A stretch of 38,725 bases of DNA from contig JAGQHF010000029.1 of assembly GCA_020431985.1 (NCBI GenBank), forward strand, positions 1 through 38,725, given 5' to 3'. Made by a program: the position numbers and the translations under genes. Shown here one piece after another: positions 1-38,725 of this stretch. Below the pieces are notes generated by a model, which saw nothing but the letters and a program-made list of their open reading frames with translations, was not told where the DNA came from and did not search any database. This stretch comes from Nitrosarchaeum sp. Lineage in GTDB: Archaea > Thermoproteota > Nitrososphaeria > Nitrososphaerales > Nitrosopumilaceae. The first letter of the stretch is position 1, and every line of letters starts with the position of its first letter.

Positions 1-132
1 GCTTTCTTTGCTGCAGTTTTTCTCTTAGGAGCTGCTTTCTTTGCTGCAGTTTTTCTCTTAGGAGCTGCTTTCTTTGCTGCAGTTTTTCTCTTAGGAGCTG
101 CTTTCTTTGCTGCAGTTTTTCTCTTAGGAGCT
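1..132. repeat. Four identical 33-bp tandem repeats
   Basis: Units at 1-33, 34-66, 67-99 and 100-132 are base-for-base identical, and a diverging partial copy starts at 133. The array may continue left of the window. The period is a multiple of three and encodes an 11-residue basic repeat on the minus strand, so copy number can change without a frameshift. Identity at synonymous positions suggests recent expansion or ongoing homogenisation by slippage or recombination. Confidence 0.95.
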
Positions 133-185
133 GCTTTCTTTGCAGTTGATCTACGTTTAGTTGCAGCTTTAGTTTTTGTAGCCAT
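1..185 (-). CDS. Lys/Ala-rich basic protein, C-terminus cut by window edge
   Basis: The minus strand reads from an ATG at 183-185 to the left edge without a stop. It begins MATKTKAATKRRSTAKKA and continues as an 11-residue repeat, APKRKTAAKKA, encoded by identical 33-bp units. The composition (Lys, Arg, Ala, Pro, Thr) resembles histone H1-like or bacterial HU-type C-terminal tails that bind nucleic acid non-specifically, so a chromatin-associated role is an inference. No folded domain is visible in the part present; the rest lies outside the window. It could also be a low-complexity tail of an RNA-binding or ribosome-associated protein. Confidence 0.7.
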   Translation of the reverse strand, partial: MATKTKAATKRRSTAKKAAPKRKTAAKKAAPKRKTAAKKAAPKRKTAAKKAAPKRKTAAKK

Positions 186-484
186 TATGCAAACGACATT
201 TTCATTCTTATTCTATGGTTAAACTAAAAATTTTTACACAATTTGATAACAATTTTTCAACGCAATTTCTTTTCTTTTCAAATTATTATGATCGATTTTT
301 TGTTTAATGTCGAACTTAATCGATCTTTTCTAACTCTCATTTTTGTTTTGTACCTACTGTTTGGATTCTGTTTTGTGCTTGAATTTTGTAGATTTACAAG
401 AAAACCAATGACTCTTTGTATAAATCACATAAAATACGATCATACTCTTGTGGTATTGATCTGTTTTTTCACAATTTTATTGTA
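186..484. other. AT-rich intergenic region, no convincing gene
   Basis: This is a very T-rich 299-bp stretch between the start of the basic-protein gene and the stop of the GTPase gene. The left end must hold the promoter of the minus-strand basic protein; an A/T-rich element around 220-235 is a candidate. A TTG-initiated reading frame of 81 codons crosses the rest, but it is extremely Phe/Leu/Ile-rich with no motif and runs into the GTPase stop, so I do not call it. Confidence 0.5.
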
Positions 485-1594
485 TTAAACACCACGCGTC
501 TTGATTATGGTTAAGACATCTTCATCTTGTAGTATGTGACCTAATCCTACTCTTTGCCCTCCAAATTTCACACTTTTACCCCAAACCATTCCGTATCTAA
601 ATTCTTGTTTCATTCTTCTGTGTAATTTATTGCAAATGTCTTCTACCGTGTCTCCTTCTCTGGCAATTAATGGTTCTTTAAAATCTGTTTCTCCACCCTT
701 GGGTCTCATGTAAATTCTAATGAAACGTAACTTTTCATAAATTTTCTCCTTCAGTAGATCTATGTTTACATCAGCATTTGCTGACACTTCTATTACTTCT
801 GATTTTATTTTTGTTTTAAGATTTTTTAGAAATTCTCTATCTACCAAATCAATTTTGTTTAAGATCGTCAGAGATCTTGAATAACTAATATTTCCTGCAA
901 TAAAATCTGATAACTGTTCTGAAGTAATATCTTCTCTTATTACTACTCTGGCACTTACAATCCCATACAAATGAAGAATGTCTTTAAGATGCTGTTCTGA
1001 AATTTTTGTTAATTTAACTTGCTGGGCAATTGCAATTCCTCCCATTGATGCTTTTTCTATTGTGATGTTTGGAGGAAGTTGATTTAGCCTAATTCCTATA
1101 TTTCCAAGCTCATTCACAAGAACGTCTTCGTGATATGGTTGAAAAACATCTAACACCAGTAACACTAAATCAGCTGTTCTTGCAACCGACAAGATTCTCT
1201 TTCCCAATCCTTTTCCACTAGATGCCCCTTTGATTATTCCTGGAAGATCCAGCACCTGAATCTTTGCTCCGTGATACTCCATCATTCCAGGAACCACGGT
1301 CAATGTTGTAAATTGAAACGCCCCAACAGCTGATTTTGCACCTGTTAATTTGTTGAGCAATGTTGATTTTCCAACACTTGGCAGTCCTATGAATACCACT
1401 GTGGCATCTCCTGCACGTCTTACATCAAAGCCATCTGTCTTTGCACTCGATTTTTTAACTTCGCTGTCCTCTTGCTCCCTTTTCAACTTTGCAATTTTTG
1501 CCTTCAGTAGACCGAGATGGTGCTCAGTTGCCTTGTTGATTTGTGTTCTGGCCATTTCGTCTTGAATGGCTTTTATTTTTTCTGGAATTCCCAA
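485..1594 (-). CDS. DRG-family GTPase (Obg/DRG superfamily) with TGS domain
   Basis: A 369-residue P-loop GTPase of the developmentally regulated GTP-binding (DRG/Rbg) type, a family linked to ribosomes and translation in eukaryotes and archaea. The order is an N-terminal helical, Lys-rich segment (1-60), G1 GLPSVGKS at 70-77, G3 DLPG at 116-119 with a glycine-rich stretch after it, G4 NKID at 246-249, and a C-terminal TGS domain from about 290. Length is typical for DRG. It is the second gene of a two-gene minus-strand unit, 6 nt after the DUF504-like gene. Family assignment is firm; the exact ribosomal role is known only by analogy. Confidence 0.93.
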   Translation of the reverse strand: MGIPEKIKAIQDEMARTQINKATEHHLGLLKAKIAKLKREQEDSEVKKSSAKTDGFDVRRAGDATVVFIGLPSVGKSTLLNKLTGAKSAVGAFQFTTLTVVPGMMEYHGAKIQVLDLPGIIKGASSGKGLGKRILSVARTADLVLLVLDVFQPYHEDVLVNELGNIGIRLNQLPPNITIEKASMGGIAIAQQVKLTKISEQHLKDILHLYGIVSARVVIREDITSEQLSDFIAGNISYSRSLTILNKIDLVDREFLKNLKTKIKSEVIEVSANADVNIDLLKEKIYEKLRFIRIYMRPKGGETDFKEPLIAREGDTVEDICNKLHRRMKQEFRYGMVWGKSVKFGGQRVGLGHILQDEDVLTIIKTRGV

Positions 1595-1600
1595 TGTTAC

Positions 1601-1816
1601 CTACTCATTTATTTTTTCAAATAGAACTGTATTATTCCTTTCAATTTTTACAATTCTTGAAACTGGAATCTTTTCAAACCCCTCTGATTCTGTGAAGAAT
1701 TCTGGCAATGTTTTTACTAAAATTTTTTCGAAGTCCCTGTAGAAAATTTTATACTCTTCTGGATTGTCTGCAAACCTTGCTTTATTGAAAATTTCCTCAA
1801 TTCGGCCTTTTTTCAC
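1601..1816 (-). CDS. Small DUF504 (UPF0248)-like protein
   Basis: A 71-residue protein starting with GTG at 1814-1816. The central EYKIFYRDF and the C-terminal IPVSRIVKIER resemble the archaeal DUF504/UPF0248 pattern, in which a beta-rich core ends in an IP-x2-RI-x-I motif. Members are short proteins of unknown or RNA-related role. The gene sits 6 nt upstream of the DRG GTPase on the same strand, so the two are probably co-transcribed. The family match is from memory of the pattern and is moderately secure; the function is not established. Confidence 0.65.
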   Translation of the reverse strand: MKKGRIEEIFNKARFADNPEEYKIFYRDFEKILVKTLPEFFTESEGFEKIPVSRIVKIERNNTVLFEKINE

Positions 1817-1904
1817 ATGAACAATAAAAAAAATAGATTAATCAATTTTGTTGATGCACTCTAAATTATAAACAAGAGTTATCCCTCATGATCTCTAGTG
1901 ATTT

Positions 1905-2138
1905 ATGATATCTAAAGACAATATTGACGATGAAGAATTATCAAATCTGTGTGATATTGTGGAAAACACATTAGAAAGCATTGTAATCCAATTTAGAGGC
2001 CATTTCTTCGAAGAGGGGATGGAAAATAAGCTAAGATCCCAATTTGAATCTCGCTTAGCAATTCTTATAGAAAAAAAGGATATAATTTCAAGAATTTACC
2101 TAGTCAACAAACACAATACATTGAAACAAGAATTTTAA
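1905..2138 (+). CDS. Small hypothetical protein
   Basis: A 77-residue, charged, probably all-helical protein that I do not recognise. It starts MISKDNIDDEELSNL and has an acidic first third and a basic last third. It is divergent from the DUF504-like gene, with an A/T-rich element (TAAATTATAAA) around 1861-1871 that could serve as its TATA box with a short leader. There is no signal peptide, membrane segment or metal motif. Codon use looks like the neighbours. It could be a lineage-specific small cytosolic protein. Confidence 0.55.
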   Translation: MISKDNIDDEELSNLCDIVENTLESIVIQFRGHFFEEGMENKLRSQFESRLAILIEKKDIISRIYLVNKHNTLKQEF

Positions 2139-2218
2139 AAGCTCTGGATCTTTTTAAAAAAGAATACGAATCCTGATACTTCCAAAATTTTCTAATATGC
2201 CTACTCCTTTATCTCTAC

Positions 2219-2572
2219 ATGGACTTAAAGTCATTATGTGAAGATGTAATGGAATCTGACCCTAAAATCCGGTTTTCCATGATTGTTGTAGATGGGGAGA
2301 AAAAATATGGTGGTTACCGATATGATACGGTTGAAATTTTGAATTCGGATGAATTGGACAGATCTATCTGGTATGCATATGAGAGGATGTGTGGAAGACA
2401 TAGTCAAGAACACAAGCTTGGAAAGACAAAGTTTGCCCTTGGTGTTTATGAAAATGTAAAAAGAGCAACTTTTCCTTTAAACCGTCATACTTTGTTACTT
2501 GTGAGCATGGAACCCAACTCTGATCATGATGGCATAATCAACAAAGTTTTGAAACTTATCGAGAAGGCATAG
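2219..2572 (+). CDS. Hypothetical protein, possibly roadblock-like fold
   Basis: A 117-residue cytosolic protein. The N-terminal helix is followed by a strand pair (RFSMIVVDG, KKYGGYRYD), a helix, and a C-terminal strand-helix unit (TLLLVSMEPN, then DGIINKVLKLIEK). That order is reminiscent of roadblock/longin-like domains, but I see no diagnostic motif, so the fold is a guess. An A/T-rich box near 2189-2198 lies about 25 nt before the ATG. It stands just upstream of the HAD phosphatase, which has its own promoter-like box. Confidence 0.7.
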   Translation: MDLKSLCEDVMESDPKIRFSMIVVDGEKKYGGYRYDTVEILNSDELDRSIWYAYERMCGRHSQEHKLGKTKFALGVYENVKRATFPLNRHTLLLVSMEPNSDHDGIINKVLKLIEKA

Positions 2573-2573
2573 C

Positions 2574-2582
2574 ATATATTTT
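2574..2582 (+). promoter_or_regulatory. TATA-like box for the HAD phosphatase/argS genes
   Basis: The sequence CATATATTT lies about 24 nt upstream of the ATG at 2602, with no ribosome-binding site between. The spacing fits a leaderless archaeal transcript reading into the phosphatase and argS. Confidence 0.5.
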
Positions 2583-2601
2583 TGACACAGAAACTTCTCC
2601 C

Positions 2602-3297
2602 ATGAATCAAAAAACTTTTGCAGTGGATATTGATGGAACGATAACAGAAAATGGTGGTGGAAGAATACATTTGGATGCATTAGCAGCATTACGGCATTTG
2701 ACTCTTTTAGGACACAACGTTATTTTTGTTACAGGCCGCTCTTCAATTGAGGGTTATTTACTTGCTGTATTTGGCGGAACAACAAAAATTGCGGTTGGAG
2801 AAAATGGTGGTTGTATAACCCTAGATACCAATGAACACATTAAACTTGGAAACATGGACAAATGCCAAGAGGCACTGAGAATAATTCAAAAAAATATTGA
2901 TAATGTATTTGAAAAGCCAGTATTTCCCAGAATGACAGAAGTAGTCTTGGAACGTACATTTGATTTAGACTTGGCACGACGCCTCATGGAATCACAAAAA
3001 ATTGACGTCTCTTTATCTGATAGCCAATATGCATTTCACATAAACTCATCTGGAGTCGACAAAGGAACTGGATTCAAAGAGATCATGAAAAAACTTTCGA
3101 TACAACCAAACGATGTAATTGCTATTGGAGACAGTGCAACCGACATACCTTTGTTTAAAATAGCAAAAACCAGCATTGCTTTGGGTAATGCCTCTGAATT
3201 TGTGAAATCTGAGGCCACAATGACTATGTCTGCCAAGGCGGGAGATGGTGTTATTGAGGCATTAGATACATTAGCGCCAACATTATCTAGATTATAG
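2602..3297 (+). CDS. pgp: HAD-family phosphatase, archaeal phosphoglycolate phosphatase type
   Basis: A 231-residue HAD hydrolase (class IIB cap). Motif I is DIDGT near residue 9, with the nucleophile and acid/base Asp pair. Motif II is the Thr of VTGRS near residue 44, the conserved Lys is in SGVDKGTG, and motif III/IV is GDSATDIPLF. This fits archaeal phosphoglycolate phosphatase (TA0175 type), which removes phosphate from 2-phosphoglycolate. Related IIB enzymes act on sugar phosphates, so the substrate is less certain than the family. argS begins 2 nt after its stop codon, which indicates one transcript. Confidence 0.85.
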   Translation: MNQKTFAVDIDGTITENGGGRIHLDALAALRHLTLLGHNVIFVTGRSSIEGYLLAVFGGTTKIAVGENGGCITLDTNEHIKLGNMDKCQEALRIIQKNIDNVFEKPVFPRMTEVVLERTFDLDLARRLMESQKIDVSLSDSQYAFHINSSGVDKGTGFKEIMKKLSIQPNDVIAIGDSATDIPLFKIAKTSIALGNASEFVKSEATMTMSAKAGDGVIEALDTLAPTLSRL

Positions 3298-3299
3298 GC

Positions 3300-5186
3300 A
3301 TGTCATTCAAATCAATAATCGACGAGATTGAAAATAATCTAAATAAAATCTTAGACGATCTATCCGTATATGATGTTCCGTTTTCCGTTGAGCCAGCAAA
3401 GCCTGGATTTGGCGATGTAAGCTCTAACATTGCTTTCTTACTGGCAAAACATTTGAAAAAAAAACCCAGTGATATTGCCTTGCTTGTTTCGGAGAAATAC
3501 TCCTCATGCACAAGCACACTTGTTCTTAAATCTGAAGCTCATTTGTCTGGTTATCTAAACTTTTTTGCAGATTGGGAAAAACTCAACCAATTAATCATTT
3601 CAGAGTCAGTTCTAGATGAATATGGCTCTGTAAATCTTGGACGCGGATTACAAGTTACAGTTGAGCATACAAGTGTAAACCCAAATAAAGCACTACACAT
3701 TGGTCACATCCGTAATATAGTAATTGGTGATGTTCTCTCCCGGATACTGGTAAAATCTAATCATGACGTAAAAATCTTAAATTACATTGATGATTCTGGA
3801 CTGCAAGTAGCTGACATTATAGTTGGGTTTAAACATCTCGACTTTGATCAAAACCCGCCAGATGCAAAAAAGTTTGATCATTACTGTGGAGATGTTGTAT
3901 ATGTTAAAACAACTGAAAAGTACGAGTCTGATTCTAATTTACAGGAAATTCGAAAGAACACTCTAAAAGAATTAGAAAATGAGCATTCAGACACAGCAAA
4001 ATTTGCAGATCACATCACAAAACGTGTTCTATCTGCTCAGCTAGAGACATGTTGGAATCTGGGTGTTTATTATGATTGTCTTAATTTTGAATCACAGATA
4101 ATTCGTTCTGGGTTGTGGAAGAAAATTTTTGAAAATCTAAAAGATCTCCACATCATCGAATATGAAAATGAGGGAAAGAACGCGGGATGTTGGACAATCA
4201 AAGGTGAAGAAAATGAAGAGGACAAAGTGCTTGTGAGAAGTAATGGAACTGCTACATACATTGCAAAAGATATCCCATATGCAGTTTGGAAACTTGGATT
4301 GATAGATGACCCGTTTAATTACAGAAAGTATGAAAAAAACCAACCTTCCAAGAAAATTTTATGGCAAACTACTCTGGATGAATCTACCGAACCAAAACAA
4401 AAATTTTCAGGACAAAAGGTAATCACAGTTATAGATTCAAGACAAACAAGATTACAAAAAATCATAACTTCACTTATCCGAAAATTAAGTAATACTGACA
4501 ATTCATATCTACATCTAAGTTATGAATCAGTAACATTAAGTCCAGACACGGCAAAAACTCTGGGATTGAATACTGGTGGGAAACAAGCTCAAATGTCTGG
4601 TAGAAAAGGTCTCTATGTAAATGCAGATTCTGTTTACAGTTTACTTAAATCCAAGACAATCAAAGAAACTCAAAGACGCCACCCAGAGCTGTCAGAATCG
4701 GAAATTGAGACAATTGCCCATCAAGTAACAGTTGGCACATTACGTTACGAAATGATCAAACAAGATCTTGACAAAATCATTTCTTTTGACTTGACAAAAT
4801 CCCTTAGTCTTGAAGGGGATACTGCATCCTATATTCAATATGCTCATGCCCGTGCAACCCGAATCTTAGAAAAGTCTGAAAAGTTGGTTACAATAGATGT
4901 CAATTTTGGCCTTCTTTCTGATTTACATGAAAAGGAACTTATCAAAATGATTGGCTTATTTGACATACAGGTCATTGACGCTGCCAAGAATCTTTCGCCT
5001 AAAGTAATTTCTCGATACTGTCACGATCTTGCAGTTGCTTTCAATTCATTTTATGAACATGTTAAGGTATTGGGGTTGGATGATAACACTCTTGAAGATG
5101 CCCGATTATGTTTGGTCAATTCGTTTAAAAACACCATTGAAAAATCCCTTGACATACTTGGTATTTCTGCTCCAAGCAAGATGTAA
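3300..5186 (+). CDS. argS: Arginine-tRNA ligase
   Basis: A 628-residue class I aminoacyl-tRNA synthetase that charges tRNA-Arg. An N-terminal Arg-tRNA synthetase domain (about 1-110) precedes the HIGH signature HIGH at 133-136 within NPNKALHIGH. The KMSKS-equivalent loop is QMSGRKG near 432, and a DALR anticodon-binding domain follows from about 510. The length is normal. It follows the phosphatase after 2 nt, so translation is probably coupled. About 90 nt without a gene separate it from trmI. Confidence 0.97.
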   Translation: MSFKSIIDEIENNLNKILDDLSVYDVPFSVEPAKPGFGDVSSNIAFLLAKHLKKKPSDIALLVSEKYSSCTSTLVLKSEAHLSGYLNFFADWEKLNQLIISESVLDEYGSVNLGRGLQVTVEHTSVNPNKALHIGHIRNIVIGDVLSRILVKSNHDVKILNYIDDSGLQVADIIVGFKHLDFDQNPPDAKKFDHYCGDVVYVKTTEKYESDSNLQEIRKNTLKELENEHSDTAKFADHITKRVLSAQLETCWNLGVYYDCLNFESQIIRSGLWKKIFENLKDLHIIEYENEGKNAGCWTIKGEENEEDKVLVRSNGTATYIAKDIPYAVWKLGLIDDPFNYRKYEKNQPSKKILWQTTLDESTEPKQKFSGQKVITVIDSRQTRLQKIITSLIRKLSNTDNSYLHLSYESVTLSPDTAKTLGLNTGGKQAQMSGRKGLYVNADSVYSLLKSKTIKETQRRHPELSESEIETIAHQVTVGTLRYEMIKQDLDKIISFDLTKSLSLEGDTASYIQYAHARATRILEKSEKLVTIDVNFGLLSDLHEKELIKMIGLFDIQVIDAAKNLSPKVISRYCHDLAVAFNSFYEHVKVLGLDDNTLEDARLCLVNSFKNTIEKSLDILGISAPSKM

Positions 5187-5274
5187 CCATATGTTTGAAG
5201 TGATTTCACTATGATGCTGTTTGATATTTTACTGACCACAATTTCCAATTAGTTAGGTTCTTATCCAAAAATTC

Positions 5275-6099
5275 GTGAATGTTTTCATGGAGAAGATCAA
5301 ACAAAATTCGTATGTGTTGTTTTACTTTAATCATTCAAAAAAATGGCTTGTCAAGCTTTCAAAAAAAGAGTCTCTTCATACACACATTGGAGTCATAAAA
5401 CATGCAGACGCAATTGGCAAGGAATATGGAGCAAGGTTAACCACAAACAAGGACAAGTATGTCTATCTGCTTAAACCCACAATTTATGATTATATAATGA
5501 AAATACAACATGGGACTCAAATAGTATATCCAAAAGATATTGGCTATATTATAGCAAGAGCTGGAATCGCTAACGGCCAAAAGATTTTGGAAATAGGTAC
5601 TGGTAGTGGGTCTCTTACCTCTTTTGTTGCAAGTGTTGTAAAACCACGTGGTCATGTATACACATTTGATGTTGATGATAACTTCATGAAAATTGCTGAG
5701 AAAAATATCAAAAAAGCTGGTGTTTCCAAATATGTTACTCAACAAAATCTTGATTTAAAAACTGCAAAAACATTACCCGTTGAAAACATTGATGCTGCTC
5801 TAATTGATCTTGGTGATCCGTGGACTGTAATTCCTATAGTTCGCAAGATGTTAAAAGGAAGTGGCGCAGTCTTTGCAATTTGTCCAACAATGAACCAACT
5901 CGAAAAGCTTACCATGGCATTGACTGAAAATGAATTTACCGATATTGAATGCACTGAACATATCTTGCGAACAATAGATGCACGCGAAGGCAAAACCCGA
6001 CACTCTTTTCAGGGCATAGGCCATACTACCTATCTATGTTACGCACGAAAAGCCTATTTCGGAAGTCCAAATCTAAAAAAAACTCATGCGTCTGAGTAA
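5275..6099 (+). CDS. trmI: tRNA (adenine-58-N1)-methyltransferase
   Basis: A SAM-dependent methyltransferase of the TrmI/GCD14 family, which makes m1A58 (and m1A57 in some archaea) in the T-loop of tRNA. A small N-terminal beta domain (1-75) precedes the Rossmann core. Motif I is LEIGTGSGSLT at about 101-111, and motif II ends in DVDD. The conserved catalytic-loop region contains IDLGDPW. The first possible start is GTG at 5275; an ATG at 5287 would shorten it by four residues. It lies downstream of argS, so the region carries two tRNA-related genes. Confidence 0.93.
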   Translation: MNVFMEKIKQNSYVLFYFNHSKKWLVKLSKKESLHTHIGVIKHADAIGKEYGARLTTNKDKYVYLLKPTIYDYIMKIQHGTQIVYPKDIGYIIARAGIANGQKILEIGTGSGSLTSFVASVVKPRGHVYTFDVDDNFMKIAEKNIKKAGVSKYVTQQNLDLKTAKTLPVENIDAALIDLGDPWTVIPIVRKMLKGSGAVFAICPTMNQLEKLTMALTENEFTDIECTEHILRTIDAREGKTRHSFQGIGHTTYLCYARKAYFGSPNLKKTHASE

Positions 6100-6147
6100 A
6101 TAGAAAAAATAAAAAAAGTTTATTCACCATCAGATGATGATTGTTTC

Positions 6148-7011
6148 ATGACAAGAAAAAACCTCCAATTATCCGATGTTAGAAAATTTATTCCGTCACG
6201 TAAGTTCAGCTCTAGAAAAGGAGATAATGGTGTGGTATTGGTTGTGGGCGGCAGTTATCTCTATCATGGAGCTCCCATATTATCATCAATGGCAGCATTG
6301 CGATGTGGGACAGACTTGGTGTATACTGCTGTTCCAAAAACTAATGTCACGTCTACCCGCTCGTTTTCTCCTAACCTTATAGTCATTCCATTAGCAGATC
6401 AAAAACTTACACGCGGTACCGTCACAAAGCTTCTTGGGATGCTGCCGAGAAATTTGGACGCTGCAACCATCGGAATGGGACTTGCCATTCAGGAAAAAAA
6501 TGCTTTGATTAATCTTATAAAATCACTGCTTGACAAAGATGTTCGTTTGTCTTTAGATGCTAGTGCTTTGTTTCCTGATGTTTTACAATTTCTTTGTGAT
6601 AAAAATGTCGTCGTAACCCCTCATGCTGGAGAATTTCAGAGGCTTTTTGGAGTATCGCCTCCTATTTCTAAAAATGAAAGAACTAAGATGGTAGAAAAAT
6701 ATGCATTGGATCATGGAATTACAGTGTTATTGAAAGGCCCTACTGACATCATCTCTGATGGGAAAACAACTTTTCTTTATGAGAAAAAAACTCCAGCCAT
6801 GACTGTTGGTGGAACTGGAGATGTATTATCTGGACTTGTTGCAGGCATGCTATCAAAAAACCGCAATACTGTAGAATCTGCATCTGCGGCCGCATTCATA
6901 AATGGCCTTGCAGGAAAAAAAGCTCAAAAAAATTTAGGTCTACATATGACTTCTATGGATTTAATAGATGAACTTCCGGGTGCGATGAAGCCATTTGATA
7001 AAATAGTTTGA
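6148..7011 (+). CDS. nnrD: ADP-dependent (S)-NAD(P)H-hydrate dehydratase
   Basis: A 287-residue ribokinase-fold enzyme of the YjeF C-terminal family that repairs hydrated NAD(P)H using ADP (or ATP). Visible signatures are KGDNGVVLVVGGS at about 24-36, TPHAGEFQRLFG (about 157-168), the KGPTDII segment, and the anion-hole motif GGTGDVLSGLVAG near 222-234. In many organisms it is fused to the NnrE epimerase; here the N-terminal epimerase domain is absent. The following peptidase gene begins just after or overlapping the stop codon. Confidence 0.93.
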   Translation: MTRKNLQLSDVRKFIPSRKFSSRKGDNGVVLVVGGSYLYHGAPILSSMAALRCGTDLVYTAVPKTNVTSTRSFSPNLIVIPLADQKLTRGTVTKLLGMLPRNLDAATIGMGLAIQEKNALINLIKSLLDKDVRLSLDASALFPDVLQFLCDKNVVVTPHAGEFQRLFGVSPPISKNERTKMVEKYALDHGITVLLKGPTDIISDGKTTFLYEKKTPAMTVGGTGDVLSGLVAGMLSKNRNTVESASAAAFINGLAGKKAQKNLGLHMTSMDLIDELPGAMKPFDKIV

Positions 7012-7016
7012 CGCTA

Positions 7017-8369
7017 ATGAATCCGTTAAAATATGTAGATTCACAAATGCCGCAGCTTCTTTCTGATTTACAGAAACTCATTAGACAACCTAGCATATCT
7101 GCAAAAAACGAAGGAATCGAAGAATGCGCAAAATTGGTTAAACAACTGCTGACAAAAACTGGCATAAAATCTGAAATACTGAGATTGAAAGGCGCTGCAC
7201 CAGTAGTTTATGGCGAAATAATCTCAAAATCAAATCCCTCGAAAACATTACTTTTCTATAACCATTATGATGTCCAGCCTGTAGAACCGTTCAATTTGTG
7301 GGATGATCATCCATTTAGTGGAAAGATAAAAGGAAACAAGATTTTTGGTCGTGGTTCTTCTGACGACAAGGGCGAACTAATTACAAGAATTCAAGCTGTT
7401 AGCGCATATGTGAAAACAACAGGGGATGTCCCATGCAATATTAAATTCCTAATTGAAGGGGAGGAAGAAACCGGAAGTGCCCATATTGAAAATTATCTAA
7501 AAAAATACCGTAGAAAATTTTCATGTGATGGAGTTATCTGGGAATTTGGTTACGTTGATTCAAAGAATAGGCCTGTTGTTGGATTAGGAATGAAAGGACT
7601 TTTGTTTGTTGAATTGTCAATTATTGAATCAATCCGCGATGCTCACTCTAGCTTGGCAGTTCTAATAAAAAATCCTGCATGGAGGCTCATTAATGCATTA
7701 AATACACTACGTGACACAAATGGACGAATTCTAATAAAAGATTGGTACAAAGATGTAAAACCATTGTCTAAAGATGAATTGCGTATAATCTCAAAAGAAC
7801 CATTTGATGAACAATCTTTTAAGAAAGAGTTTGGTGTATCGTCATTTATTGGGAATATACATGGGATAAATGCAAAGAAAGCTCTGGTAGGATCTGGAAC
7901 TTGTAATATTGCAGGGCTTGTATCTGGTTATACTGAAGAAGGTGCAAAAACTGTGTTGCCTAGCAAGGCATTAGCTAAAATTGATTTCAGATTAGTGCCT
8001 AACATGGATCCTAAAAAACAAGTACTTAGACTTAAACGTCATTTAAATTCAAAGGGATTTTCTGATATTGATGTTAAGGTTTATCATGGAGAAGCTGCTG
8101 CTAGAACCAATCCTTCAGATCCATTTGTGACCATTGTAAAACAAGCAGCTGATGAGTCATACGGAAAATCAATTCTCAATATATCCAATGCAGGTACTGG
8201 TCCTATGGCGTCATTTGTGAGTGTTCTGAACACTCCTTGTGTCTCCATCGGAAGCACATACATGTTTTCGAGAATACATTCCCCTAACGAATTTGCACGG
8301 ATCGATTTACTTAAAAAAACAACAAAATGCATGTGTCTTGTTATGGATAAAATGGGAAATTTGACCTAG
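7017..8369 (+). CDS. M20 family metallopeptidase (CNDP/ArgE/DapE-like)
   Basis: A cytosolic dinuclear zinc peptidase of about 450 residues. The metal-binding motifs are clear: HYDVQP near residue 80, GRGSSDDKGEL near 110, and EGEEETGS near 150. The dimerisation-domain segment containing LPSKALAKIDFR and a C-terminal His region follow. The layout is closest to the CNDP2-like dipeptidase branch of M20, but ArgE/DapE-type amidohydrolases share these motifs, so the substrate is open. I chose ATG at 7017, 5 nt after the nnrD stop; TTG at 7008 would overlap it. Confidence 0.9.
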   Translation: MNPLKYVDSQMPQLLSDLQKLIRQPSISAKNEGIEECAKLVKQLLTKTGIKSEILRLKGAAPVVYGEIISKSNPSKTLLFYNHYDVQPVEPFNLWDDHPFSGKIKGNKIFGRGSSDDKGELITRIQAVSAYVKTTGDVPCNIKFLIEGEEETGSAHIENYLKKYRRKFSCDGVIWEFGYVDSKNRPVVGLGMKGLLFVELSIIESIRDAHSSLAVLIKNPAWRLINALNTLRDTNGRILIKDWYKDVKPLSKDELRIISKEPFDEQSFKKEFGVSSFIGNIHGINAKKALVGSGTCNIAGLVSGYTEEGAKTVLPSKALAKIDFRLVPNMDPKKQVLRLKRHLNSKGFSDIDVKVYHGEAAARTNPSDPFVTIVKQAADESYGKSILNISNAGTGPMASFVSVLNTPCVSIGSTYMFSRIHSPNEFARIDLLKKTTKCMCLVMDKMGNLT

Positions 8370-8522
8370 CATGATGCTGTCTTTGTATTGTATATGTGAT
8401 CGAAAAACAATCCACCAAAATTGAAAGTATTACGGTACATTCTATTTCAAATTTGTCTAATCTCTAATGGCGCTCCTCATTGTATAAAATATTTGTTCAC
8501 GGGCATCTCTGAGGAGAAAGCC

Positions 8523-8532
8523 CTTTATTATG
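8523..8532 (+). promoter_or_regulatory. TATA-like box upstream of psmB
   Basis: CTTTATTATG is centred about 25 nt before the psmB ATG, which fits a leaderless transcript. A second A/T box, TATAAAAT at 8483-8490, lies 62 nt upstream and would give a leader of about 36 nt. Either could be the real promoter. Confidence 0.45.
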
Positions 8533-8551
8533 CTCTAAAATGATTTGATAC

Positions 8552-9148
8552 ATGTCTATGTATATGCCTGGTGCTACCGCAGTAGGTATTACTTTTGATG
8601 GCGGTGTTGTGCTAGCCAGCGAAAAGAGAATTGCCTTTGGTAACTTCCTAGTGAGCAAATCCTCAAAAAAGACCTTTCCTATCACCCCAAAAGTGGGTGC
8701 AACTTGTGCGGGTCTAGTTGCAGACATGCAAATTCTTTCACTTCAAATCGCTGCTCTTGCAAAAATTCGAAAAATGGAATTAAAACGAGATATTCCTCCA
8801 AACACCGTGGCAAAAATGATGTCTAACATGATGTATGAGAGAAGATTCTTTCCACTCTTGACTCAGGTAATTGTAGGTGGTGTAGTTGACAAGCCTGTTA
8901 TGTATACTTTAGATCCATTGGGTTCTGTACTGCCAGATGAGTATGCTGCTGTGGGTACTGGTGCTGAAATGGCCTTGGGAGTCTTAGATCCTCAATTCAA
9001 ACCAAATATGACCAAAAATGAAGCAGTTGATTTGGCTAAAAAAGCAATTAGATCTGCCACCCTAAGAGACTCTGCAAGCGGTGATGGGCTTGACGTACTT
9101 GTAATAACTGATAGTGGAACCGAAGAGTTTACTGAAAAAATAAACTAG
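8552..9148 (+). CDS. psmB: Proteasome beta subunit, probably non-catalytic
   Basis: A 198-residue 20S proteasome beta subunit (Ntn-hydrolase fold). A seven-residue leader ending in Gly is followed by ATAVGITFDGG, where active subunits read TTTVGI. Residue 8, equivalent to Thr1, is therefore Ala. Other active-site positions are kept: Glu24 (position 17, as in Thermoplasma), Lys40 (Lys33) and the DSASGDG segment near 170. Loss of the Thr1 nucleophile should prevent both self-processing and proteolysis, so it would act as a structural or assembly subunit with an active paralogue elsewhere. It converges with the PUA gene, overlapping by 4 nt at shared stop codons. Confidence 0.93.
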   Translation: MSMYMPGATAVGITFDGGVVLASEKRIAFGNFLVSKSSKKTFPITPKVGATCAGLVADMQILSLQIAALAKIRKMELKRDIPPNTVAKMMSNMMYERRFFPLLTQVIVGGVVDKPVMYTLDPLGSVLPDEYAAVGTGAEMALGVLDPQFKPNMTKNEAVDLAKKAIRSATLRDSASGDGLDVLVITDSGTEEFTEKIN

Positions 9149-9636
9149 CTATAGATAGTTTTCCCAATTTCCCAATATTTATCTGAAATATAGTGTATGT
9201 TTTTTATTATTTCGCCCTTTTCCATGGTTCCTATGTCTTGACTAGAAACCAGTGCTTTACCTACGGCCAAAAATTTATTCTGTGACTCTTCTATAATGCA
9301 GACCATATTGTCTTTTTCAAAATCAGAATATTTTTTTATTCCTGGTCTCATTACGTTTGCTCCATTACACATGAATTTCACGGCACCCATATCCACCATG
9401 ACATAGGGGAATTTTTTCAGCAGTTCTGTTTCAGACAGAAATGGTATGTATTCATCATCGATACTTAGTATTTTCATCTCATTTCCTGTAATTATCTGGG
9501 CTTGTTCCGAAATCTGATGAACTCTTAAATTTTTAATTTTTGGAAATGAGATGTTCCATCTTTTTGAGATCTTTTCTAAAAGCTTGGCTGTTTCACTTTT
9601 TGAAATTAGGTTAGATTTCATTTTTCTATCTTGCAC
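9145..9636 (-). CDS. PUA-domain RNA-binding protein (MCT-1/Tma20-like)
   Basis: A 163-residue protein with an N-terminal pre-PUA domain (1-75) and a C-terminal PUA domain. The PUA core shows VDMGAVKFMCNGANVMRPGI at about 81-100, the typical hairpin that binds structured RNA. The layout matches archaeal relatives of MCTS1/Tma20, which act in translation initiation or ribosome recycling in eukaryotes. The longest frame starts with GTG at 9636; ATG at 9621 is an alternative. It follows homoserine dehydrogenase by 7 nt, so the two probably share a transcript. Confidence 0.85.
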   Translation of the reverse strand: MQDRKMKSNLISKSETAKLLEKISKRWNISFPKIKNLRVHQISEQAQIITGNEMKILSIDDEYIPFLSETELLKKFPYVMVDMGAVKFMCNGANVMRPGIKKYSDFEKDNMVCIIEESQNKFLAVGKALVSSQDIGTMEKGEIIKNIHYISDKYWEIGKTIYS

Positions 9637-9643
9637 ATGTATC

Positions 9644-10654
9644 CTAAATTCGAGCTATTTCCTTTCTTATATCAAGCAAATCTCTGAGTATGGAGCTAGC
9701 TGTTTCTATTCCTCCTGCCCCCCTTCCTATAATAGTTTGAGTACCAGAATGCTCAGATGTAAATGCAATTGCATTAAGAGTTCCATTGACGCAAAGAGGA
9801 TCATCAATCGGAACTTCAATTGGTGACACTTTCAATTCTTTATTACATGATGCTATCAATTTAACTGCGCACTTGTTTTTTGCTGCATTTTTGATATCGC
9901 TAGTTGTAACGGTTCGTATTCCAGTACAGTCAATGTCTGGCATGGTGACTTTCATATCCATTATCCAATTTGCAAGTATGACCAACTTCGCTGCAGCATC
10001 AAGCCCATCCAAGTCTAAAGATTCATCTGCCTCGACATATCCCTTCTTCTTTGCATCTTGCAGGGCTTCATCAAAAGAGAGTCCGTTTGTCATATTTGTT
10101 AAAATGTAATTTGTTGTACCGTTTAAAATTCCAGCAAATGATGTTATCCTCTCTCCTCTGAGACTGTTTTTAGCATAATCCAGTATTGGTGTTCCGCCTC
10201 CTACTGTCCCACTAAACTTGAACATCACTTGATTATACGTGGCCAATTCCATTAATGATGGAAACGCCAAAGCTAAAGGTCCCTTGTTGACAGATATGAC
10301 GTGCATCTTATGTTTCATCGCATTTGTAATGTGTGACATCCCTGGTTCTGCATCCTTGTAGTTGCTTGCCGTGGTTTCTATGAGCACCTCTGCATCAAGG
10401 TTTTTTATCATGTCTATTCCAGACAATGCATTTTTTGTTTTTGAATAGTTTTTCACAGTCCCTGTTTTTTTCTTTGTATCGATTAGTTTCTCTAGATCTA
10501 ATCCTGATTGGTCTACAGCGCTCCCTCTGCTATCAAATACCCCTACTACTCGTGGCTTTAATCCGTATTTTGCATAAAGATCTTCTGATCTGGAAACGAA
10601 CAGCTTGACTAAGCTTTGACCTACTACACCAAATCCACATAATATGATTCTCAA
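9644..10654 (-). CDS. hom: Homoserine dehydrogenase
   Basis: A 336-residue oxidoreductase converting aspartate semialdehyde to homoserine, the branch point toward threonine and methionine. The N-terminal Rossmann motif is GFGVVGQSL at 7-15. The family signature ILNGTTNYILT lies near 177-187, and ADESLDLDGLDAAAK follows, holding the conserved acidic catalytic and substrate residues. There is no C-terminal ACT domain, so this is the short form without the usual feedback module. It is the first gene of a unit with the PUA protein; neither gene explains the other's role. Confidence 0.95.
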   Translation of the reverse strand: MRIILCGFGVVGQSLVKLFVSRSEDLYAKYGLKPRVVGVFDSRGSAVDQSGLDLEKLIDTKKKTGTVKNYSKTKNALSGIDMIKNLDAEVLIETTASNYKDAEPGMSHITNAMKHKMHVISVNKGPLALAFPSLMELATYNQVMFKFSGTVGGGTPILDYAKNSLRGERITSFAGILNGTTNYILTNMTNGLSFDEALQDAKKKGYVEADESLDLDGLDAAAKLVILANWIMDMKVTMPDIDCTGIRTVTTSDIKNAAKNKCAVKLIASCNKELKVSPIEVPIDDPLCVNGTLNAIAFTSEHSGTQTIIGRGAGGIETASSILRDLLDIRKEIARI

Positions 10655-10761
10655 ATCTTTTTACCTCTTCGTTTTTCATAATTCTTCTTCATTTCTTTAT
10701 CTAACCCTGTTATCATTTACCACGTTTTATTAATGATTTTTACATTTTTTCTAGAATCTGC

Positions 10762-11160
10762 TTAATCTGTTTTGTCCAAGTCTAGTGAGATGGAATTTAT
10801 ACAGTATCTTAGGCTGGTCGGTTTTGGACCATCATCAAATACATGACCTAAATGTGCACCGCATTTCATACAATTGACTTCTGTCCTGATCATTCCAAAT
10901 GATGTGTCTGACACATACTCTATTTTTTCATCTGATATGGGTTCCCAAAAACTAGGCCATCCCGAACCCGAGTCAAATTTTGTGTCTGATTTGAATAATG
11001 GCTCTCCACAACACACACATTTGTAAATCCCTTTTTCTTTACTGTTGTGATATTTTCCGCTAAATGGAGGTTCGGTGCCTTTGTTTATACAAATCTCAAA
11101 TTGTTCATCTGTAAGTTGTACTCTCCACTCATCTTTTGTTTTAAGAACTTTATCTACCAT
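10762..11160 (-). CDS. msrB: Peptide-methionine (R)-S-oxide reductase
   Basis: A 132-residue MsrB that repairs the R epimer of methionine sulfoxide. Two zinc-binding CxxC pairs are visible (Cys48/Cys51 and Cys97/Cys100), with the signatures GSGWPSFW at 65-72 and [12 protein letters not shown] at 101-112. The catalytic Cys is Cys120 in RYCINS. Cys50 is one extra cysteine beside the zinc site. I chose ATG at 11158-11160; an upstream start at 11229 would overlap the ThyX-like gene by 44 nt and add a low-complexity Lys/Ser tail. It lies 25 nt downstream of the ThyX-like gene. Confidence 0.93.
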
Positions 11161-11185
11161 GAATACATTCTGTGAGTTGGAGGAT

Positions 11186-12796
11186 TTATCTATTTTTTCT
11201 TTTTTCTTCTGTTCGCTTTTCTGATTCAAATCTCTCTAAATCATATTCTTTCAAATCGACAAATTTTATTATTTTTGAAAGATTTGGATGTACTCTCTGT
11301 ATTTCTCTAAACATTTGTTGAGTTACATACCTGTAATCCTTGTGGCCTTGAGGTACTGTTCTTAGCTCAATCAAATGACATGCTTCGCGCAAATTTAACT
11401 TCATATAGTATGGATAATTGTATGCAAAATTTACTACATATTGTGCTTGCTCAGGAAATTTTTTACTAATTTTCTCGAACGCATATTTGGATTTTAGCAA
11501 ACAATCTTGAAATTCTTTTTCAATGCCTATTACTCTTACCTCTTCTGGAATGGAAAAACCATGGTTTGTAGTTAACAACTGTCTTTCTATCGTTAGCACT
11601 CTATGTCTGTGCAGATCCCGAAACATTCCAAAGTTATTTTGTAAATCTAATGTGTAATAGGTATTTTCAAAAGCTCTGGTTGGCCTATGCCTTCTATTTT
11701 TTCGTAATTTTGTAAATTTCATAACTATTCTTTTCTTTTCATCGTCAGACATGACTTTTACCTGACGTAAAATATTGTGATAAGAGGTGCCCTGAGATCT
11801 TTCAAATAACAGACTTGTAATTATCGCGTCCATTGCCTTCTTTTCAGGCTCCGAATCTACAAGTTTAGTATACTGCCCTTGTTTCAGCAATGGTTTTATC
11901 TCTTTTATCATTATTTTAAATGCCGTTTTTTGTGTTTCTTTTATGTAGTTTTGAAGTTCCTTACCATATCTGCTATCTGTCCGTCTAACAAATGATTTTA
12001 TAATTTTGTTTAACTCTCTTTTTATCTTAAAAGCTAAATCGCGTTCTTCTTCTAATTCTGATGCGTTCAAGATGTTCAGCATGTATTCAAATGCCCTTCC
12101 GTTTCCTGTTATTCCAACATTGGTAAGTGTTGATGCTGGTAAAAGTCCTCTCAGAATATCTAATGCCTTTGCTTTGGTGGAGCTTTTGTAGATAAATCTG
12201 GCGGATTTTATGTTGGTTTCATCTTTTAATTTTGAAAATAATTTTTCGGTTCCATCCGAATCCTTGAAAGAATATCTGTCGATTGGATATTTCTCTCTTA
12301 TGTAATTTGTCATAGGCTCAATGCTTTTGGAGTATGTCTCAAATGACGTATTACATGAATCTAGATACAAGTCTGCGAATTTTGACTCCATTATACTTGA
12401 GTCTCTGTAAAATTTATACTGGCCATTTGTTTTCTCATTCCACGAAACGTATCTTGAAGATTTTTCCAAGTACGATAACCCTATTCTTCTATCTTCAATT
12501 GTTTTTACTGCAATGTTAGAAACACCTTCAATTGCAATTTGTGCCTCTCCTAACTCTGCAACAGAATCATCACCATATTCTAAGAGAACTTTATTGTAAA
12601 ACTCCTCTCCTCTGTTTTTGTTTTCTAAAAATTCATCCAAGAATACCTTGCGCATAGACTTGTCTGTTCTACTGTATCTTGACATCAGTGCACCTCTATC
12701 GACTTGATTAGGTGTAGTAATGGCAAACACATTATCATCTGTGTTTGAAAAATGGTTTGACAGAATTTTTTGCTCTTCTATACTGAATTCTGACAA
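11186..12796 (-). CDS. Two-module ThyX-like protein
   Basis: A 536-residue protein built from two ThyX-like (flavin-dependent thymidylate synthase) halves. In the first, [27 protein letters not shown] (91-117) aligns with the ThyX motif region, but RHR is replaced by DRR (102-104). [18 protein letters not shown] (218-235) matches the usual post-motif region. In the second half RHR is present at 397-399, but the following Ser/Arg pattern is changed ([10 protein letters not shown]), and [18 protein letters not shown] is ThyX-like. Canonical ThyX is 210-260 residues, so this is a duplicated, divergent form. dUMP methylation is not assured. The start is TTG. Confidence 0.75.
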
Positions 12797-12828
12797 TATT
12801 TCCTAGATGTTTATCAATTATTAATATT

Positions 12829-13113
12829 CTATTTCTTCTTACCTAATTGAATTAGATCGGGGGTATTTGATTTTTCCATTCCTTTTGTCTGCCATCTGAG
12901 CAGGACTTCTTTGAAAGCATTTGCGTCTGCTTCGTTTTCTGTATACATTAAGGCAGTAACCCATCTCCCCTTTCCTGCCTTGCCTCCGACAGAGTTCATC
13001 CAAAAACTGGTAGGTAGTTTACCTATTGTCTTATTTTCTGGATCTTTTGTAATGTCTATCCATCGTTTAGAAATAAAATACAAAATCTGCTCTAATTCTT
13101 CTCGCTCGATCAT
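12829..13113 (-). CDS. Small hypothetical protein
   Basis: A 94-residue cytosolic protein with an N-terminal helix (EELEQILYFISKRW), a middle segment with SVGGKAGKGRWVTA, a helix (ADANAFKEVLLRW) and a basic tail. I do not recognise the family. It ends 32 nt upstream of the ThyX-like gene on the same strand and is divergent from cdvA, so it could be the first gene of a unit with the ThyX-like protein and msrB. No membrane segment or metal motif is visible. Confidence 0.7.
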   Translation of the reverse strand: MIEREELEQILYFISKRWIDITKDPENKTIGKLPTSFWMNSVGGKAGKGRWVTALMYTENEADANAFKEVLLRWQTKGMEKSNTPDLIQLGKKK

Positions 13114-13241
13114 ACTTTTGCTTGAAATCTGCTAAATTTTAAAATTTCTGAGACTGAATTTTAACTAGTTAAAATAATCTTACCAAAACTAGAAACCTTT
13201 CTAACCCTTTGTGGGTTATACAAATCTCTAAACTTTTAGAC

Positions 13242-14102
13242 ATGACCCATAGTGACATCGATATCATCGGCAAAAAAGTCAAGGACATGTACGGGACATT
13301 TATGGGCAAAGTTGTTGGAACAATAACAGACATTGACGGTAGCATCCAATTTGTGGGTGTTGACTGTGGTTCACAAGGGTTGCAGCAGATCCAATATGAA
13401 CAACTGGTCATTCAAGGTGATGTTGTTATATTTATTCCAAAATGGAGACTCGATTCACAACGACTTTTGCGCGAAAAACAGCTAACCCTACGTCGTCTAA
13501 AGGCTCTGATTGACATTGTTTCAGAAAATGATGAAATGAAAGTAGATGCAGAAATAATCCACGAGAAATATAAAACAAAGCTTGCATCATTAGATGAAAC
13601 AGAACACGAGATAAAAAATAGACTAGAAACACGACTTGGCGAACTAAATGAGCAAATGAAATCTGCTAAAATGTTGCTGTTTGACGCTAAAGTCCAGTAC
13701 AAGAGCAATGAAATTTCTGATACAACGTTTGAAACAGTAAAGTCTTGCACTACAGACCTTATTGAACACATAACACACGAAACTGCGGAAATCTCAAATG
13801 TACAGAGACGAATCACAGATCTTGACATGGATGTACAAAATACAATTGCTCCACAAAAACATCTCCAAGAATCAGCCGTATCATATCTTGACTCTTCTGA
13901 ACAATCTGTTCAAACAAACCTTCCAGAGGCACCTACAGAACCAGTACCAGAATCTTCAGTTCACTACACAGAAGCATCAAACCAGTCTTCGCTTGAATCT
14001 GAAGCATCACAAACAATTCCAGAACCACCCCAAAAGGTGACACCAAATAACACCGAAGACAATCCCGAAAACGATTGGCTTGCCAGAATGGAAGCCCAAT
14101 AA
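13242..14102 (+). CDS. cdvA: CdvA, archaeal cell-division protein
   Basis: A 286-residue protein with the CdvA layout. An N-terminal PRC-barrel-like domain (about 1-65, GKKVKDMYGTFMGKVVGTITD) is followed by a long coiled coil (about 75-195) and an acidic, Pro/Ser/Glu-rich linker. CdvA recruits the ESCRT-III-like CdvB to the membrane at mid-cell; the C-terminal end (NDWLARME) may be the partner-binding tail, by inference. I chose ATG at 13242; upstream TTG at 13209 adds 11 residues with no homology value. TTATACAAA at 13216-13224 lies about 22 nt before the ATG. cdvB and cdvC are not in the window. Confidence 0.9.
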   Translation: MTHSDIDIIGKKVKDMYGTFMGKVVGTITDIDGSIQFVGVDCGSQGLQQIQYEQLVIQGDVVIFIPKWRLDSQRLLREKQLTLRRLKALIDIVSENDEMKVDAEIIHEKYKTKLASLDETEHEIKNRLETRLGELNEQMKSAKMLLFDAKVQYKSNEISDTTFETVKSCTTDLIEHITHETAEISNVQRRITDLDMDVQNTIAPQKHLQESAVSYLDSSEQSVQTNLPEAPTEPVPESSVHYTEASNQSSLESEASQTIPEPPQKVTPNNTEDNPENDWLARMEAQ

Positions 14103-14129
14103 TTTTTTCATTTTTATTTATTGTTTTTC
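14103..14129 (+). terminator. T-rich terminator after cdvA
   Basis: Three T-runs (six, five and five T) directly follow the cdvA stop codon with no stem needed. Oligo-T tracts are the usual archaeal termination signal. Confidence 0.5.
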
Positions 14130-14240
14130 TACTATAATGATCTGATTTTCCTTCCATGTCTCTTTTCTTGTACTAATTTTATCATGTGAATAATTTTCTT
14201 AACAGTTAAAACATTTAGAAAGTTCCGTTTACTATGATGT

Positions 14241-16157
14241 ATGATGGAATCTTTCAATATTGGTCTTGGAAATAACGACAACGAGACTAGAAAGTTAGCC
14301 AATTCAGATTACGTGCATTTTTGGGATGAACAGGCAAAAAATCTTTCATGGTTTTCACCATGGCAGAAAACTCTTGAATGGACTCCTCCGTTTGCCAAGT
14401 GGTTTGTTGGGGGAAAAATCAACGCATCATACAATGCTCTGGATATTCATCAATCTACTAGGTCAAAAAAGCCTGCAATAATGTGGGAAGGCGAAAATGG
14501 CGAGTCTCGCGTTATAACATACGCAGATATGTGGACCCAAGTACAAAAACTTGCCAACTCTCTAAAGTCACTAGGTGTCAAAAAGGGTGATCGTGTTACT
14601 ATCTATTTGCCAATGATTCCTGAATTGCCGATTTCAATGCTAGCTTGCTCTAGAATAGGAGCTACTCATACTGTGATATTTTCAGGATTTAGCGCTTCCT
14701 CTATTCGTGACAGAGTTGAGGACTCCAAATCAAAAATTATAATCACTGCTGATGGCGGTTATAGGAGAGGATCTATTGTTCCTCTCAAAGAGGTAATTGA
14801 TGAGGCAATCTCTGGACTAAATTTTGTGAAAAATGTAATCGTATTTGAACGGACAAAAACAAAAATTCAATTAAATGACAAGGATGTTCTCTGGAATGAT
14901 CTTTTGAAAGAAGCATCTGACACATGCACACCAGAACACTTGGAAAGCTCACATCCACTTTTCATCCTCTATACATCTGGTACTACTGGCAAACCAAAAG
15001 GAGTGCTACATGGTACTGGGGGTTACCTTACTCATCTCTATTCTACATTCAAGTGGGCATTTGACATTAAAGATTCTGATATCTTCTTTTGTACAGCTGA
15101 TATAGGATGGGTCACTGGTCATAGCTATGTCGTTTATGCTCCATTGCTACATGGTGCAACCGAAGTAATGTATGAAGGCGCCCCTGATTTTCCTGATGCA
15201 TCACGCATTTGGGATATAATTCAAAAATACCATGTCACCATTTTTTATACCACTCCTACGTCTTTGAGAATGTTCATCAAATTTGGAGACGACATTCCAA
15301 ATTCGTTTGATCTATCGTCAATACGTCTACTTGGAACAGTTGGAGAACCAATAAACCCTGAAGTCTGGAAGTGGTACTACTCTGTTATCGGTAAAGAAAA
15401 GTGTCCAATAATAGATACTTGGTGGCAAACAGAAACTGGTGGAATGCTAATATCTGCACTGCCTGGATTGGAAACAATTCCATTAAAACCTGGATCTGGT
15501 ACCTTACCCATTCCTGGAATTTCTATGTCTGTAGTGGATGAAAATGGCACTGATCTTCCACCAAATACCAAGGGGTATCTTATAATCAAAAATCCTTGGC
15601 CTGGAATGCTACTGACCTTGTGGGGAGATGATACAAAATACAAAAACGTCTATTGGTCTAAATTCAAAAATTGTTACTATCCTGGTGATTTTGCAATACG
15701 AGATGACGATGGATACTTCTGGTTGCTGGGACGGGCTGATGACGTACTAAAGGTAGCGGGGCATAGAATAGGAACTGCTGAACTTGAAAGCTGCATTGTA
15801 TCTCATTCCGACGTATCTGAATCTGCAGTCTGTGGGATACCTGACGATGTAAAAGGTGAGGTAATAATTTCATTTGTTGTTCTGAAAGAAAGCTCATCAA
15901 AACCTCATGATTCCTTGCGAGAGGAGATTGTTTCTAAAATCCGTAACGAGATAGGCGCGATTGCTACCCCAAAACAAATTTACTTTGTGTCAAAACTTCC
16001 TAAAACTCGCAGTGGAAAGATTATGAGGCGATTACTGAAATCCATCGCAAGCAACGACCAAATCGGAGATATCAGCACACTGGAAGACGGAGCTGCTGTG
16101 AGTGAAGTTCAGTCTGCTTTTGATGATCTAAAAAATTCAATTCAAGAGAAAAAATGA
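14241..16157 (+). CDS. acs: AMP-forming acyl-CoA synthetase (acetyl-CoA synthetase type)
   Basis: A 638-residue adenylate-forming enzyme that activates a short carboxylic acid with ATP and CoA. The P-loop-like motif YTSGTTGKPKGV, the Acs-type segment DIGWVTGHSYVVYAP, DTWWQTETGG and the acylation lysine Lys593 in TRSGKIMRR are all present. The closest family is acetyl/propionyl-CoA synthetase; a hydroxy-acid substrate is possible. The 3HP/4HB cycle of this group is known to use ADP-forming ligases, so this AMP-forming enzyme is probably a separate scavenging activity. It is transcribed alone. Confidence 0.92.
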   Translation: MMESFNIGLGNNDNETRKLANSDYVHFWDEQAKNLSWFSPWQKTLEWTPPFAKWFVGGKINASYNALDIHQSTRSKKPAIMWEGENGESRVITYADMWTQVQKLANSLKSLGVKKGDRVTIYLPMIPELPISMLACSRIGATHTVIFSGFSASSIRDRVEDSKSKIIITADGGYRRGSIVPLKEVIDEAISGLNFVKNVIVFERTKTKIQLNDKDVLWNDLLKEASDTCTPEHLESSHPLFILYTSGTTGKPKGVLHGTGGYLTHLYSTFKWAFDIKDSDIFFCTADIGWVTGHSYVVYAPLLHGATEVMYEGAPDFPDASRIWDIIQKYHVTIFYTTPTSLRMFIKFGDDIPNSFDLSSIRLLGTVGEPINPEVWKWYYSVIGKEKCPIIDTWWQTETGGMLISALPGLETIPLKPGSGTLPIPGISMSVVDENGTDLPPNTKGYLIIKNPWPGMLLTLWGDDTKYKNVYWSKFKNCYYPGDFAIRDDDGYFWLLGRADDVLKVAGHRIGTAELESCIVSHSDVSESAVCGIPDDVKGEVIISFVVLKESSSKPHDSLREEIVSKIRNEIGAIATPKQIYFVSKLPKTRSGKIMRRLLKSIASNDQIGDISTLEDGAAVSEVQSAFDDLKNSIQEKK

Positions 16158-16168
16158 TCTTCTGACAT

Positions 16169-16696
16169 TCAATCCCTTAGTGTTTTAAGATCAACACTCA
16201 ATAACATATCAAACATGTTTCTTAGTCCATCATATTCTGATTTGGAGTTTTCATCAAACTTAGCATAATCTGTAATCTTTAATTCATCTAACTTCTGTTT
16301 TGATTCTTCAAAATATTTTCTTAATTCTTTAATTTTTTGATCTGTTAATTCATTACTGTCAAAAATTACTGTATTACTTCCTATGAGGTTTTTCTCTTCA
16401 TCGTAAAGACTTGTTGCTTGTAGTATTCCTGGAAATTCACTGTTGTCTTGTTTTTTGAATGTGATTTTTCTGTCTACTACCTTTCCTGTCTCAAACCATG
16501 TTTTGAGGGATTCATTCATGGCTTCCCAAGAGTTTTTTGGTACATGTTCAAAAATTGTTTTGCCTATAATCTCTGATTTTGCATAACCGAGTTTTGCAGC
16601 ATATGTAGAGTTACAGTCTAATATGACACCGATTGAGTTTATACGTCTCCACATTATGGGTGCGTCTTTTAGAATTTTCCTTGCTTCCGTTTGCAA
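16169..16696 (-). CDS. Single PAS-domain protein
   Basis: A 175-residue soluble protein with one PAS domain at about 10-120. The core motifs are visible: ILDCNSTYAAKLGYAKSEIIGK, then FEHVP, DRKITFKKQDNSEF, and the final strand LIGSNTVIFD. The C-terminal 55 residues form a charged helix. There is no kinase, cyclase or DNA-binding output domain, so it would signal through partner binding. The ligand is unknown. It converges with acs, leaving 11 nt between stop codons. Confidence 0.85.
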   Translation of the reverse strand: MQTEARKILKDAPIMWRRINSIGVILDCNSTYAAKLGYAKSEIIGKTIFEHVPKNSWEAMNESLKTWFETGKVVDRKITFKKQDNSEFPGILQATSLYDEEKNLIGSNTVIFDSNELTDQKIKELRKYFEESKQKLDELKITDYAKFDENSKSEYDGLRNMFDMLLSVDLKTLRD

Positions 16697-16740
16697 TATT
16701 AAAGTGAAACGGGATGGCTTATTATTAAATCACAATGTAA

Positions 16741-17763
16741 TTAAAACCACTGGTCTAAATTGTGACTTTTTTTCTCTAATGCTTTTTTTAATCTGTTTAA
16801 CGACGCTTGCACTCTGTCTTCTGAGAAATCTCTCTCTTTTACCAAATAATTTGTAATTCCATCATAATTCACGTCGCCAAATTCTATCTCATTGACTCGT
16901 TCAACCTGTGGTTCTAGGAATATTTTCCTAATCTTCTCATAATCTATCTGGCTTAACTGCTCTTGAATCTGAGGTATATCCTCTAGTCTTGAATATTGTT
17001 TTATCATCCTCAGTGCCGTCTTTGGTCCAATTCTCTCAAAACCATCAGGGTTAAAGTCTGTTCCAATCAATATGCCTATGTCTACAAGTTGTTCTCTTGT
17101 AACTTCTAAAAAATCCAGTGTTTTCTGGGTTTCGATTACTTCGGGTTCTATCTCAACATAGGTATTTCTATTTGGAATTTTTCTTCTTCCACTATTTGTA
17201 AAGTTCCTGACCAGTTTTTTTGCTCCAAACAAGATTGAATCAAAGTCTTGACTTGCTGAAGCATACGCCAAGTCTATTTGGGTAAGATACGCAGCTGTGG
17301 CTTCTCCTTCTGATAGGGCATCAATAAATGGAATTCCAAAATGTCCTAAAAGCGTTTTAGAATCTTCGACCATACCATCTTTCATACTTGTAGTTTGTTG
17401 TGCATACTTTCTTGCATTTTCTAAATTACCGTCGGCAATTGCCTTTTCATATTTTATCGTGGCATCTTTTTTAATTTGTTTTCTCCTTTCAATCTCCGCA
17501 GTTTTAAGAGATGGCGGTTTTCCATCAAACACGTATACTGGTTTTATGCCTAGCGACAAGAAATTGACATTTCTATACAGCAATCCACTCAAATGACTAG
17601 TAATTCTTCCCTGTGAATCGGATAGCTGCATCCCGTCAGGGCCTCTTATTATTGCTAAGAACTGATAAATTGCATTGTATGCATCAATTGCGATGACTCT
17701 ATTCGAAAATGATTCCAGTTTAGTTTTATCTCTCTGTACCAGCGATTTTAGATTTAGACCCAA
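16741..17763 (-). CDS. fen: Flap endonuclease 1
   Basis: A 340-residue structure-specific nuclease that removes 5' flaps during Okazaki-fragment maturation and repair. The N-nuclease region has [11 protein letters not shown] and YVFDGKPP, the I-region EGEATAA, and the metal-binding [30 protein letters not shown] is the helix-hairpin-helix segment. The C-terminal HNLDQWF resembles a PCNA-binding PIP box. I chose TTG at 17763, which gives MGLNLKSL; FEN-1 proteins start with Met-Gly and the Gly2 amine contributes to catalysis. The longer frame from ATG at 17808 adds 15 residues. Confidence 0.93.
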
Positions 17764-17819
17764 TATTCTTTGCTGACTTAATGTTCTATTTTGTGTTTCT
17801 TTATGCATATCCTTATTTC

Positions 17820-18026
17820 ATGATTACACTCAATCAGATTATGCAAAAATGGCTTCTTTGGGCTGGAATAAGCTTCGTTTTGGGAGGTGCCATAAGCTGG
17901 GGTATGATGCTAGGTGTTTCAAACCCTGTTTCTCTTCAAGAAGATTTATCTGGATATGCAATAGGATGGGTCATCTTTGGCTTAATTTTGATCTGTGTAT
18001 TTTTTATTAAAAGAAAAAATAAATGA
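17820..18026 (+). CDS. Small two-TM membrane protein
   Basis: A 68-residue protein with two predicted membrane helices. The first covers WLLWAGISFVLGGAISWGMML and the second AIGWVIFGLILICVFF, with the basic tail KRKNK marking a cytoplasmic C-terminus. I chose ATG at 17820 because longer starts would overlap the fen gene. An alternative ATG lies at 17841, right before the first helix. The family is unknown and the protein is typical of archaeal small membrane proteins. It is divergent from fen. Confidence 0.6.
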   Translation: MITLNQIMQKWLLWAGISFVLGGAISWGMMLGVSNPVSLQEDLSGYAIGWVIFGLILICVFFIKRKNK

Positions 18027-18059
18027 CAAATTTTTATCCTTGAAAATCTGTTGTGAATA

Positions 18060-18344
18060 ATGCAAGATTATGGCATGCCTAAAGGCATCTCCGATAAGAT
18101 TTTTGAAATCAAAACAACTAATGATGACTCGATCTCGAAAATAATCTCGTATTTTCCTCTCTTGGATGTGGAAAAAGACGAACTTCGAGCATTATTTGGT
18201 TATAGATTTGAATCAGGAACATTCCATTCAATTTTTTCTGATACTATAACTGATGATGAATGGTTACGCACAAAAACTCAAATCAAAAAACGCTTTAATT
18301 CTGAGTTGTTTGGTATAGATAAAACTCCTTCCGCGGAATTCTAA
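18060..18344 (+). CDS. Small hypothetical protein
   Basis: A 94-residue soluble protein, MQDYGMPKGISDKIFEIK at its start and an acidic middle (LDVEKDELRALFGYRF). I do not recognise a family. An A/T box, AAATTTTTATCC at 18028-18039, is about 26 nt before the ATG, consistent with its own leaderless promoter. It lies just upstream of tRNA-Ser on the same strand but is separated from it by another TATA-like box. Confidence 0.65.
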   Translation: MQDYGMPKGISDKIFEIKTTNDDSISKIISYFPLLDVEKDELRALFGYRFESGTFHSIFSDTITDDEWLRTKTQIKKRFNSELFGIDKTPSAEF

Positions 18345-18348
18345 TTTG

Positions 18349-18358
18349 CTTTATTATG
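18349..18358 (+). promoter_or_regulatory. TATA-like box of tRNA-Ser
   Basis: CTTTATTATG is centred about 25 nt upstream of the first tRNA base. It has the same core as the box in front of psmB. Confidence 0.5.
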
Positions 18359-18378
18359 TGGTTGTTTTTAGAAAAAAT

Positions 18379-18460
18379 GCCAGGTTAGCCAAGTGGTAAG
18401 GCGGCCGTCTCGAAAACGGCTACGCGCAAGCGTACAGGGGTTCGAATCCCTTACCTGGCG
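18379..18460 (+). tRNA. tRNA-Ser (CGA anticodon)
   Basis: An 82-nt class II tRNA. The acceptor stem GCCAGGT pairs with ACCTGGC, with discriminator G at 18460. The anticodon stem GCCGT/ACGGC encloses the loop CTCGAAA, giving anticodon CGA, which reads UCG serine codons. A long variable arm (TACGCGCAAGCGTA) is diagnostic of tRNA-Ser, and the T-loop TTCGAAT closes with a 5-bp stem. No intron and no encoded CCA are present. Confidence 0.97.
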
Positions 18461-19080
18461 CCTCAATACTGCCTCACAATATTTTCCGACTTTTCTGTAC
18501 AAAAAAGAAATAATTGGAATTAATTAATAATTGCCGTTTCTATTTTTTGTATGGGATGTTTGAAGATGTCTTGATGTGCTACGGCAATGTGTTCTTTGTT
18601 AAACGAAAGCGCACATCTATAGCATCGCCAAGTTGTAAACCTCTGCATGATTTGATATTGCTTTTCAGGATATAATCATGATGTATGAATTATCATTGAG
18701 TATAGGACAATGCGTAGCTCTATGTATTAGTTAATCAACAATAATCTTGGAACTCGAATCTTTGATGTGTGACCTGTTGATCATTCTTAAATATCATCTT
18801 GACGTAACTATCTTGACGAGAAACCGTTGTTCTGCGTAGTAGAATGATTGGTGGGGAAACGATTCATGTTATGAAAAGTGTGGTCTTAAAGTTTCCCAAG
18901 TATTTCTCGTTGTTTTTGAATTAGGATCGGTTCATAGTTTCTATAATCTGTTCTGATTTTTCTAACTCACAGATTTGTCATTCTCTTTCACATCTCTGAC
19001 AATAAACACAATTTCTCAAATACTCTATCAATGAGTGTTCACAATTAGAGAAGATGGAATATTTTAAAAATAAGAAAAGG
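18461..19080. other. 620-bp intergenic region downstream of tRNA-Ser
   Basis: I see no convincing gene here on either strand. A 9-bp direct repeat ATCTTGACG occurs at 18796-18804 and 18810-18818 (14-bp period), just after an A/T box (TTAAATAT) at 18787-18794. I find no copy of the tRNA 3' end elsewhere in the window, so an integrated element with both ends is not shown. The stretch could hold an untranslated RNA or decayed sequence. Confidence 0.5.
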
Positions 19081-19491
19081 TTAGTAACCTACCTCTCCTG
19101 GAAATAACAGGCACCAATAGTTTGCATTGGTTCTTGCAGATTTTTTCTGACCTACCTTGCATGGTCCAAAAACCTTGCCAGACTCAAGCTCGGTTTGGTA
19201 GTTGGGAACTCTTTGAATCTGCTTTACTATTGCAGGAGTTACAAAGAAGGAACTTACCTGCTGGCCATTCACATCAAAAGATTCTACAGTGTCAATGATA
19301 TTGTAGTTCGTCATCCCATCATCGCCTATTGCCTCTTGTGGGGTATAGTGTGATGGTTTTCCTCTATTGGTGCGAAAGTCCTTGATGTTGATGACTTTGC
19401 CTGAAATCTTCCCGATTCCAACAGCTTTGGTTTGTTCTTGTGGTTTGTTGTAATCACCCAAGTTGATTTGAGTTTGTGTCGTTTCATTCAT
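19081..19491 (-). CDS. Orphan hypothetical protein
   Basis: A 136-residue protein with a polar N-terminus (MNETTQTQINLGDYNKP), a beta-rich middle (GIGKISGKVINIKDFRTNRGK) and a C-terminal segment SARTNANYWCLLFPGE. I do not recognise it. The beta-strand spacing could suit a small OB-like or DNA-binding fold, but this is speculation. It stands alone, with about 620 bp of non-coding sequence on one side and 257 bp on the other, near a tRNA gene, which is a common setting for genes acquired by integration. Confidence 0.65.
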   Translation of the reverse strand: MNETTQTQINLGDYNKPQEQTKAVGIGKISGKVINIKDFRTNRGKPSHYTPQEAIGDDGMTNYNIIDTVESFDVNGQQVSSFFVTPAIVKQIQRVPNYQTELESGKVFGPCKVGQKKSARTNANYWCLLFPGEVGY

Positions 19492-19748
19492 TTGTGATTT
19501 TCATCTTCTATGGTGAACGTATACTAAATGAACTGTTTCTTACAAAAAGTAATGACTGATGGTCAAACTGATTTTAGATTTTTGTTTTCAATAGTCATGT
19601 TATGAAAAATCTGAGCTCAAGTATATTCCAGCAATGATGGTGGTGTCAGATGACTGTAACTTTATGTAATCGTATTAATTTTCACTTCTAAAATGATTCA
19701 AGTTTCTGTGTTGCCATGAAATTTAATAGAATTTTTAAAATATTGAAT

Positions 19749-20408
19749 CTAGTTTAAAAATATTTTATGGATGCTCTCTTGTGTTATATGTAATTTGTAG
19801 ATGTCATCATTTTTTATGATGAAAATTCTATCATGCATCATAAACAATTCAATCATATCGGTGATATCTGATTTCATAAGATCACTTGCCTTGTATGGGC
19901 AAAACATCAATCCTGGAAGCCTTGCTTCATCATACCCTTTTTCTAATTCTACTGCATACTTGAATGAACTACCAGCAATATCTGTAATCATAAAGTCTAC
20001 ACAACATAATGGTTTTTTTTCCGAATTTCTCATGATGTTTTGCATAACTTTACCACAATATTTTGAACCGTTACTTCCATGTGGCATGTATGGTTTTAGT
20101 GTCCCATTGAACCAATTCAGTTTTGATAAAATCTTCTCAGTACTATGTTTTGGCGGGGCTGCGAATGATTTGAACCATTCCATATCATTTGTCATTCTAT
20201 CTAAAGATTTTAGAAAATTATTCATTGATTTTTCATCCGAGTAAATCAAAAGATCGTGAACATGAGGGATGTCAGTTTTCCTGTTTAACCACTGTTCTAC
20301 AGCGTCTTTTACAATCGAATTAACTGAGACTCCCATCTGATCAGATTTTTTTCCAAGTTCTGAATGAACCGCATCATCAAACCCACGGATCAAAATATCT
20401 TTTGTCAT
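19749..20408 (-). CDS. Ribbon-helix-helix regulator with Cys-containing effector domain
   Basis: A 219-residue protein. The N-terminus is a ribbon-helix-helix DNA-binding domain (1-45): beta strand DILIRGF, then helices around SELGKKSDQMG and SVNSIVKDAVEQWL. The remaining 170 residues form an unrecognised domain with four cysteines (SKYCGK, PLCCVDF, MFCPYK), which could bind metal or sense redox state; that is inference. I chose ATG at 20408, seven codons inside the longest frame, because it is about 26 nt from a TATA-like box. It is divergent from an OsmC-family gene, with palindromic operators between them. Confidence 0.8.
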   Translation of the reverse strand: MTKDILIRGFDDAVHSELGKKSDQMGVSVNSIVKDAVEQWLNRKTDIPHVHDLLIYSDEKSMNNFLKSLDRMTNDMEWFKSFAAPPKHSTEKILSKLNWFNGTLKPYMPHGSNGSKYCGKVMQNIMRNSEKKPLCCVDFMITDIAGSSFKYAVELEKGYDEARLPGLMFCPYKASDLMKSDITDMIELFMMHDRIFIIKNDDIYKLHITQESIHKIFLN

Positions 20409-20430
20409 GATATCGTTTAACACTATCAAT

Positions 20431-20440
20431 ATATAAATTA
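20431..20440 (-). promoter_or_regulatory. TATA-like box of the RHH regulator
   Basis: On the minus strand the sequence reads TAATTTATAT, centred about 26-28 nt before the ATG at 20408. Operator 1 abuts its upstream edge, and a half-site TCATGATATC (20405-20414) overlaps the start codon. Confidence 0.55.
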
Positions 20441-20456
20441 TGATATCATGATATCA
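20441..20456. promoter_or_regulatory. Operator 1: 16-bp perfect palindrome
   Basis: TGATATCATGATATCA is its own reverse complement and is built of two GATATC blocks. It abuts the upstream edge of the RHH gene's TATA-like box, where the TFB recognition element would sit. It is identical to operator 2, 37 bp away centre to centre. Confidence 0.75.
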
Positions 20457-20477
20457 AATATCACAATATTAATATAA

Positions 20478-20493
20478 TGATATCATGATATCA
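20478..20493. promoter_or_regulatory. Operator 2: 16-bp perfect palindrome
   Basis: This is a second exact copy of TGATATCATGATATCA (18 bp palindromic with flanking A/T). It lies between an A/T-rich TATA candidate (ATTAATATA, 20468-20476) and the GTG start at 20499 of the OsmC-family gene. A bound repressor would block the transcription start site. Confidence 0.75.
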
Positions 20494-20498
20494 TTATT

Positions 20499-21065
20499 GT
20501 GAAAACACAACAAATTCAAACAAAAATAGTGAATGGTGTAAATGTCACTCGACTTTTTGAAACGATTGACAACATCAAAGAAAACGGTGAAATTGCAAAG
20601 TTCAATTTCCGTGCAGAAAACAAATGGAAAGGTGGCACTGTTAATCAGACAACCATATCTGATTTTGATGGAGCATGCCAGACATTTTCAAGAAAAAAAC
20701 CATATGTCTTTACCAAAGACGAACCTTCTATTCTCTTGGGTACTGATACTGGGGCCAATCCTGTAGAATATCTTTTGGCGGGCTTGGCTGGGTGTATAAC
20801 CACTAGTTTAGTCGCACATGCAGCTGCAAAGGGAATAAAAATCGATTCTATAGAGTCAACTCTAGAAGGAGACATTGATCTTCATGGATTGCTTCAATTA
20901 GATGATACAAATCCTGGATATCAAGGAATCAACATATCTTTTAAGATAGAATCGAATGCTTCTGATGAAGTTTTAGAAGAATTAATCTGTCTTGCCAAAA
21001 GAGCATCCCCGGTTGCAAACACTATTTCGAGAGCGACCCCAATCAATCCTAGATTAGTAAAATAA
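20499..21065 (+). CDS. OsmC/Ohr-family protein
   Basis: A 188-residue OsmC-fold protein. The core motif LLAGLAGCITTSLVAHAAA (92-110) places the peroxidatic-type cysteine at Cys99 on the central helix. Where classical Ohr/OsmC have a second cysteine before Pro, this protein has Ser170-Pro171; Cys164 is one turn and a half earlier. It may therefore be a one-cysteine OsmC relative whose thiol chemistry differs from Ohr peroxidases. The start is GTG at 20499, about 26 nt from the TATA candidate. It is divergent from an RHH regulator and preceded directly by operator 2. Confidence 0.88.
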   Translation: MKTQQIQTKIVNGVNVTRLFETIDNIKENGEIAKFNFRAENKWKGGTVNQTTISDFDGACQTFSRKKPYVFTKDEPSILLGTDTGANPVEYLLAGLAGCITTSLVAHAAAKGIKIDSIESTLEGDIDLHGLLQLDDTNPGYQGINISFKIESNASDEVLEELICLAKRASPVANTISRATPINPRLVK

Positions 21066-21089
21066 AAAGAGACTCTCTCTTTATTTTTG
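21066..21089 (+). terminator. Hairpin plus T-tract after the OsmC-family gene
   Basis: AAAGAGA and TCTCTTT form a 7-bp stem around a CTC loop, followed by ATTTTTG. It begins at the stop codon and resembles an intrinsic terminator. Confidence 0.55.
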
Positions 21090-21317
21090 TATTTGCTGAA
21101 ATTCTATCTTTTAAAACTATTGTATCTATTTTTGAATCCCACTTGATATTGTCATGGAATCGCCTACAACTGAGAGGCATTTAGTCAATTATACGTCCTA
21201 GGAGTAATTCTTTTTGTTCTTTACTGCAATGCTGTAATTTCATATTTTTCAATTTGGTAAGGTATTGGAATAACTGAGCAAACCCTTATTTGCAATTTCT
21301 ATGAAATGAGCGTAACG

Positions 21318-21536
21318 TCACAAACCTTTTTTTGAGATTTTTACAATTCTGTTGGTTTTTTGCCTTTTGTCAAAATATTCCATTATAAAGTGAAACGCTA
21401 TCAACTTGGCAAAGATGATGGTTGAAATCATCGCTAAAACTATCTCTTCAAGATAAAACAAATATCCAGTAACTCCTATCGCTGTAATTATTTCCAGTGA
21501 TGTGCAACTACAAAGATTAAGGAATCTCTCTTTCAC
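21318..21536 (-). CDS. Small hypothetical membrane protein
   Basis: A 72-residue protein starting with GTG at 21536. Two hydrophobic segments are visible (ITAIGVTGYLFYLEEIVLAMIS and IIFAKLIAFHFIMEYF), then a basic tail rich in Lys and Arg. That points to an inner-membrane protein with a cytoplasmic C-terminus. The first 12 residues contain two cysteines (NLCSCT). No family is recognised. It is isolated, divergent from the next small gene. Confidence 0.5.
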   Translation of the reverse strand: MKERFLNLCSCTSLEIITAIGVTGYLFYLEEIVLAMISTIIFAKLIAFHFIMEYFDKRQKTNRIVKISKKGL

Positions 21537-21595
21537 ATTATAATGCCTGTGTTATCTGATTTAAGATTAAGCATGATTCTCTTAAAAATCCATAA

Positions 21596-21883
21596 ATGCA
21601 TACATTCCACAAAACCAACATGCAAATTAAAGAAATAGAAATAGATGACAGTCAAACAGGATACTATTGGGTACAAATCTATACAAGCAGTAAAAAACAG
21701 GCGATTTCACTCAAGCATCAGATTCTCAACGATCAGGCAATTAGAGAAAGACTGGAACGTGAGATTAATTTATCTCAGAATATAATAACTAATTCGTCAA
21801 ATACAATGGAAATGGCAGTTCAGAATCTCTTACTTGAAAAGATGTTATTGATATATGAAGGAATTCCTGAATCAAAAGTTTAA
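21596..21883 (+). CDS. Small hypothetical protein
   Basis: A 95-residue protein with a beta hairpin-like N-terminus (IKEIEIDDSQTGYYWVQIYTSS) followed by a long charged helix (about 35-90). It may be a small dimerising cytosolic protein. An internal ATG at 21620 would remove the first eight residues. No family is recognised. It is a single gene, divergent from the small membrane protein at 21318-21536. Confidence 0.55.
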   Translation: MHTFHKTNMQIKEIEIDDSQTGYYWVQIYTSSKKQAISLKHQILNDQAIRERLEREINLSQNIITNSSNTMEMAVQNLLLEKMLLIYEGIPESKV

Positions 21884-21932
21884 CATGAATGATTGAGATG
21901 CCGATCTGAGTTTTTATTTTTAAAATTGAATC

Positions 21933-22019
21933 TCAAAGACGCCACAACATTGACATTGTGATGTAAAAAACTGCTATGCTGACAATTACCACTATTACAC
22001 CCACTGTTGATTTCTTCAC
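21933..22019 (-). CDS. Candidate 28-residue single-TM micropeptide
   Basis: A GTG at 22017-22019 opens a 28-codon frame ending TGA. The product is MKKSTVGVIVVIVSIAVF followed by YITMSMLWRL, i.e. a basic start, a hydrophobic helix and a short basic end, the usual form of a small membrane protein. An A/T-rich element at about 22045-22056 lies about 30 nt upstream, suiting leaderless initiation. The in-frame codon upstream is a stop, so the start cannot move much. It lies 60 nt after the glmS stop on the same strand. A chance frame remains possible. Confidence 0.4.
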   Translation of the reverse strand: MKKSTVGVIVVIVSIAVFYITMSMLWRL

Positions 22020-22079
22020 ATGTCAAATCCAATCTAATGACTAAAAAATTATTTGGTTCGTTCTTGATTTTCTACGTTA

Positions 22080-23837
22080 TTATTTGACTGTTACACACTT
22101 TGCAAGGTTTCGTGGATAATCTGGATCTGCCCCGTTTTCCAAAGCCGTGTAATATGCCAAAAGCTGGAATGGTATTATTTCTACAAGCGGATAGAGTATT
22201 TCTGGTTCCATTGTTGGAATTTTTATCCAGTGATCGTAGATGTCATGCTTTATGTTGGATATTCCAACAACTTTGGCACCACGTGCTTTGACTTCTTGAA
22301 TGTTTGATAGGCTGTCTTCATATGTCTCGTCTTTTGGATTTATTACTATGACGTAGCTTGATTCATCCATTAGGGCCAAAGGGCCGTGTTTAAGTTCCCC
22401 TGTCGGAAAGCCTTCTGCATGCATGTATGATAGCTCTTTTATCTTTAATGCTCCTTCTTTTGCTATGGGATAATGAATGCCTCTTCCCAGTATGTATATG
22501 CCAGATGCTTTTTTCAATTCCTTTGCGATTGTCATTATGGATGGTTCTTCATCAAGTACCTGTACAATTGATTTTCCAATAGATCTGAAGTCAAACGTGT
22601 TGTCTGATAATGTCTCTATAATCTTGTAAAATGTAACAAGCTGTGATGTAAAACTCTTCGTAGCTGCCACTCCTATCTCTGGTCCGCAATACAATCCTAC
22701 AGATGCGTCCGACTCTCTTTCTAACGATGATGTTAATGAGTTTATCACAGAAATCACCCTCAAGTCTCTATTTTTGGCGATTGACACTGCTTCTAAAACA
22801 TCTGCACTTTCTCCACTTTGGGATATGGCAATCAACAATGAATCTTTTCTCAATCTGTTTTTTGAATAATTCATTTCGCTTGACATTATCGCTTCGGGGG
22901 ATATTGGAGTGTAAATGGGGAGCAAATATTTTGCCACTAGGGCGGTGTGATAACTAGTTCCGCTTCCAGTAATGTATACGTTTGATGCTTCTTTCATAAT
23001 GTTTGCAAATAATTCCCAATCATTGTTAATGTTATCTGCCGTATTGAATACTGTAGTTGGCTGCTCAAAAATTTCTTTTCTTGTAAAATGTTCAAATGTT
23101 CCTTTGTCAACATTGCCAAATTGTTTTGGAACGGTAACAATCTTGAATGGTGCTGGTTTTCCATTAAAGTCATAAATCTGATAACCTTTGTCGTTTAAAA
23201 CAACAAACTGCTCATTTTCAAGATATATTGCTTGATCTGTTTTCTCAATAAATCCCAACACATCACTTGATACAAAGTATTCATTTTCTCCAATTCCCAC
23301 GATCAATGGTTCGTGATATCTTGCAGCAACCAACGATCCATCTTCCATCATCGCAACAAAGCTGTATTGCCCTTTTAGTTTGGAACATGTTCTGATTACT
23401 GTTTCAATTATGTCATTTGTCTGCCTGCGATTCTGACCTAATAGGTTTGGTATGACTTCTGTATCTGTATCGCTTTTGAAAACAATCCCTTCCTTTTCTA
23501 ACTCTTTTCTTATTTTATCATAGTTTTCAATTATTCCATTGTGGACAACTGCTATTGAACTATCAGCACAAAGGTGTGGATGTGCATTTACATCGTTCAC
23601 TTTTCCGTGAGTGGCCCATCTTGTATGCCCTATGGCAACATTACCTGGCATGGAGTCTAGCTTGAGATTTCCATTCACTTGATTTACTTTTCCAATACCT
23701 TTCTTTACAGATATTTTTGAATTAGAGCTGGTCGCAACACCTACACTATCATATCCTCTATATTCCATTTTCTTTAATGCATTAACAATTGGACCTGAAG
23801 CTTCTGATTTTGAGATGCATCCAATTATAGAACACAT
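22080..23837 (-). CDS. glmS: Glutamine-fructose-6-phosphate aminotransferase (isomerising)
   Basis: A 585-residue enzyme making glucosamine-6-phosphate from fructose-6-phosphate and glutamine, the first step toward UDP-GlcNAc for surface glycans. The N-terminal class II glutaminase domain starts at Cys2 (MCSIIGCI; the third residue is Ser rather than the usual Gly) and contains GHTRWATHGKVNDVNAHPH. Two SIS domains follow, with GSGTSYHTALVAKY, SQSGESADVLEA and a C-terminal YPRNLAKCVTVK tail. The length is normal. It is transcribed alone, with an A/T box near 23875-23883. Confidence 0.97.
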   Translation of the reverse strand: MCSIIGCISKSEASGPIVNALKKMEYRGYDSVGVATSSNSKISVKKGIGKVNQVNGNLKLDSMPGNVAIGHTRWATHGKVNDVNAHPHLCADSSIAVVHNGIIENYDKIRKELEKEGIVFKSDTDTEVIPNLLGQNRRQTNDIIETVIRTCSKLKGQYSFVAMMEDGSLVAARYHEPLIVGIGENEYFVSSDVLGFIEKTDQAIYLENEQFVVLNDKGYQIYDFNGKPAPFKIVTVPKQFGNVDKGTFEHFTRKEIFEQPTTVFNTADNINNDWELFANIMKEASNVYITGSGTSYHTALVAKYLLPIYTPISPEAIMSSEMNYSKNRLRKDSLLIAISQSGESADVLEAVSIAKNRDLRVISVINSLTSSLERESDASVGLYCGPEIGVAATKSFTSQLVTFYKIIETLSDNTFDFRSIGKSIVQVLDEEPSIMTIAKELKKASGIYILGRGIHYPIAKEGALKIKELSYMHAEGFPTGELKHGPLALMDESSYVIVINPKDETYEDSLSNIQEVKARGAKVVGISNIKHDIYDHWIKIPTMEPEILYPLVEIIPFQLLAYYTALENGADPDYPRNLAKCVTVK

Positions 23838-24068
23838 GGTGGTAAGAATTCTCCTAAAATCATTCTTGTATGTGTTATATGTTGATAATGTATGTGCCTT
23901 AACATCCCATTTGTTTCATAAATTATTTCTTTCATATTTCTAACTATCCTATTACATACGAGTATATACTAGTATGGACTTTAAAGATTACTAAAAAAAA
24001 TCCCCATGTTTAAAGTGCTTTGAACCTAATAACAAAAAATTAAAAGTCTGAGATGTTTTATTAAAGAC

Positions 24069-24464
24069 ATGCCAAAAAGCAACGCACGCCAGATCAATCT
24101 TACAATGGCAAAAAAAACGCATGATATAATACGAAAGGCTTGGGAGAATACCACCGAAGACATAAAACTGTCTTCATGGGTTCTTGACATAATACTTCAG
24201 GCTATTGAAAAAGACAAGTGGCTAAAAAATTATGCCTCCCACTTGTCGTTTGTTGGTATAGACAAAAATGGTATATTGCTCAGAGACAGACATCTGAAAG
24301 ATTCTATAGTGGAAATTAAGTTACTTGACAATCGATTATGGTGTCAGATATGCAGGGAAAAAAACTGTATGCATGTATACTATACTATGGCAAGACCTGA
24401 ACTTGCCTCTTTGCAGGATCCTGAACAACCGCATAAAACGACAAGACGTTCACGAAGAACATGA
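24069..24464 (+). CDS. Hypothetical protein with CxxC-x4-CxH zinc-like motif
   Basis: A 131-residue basic protein. The first 60 residues look helical and could be RHH-like (RQINLTMAKKTHDIIRKAW). Near the C-terminus, Cys92, Cys95, Cys100 and His102 (WCQICREKNCMH) form a compact potential zinc site resembling a SWIM-type CxC...CxH. The tail KTTRRSRRT is strongly basic, which suggests nucleic-acid contact. I do not recognise a named family. A TATA-like AAAAATTAAAA at about 24035-24045 is about 28 nt upstream. Confidence 0.7.
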   Translation: MPKSNARQINLTMAKKTHDIIRKAWENTTEDIKLSSWVLDIILQAIEKDKWLKNYASHLSFVGIDKNGILLRDRHLKDSIVEIKLLDNRLWCQICREKNCMHVYYTMARPELASLQDPEQPHKTTRRSRRT

Positions 24465-24585
24465 ATTTGTCAAAATTTGTTTTTGATTTATACTCGTTTT
24501 TATTCTATTACCTTGCTTTTTTGAATTTAATAAGAAGATAAATCCCGTGATTTGTAAATATCGGATTACTTTTGTATTGGTGATC

Positions 24586-24807
24586 TTACGGTTTCATTCT
24601 ATTTTTTAGAATTCTTTTTTCATCTCTGCATCTTCCACAAAGATAGTTTTCTCTGAATTTTTTTATTTCTTCACAAAACAAGTCTGTACCATAATATTTT
24701 TCTGAAGTTTTCATTCCGCCAGGAACCTTACGTTTACAACTGACGCAAGTTATGTGTAATTCGAATTCTATTTTTTTTTCATTTTTTTTGATTTTACCTA
24801 TTATCAA
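24586..24807 (-). CDS. Small zinc-ribbon-like protein
   Basis: A 73-residue basic protein with two cysteine pairs, CVSC (21-24) and CGRC (57-60), separated by 32 residues; an extra Cys lies between. This spacing fits a zinc ribbon. The start is TTG at 24807, about 26 nt below a TATA-like sequence (24829-24838 on this strand), so it is probably leaderless. The role is unknown; basic zinc-ribbon mini-proteins in archaea often bind RNA or RNA polymerase. Confidence 0.6.
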   Translation of the reverse strand: MIIGKIKKNEKKIEFELHITCVSCKRKVPGGMKTSEKYYGTDLFCEEIKKFRENYLCGRCRDEKRILKNRMKP

Positions 24808-24987
24808 TAATTCATGGAGTCTTTCTTTTGATATAAATTATGGATAGTGCAAACACGCGTTAATTATTGGATGGTTTTACCCATCAATTTTTTACTTATT
24901 TGATTGCAAAAATGGAGATCTTATGTCATTATTTACACAATTTCCCATGACCCCAACTTACAAATATTCAGTCTTTATACCATTTTT

Positions 24988-25221
24988 ATGACCATTGCTT
25001 ATGTTCTCTTAAATTGTGAGCTGGGTGCTGAAGCTGATCTTATAGAAAAGCTTGGTGAGCTAGAACAAGTCAAGGATGTCTTTGAAACTATAGGCACTCA
25101 TGACATGATGGTAAAACTAGAGGCTGAAAACTTTGAAAAGATACGTGAAATTGTATCTTGGAATATACAGAAACTCGACAAAGTTCGTTCCACTTCCACA
25201 CTCATACGAAAAGAAAATTAG
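24988..25221 (+). CDS. Stand-alone Lrp/AsnC ligand-binding (RAM) domain
   Basis: A 77-residue protein matching the effector half of Lrp/AsnC regulators. It has the strand-helix-strand order AYVLLNCELGAEADLIEKL, then VKDVFETIGTHDMMVKLEAE, and the C-terminal helix and strand ending VRSTSTLIRKEN. The HTH half is absent. Such RAM-only proteins can bind amino acids or hetero-oligomerise with full Lrp proteins. I chose ATG at 24988; a longer frame to 24904 adds 28 residues of no homology. An A/T box, TACAAATATT at 24959-24968, is about 25 nt upstream. Confidence 0.85.
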   Translation: MTIAYVLLNCELGAEADLIEKLGELEQVKDVFETIGTHDMMVKLEAENFEKIREIVSWNIQKLDKVRSTSTLIRKEN

Positions 25222-25231
25222 TCTACAATTT

Positions 25232-25262
25232 TGATGATTTCGGCTAAGGTCAGAAATCATCA
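25232..25262 (+). terminator. 10-bp stem-loop after the RAM-domain gene
   Basis: TGATGATTTC pairs perfectly with GAAATCATCA around an 11-nt loop, 10 nt after the stop codon and followed by CTTTCTTTCT. It may terminate transcription or protect the 3' end. Confidence 0.5.
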
Positions 25263-25408
25263 CTTTCTTTCTAAACGGCTAGGGCAGGAATTGAGAATCT
25301 ACTAACTAACATCTACTCATGAAACCTCCTTTCAAAGTTATGTGTGGGCCTAAAACATGCTAATAATTCATACTACAACTTTTTTAATCGATTCGTGGTT
25401 TTAGTTAT

Positions 25409-25789
25409 ATGAAGAGATCCAGAACGCTCACATTCACAGTTGAAAAAAATATTGGCGATGCATTTGATGCCATACTAAATGCCCCCTCAAAAATGATGCC
25501 TGATGCAAAAATGTCAGATGATGGGTGGTGGTCATTTGTAACTCCAAGAGGGCCTGCAAAGCTCAAATTCCATGAAAATAAATCACTTGGGATTTTGGAT
25601 CATCTGTATGTTGATAAAGAATCCAAATGGAGTGTACCGATGCGAGTCGTCTCTAGCGGTAATGAATCCGAAGTGATTATAACATTAATCAAACCTGATG
25701 AAATAACAGATGCGCAGTTTAATGAACGCATGAATGAAATTGGCCAAGTGTTTGAAAATCTCAAACGATTAATTGAAAAACCGTTCTGA
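25409..25789 (+). CDS. SRPBCC-like small protein
   Basis: A 126-residue protein with the layout of START/SRPBCC helix-grip proteins. An N-terminal strand (RTLTFTVEKN) and helix (IGDAFDAILNAP) are followed by six or so strands (WWSFVTPRG, AKLKFHE, LGILDHLYV, SEVIITLIK) and a long C-terminal helix (FNERMNEIGQVFENLKRLIEK). The family binds small hydrophobic ligands; which one cannot be told from sequence. Typical SRPBCC proteins are 140-160 residues, so this is a compact form. Its neighbours do not suggest a pathway. Confidence 0.65.
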   Translation: MKRSRTLTFTVEKNIGDAFDAILNAPSKMMPDAKMSDDGWWSFVTPRGPAKLKFHENKSLGILDHLYVDKESKWSVPMRVVSSGNESEVIITLIKPDEITDAQFNERMNEIGQVFENLKRLIEKPF

Positions 25790-25852
25790 TTCATACTGTT
25801 TTTGCTCTCATTAGGCTTAAATCTAAATTTCGTTAGTAAACACAGAAGCAAA

Positions 25853-25945
25853 ATGCCATACGAAGAAATCTATTTTCAACGCATGATGGAAGATGAATCT
25901 GAGGAAGAGAACCTAAATTCAGGCGATACATTGTCTGAAGATTGA
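25853..25945 (+). CDS. Candidate 30-residue acidic mini-protein
   Basis: An ATG at 25853 opens a 30-codon frame, MPYEEIYFQRMMEDESEEEN and an acidic end. TTAAATCTAAATT at 25817-25829 lies about 30 nt upstream, so a leaderless transcript is plausible. Ten of 30 residues are Asp or Glu. Its stop is 2 nt from the stop of the convergent membrane protein gene. The function is unknown; a chance frame cannot be excluded. Confidence 0.4.
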   Translation: MPYEEIYFQRMMEDESEEENLNSGDTLSED

Positions 25946-25947
25946 AA

Positions 25948-26283
25948 TCAATTATCTTTATTTTCTGAATTTTCACTGTTACCTGGACCTACCATGTCTT
26001 CAGGTTTTACTTCGTTATCCCATTTACCTCTAATTCCTTTAATCAGGGATATCGTACCTCCAAGCAGTAATGCTCCTACCACGACAAGGAAGATGGTTTG
26101 ATCAAAGATCTTGTATGTACAGTTGACCTGAACTGGCCCCGTCTCATCTGTATATTCAAAACAATCATTGAATTCTAACATTTCTAAATTGGCATCTCTG
26201 TACTCATTACCAAAAATCCCAAACATTAAGAATCCTGCAAACATTAATCCTACACCCAATATTAAAAATCTCATATCGCTCAT
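25948..26283 (-). CDS. Hypothetical two-TM membrane protein
   Basis: A 111-residue protein with two membrane helices (FLILGVGLMFAGFLMFGIFG near 6-25, and TIFLVVVGALLLGGTISLI near 63-81). The roughly 40-residue loop between them carries two cysteines that could form a disulfide outside the cell. The C-terminal tail is acidic and Asn/Ser/Glu-rich. No family is recognised. An internal ATG at 26274 is an alternative start. It lies 39 nt downstream of the SRPBCC gene on the same strand and may share its transcript. Confidence 0.65.
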   Translation of the reverse strand: MSDMRFLILGVGLMFAGFLMFGIFGNEYRDANLEMLEFNDCFEYTDETGPVQVNCTYKIFDQTIFLVVVGALLLGGTISLIKGIRGKWDNEVKPEDMVGPGNSENSENKDN

Positions 26284-26322
26284 GAGTTTTCTCTTCTCTA
26301 ATCCTATTTACACATTAACCGC

Positions 26323-26796
26323 TTATTTTTCTAGTGCTGATTTGAGGTTGTTGAGTGATGTTCTGTAAAACAGTTCCATGTCACTTGTAAACCCTAAAAA
26401 TTGTTTTTTTGTCATTTTTTTGGAATTAATATATGATTTCCATGTTATCTGGGTTTTATTTTTGGCTTTTTGAGTTATGGATATGGTCGCAACATACGCA
26501 CGAAGTGGGAGTCCCTCCGTTGCAATGTACGTAAAACTCTCCATGGGGTTCCATTGTATGATGTGCTCCTCTATTGTATTTCCATTTTCAAACGTTATTT
26601 CTCTTATTGCCCCCACACCTCTCTTTTTTTTGGAAGTGTATGTTGTTTTTTTAACGCCAACTACCCATGCAGCCAACCCTGCAATTTTACTAATCTCACA
26701 CCACACCTCTTTTTTAGATGCATTTATTGTGGTGCTTTTTTTTACAATTCCTGTTTGGTATGATTTTCTATCTTTTTCCATCGCTTTCTTTTGCAT
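26323..26796 (-). CDS. SRPBCC (polyketide cyclase-like) protein
   Basis: A 157-residue helix-grip protein. The opening KKSTTINASKKEVWCEISKI is the typical first strand and helix. Beta strands follow (GVGAIREITFENGNTIEEHII, SFTYIATEGLP, ATISITQKAKNKTQITWKS), and a C-terminal helix MELFYRTSLNNLKSALEK closes the cavity. Members bind lipids, polyketide-like or other hydrophobic ligands. The substrate is unknown. ATG at 26781 is an alternative start. It is divergent from the coiled-coil gene, sharing a 58-bp A/T-rich promoter region. Confidence 0.8.
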   Translation of the reverse strand: MQKKAMEKDRKSYQTGIVKKSTTINASKKEVWCEISKIAGLAAWVVGVKKTTYTSKKKRGVGAIREITFENGNTIEEHIIQWNPMESFTYIATEGLPLRAYVATISITQKAKNKTQITWKSYINSKKMTKKQFLGFTSDMELFYRTSLNNLKSALEK

Positions 26797-26854
26797 TAAT
26801 TAATTTTAAATTTTAATGTTCTAACACATTTAATCAAGTAGGAGCAATAACGGT

Positions 26855-28123
26855 ATGGTATTTGGTTGGGGAAAAAAGAAAGAAGAGATACCATCTACTG
26901 AACCTGAAAGTGTCTTGGTAGATGATATTCCTAAATTAACTGAAAACACTCTAGCCAAACGTAAAAAACAAACTTTGAGTATGGTGGAATCTATCCGAAA
27001 TGATGCTGCACCATTGATCGATGACCTAATTCAAATAGGCCATACATTAGAACAGGACAATCTTGATGTGGATGAAATAGATAAACATCTTAGAATTATT
27101 GTTGTAAGAGGCAAAAAACAGGTAATCAGTACAATAAAGCGAGATGTAGTTCCGTTACCTAGGATAACTTCTATGGATGATGTTAAGGAATTATCCGCCC
27201 TACTTAATCAAATCCTAAAAAAACTTGGAGATGTGTTAGGTAGACAAACTAGAATTATTCATATTTTTGCAAAAAAATATGCTGAACAACTTAAAGAAAT
27301 CTTATCAAAGCTGCAATCGAATAATACGGAAATAACAAGAATTTTAAAAAATTATCAAGATGATATAAACATCTACAATGATGTGACTAGTTTGGTTCAT
27401 GATATAACCATGTCCAGAACTGAAATTCTACAAAATAAACAAAAGATTTCTGAGTGGACAGATTTTGTGAAATCAAGCGAAAAAAAAATTTCATCATTGC
27501 AAAACTCCATTGATGAATTTAAATCAACAAAAGACTATGGTGCATATCTGAAATTAAGACATGATATAGACAAAGTAAGTTCTGATTTACCTACCATTAA
27601 AAACCAAATTGATTCTCAATTTACCAAAATTTCAAGACCTCTGGGAAGATATGAACACATATCGTCAGATCGAGAACAAAAACTCTTTTTAGAAAAATTA
27701 ATCACAGATCCAATCGAGACCATAAATTCAAAAAATAAAGATCTAATAATCATTATTTTGGAAAATGTACGAAAAGGAATTTTGTCTGGTTCTATATCTG
27801 TCAAAGATGTAGACAAATCTATGACTCAAATTACAGAAACAATTGAAATGCTTGAATCCTTTATTGGGCAAATCAATGAGTTTCAAACAAAACTCCATAA
27901 TCTTAAGGTTGAGTCTGACCAATTTGATATCTCGTCTCTACATGACCTAGAAAAGGAATTAACAAAACTCATTGATGAAAAGAAAATTTATGAGGAAAAA
28001 ATAGATGTCCTTTCAGAGGAAATTGAACAAGCTGATCATAGCAACTCCGATCGTCATTCGACCTTGGAGCTGAAGCTGCAACAATTTACAAATACTAGAT
28101 TCACCATCTCGAAAAATGTTTAA
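26855..28123 (+). CDS. Coiled-coil protein, possible membrane-associated scaffold
   Basis: A 422-residue, largely helical protein. The N-terminus is MVFGWGKKKEE, an aromatic and basic tip that could touch membrane. Long amphipathic helices and coiled coil follow from about 40 to 400, with a break near 235-275 (Pro- and Gly-containing SRPLGRYEHISSDREQK). No ATPase, DNA-binding or catalytic motif is present. Homologues in this lineage are often labelled SbcC-like only because of coiled coil. It precedes a JAMM metalloprotease by 31 nt, so the two are probably co-expressed. Function is unknown. Confidence 0.75.
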   Translation: MVFGWGKKKEEIPSTEPESVLVDDIPKLTENTLAKRKKQTLSMVESIRNDAAPLIDDLIQIGHTLEQDNLDVDEIDKHLRIIVVRGKKQVISTIKRDVVPLPRITSMDDVKELSALLNQILKKLGDVLGRQTRIIHIFAKKYAEQLKEILSKLQSNNTEITRILKNYQDDINIYNDVTSLVHDITMSRTEILQNKQKISEWTDFVKSSEKKISSLQNSIDEFKSTKDYGAYLKLRHDIDKVSSDLPTIKNQIDSQFTKISRPLGRYEHISSDREQKLFLEKLITDPIETINSKNKDLIIIILENVRKGILSGSISVKDVDKSMTQITETIEMLESFIGQINEFQTKLHNLKVESDQFDISSLHDLEKELTKLIDEKKIYEEKIDVLSEEIEQADHSNSDRHSTLELKLQQFTNTRFTISKNV

Positions 28124-28154
28124 AAATTGATTAACCTAAAATTTTATTCATCAT

Positions 28155-28553
28155 ATGTTTTTTAAGAAAAAAAAGATTGAACGACAGGTCATGTTGCAAC
28201 ATGATGTTTTGGACAGTATATTGTCTTTTTGCCAGATGAAACATCCTAATGAGGGAATTCTTATCCTAAAGGGTAAATCTAAACAAGGAACAATCCAAGT
28301 AACGGGTTTGGTAATTCCTCCTTTTAGCTATACTGGCCCTACATTTGCAGGATTTCCTCATTCTTTCCTACCTTTTGACATGAGTTATGTTGGAATAGTT
28401 CATTCACATCCTAGTGGTTCTGCGAATCCTTCTGTTACTGATCTTCATAATTTTTTTGGTTTGGTGTCTCTTATCGTTAAATTTCCATATCATGATGATG
28501 ACGTATTCGCTTGGGATAGTAATGGCAACCAAGTAAAACTTTCAATAGTGTAA
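28155..28553 (+). CDS. JAB/MPN+ (JAMM) metalloprotease
   Basis: A 132-residue protein with a complete JAMM zinc site: Glu33, then His83-Ser-His85-Pro, six residues, Ser93 and Asp96 (HxHPx6SxxD). All metal and catalytic ligands are present, so it should be active. Archaeal relatives remove ubiquitin-like modifiers (desampylase); others work in cysteine biosynthesis. The start MFFKKKKIE is basic and aromatic like that of the upstream coiled-coil protein. Context suggests a joint function with that protein rather than sulfur metabolism, which is inference. Confidence 0.9.
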   Translation: MFFKKKKIERQVMLQHDVLDSILSFCQMKHPNEGILILKGKSKQGTIQVTGLVIPPFSYTGPTFAGFPHSFLPFDMSYVGIVHSHPSGSANPSVTDLHNFFGLVSLIVKFPYHDDDVFAWDSNGNQVKLSIV

Positions 28554-28728
28554 CAGTTTGTCTCTGACAAAAAGAAAAAATCTTGACAAAACTTTATAAT
28601 CATTGTACAAAGGCTAGGCTATGCGAAAAAATGCTCTTAACTGCTACTTATCCATCAATGGTATAGTGCATCGTGCATTGTTATTGGTTTTCAGATTCTT
28701 TATGAATCAAATAATCTTTCATTCGTAT
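28554..28728 (+). promoter_or_regulatory. Intergenic region with a strong TATA-like box facing the tfb 3' end
   Basis: ACTTTATAAT at 28591-28600 is a good archaeal TATA box. It points rightward and lies about 25 nt before an ATG at 28621. That ATG opens a 52-codon frame running antisense into the 3' end of the TFB gene (to 28779). The product would be hydrophobic and basic with no motif. The box may instead drive a short non-coding or antisense RNA. Confidence 0.4.
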
Positions 28729-29655
28729 TCAATCCTGTATCTTAAGCTTTTTTTGAAGCTCATGAAACCTATTTCGTAACGTTACAACTGTAATTCCTGC
28801 TGCTTTTGCAATTTGAACTTGCGTGAATGGTTCATGTCGTGTTATACATGCATAATATATGGCTGCAGCAGACATTCCAACTGGATCTCTTCCTGCTAGA
28901 ATTCCAATCGATTCAGCCTGTCTTATCATCTCTAATGAAATCTGCTTGAGGTTTGCGGGTAACTCCAAGTTGTTTGCGATTTTTAATATACAATGTGTCT
29001 GATCAACCACCATTATTTTCAGATTCAGCTGTTTTACAATTGCCCTGTAGCTCTGGGCAATGGTTCTTCTCTTGATGTTTGTAGCCTCTGACATATCCCT
29101 TAATGTTCTAAGTGTATGTGTACTTCTGCACGCTGCATACATTGATGCAGTAGCCATTGCTTGAATAGAACGACCTTGCGTCATCTTCTGTTCATTTGCT
29201 TTTCGGTAGATGTATGCAGCTTGCTCCTTTATTGCATTTGAAACTTGTATCTTGTCCTGAATTCTTTCAAGTGTATCAAATGCAATTCTAAGATTTGTGT
29301 CCGTGTTCTTGTTTGTCTGACTTCGTCGATCCTGAATACGTATACGTCTTATTGTGTTGTTCACTGTGGAATGTAGTGAATTTCCTTTTGCATCCTTGTT
29401 TGTCTTCCCAATTATTGTGGATAATCCAAAATCATGAAATGCAAGTGACTGAGGGCTACCAACATGTCTATTGTCATTTACAAAATCATAGTTGTCATTG
29501 TTGAGTCCAGTTATTTTCTGTTCAACTACGGTGCCACAATATCCACAAAATTTCTCACTAGACGAAATATCTTGTATGATAGCTGCTTTTCCACATCTGC
29601 CACATTTTGCCACTAGTCTGTGTTTATTTGACATTCCAGTATTGGAATCTGTCAT
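28729..29655 (-). CDS. tfb: Transcription initiation factor TFB
   Basis: A 308-residue archaeal TFIIB homologue that bridges TBP-bound promoter DNA and RNA polymerase. The N-terminal zinc ribbon has Cys18, Cys21, Cys37 and Cys40 (CGRCGK...CGYCG). A B-reader/linker-like region rich in Asn, His and Arg follows, then two cyclin repeats (about 110-200 and 205-300) ending in the helix-turn-helix AGITVVTLRNRFHEL. I chose ATG at 29655 because a longer frame to 29703 would overlap the DUF1059 gene. Archaea of this group carry several TFBs, so this may be a specialised paralogue. Confidence 0.93.
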   Translation of the reverse strand: MTDSNTGMSNKHRLVAKCGRCGKAAIIQDISSSEKFCGYCGTVVEQKITGLNNDNYDFVNDNRHVGSPQSLAFHDFGLSTIIGKTNKDAKGNSLHSTVNNTIRRIRIQDRRSQTNKNTDTNLRIAFDTLERIQDKIQVSNAIKEQAAYIYRKANEQKMTQGRSIQAMATASMYAACRSTHTLRTLRDMSEATNIKRRTIAQSYRAIVKQLNLKIMVVDQTHCILKIANNLELPANLKQISLEMIRQAESIGILAGRDPVGMSAAAIYYACITRHEPFTQVQIAKAAGITVVTLRNRFHELQKKLKIQD

Positions 29656-29680
29656 TGTGAAATTCTCTCCATGCCACATT

Positions 29681-29938
29681 TTATGAAAAATGTCTCCTCC
29701 CAAGTGACCATTTTTCTAGTTTTAATGTTTCAGATTCATCAATGTTGTTGGTTTTTCTCTCATTATGTTGTTCTTTATTCTTCTTTTCTATCGTGCCAAG
29801 AACTTTCCTCATTGGAATCACTCGGTTATGTTTTGCAGTTGTGTGTAGATTGAAACTATCGCAAATGATTTTCTTCTCTGAATTCTCTACCACAAAGTCA
29901 CAATCAATCCCTATATCTCGACATGTCAATTTGTACAT
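29681..29938 (-). CDS. DUF1059-like small protein
   Basis: An 85-residue protein whose first half, MYKLTCRDIGIDCDFVVE, matches the short DUF1059 pattern (a CRDxGxDCDF motif). Cys6 and Cys13 are the conserved pair. The second half is charged and disordered-looking with many Lys and Glu. The family's role is unknown. The stop is 25 nt from the chosen TFB start, so this gene is probably the first of a two-gene unit with TFB. It is divergent from an RHH-containing gene. Confidence 0.75.
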   Translation of the reverse strand: MYKLTCRDIGIDCDFVVENSEKKIICDSFNLHTTAKHNRVIPMRKVLGTIEKKNKEQHNERKTNNIDESETLKLEKWSLGRRHFS

Positions 29939-30022
29939 GCTTTAATTAGGAAAAAATTCGTTATAACATCTTAGTATCTTCTGTGCTACACTGTAACACA
30001 AGAGATTAGTAGATTAAAATGA

Positions 30023-30035
30023 ATGATTTAATCAT
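30023..30035. promoter_or_regulatory. Inverted repeat before the second RHH gene
   Basis: ATGATT and AATCAT flank a central T, lying between a TATA-like GATTAAAATG (30012-30021) and the ATG at 30045. The position matches operator 2 at the OsmC gene and would suit autorepression. Confidence 0.4.
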
Positions 30036-30044
30036 CATAAAAAA

Positions 30045-30608
30045 ATGGAAAAAAAAGAGCGTGCGCCAACAGAACATGCAAGTTTTAGGATAAGCACACC
30101 CACGTTAGATAATCTAAGAAAAATATCGAAGGAGCAAAAAGTAAGTCTTAACACCTATGTCAACCAGATTATTGACTCCCATCTGAGCTGGGATCTTTAT
30201 GCACCAGAGGTGGGCTGGGTAATTATGTTGAAATCAGCACTTAAGGAGCTAATCAAAAACATAGATCCTGAAACCATATCATCAATAGCCAGAAATGCTG
30301 CAGAAACAGGTGGAAAAGAGATTGCATTATCAATGCGAGGAAAACATGGTATCGATGAATGGATTTCAATTTTAAAGGATCGTGCAAAATCCTCAGGATT
30401 TTCAATCAAGGAATATGATGGTCAGGATAGTGTACGATTAGTGATGTATCACGGTCTGGGAGAAAACTGGTCAGTATTTTTTGAAATCTATTACTATACT
30501 ATTTTCTATGATTTGGGCTCTGATGTAAAAACAGAGCATACTGAAAATTCTGTTCTATTGGAGATAAAAAGAAAAATTGATCCAAAAGGCACTCTTGGAA
30601 AACTATGA
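30045..30608 (+). CDS. RHH-domain protein with unknown C-terminal domain
   Basis: A 187-residue protein. The N-terminal part is a ribbon-helix-helix module (about 12-48: HASFRISTPTLDNLRKIS, then KVSLNTYVNQIIDSHLSW). The C-terminal part (55-187) is a mixed alpha/beta domain with strands FSIKEYDGQDSVRLVMYHGL and WSVFFEIYYYTIFYDL. It may bind a ligand or partner. This is the second RHH protein with a private effector domain in the window; the C-termini are not obviously similar. It is divergent from the DUF1059/TFB unit. A role as transcription regulator is likely, but the targets are unknown. Confidence 0.75.
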   Translation: MEKKERAPTEHASFRISTPTLDNLRKISKEQKVSLNTYVNQIIDSHLSWDLYAPEVGWVIMLKSALKELIKNIDPETISSIARNAAETGGKEIALSMRGKHGIDEWISILKDRAKSSGFSIKEYDGQDSVRLVMYHGLGENWSVFFEIYYYTIFYDLGSDVKTEHTENSVLLEIKRKIDPKGTLGKL

Positions 30609-30899
30609 CTGCCCTAGTTAAATTCATGTAATGTTATCTTCTGGCACGTTTCTCGATTGTACCAGTCCTTTTAGTTACGATGGATAGTCAAGATACACGC
30701 TAATTTGACCTAGACATGGTTAAAATGGCCACCTCTGACTCCTGTTCAACACAATTCATCTTTGTGGAGTCAGGGTCTTCCACAATAACCTTTCAGATTA
30801 CTATGTATGCAGTTCCATTGGGCTTTCATATGCCCAGTGCCAAGGTTTGTGCGAATTAGGCATTAACTTTATAAGTATTTTCAAGATAATGTATGTGAG
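30609..30899 (+). other. Intergenic region with two stem-loops and a TATA box
   Basis: No gene is seen. CTGACTCC (30735-30742) pairs with GGAGTCAG (30766-30773). A second hairpin, CATTGGGC (30816-30823) with GCCCAGTG (30832-30839), has one G-U pair and an 8-nt loop. TTTATAAGT near 30869-30877 is a good TATA box for the downstream gene. The central part is less AT-rich than other spacers, which suits a structured RNA. Confidence 0.45.
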
Positions 30900-31214
30900 T
30901 TGTTTAATTACAAAACTTATTTGATATTTCTATTTGCATCTTTAGCTATCAGTATTGGTTTGCAGATGATATTGCCATTCCCGTATGGACTTGGAGCTGC
31001 GCTGGCATTGTTTATTGCGTTTCCGCTCCTATTACGAAGACGTTACATGAGCCGTATGCGTGGGTATGGTGATTCCGGCACAGGTGGAGGATTTTTTGGG
31101 ATGAACTCTGGCGGTAGTTCTGGAGTTCGCTATGTTTGCCTGGTTTGTAACAATAAGCATAAGGGTGGTTCATGTCCTCGATGTGGTTCTAAAATGCAAA
31201 GAGCAGATTTCTAA
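30900..31214 (+). CDS. Membrane protein with C-terminal zinc ribbon
   Basis: A 104-residue protein starting with TTG at 30900, about 25 nt below a TATA box. Two membrane helices (YLIFLFASLAISIGLQMIL and GLGAALALFIAFPLLL) are followed by a basic and Gly/Ser-rich linker. The C-terminus is a zinc ribbon with CLVC and CPRC pairs (Cys83/86 and Cys95/98 region). The ribbon would face the cytoplasm next to the RRRYMSRMR segment. I do not know the family's function. The next gene starts 3 nt later, so they form an operon. Confidence 0.75.
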   Translation: MFNYKTYLIFLFASLAISIGLQMILPFPYGLGAALALFIAFPLLLRRRYMSRMRGYGDSGTGGGFFGMNSGGSSGVRYVCLVCNNKHKGGSCPRCGSKMQRADF

Positions 31215-31217
31215 GCA

Positions 31218-31529
31218 ATGTCTTTAGAACAACTGCGTAAAAAGGTCATCTTTCATAACTCTATAGATGTCTGGATAACTGCTTGCAATGAACGAAGTCT
31301 AGATTGGAATAACACTGATGGGTACCAGATGTTCATTGAATATCTGTTAAAAAACAATCTGAATCTTAAGGCTTTCACATTATGTGCTCATGAGGCTGGG
31401 GAAACAGAACAAGCAAAAACTAATTTTGCCGAGTCACTATCTGATATAAAAAATCCAAACGCATCAGTTTATACCATCAAACTAAGTGATGATGCCATCA
31501 AAACAATCGCTAGTTATTTTAAAAAATAA
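31218..31529 (+). CDS. Hypothetical protein in operon with zinc-ribbon membrane protein
   Basis: A 103-residue soluble, mostly helical protein (SLEQLRKKVIFHNSIDVWITACNERS at the start, DDAIKTIASYFKK at the end). The single-domain fold is not recognised. Starting 3 nt after the preceding stop, it is almost certainly translated from the same transcript, and may act with the zinc-ribbon membrane protein. It converges with the ABC permease genes with 3 nt between stops. Confidence 0.7.
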   Translation: MSLEQLRKKVIFHNSIDVWITACNERSLDWNNTDGYQMFIEYLLKNNLNLKAFTLCAHEAGETEQAKTNFAESLSDIKNPNASVYTIKLSDDAIKTIASYFKK

Positions 31530-31532
31530 CCT

Positions 31533-32900
31533 CTATCTCTTTAATTTTGGGTTTACTATTGTATCAAAAGCATTACCTATAAACACAAAAGCTAGTCCTG
31601 TAATTGCAATCATCATTCCAGGCGGTATTATCCACCACCAAATGCCTCTTGCTGTGGCACCATAAACACTTGCATCATGCAGTATTTGTCCCCATGTTGG
31701 AAATGAGGGATCCCCCAGACCTAGAAAGCTCAGACCTGCCTCTGTGGTAATTGCAGCGGGAACTGAAATTGCAATACTAGCAAATGCATAAGGCAACAAT
31801 TGAGGAAGTATGTGCCTAAGTATTATTTTTGAGCTTTTTTGCCCCATTATTTCTGATGCTTCAACATATCCACGTGTCTTTATTTGCAATGACATGCTTC
31901 TTGCTACTTTTGCAATCCCTACCCAACCAAAAATCATCAAAAAACCAATCATCAGAAAAATACTATTGCTTATAGTTACGGATAAAATTATCAAGAATGG
32001 AAGAGCTGGGAGAGCGTATATGACATCATTAAACCGCATCATTATCTCGTCGGATGATTTCCCTTTATAGCCAGCATACACCCCATACAACAATCCCAAG
32101 ATTACTGAAGATATGGATACCGTGATCCCTATGAAAAGCGCTAACGGTGTACCCCAAAGCAGCCCTATTGCTAGATCCCTTCTAAACTCGTCTGTTCCTA
32201 ATGCCCCAAATGATTTCCCGCCAATTATCATTTTAGATTTTAAAACATCAACATTCAAGTCATTTCCATATATGTTTACAACAAAAACATACCTTCCTTT
32301 GAGTGGCTCATTACTATCTGTTTGTGAAAAAACAATGTCTTCTGTGGAAAGTTTTTCCAGGGGAAAATTAAATGATGTTGATTGTAACTGTATGTTTTTT
32401 CTTATCATTTTATCTGTAGAAAAAATCCTTTCACCGTGAATTGTTGCCGATTCAAAATTTGGAAGCTGCATTGACATCAAGTGTAGTTTTATCTCATCAG
32501 GTCTAATGACAGAAATTTGTAAAAGAGGAGCACCAACATATTGCGCTTCAAACTCGTATATGAAATCATTTGGAAAATCATCATACTCAAAATCAACTCC
32601 AAATTGATTGGAAACTACTGTGATGTCTCCTGTTTTATCTCGATATTCTGCAGGCTTGTCTAATATCTTATGTTCTGGTATTTTTTCACTCAAAAACAGA
32701 TTAATCCATGCAGGACTTGCTACCTTTGGATATGAAATCCAATTACTGGGATTATTCCATTCTTTGAATGTATCCACAGGAATTGTTACTATTGCCACAA
32801 CTGACATCACAATTAGTGTTGCCAAAATGACAATTCCCGCCATGCCAAGTTTACTCTTTAGAATTTCTTTTTTGATTTCTCGTGTTGCACTTTCACTCAT
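31533..32900 (-). CDS. dppC: ABC transporter permease, DppC/OppC type
   Basis: A 455-residue permease of the peptide/nickel family. TM1 is near 19-42 (MAGIVILATLIVMSVVAIV). It is followed by an unusually long extracytoplasmic segment (about 45-235) that makes the protein about 150 residues longer than normal DppC. The remaining helices and the EAA loop (YVEASEIMGQKSSKIILRHILP) with the GLSFLGLGDPSFPTWG signature are typical. It overlaps the dppB stop by one base (TAATG), so translation is coupled. No ATPase or substrate-binding gene is adjacent, so the partners and substrate are unknown. Confidence 0.9.
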   Translation of the reverse strand: MSESATREIKKEILKSKLGMAGIVILATLIVMSVVAIVTIPVDTFKEWNNPSNWISYPKVASPAWINLFLSEKIPEHKILDKPAEYRDKTGDITVVSNQFGVDFEYDDFPNDFIYEFEAQYVGAPLLQISVIRPDEIKLHLMSMQLPNFESATIHGERIFSTDKMIRKNIQLQSTSFNFPLEKLSTEDIVFSQTDSNEPLKGRYVFVVNIYGNDLNVDVLKSKMIIGGKSFGALGTDEFRRDLAIGLLWGTPLALFIGITVSISSVILGLLYGVYAGYKGKSSDEIMMRFNDVIYALPALPFLIILSVTISNSIFLMIGFLMIFGWVGIAKVARSMSLQIKTRGYVEASEIMGQKSSKIILRHILPQLLPYAFASIAISVPAAITTEAGLSFLGLGDPSFPTWGQILHDASVYGATARGIWWWIIPPGMMIAITGLAFVFIGNAFDTIVNPKLKR

Positions 32901-33952
32901 TATTCTACTCTCATCCTGGGGTCAAAATAACCATAGAGTACATCAGCAACAAAAATACTGATTAAAAAAAACACTGTCAATACATAAGTTGAACCTACTA
33001 TCACTGGCAGATCCATCATGGTAATTGCCTCAAAATACAGTCTACCCATTCCAGGCCAATCAAACACTGCTTCTGTAATTATCGCACCTCCCAATGACCC
33101 TGACAAGCTCAATGCCAAAATAGTGATGATTGGAGGTGCGGCATTTTTTAGGGCATGTTTGTATATGATATTTTTTTTGTTAATCCCCATAATTTTTTGT
33201 GATGTTACAAAGTCCTCTTGCATTATGCCCACCATGAAATTTCTTACCAAATATGCCCAAGATCCAAAACCTATCATGACAATTGTAATCAACGGCAGGG
33301 CCATATGGTGCATTAGTGCAAAAAAATAACCAGGTTCAGATGGTAGAATTGATGGAGTTGCCCTTGCGGGAAAAATGTGATACGTGAAGGCAAACACAAA
33401 AATCATCAACATTCCTATCCACCAAACGGGAAAACTGGAGCTGACTATTGCGAAACTTGAGGTCATTCTGTCTATGGTTGAATTTATTTTGCTTCCGGAC
33501 ATTGCCCCCAAAAAGATACCCAATATGGAAATGATTATGGTGGAAGTTGTAAAAAGCAGAATTGTTCTGGGCAATTTTTCTAGTATTATCTCCTTTACAT
33601 CTGATGATCCTGAATCACTTGACAGAAAAGTTGCGTTACCAAAATCCAGAATCATTATCTTGTACATGGTGATTCCTATTCTTTGCGGCGTGTACCATGG
33701 TTCATCTAAGCCTAATTGTTTAACTCTGGCATCAATTTTTTCTTGAATAAACGATTCGAATTCATTTACATTTGAAAAACTCTTGGCTATGGATGGATTA
33801 TTAGCTATTTCACTTCGTACTTGAAACACAACTCCTTGTTTTAAAATAGAATCCATATTGGATCCTACAAGTACAATTGTCAAAAGAAGTGTGATCATTA
33901 ACACTAGAATCATTGTCAGGAGTCTAGTCACAATATACCTTTTTAGTGTCAA
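32900..33952 (-). CDS. dppB: ABC transporter permease, DppB/OppB type
   Basis: A 350-residue permease with the classic DppB form: TM1 (YIVTRLLTMILVLMITLLLT), an extracytoplasmic helical segment (35-110), then five more helices. The EAA loop reads MQEDFVTSQKIMGINKKNIIYKHALKNA, followed by the family signature GAIITEAVFDWPGMGRL. The start codon is TTG at 33952. It is the first gene of a two-gene unit with dppC. Peptide, nickel or other small oligomeric substrates are all possible. Confidence 0.92.
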   Translation of the reverse strand: MTLKRYIVTRLLTMILVLMITLLLTIVLVGSNMDSILKQGVVFQVRSEIANNPSIAKSFSNVNEFESFIQEKIDARVKQLGLDEPWYTPQRIGITMYKIMILDFGNATFLSSDSGSSDVKEIILEKLPRTILLFTTSTIIISILGIFLGAMSGSKINSTIDRMTSSFAIVSSSFPVWWIGMLMIFVFAFTYHIFPARATPSILPSEPGYFFALMHHMALPLITIVMIGFGSWAYLVRNFMVGIMQEDFVTSQKIMGINKKNIIYKHALKNAAPPIITILALSLSGSLGGAIITEAVFDWPGMGRLYFEAITMMDLPVIVGSTYVLTVFFLISIFVADVLYGYFDPRMRVE

Positions 33953-34081
33953 TAATGAAAACTAAACTATTGTGCTTATAACAATTACAAACAATTCTGG
34001 GTTTGTCTCTTGATATGATTAGTACTGTTAATATACAAAATCCAAAAAATTCTAATCGCCCTAAATTTATTAAATGATGTG

Positions 34082-34387
34082 ATGAACACAAAATCTGATT
34101 TTGATCCTGATGAGTTGGTTCTGACAAAAAAAGAAATACTGTCATTTTGTGACAGAGTCATCGAAAAATGGGAAAAAAATTCTATTAAAAACGCAAACAA
34201 CATCTTGGCTATGAATTCAGTTAAGGCTAGTGTTTTTTGGACAGATGATGAATCATTAAAAGCTATATGGAGAGAGATTTTGAACTGGACATTTGAGCTA
34301 CTTTACGAAAATGCACTTGCTCAAGGTAATAATGATGAATCTAGTTGGTCAGATGTATTAAAAAGATTAAAGAGAAAAAATGATTAA
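34082..34387 (+). CDS. Small hypothetical protein
   Basis: A 101-residue, helix-rich, Trp- and Asn-containing soluble protein. ATG at 34082 is one codon after a GTG at 34079; I prefer the ATG. Two main helices (LTKKEILSFCDRVIEKWEKNSIKNA and LKAIWREILNWTFELLYENALAQ) are predicted, then a basic end. I do not recognise the family. It lies 9 nt upstream of the SWIM-like gene on the same strand, so they are probably co-expressed. Confidence 0.65.
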   Translation: MNTKSDFDPDELVLTKKEILSFCDRVIEKWEKNSIKNANNILAMNSVKASVFWTDDESLKAIWREILNWTFELLYENALAQGNNDESSWSDVLKRLKRKND

Positions 34388-34396
34388 CTGTTTACA

Positions 34397-34639
34397 ATGA
34401 GTATCAACACAATAAAAAAAGCAAAAAAACTGGTTGAAAGCGGGGGTGTAGTGAAAATTGATGATGATCTATACCAAATACGGTCTTCTTCAGATCCTGA
34501 AAAATCTTATTTTGTAACACATGACACATGTGAGTGCCCTGGATTCAAAAATTTCTACAAGTTTCATCATGGGAGGGGACTAAAGGCTAACTGCTCTCAT
34601 ATTGAGGCAGTCAAAATCTTTGACGACAAGGATGGCTAA
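34397..34639 (+). CDS. Mini SWIM-like zinc protein
   Basis: An 80-residue protein with the SWIM zinc motif: Cys45-x-Cys47, then after 18 residues Cys66-x-His68 (CECPGFKNFYKFHHGRGLKANCSH). SWIM domains bind DNA or proteins, usually as part of larger enzymes; here the whole protein is little more than the finger, with a short beta-rich N-terminus (GGVVKIDDDLYQIRSS). It shares a unit with the upstream hypothetical gene and overlaps the ArsC-like gene by 4 nt tail to tail. Confidence 0.8.
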   Translation: MSINTIKKAKKLVESGGVVKIDDDLYQIRSSSDPEKSYFVTHDTCECPGFKNFYKFHHGRGLKANCSHIEAVKIFDDKDG

Positions 34640-34995
34640 CTCTGCATATTCTTGAGACTTTCTTTTCCAACATACCCTTTGTCTTTTGTTATGATTATGG
34701 GGCGTGCGATTAGTCCTGGATATTTTAGCATAAATTCTATAACCTGTTTATCTGAATAGTTCTTTGTTTCAAATTCTAACTCCTTATACATTTTATCTCT
34801 TTTTCTGATTAATTCTATGGGGCTTTTTCCAGTCGTTTTGATTATTTCTCTTAATTCTTTCTCTGATAACGGCTCCTTAAAAAAATCCCTTTTTTCTACA
34901 TCCTTTTTCATTTTCTGAATCTCATTCACAATTCTTTTGCAAGTTATGCAAGATTCTTTATGTAGAATCATTCTTGTTGATTTAGCTCCGCTCAT
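34636..34995 (-). CDS. ArsC/Spx-like thioredoxin-fold protein
   Basis: A 119-residue member of the ArsC/Spx/YffB family. The N-terminal active-site region is SCITCKR (Cys16-x-x-Cys19), followed by EKRDFFKEPLSEKEL, where the family's substrate-recognition segment lies, and the cis-Pro region YPGLIARPIII. Classical ArsC uses Cys12 and three arginines; here the CxxC pair suggests an intramolecular disulfide like Spx. It may be an arsenate reductase or a redox regulator; the sequence does not decide. It is convergent with the SWIM-like gene. Confidence 0.8.
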   Translation of the reverse strand: MSGAKSTRMILHKESCITCKRIVNEIQKMKKDVEKRDFFKEPLSEKELREIIKTTGKSPIELIRKRDKMYKELEFETKNYSDKQVIEFMLKYPGLIARPIIITKDKGYVGKESLKNMQS

Positions 34996-35280
34996 ACCTT
35001 CAGTCCTATTTTAAATGGTAAATGTATTTAGTCTTTGTCTGAAATCAACCTTGAAAAAATATGTTTTAAGCACAACCGATTGATTTTTTTTGAACTCCTG
35101 AGTTTTTCAAAAATCACATTCCTTGCATACTTGCCATGCCAATTTTTTCAAAATAGTAAATTTTGCATTATAGATAACTGCATACATTTTAGATCCACGG
35201 GAAGAATGGAGTATGTTGTGCCTATTTCCACAATTTGCTTATCTTGATTTTAATTATAATGTAGGTGCAGAACTGATAAA

Positions 35281-36366
35281 TTATTCATGGGTTTGATTTC
35301 TGATATTCTCTATCTGATAGACCCCAGTTCCATTAACTAGAAACTTGATACTTGTGCCGTTTATGTTTACAAATACTATATTCCCATCGAGTTTAACATC
35401 TATGTCTGTTTCGGTTAATTCTATCTCTTTGATATTTTCTGCTCCATAATTATCTGTATTCTGCGAGTTTTCAACTGTCATGTCTGTACTATTTTCGAAT
35501 TGTTCTGTATTCTCTGAGCTTAACCTACTCAAAAACTCCTGTGTAGTGGCGATTTTTTCTAAATATGCTTGTCTTGCTTCATCTGTGGTGCCGCCATTTT
35601 TTAGAATTTCTTCACGAATCAGTCTTCCCTCTTCAAATAGATTTTTAGTGAAATTAATTTGGCTCAGTATTTCATCTCTGATTTCTGGATTTAAATTCCT
35701 CACATAGTCATCATATTTGTAACCTGAGAATGATCCATATGATGGCTTGAATTCTTTTATCGCTGCCAGTCTAAGCTCATCAGATGTCCTTTTTTGCTGC
35801 TCAAAAAGATGTCTTTCTGTTTCAATAATACTTGCCTTCTCTTTTTCCTCCAAGTACTCCTGTTGTAATTTTTTGTAGTATTTGAACAAAGTCTGTCCTA
35901 TAGGATCTTTTGCAAATTTTTCTTCATTTGAAGTAAGGTATCTCTTGGCCTCCGCAGTACTGATTTTTTTCTCAAGCAAGGAAACTTTACTAATTTCTCC
36001 CTTTACCTGAAACTCTGTTTTGACAATACCAATTTTTCCATCAGAAGTCTTTCCGACAATGCTTACAATGTATGTGCCTGGAATTCTATCCATATCATAC
36101 AGTGACACCCTGAATTTTCCTTCATTATCTGTGAAAGTAAAAACAGATTCTTGGCCAGTTCTGATGTGGACTTTGACATCTCCTACTGGTTTTGAGGCGT
36201 GATCTACTATCTGTCCTATTATGACTGGCGACTGCCCGGACAAAATAACAGCTTTTTCGACATCTGCGATAATAATTAAATCCCATAATTCCGCATGTGC
36301 AGATACAATAGGATATATGGACACTATACACGTCATAATCAATAAAATGACTAAATATGGTCTCAC
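35281..36366 (-). CDS. Secreted protein with Ig-like/carboxypeptidase-regulatory domain
   Basis: A 361-residue exported protein. A signal peptide (about 1-25, YLVILLIMTCIVSIYPIVSAHA) is followed by a beta-sandwich domain of the carboxypeptidase regulatory-like type at about 35-120 (GQIVDHASKPVGDVKVHI, FTDNEGKFRVSLYD, GTYIVSIVGKT). A long charged coiled-coil segment (130-290) and a C-terminal beta segment follow. There is no C-terminal membrane anchor. The start is GTG at 36366; ATG at 36336 would still leave a signal peptide. It is divergent from another secreted protein. Confidence 0.8.
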   Translation of the reverse strand: MRPYLVILLIMTCIVSIYPIVSAHAELWDLIIIADVEKAVILSGQSPVIIGQIVDHASKPVGDVKVHIRTGQESVFTFTDNEGKFRVSLYDMDRIPGTYIVSIVGKTSDGKIGIVKTEFQVKGEISKVSLLEKKISTAEAKRYLTSNEEKFAKDPIGQTLFKYYKKLQQEYLEEKEKASIIETERHLFEQQKRTSDELRLAAIKEFKPSYGSFSGYKYDDYVRNLNPEIRDEILSQINFTKNLFEEGRLIREEILKNGGTTDEARQAYLEKIATTQEFLSRLSSENTEQFENSTDMTVENSQNTDNYGAENIKEIELTETDIDVKLDGNIVFVNINGTSIKFLVNGTGVYQIENIRNQTHE

Positions 36367-36475
36367 GAATTCATACCATTAACTTTGCAATTAAGCCGAA
36401 GTATGAATAAAAATTTGCCTTGTTTCAACTATTTTTGAGCAATTCTCCCACTTGGAATAATTCATCACAAATCTC

Positions 36476-36487
36476 TAAATATTATAA
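36476..36487 (+). promoter_or_regulatory. TATA-like box of the PEFG-tail protein
   Basis: TAAATATTATAA is centred about 23-25 nt before the ATG at 36504 with no Shine-Dalgarno sequence between, favouring this ATG over the upstream TTG. Confidence 0.5.
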
Positions 36488-36503
36488 TTCAATTCATAAA
36501 AAG

Positions 36504-37400
36504 ATGAATTTTCTCTATCTTGGGGTGTTTACTATTTTTTGTGTAGTGGGTACTTTACCTATCTCATTTGGTCAATCAAACAATTGTCCAAGCTGTGTAC
36601 ACATAGCTCCAGAGGACATTGATTTGTACAAAGAATTATTTCCTATCACTGTATGGACTGACTCAAAAATCTATGACCATAACTCTCTTGTGAAGGTTAC
36701 TGGCCATTTGAGACCTGAAAACAATATCTCTCCAATCCTGGCAGTTGTAACCAGCCCAATTGGAAACGTTGTTACAGTTGATCAAATTTCAGCAGATCTT
36801 AATGGGGATTTCTCATTCATCCTTAATACTCAAAGCTCGCTTTGGAAAGAAGACGGTGATTATATAATCAAGGTACAGAGTGGTTCTGATAATCGACAAT
36901 TTAAAACAAAATTCAAATTAATTTCCTATGATGTGGGAAGCATATCCGACTGCACTACAACTGAAATTCCTATAACTGCTGATAATGGAGGTGTATACTG
37001 CATACCATTCAATTCCTCTAAAGGGACAACTATAAACGCTGAAGGTTCACTGAAACTAGAAACTAAAACACTTTCAATTCAAATCAGAGGCCAAGATATA
37101 GATTCTGTAATTCTTGATATTCCGAGGGCCCTCTTAGACTCTAAATCTTCATCAGGTATGGACTCTCCATTCACTGTAATGTCAAATCAAAGAATGGTTC
37201 TTTTTGAAGAGTTAAACAGTACTGAGGAAACACGCCAAATCAAAATAGATTATTCGCCAACACGTAATGGTTCATTTCAAATTATTGGAACTCATGTAAT
37301 TCCAGAATTTGGTTCGATTACGTTACTTGTTTTGCTAAGCGCTATATCTGCCATATTACTTGCAGGTCGATTATTTTCTACCAGAATTGTCAAGTTATGA
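36504..37400 (+). CDS. Secreted surface protein with PEFG-CTERM tail
   Basis: A 298-residue exported protein. A signal peptide (1-22, ending PISFGQ) precedes a Cys pair (CPSC), an Ig-like beta domain (about 45-140, TVWTDSKIYDHNSLVKVTGHL), and a second beta-rich domain. The C-terminus has IPEFGSI, a membrane helix (TLLVLLSAISAILLAG) and basic residues, the archaeal PEFG-CTERM sorting signal, probably processed by an archaeosortase. I chose ATG at 36504; the TTG at 36420 adds 28 unlikely residues. Confidence 0.82.
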   Translation: MNFLYLGVFTIFCVVGTLPISFGQSNNCPSCVHIAPEDIDLYKELFPITVWTDSKIYDHNSLVKVTGHLRPENNISPILAVVTSPIGNVVTVDQISADLNGDFSFILNTQSSLWKEDGDYIIKVQSGSDNRQFKTKFKLISYDVGSISDCTTTEIPITADNGGVYCIPFNSSKGTTINAEGSLKLETKTLSIQIRGQDIDSVILDIPRALLDSKSSSGMDSPFTVMSNQRMVLFEELNSTEETRQIKIDYSPTRNGSFQIIGTHVIPEFGSITLLVLLSAISAILLAGRLFSTRIVKL

Positions 37401-37447
37401 CACCCATTTGAATTCTTAAAGCAGCAAGAAAAAATATTTTTGTACGG

Positions 37448-38107
37448 ATGGACTTAGAGAAATTTCGTAATGATGTCTATGAGGTAACTGATAATCTCTC
37501 AAAAATTCTTACTGAAAAAGATCGACCCAAACTTAATTTTGTCCGACACCAGTTAATTGAAATGTATCAAAAGAACCTTGTTAAAATCAATCATTCTGTT
37601 TTAGAATTAATCTGTGCTGCAAATCTCATTTCGCGAGGTTATGCTGTAGATGTTGAAAAACATGTCTCTGAAATTTTGGTATGTGATATTTTTGCAGTAA
37701 AAGGGGGCGGAAACACAATAGTTGAGATAGAAACTGGATTCACTCCTCCTGATCATGCAATGGATACAATAGATTACTATGCTGCAAGGATAATGAGTAA
37801 AATAGCAAGGTATAGTAAATTCTGTTCAAAATTTTCATTAGCGACTCCTGTTATTGGGCTGATTCCTGTGCCAAAACTGTTTCTTCTCCCGCCTAATGCT
37901 AGAGATCCCTCGGAAGTAAGTAAGATAAAGGACCTGTGCGATCGATATTACAAGAATCCCCCGATCAAATATGATGACATTCTGAATGCCCATTTACATT
38001 CTATATATCTCATCAATATAGACAAGAATTTTGCAAAAGAATTAGACCCTCAGGGTTATGTGGATCTTACCGAAAAATTGCTACAGAGGAGTGAAGTGGC
38101 TTACTAG
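37448..38107 (+). CDS. PD-(D/E)XK nuclease-like protein
   Basis: A 219-residue protein. The segment ELICAANLISRGYAVDVEKHV (53-73) followed by Asp80 (VCDIFAV) and Glu93-Ile-Glu95 (VEIETG) is the arrangement of a restriction-endonuclease fold: helix, strand with Asp, strand with E-x-(K/E). The usual Lys is replaced by Glu95, seen in some active branches but also in degenerate ones. The remaining part is helical. It may be a DNA-repair or recombination nuclease. It is transcribed alone. Confidence 0.65.
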   Translation: MDLEKFRNDVYEVTDNLSKILTEKDRPKLNFVRHQLIEMYQKNLVKINHSVLELICAANLISRGYAVDVEKHVSEILVCDIFAVKGGGNTIVEIETGFTPPDHAMDTIDYYAARIMSKIARYSKFCSKFSLATPVIGLIPVPKLFLLPPNARDPSEVSKIKDLCDRYYKNPPIKYDDILNAHLHSIYLINIDKNFAKELDPQGYVDLTEKLLQRSEVAY

Positions 38108-38149
38108 CTGGAAAAAATTCAAATCTTTCTATAACAAACTAATTTTAGG

Positions 38150-38284
38150 ATGATTTGCGGATCTTGCGAACAGCGTAGGCATTATGAGTGCATAGATTGC
38201 TTAAACAACCACTCTACACATCTGTGTAATTGTGATTGCCATGATGAGAATACAGAACCACATCCTGTTAACAAACCTCATTAA
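38150..38284 (+). CDS. 44-residue Cys-rich zinc mini-protein
   Basis: An ATG at 38150 opens 44 codons: MICGSCEQRRHYECIDCLNN and onward. Seven cysteines (3, 6, 14, 17, 26, 28, 30) and several histidines form CxxC, CxxC and CxCxCH groups, enough for two zinc ions. The pattern is like a treble-clef or B-box finger. A TATA-like TTTCTATAAC at 38127-38136 lies about 19 nt upstream. Such dense cysteine spacing is unlikely by chance, so I favour a real gene that falls below usual length cutoffs. Confidence 0.6.
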   Translation: MICGSCEQRRHYECIDCLNNHSTHLCNCDCHDENTEPHPVNKPH

Positions 38285-38411
38285 TTTTCTTGCTAACTAG
38301 GCAGAAAAATTACTGCCAATGGTATCATACAATATCCTATTTTAACTATTGTCCATTTCTCTGAAATTTACAAATGATCGGTTAAAACGTGAAGATTCAT
38401 AAAGCAACAAA

Positions 38412-38725
38412 ATGTTTTATCGACAAATTATGGCAACATCCATGGAAAATATTGGGACATTGGAGTATGTACTTGACAAGTATTCAAAAACTTGGACTTG
38501 GAAAATTACTGGGGAGAGAGCGGTCAGTATGGTCTCACGACTTATGCCCGAGGCTTGGTACGGTGAAAGTATCAACGAGGTCATAGTTTCTGATAATCCT
38601 GAGAATGTCAAACAAATCAAAATGATTATGGACCGATATCCTTTGGAGGTGTTATCAAAAACAGCATGGCAAAGAAAAATTGTAAAAACTTTTGTTCCAA
38701 AACCAGCAATCCCTACAGTTAAGCA
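38412..38725 (+). CDS. Gene running off the right edge, possibly a helicase N-terminus
   Basis: From ATG at 38412 a frame stays open for 104 codons to the window end. The product includes TLEYVLDKYSKTWTWKITGE, then RLMPEAWYGESINEVIVSDN and IKMIMDRYPLEVLSKTAW. Starts at 38430 or 38442 are also possible; an in-frame TAA at 38400 limits the 5' end. The segment resembles the N-terminal region before the motor of SNF2/Ssl2-like helicases, but no ATPase motif is inside the window, so the call is tentative. An overlapping frame (38389-38586) is a shadow. Confidence 0.65.
   Translation, partial: MFYRQIMATSMENIGTLEYVLDKYSKTWTWKITGERAVSMVSRLMPEAWYGESINEVIVSDNPENVKQIKMIMDRYPLEVLSKTAWQRKIVKTFVPKPAIPTVK

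Follow-up and report, generated by a model that had tools for sequence, protein, structure and literature searches.

The psmB gene of this Nitrosarchaeum sp. metagenome-assembled genome (MAG) encodes a proteasome β subunit with alanine in place of Thr1, and its product is very probably an obligate structural, non-catalytic β subunit of the Thermoproteota 20S proteasome, sharing mixed rings with a minority Thr1-bearing β subunit. The gene lies in the window, the 38,725-nucleotide stretch of DNA analysed here (contig JAGQHF010000029.1 of assembly GCA_020431985.1). Subunits of this kind were known before from Sulfolobus; what is added is that, in the sequences sampled, the Ala1-type β subunit is phylum-wide in Thermoproteota and of single origin within the sample.

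Position 1 of the psmB product

Frame, start and coordinates of psmB were confirmed (Table 1). The product matches Pfam PF00227 (E = 5e-49), and its predicted structure (mean pLDDT 88, pTM 0.86), confident in the core, matches the solved β chains 1PMA and 6Z46 on structure comparison; it has the Ntn (proteasome) domain and the fold of an archaeal 20S β subunit. There is no alpha-type N-terminal gate extension, and at most 7–8 residues can precede position 1, because only a single codon separates the ATG from the upstream in-frame stop. What the protein does not have is the N-terminal nucleophile of this family. Over the first 40 residues, the alignment with the Thermoplasma acidophilum β subunit (1PMA) contains no gaps; it places Ala8 at position 1, confirming the substitution proposed in the initial annotation. 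The same annotation had the Glu17, Lys33 and SGD-region residues preserved, and this too is borne out by the alignment, in which Gly(−1) (Gly7), Thr2 (Thr9) and Arg19 (Arg26) are also shared with T. acidophilum. Threonine at position 129 is a standard variant within the Ala1-type clade. Against NCBIfam TIGR03634, the archaeal β equivalog model, the product scores 205.4 bits, below the curated cut-off of 224.

Table 1 Features of psmB in the window, and of the Thr1-bearing β subunit in related loci
Feature	Position	Strand	Basis
psmB, non-catalytic (Ala1-type) proteasome β subunit, 198 aa plus stop (ATG at 8552, stop ending at 9148)	8552..9148	+	Pfam, NCBIfam, alignment, predicted fold
Pro-region MSMYMPG	8552..8572	+	Open frame of 199 aa; low pLDDT at residues 1–3
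Codon gct, Ala8 at the Thr1 position (substitution)	8573..8575	+	Alignment; orthologues; codon usage
Thr9 codon, position 2 (rival nucleophile)	8576..8578	+	Thr2 invariant in dead and active β paralogues
Glu24 codon, catalytic Glu/Asp17, kept	8621..8623	+	Alignment
Lys40 codon, catalytic Lys33, kept	8669..8671	+	Alignment; K40 invariant
Thr136 codon, position 129 (Ser in catalytic subunits)	8957..8959	+	Alignment
Asp173–Ser176 codons within RDSASGD, positions Asp166 to Ser169, kept	9068..9079	+	Alignment
Thr1 β subunit with Asn166 and Thr169 instead of Asp166 and Ser169	L044:1498-2103; loci L041-L044, L107-L125, L298-L330		

Within positions 7008–10654 of the window, psmB is preceded by an M20 peptidase gene and followed by a convergent PUA-domain gene that overlaps it by 4 bases (9145–9148); both neighbours, and a homoserine dehydrogenase gene in the same interval, are syntenic across Nitrosopumilaceae. 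A scan for sigma-70 type promoters gave nothing above chance.

Distribution and origin of the Ala1-type subunit

Four other genomes of the genus carry a psmB orthologue, 92–94% identical and likewise with Ala1. Almost every one of the 121 genomes searched in the order encodes one orthologue (49–94% identity) together with a second β subunit (about 28–37%), and Ala1 is present in all 53 distinct orthologues compared, in line with the reading of the initial annotation. All 80 named loci from the genome_contigs scan, whose matches are of the Nitrosopumilaceae type only, read PGATA. Among 114 distinct orthologues from 44 families of the phylum, position 1 is Ala in 105, Gly in five, Ser in two and an alignment gap in two, the last two having Gly there when read by ungapped spacing; Thr1 occurs in none. 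The alanine is encoded by all four GCN codons, and dN/dS of psmB against Nitrosopumilaceae relatives is about 0.02–0.035, with dS near saturation. A value near 0.02 marks psmB as a functional gene under purifying selection, and in combination with the varying codon it indicates that Ala1 itself is maintained. Sequencing error or a pseudogene is ruled out by the orthologues, their codons and dN/dS.

In a tree calculated without positions 1 and 2, the Ala1-type sequences form one clade (support 99/99, a single label change) that is separate from the Thr1-bearing paralogue; the sample comprised Thermoproteota only. One Ala1 sequence (L185), which the best-hit rule had put with the Thr1 type and which was reassigned by hand, groups with the Ala1 type in a first tree. 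The phylum-wide single clade rules out a recent loss within one lineage. It also bears on the initial annotation, which had likened the trait to the non-catalytic β subunit of Crenarchaea: the likeness holds, but a 'comparable' split is too narrow a framing, as the tree shows the same orthologous subunit of one origin.

The proposed split into active and inactive β subunits is likewise upheld by the relatives. A Thr1-bearing paralogue, about 30% identical to the psmB product, is found in all of the remaining four genomes of the genus. Throughout the order, class and phylum, almost all genomes searched encode one member of the Ala1-type clade and at least one Thr1 β subunit; Thr1 is present in 71 of 71 aligned sequences of that type. 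Three genome families (f4, f9 and f20; G226:C52, G163:C8, G196:C15, G199:C3 and G233:C113) have the dead and active β genes about 5–7 kb apart on opposite strands, perhaps an ancestral linkage.

A search of plasmids for psmB relatives returned only haloarchaeal β subunits, at about 30% identity. A Nitrosopumilus-type psmB (91% identity) was also encountered in a MAG labelled as a Phycisphaerae bacterium (L240, JAJDDX010000194.1), a bin that is probably mislabelled or contaminated.

Known systems and alternative readings

The closest solved sequence to the psmB product is 6Z46, the Sulfolobus acidocaldarius 20S particle of Saci0613 and Saci0662 (phmmer, E = 4e-40). The nearest relatives of its β chain in our sample all belong to the Ala1-type clade, as does a family 67% identical to it, and the psmB product groups with this Thermoproteota structural (Saci0662-type) β subunit both by clade orthology and in having a residue other than Thr at position 1. 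Saci0662 and the psmB product are 38% identical over the fold and are alike in clade (by sequence and by tree neighbours), in fold and in having an active β partner. They differ in that the two genomes of the sample nearest to Saci0662 have Ser1 and Val17, whereas psmB has Ala1 and Glu17, and in that Saci0662 comes from a thermophile and its activity was measured, whereas psmB is known from its sequence. With α, Saci0662 forms a 28-mer without activity; Saci0909 alone with α does not assemble, and when both β subunits are present it joins the ring at a lower ratio and confers activity (PMC4569737). For Saci0662, the authors of that study wrote of an equivalent Thr and not of a loss of Thr1 (PMC4569737).

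Other systems are more distant. Catalytic archaeal β subunits (T. acidophilum 1PMA, Archaeoglobus fulgidus 1J2Q) share with psmB the fold, Gly(−1), Thr2, Glu17, Lys33, Asp166 and Ser169, but they are of the type that forms homomeric rings with 14 sites, whereas the psmB product has Ala for Thr1 and falls short of the equivalog cut-off. In eukaryotes, the inert β3, β4, β6 and β7 subunits sit in rings together with a small number of active subunits. The likeness to the archaeal subunit is one of arrangement, and the archaeal case differs in that one gene would supply several positions of the ring. Pyrococcus furiosus also has two β subunits, PsmB1 and PsmB2, but Thr is present in both (T7 and T11, mutated to Ala; PMC3605417). 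In yeast, T1A subunits show neither autolysis nor activity (PMC4792962). A search of largely open-access literature found no biochemistry of any Nitrososphaeria proteasome and no report of Ala1 β subunits in this class or of a natural Asn166; a mention in reviews is quite possible.

Could the nucleophile instead lie one residue further in, with Thr9 (position 2) exposed by cleavage or by aminopeptidase trimming after Ala8? In favour of this, no member of the clade lacks Thr2, and Glu17, Lys33 and Asp166 are all kept. However, the Thr1-bearing paralogue shows the same invariance of Thr2, and T. acidophilum has this residue as well; its conservation therefore does not speak for catalysis. From Thr2, moreover, Glu17 and Lys33 are one residue closer than the known geometry demands. 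Residue 2 of the 6Z46 chain is likewise a Thr in this register, from which we infer that the Saci0662 construct truncated of its pro-region starts with Met followed by Thr2. That construct, which does not have the natural N-terminus, assembled into a stable particle without activity (PMC4569737). By analogy, this inert particle argues against Thr2 as nucleophile, and together with the register it leaves very unlikely a possibility that the initial annotation had named as grounds for abandoning its reading. A separate role for the whole subunit, namely that it and α form their own homomeric, non-proteolytic 20S particle (holding or chaperone-like) apart from an active Thr1 particle, also seems unlikely, if somewhat less so. 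Two α genes are often present, and Saci0662 alone can make a 28-mer with α; yet in Sulfolobus the active subunit alone bound no α and needed the inert subunit to enter the ring, and families f2, f4 and f6 retain both β subunits with only three PF00227 genes, so that a single α serves both.

The remaining alternative, a proteasome left wholly inactive by loss of the catalytic β, arises because the window's own MAG contains no second β subunit at E values up to 10, its sole β being psmB. The initial annotation called for a second psmB with Thr1 in the genome; there is none in this MAG, but the evidence points to an assembly gap. In relatives, the Thr1 β gene overlaps the start of the gene for the archaeal transcription-termination factor aCPSF1 and adjoins a glycerol-1-phosphate dehydrogenase (G1PDH) gene. 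The window's assembly (264 contigs, 96% complete) contains neither flank. aCPSF1 is conserved across archaea; searched as a protein, it has no match in this assembly, whereas two relatives in the genus have it at 93–96% identity. As the whole block is missing, including a factor found archaea-wide, the absence of the Thr1 partner is attributed to a gap, and a real absence from the organism is ruled out by the missing neighbours; with a second β in all four other genomes of the genus, a wholly inactive proteasome is scarcely credible. The overlap itself measures about 30 bases in one locus (L044, catalytic psmB at 1465–2106 and aCPSF1, KH-CPSF, at 2075–3559), and this arrangement suggests that catalytic psmB may be co-expressed with aCPSF1.

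Taken together, the Sulfolobus biochemistry, the clade placement and the yeast T1A subunits make a structural β subunit in mixed rings with a minority active β the best-supported account. Without the Thr1 hydroxyl, the psmB product would be unable to process its short pro-region or to cut peptides. With its fold and the other active-site residues intact, it would pack with the α rings and form most of each inner β ring, with the diverged second β (Thr1/Asp17/Lys33) interspersed as the sole source of cutting sites. As in eukaryotes, the number of active sites per particle would then be below 14. For this organism we infer the mixed rings, their ratio, the reduced number of sites and the lack of activity by analogy. 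On this account, the inert-plus-active arrangement known biochemically from Sulfolobus would reflect one ancient duplication, retained throughout Thermoproteota, among them the ammonia oxidizers that abound in the sea and in soil, and the pair would offer a simple prokaryotic model, of three or four genes, for the evolution of the mixed dead and live rings that characterize the eukaryotic proteasome.

Residue 166 of the catalytic partner and additional subunits

The Thr1 partner in the ammonia-oxidizing order departs from other catalytic subunits at a further position. Of 37 distinct sequences, 34 have Asn166 and Thr169 (RNxGTGD or similar); the other three all belong to f9, the one family checked that departs from this pattern, and a further set of sequences from more families of the order gave the same division between Asn166 and Asp166. 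Outside the order, Asp166 is kept in all 34 Thr1 β subunits; in the Ala1-type subunit it is kept everywhere. The D166N mutation in yeast β5 leaves autolysis intact and strongly reduces activity (PMC4792962). Because it carries Asn166, the activity of the order's Thr1 subunit is not certain. As a tentative suggestion from sequence comparison, the order may combine a mostly Ala1 β ring with a sole widespread Thr1 subunit in which the second triad (Thr1 amine, Ser129, Asp166) is naturally altered, which could leave sites that are few and slow, or differently tuned. The Asn166 partner makes the requirement for Asp166 testable in a natural enzyme.

The complement of α subunits varies. The window's genome encodes two diverged α subunits (G000:C32:7554-8096, L001; G000:C204:10347-10862, L003), and a second α appears to be general in Nitrosopumilaceae; single-contig genomes such as G007 contain the β pair and two α subunits only. 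Elsewhere in the order, some families encode just three PF00227 genes. A sporadic third β subunit, with Asp166 kept and starting MTTIVG(I) at Met, occurs in scattered genomes of several families (L316 in G015, L331, L332, L333 and L214-L216).
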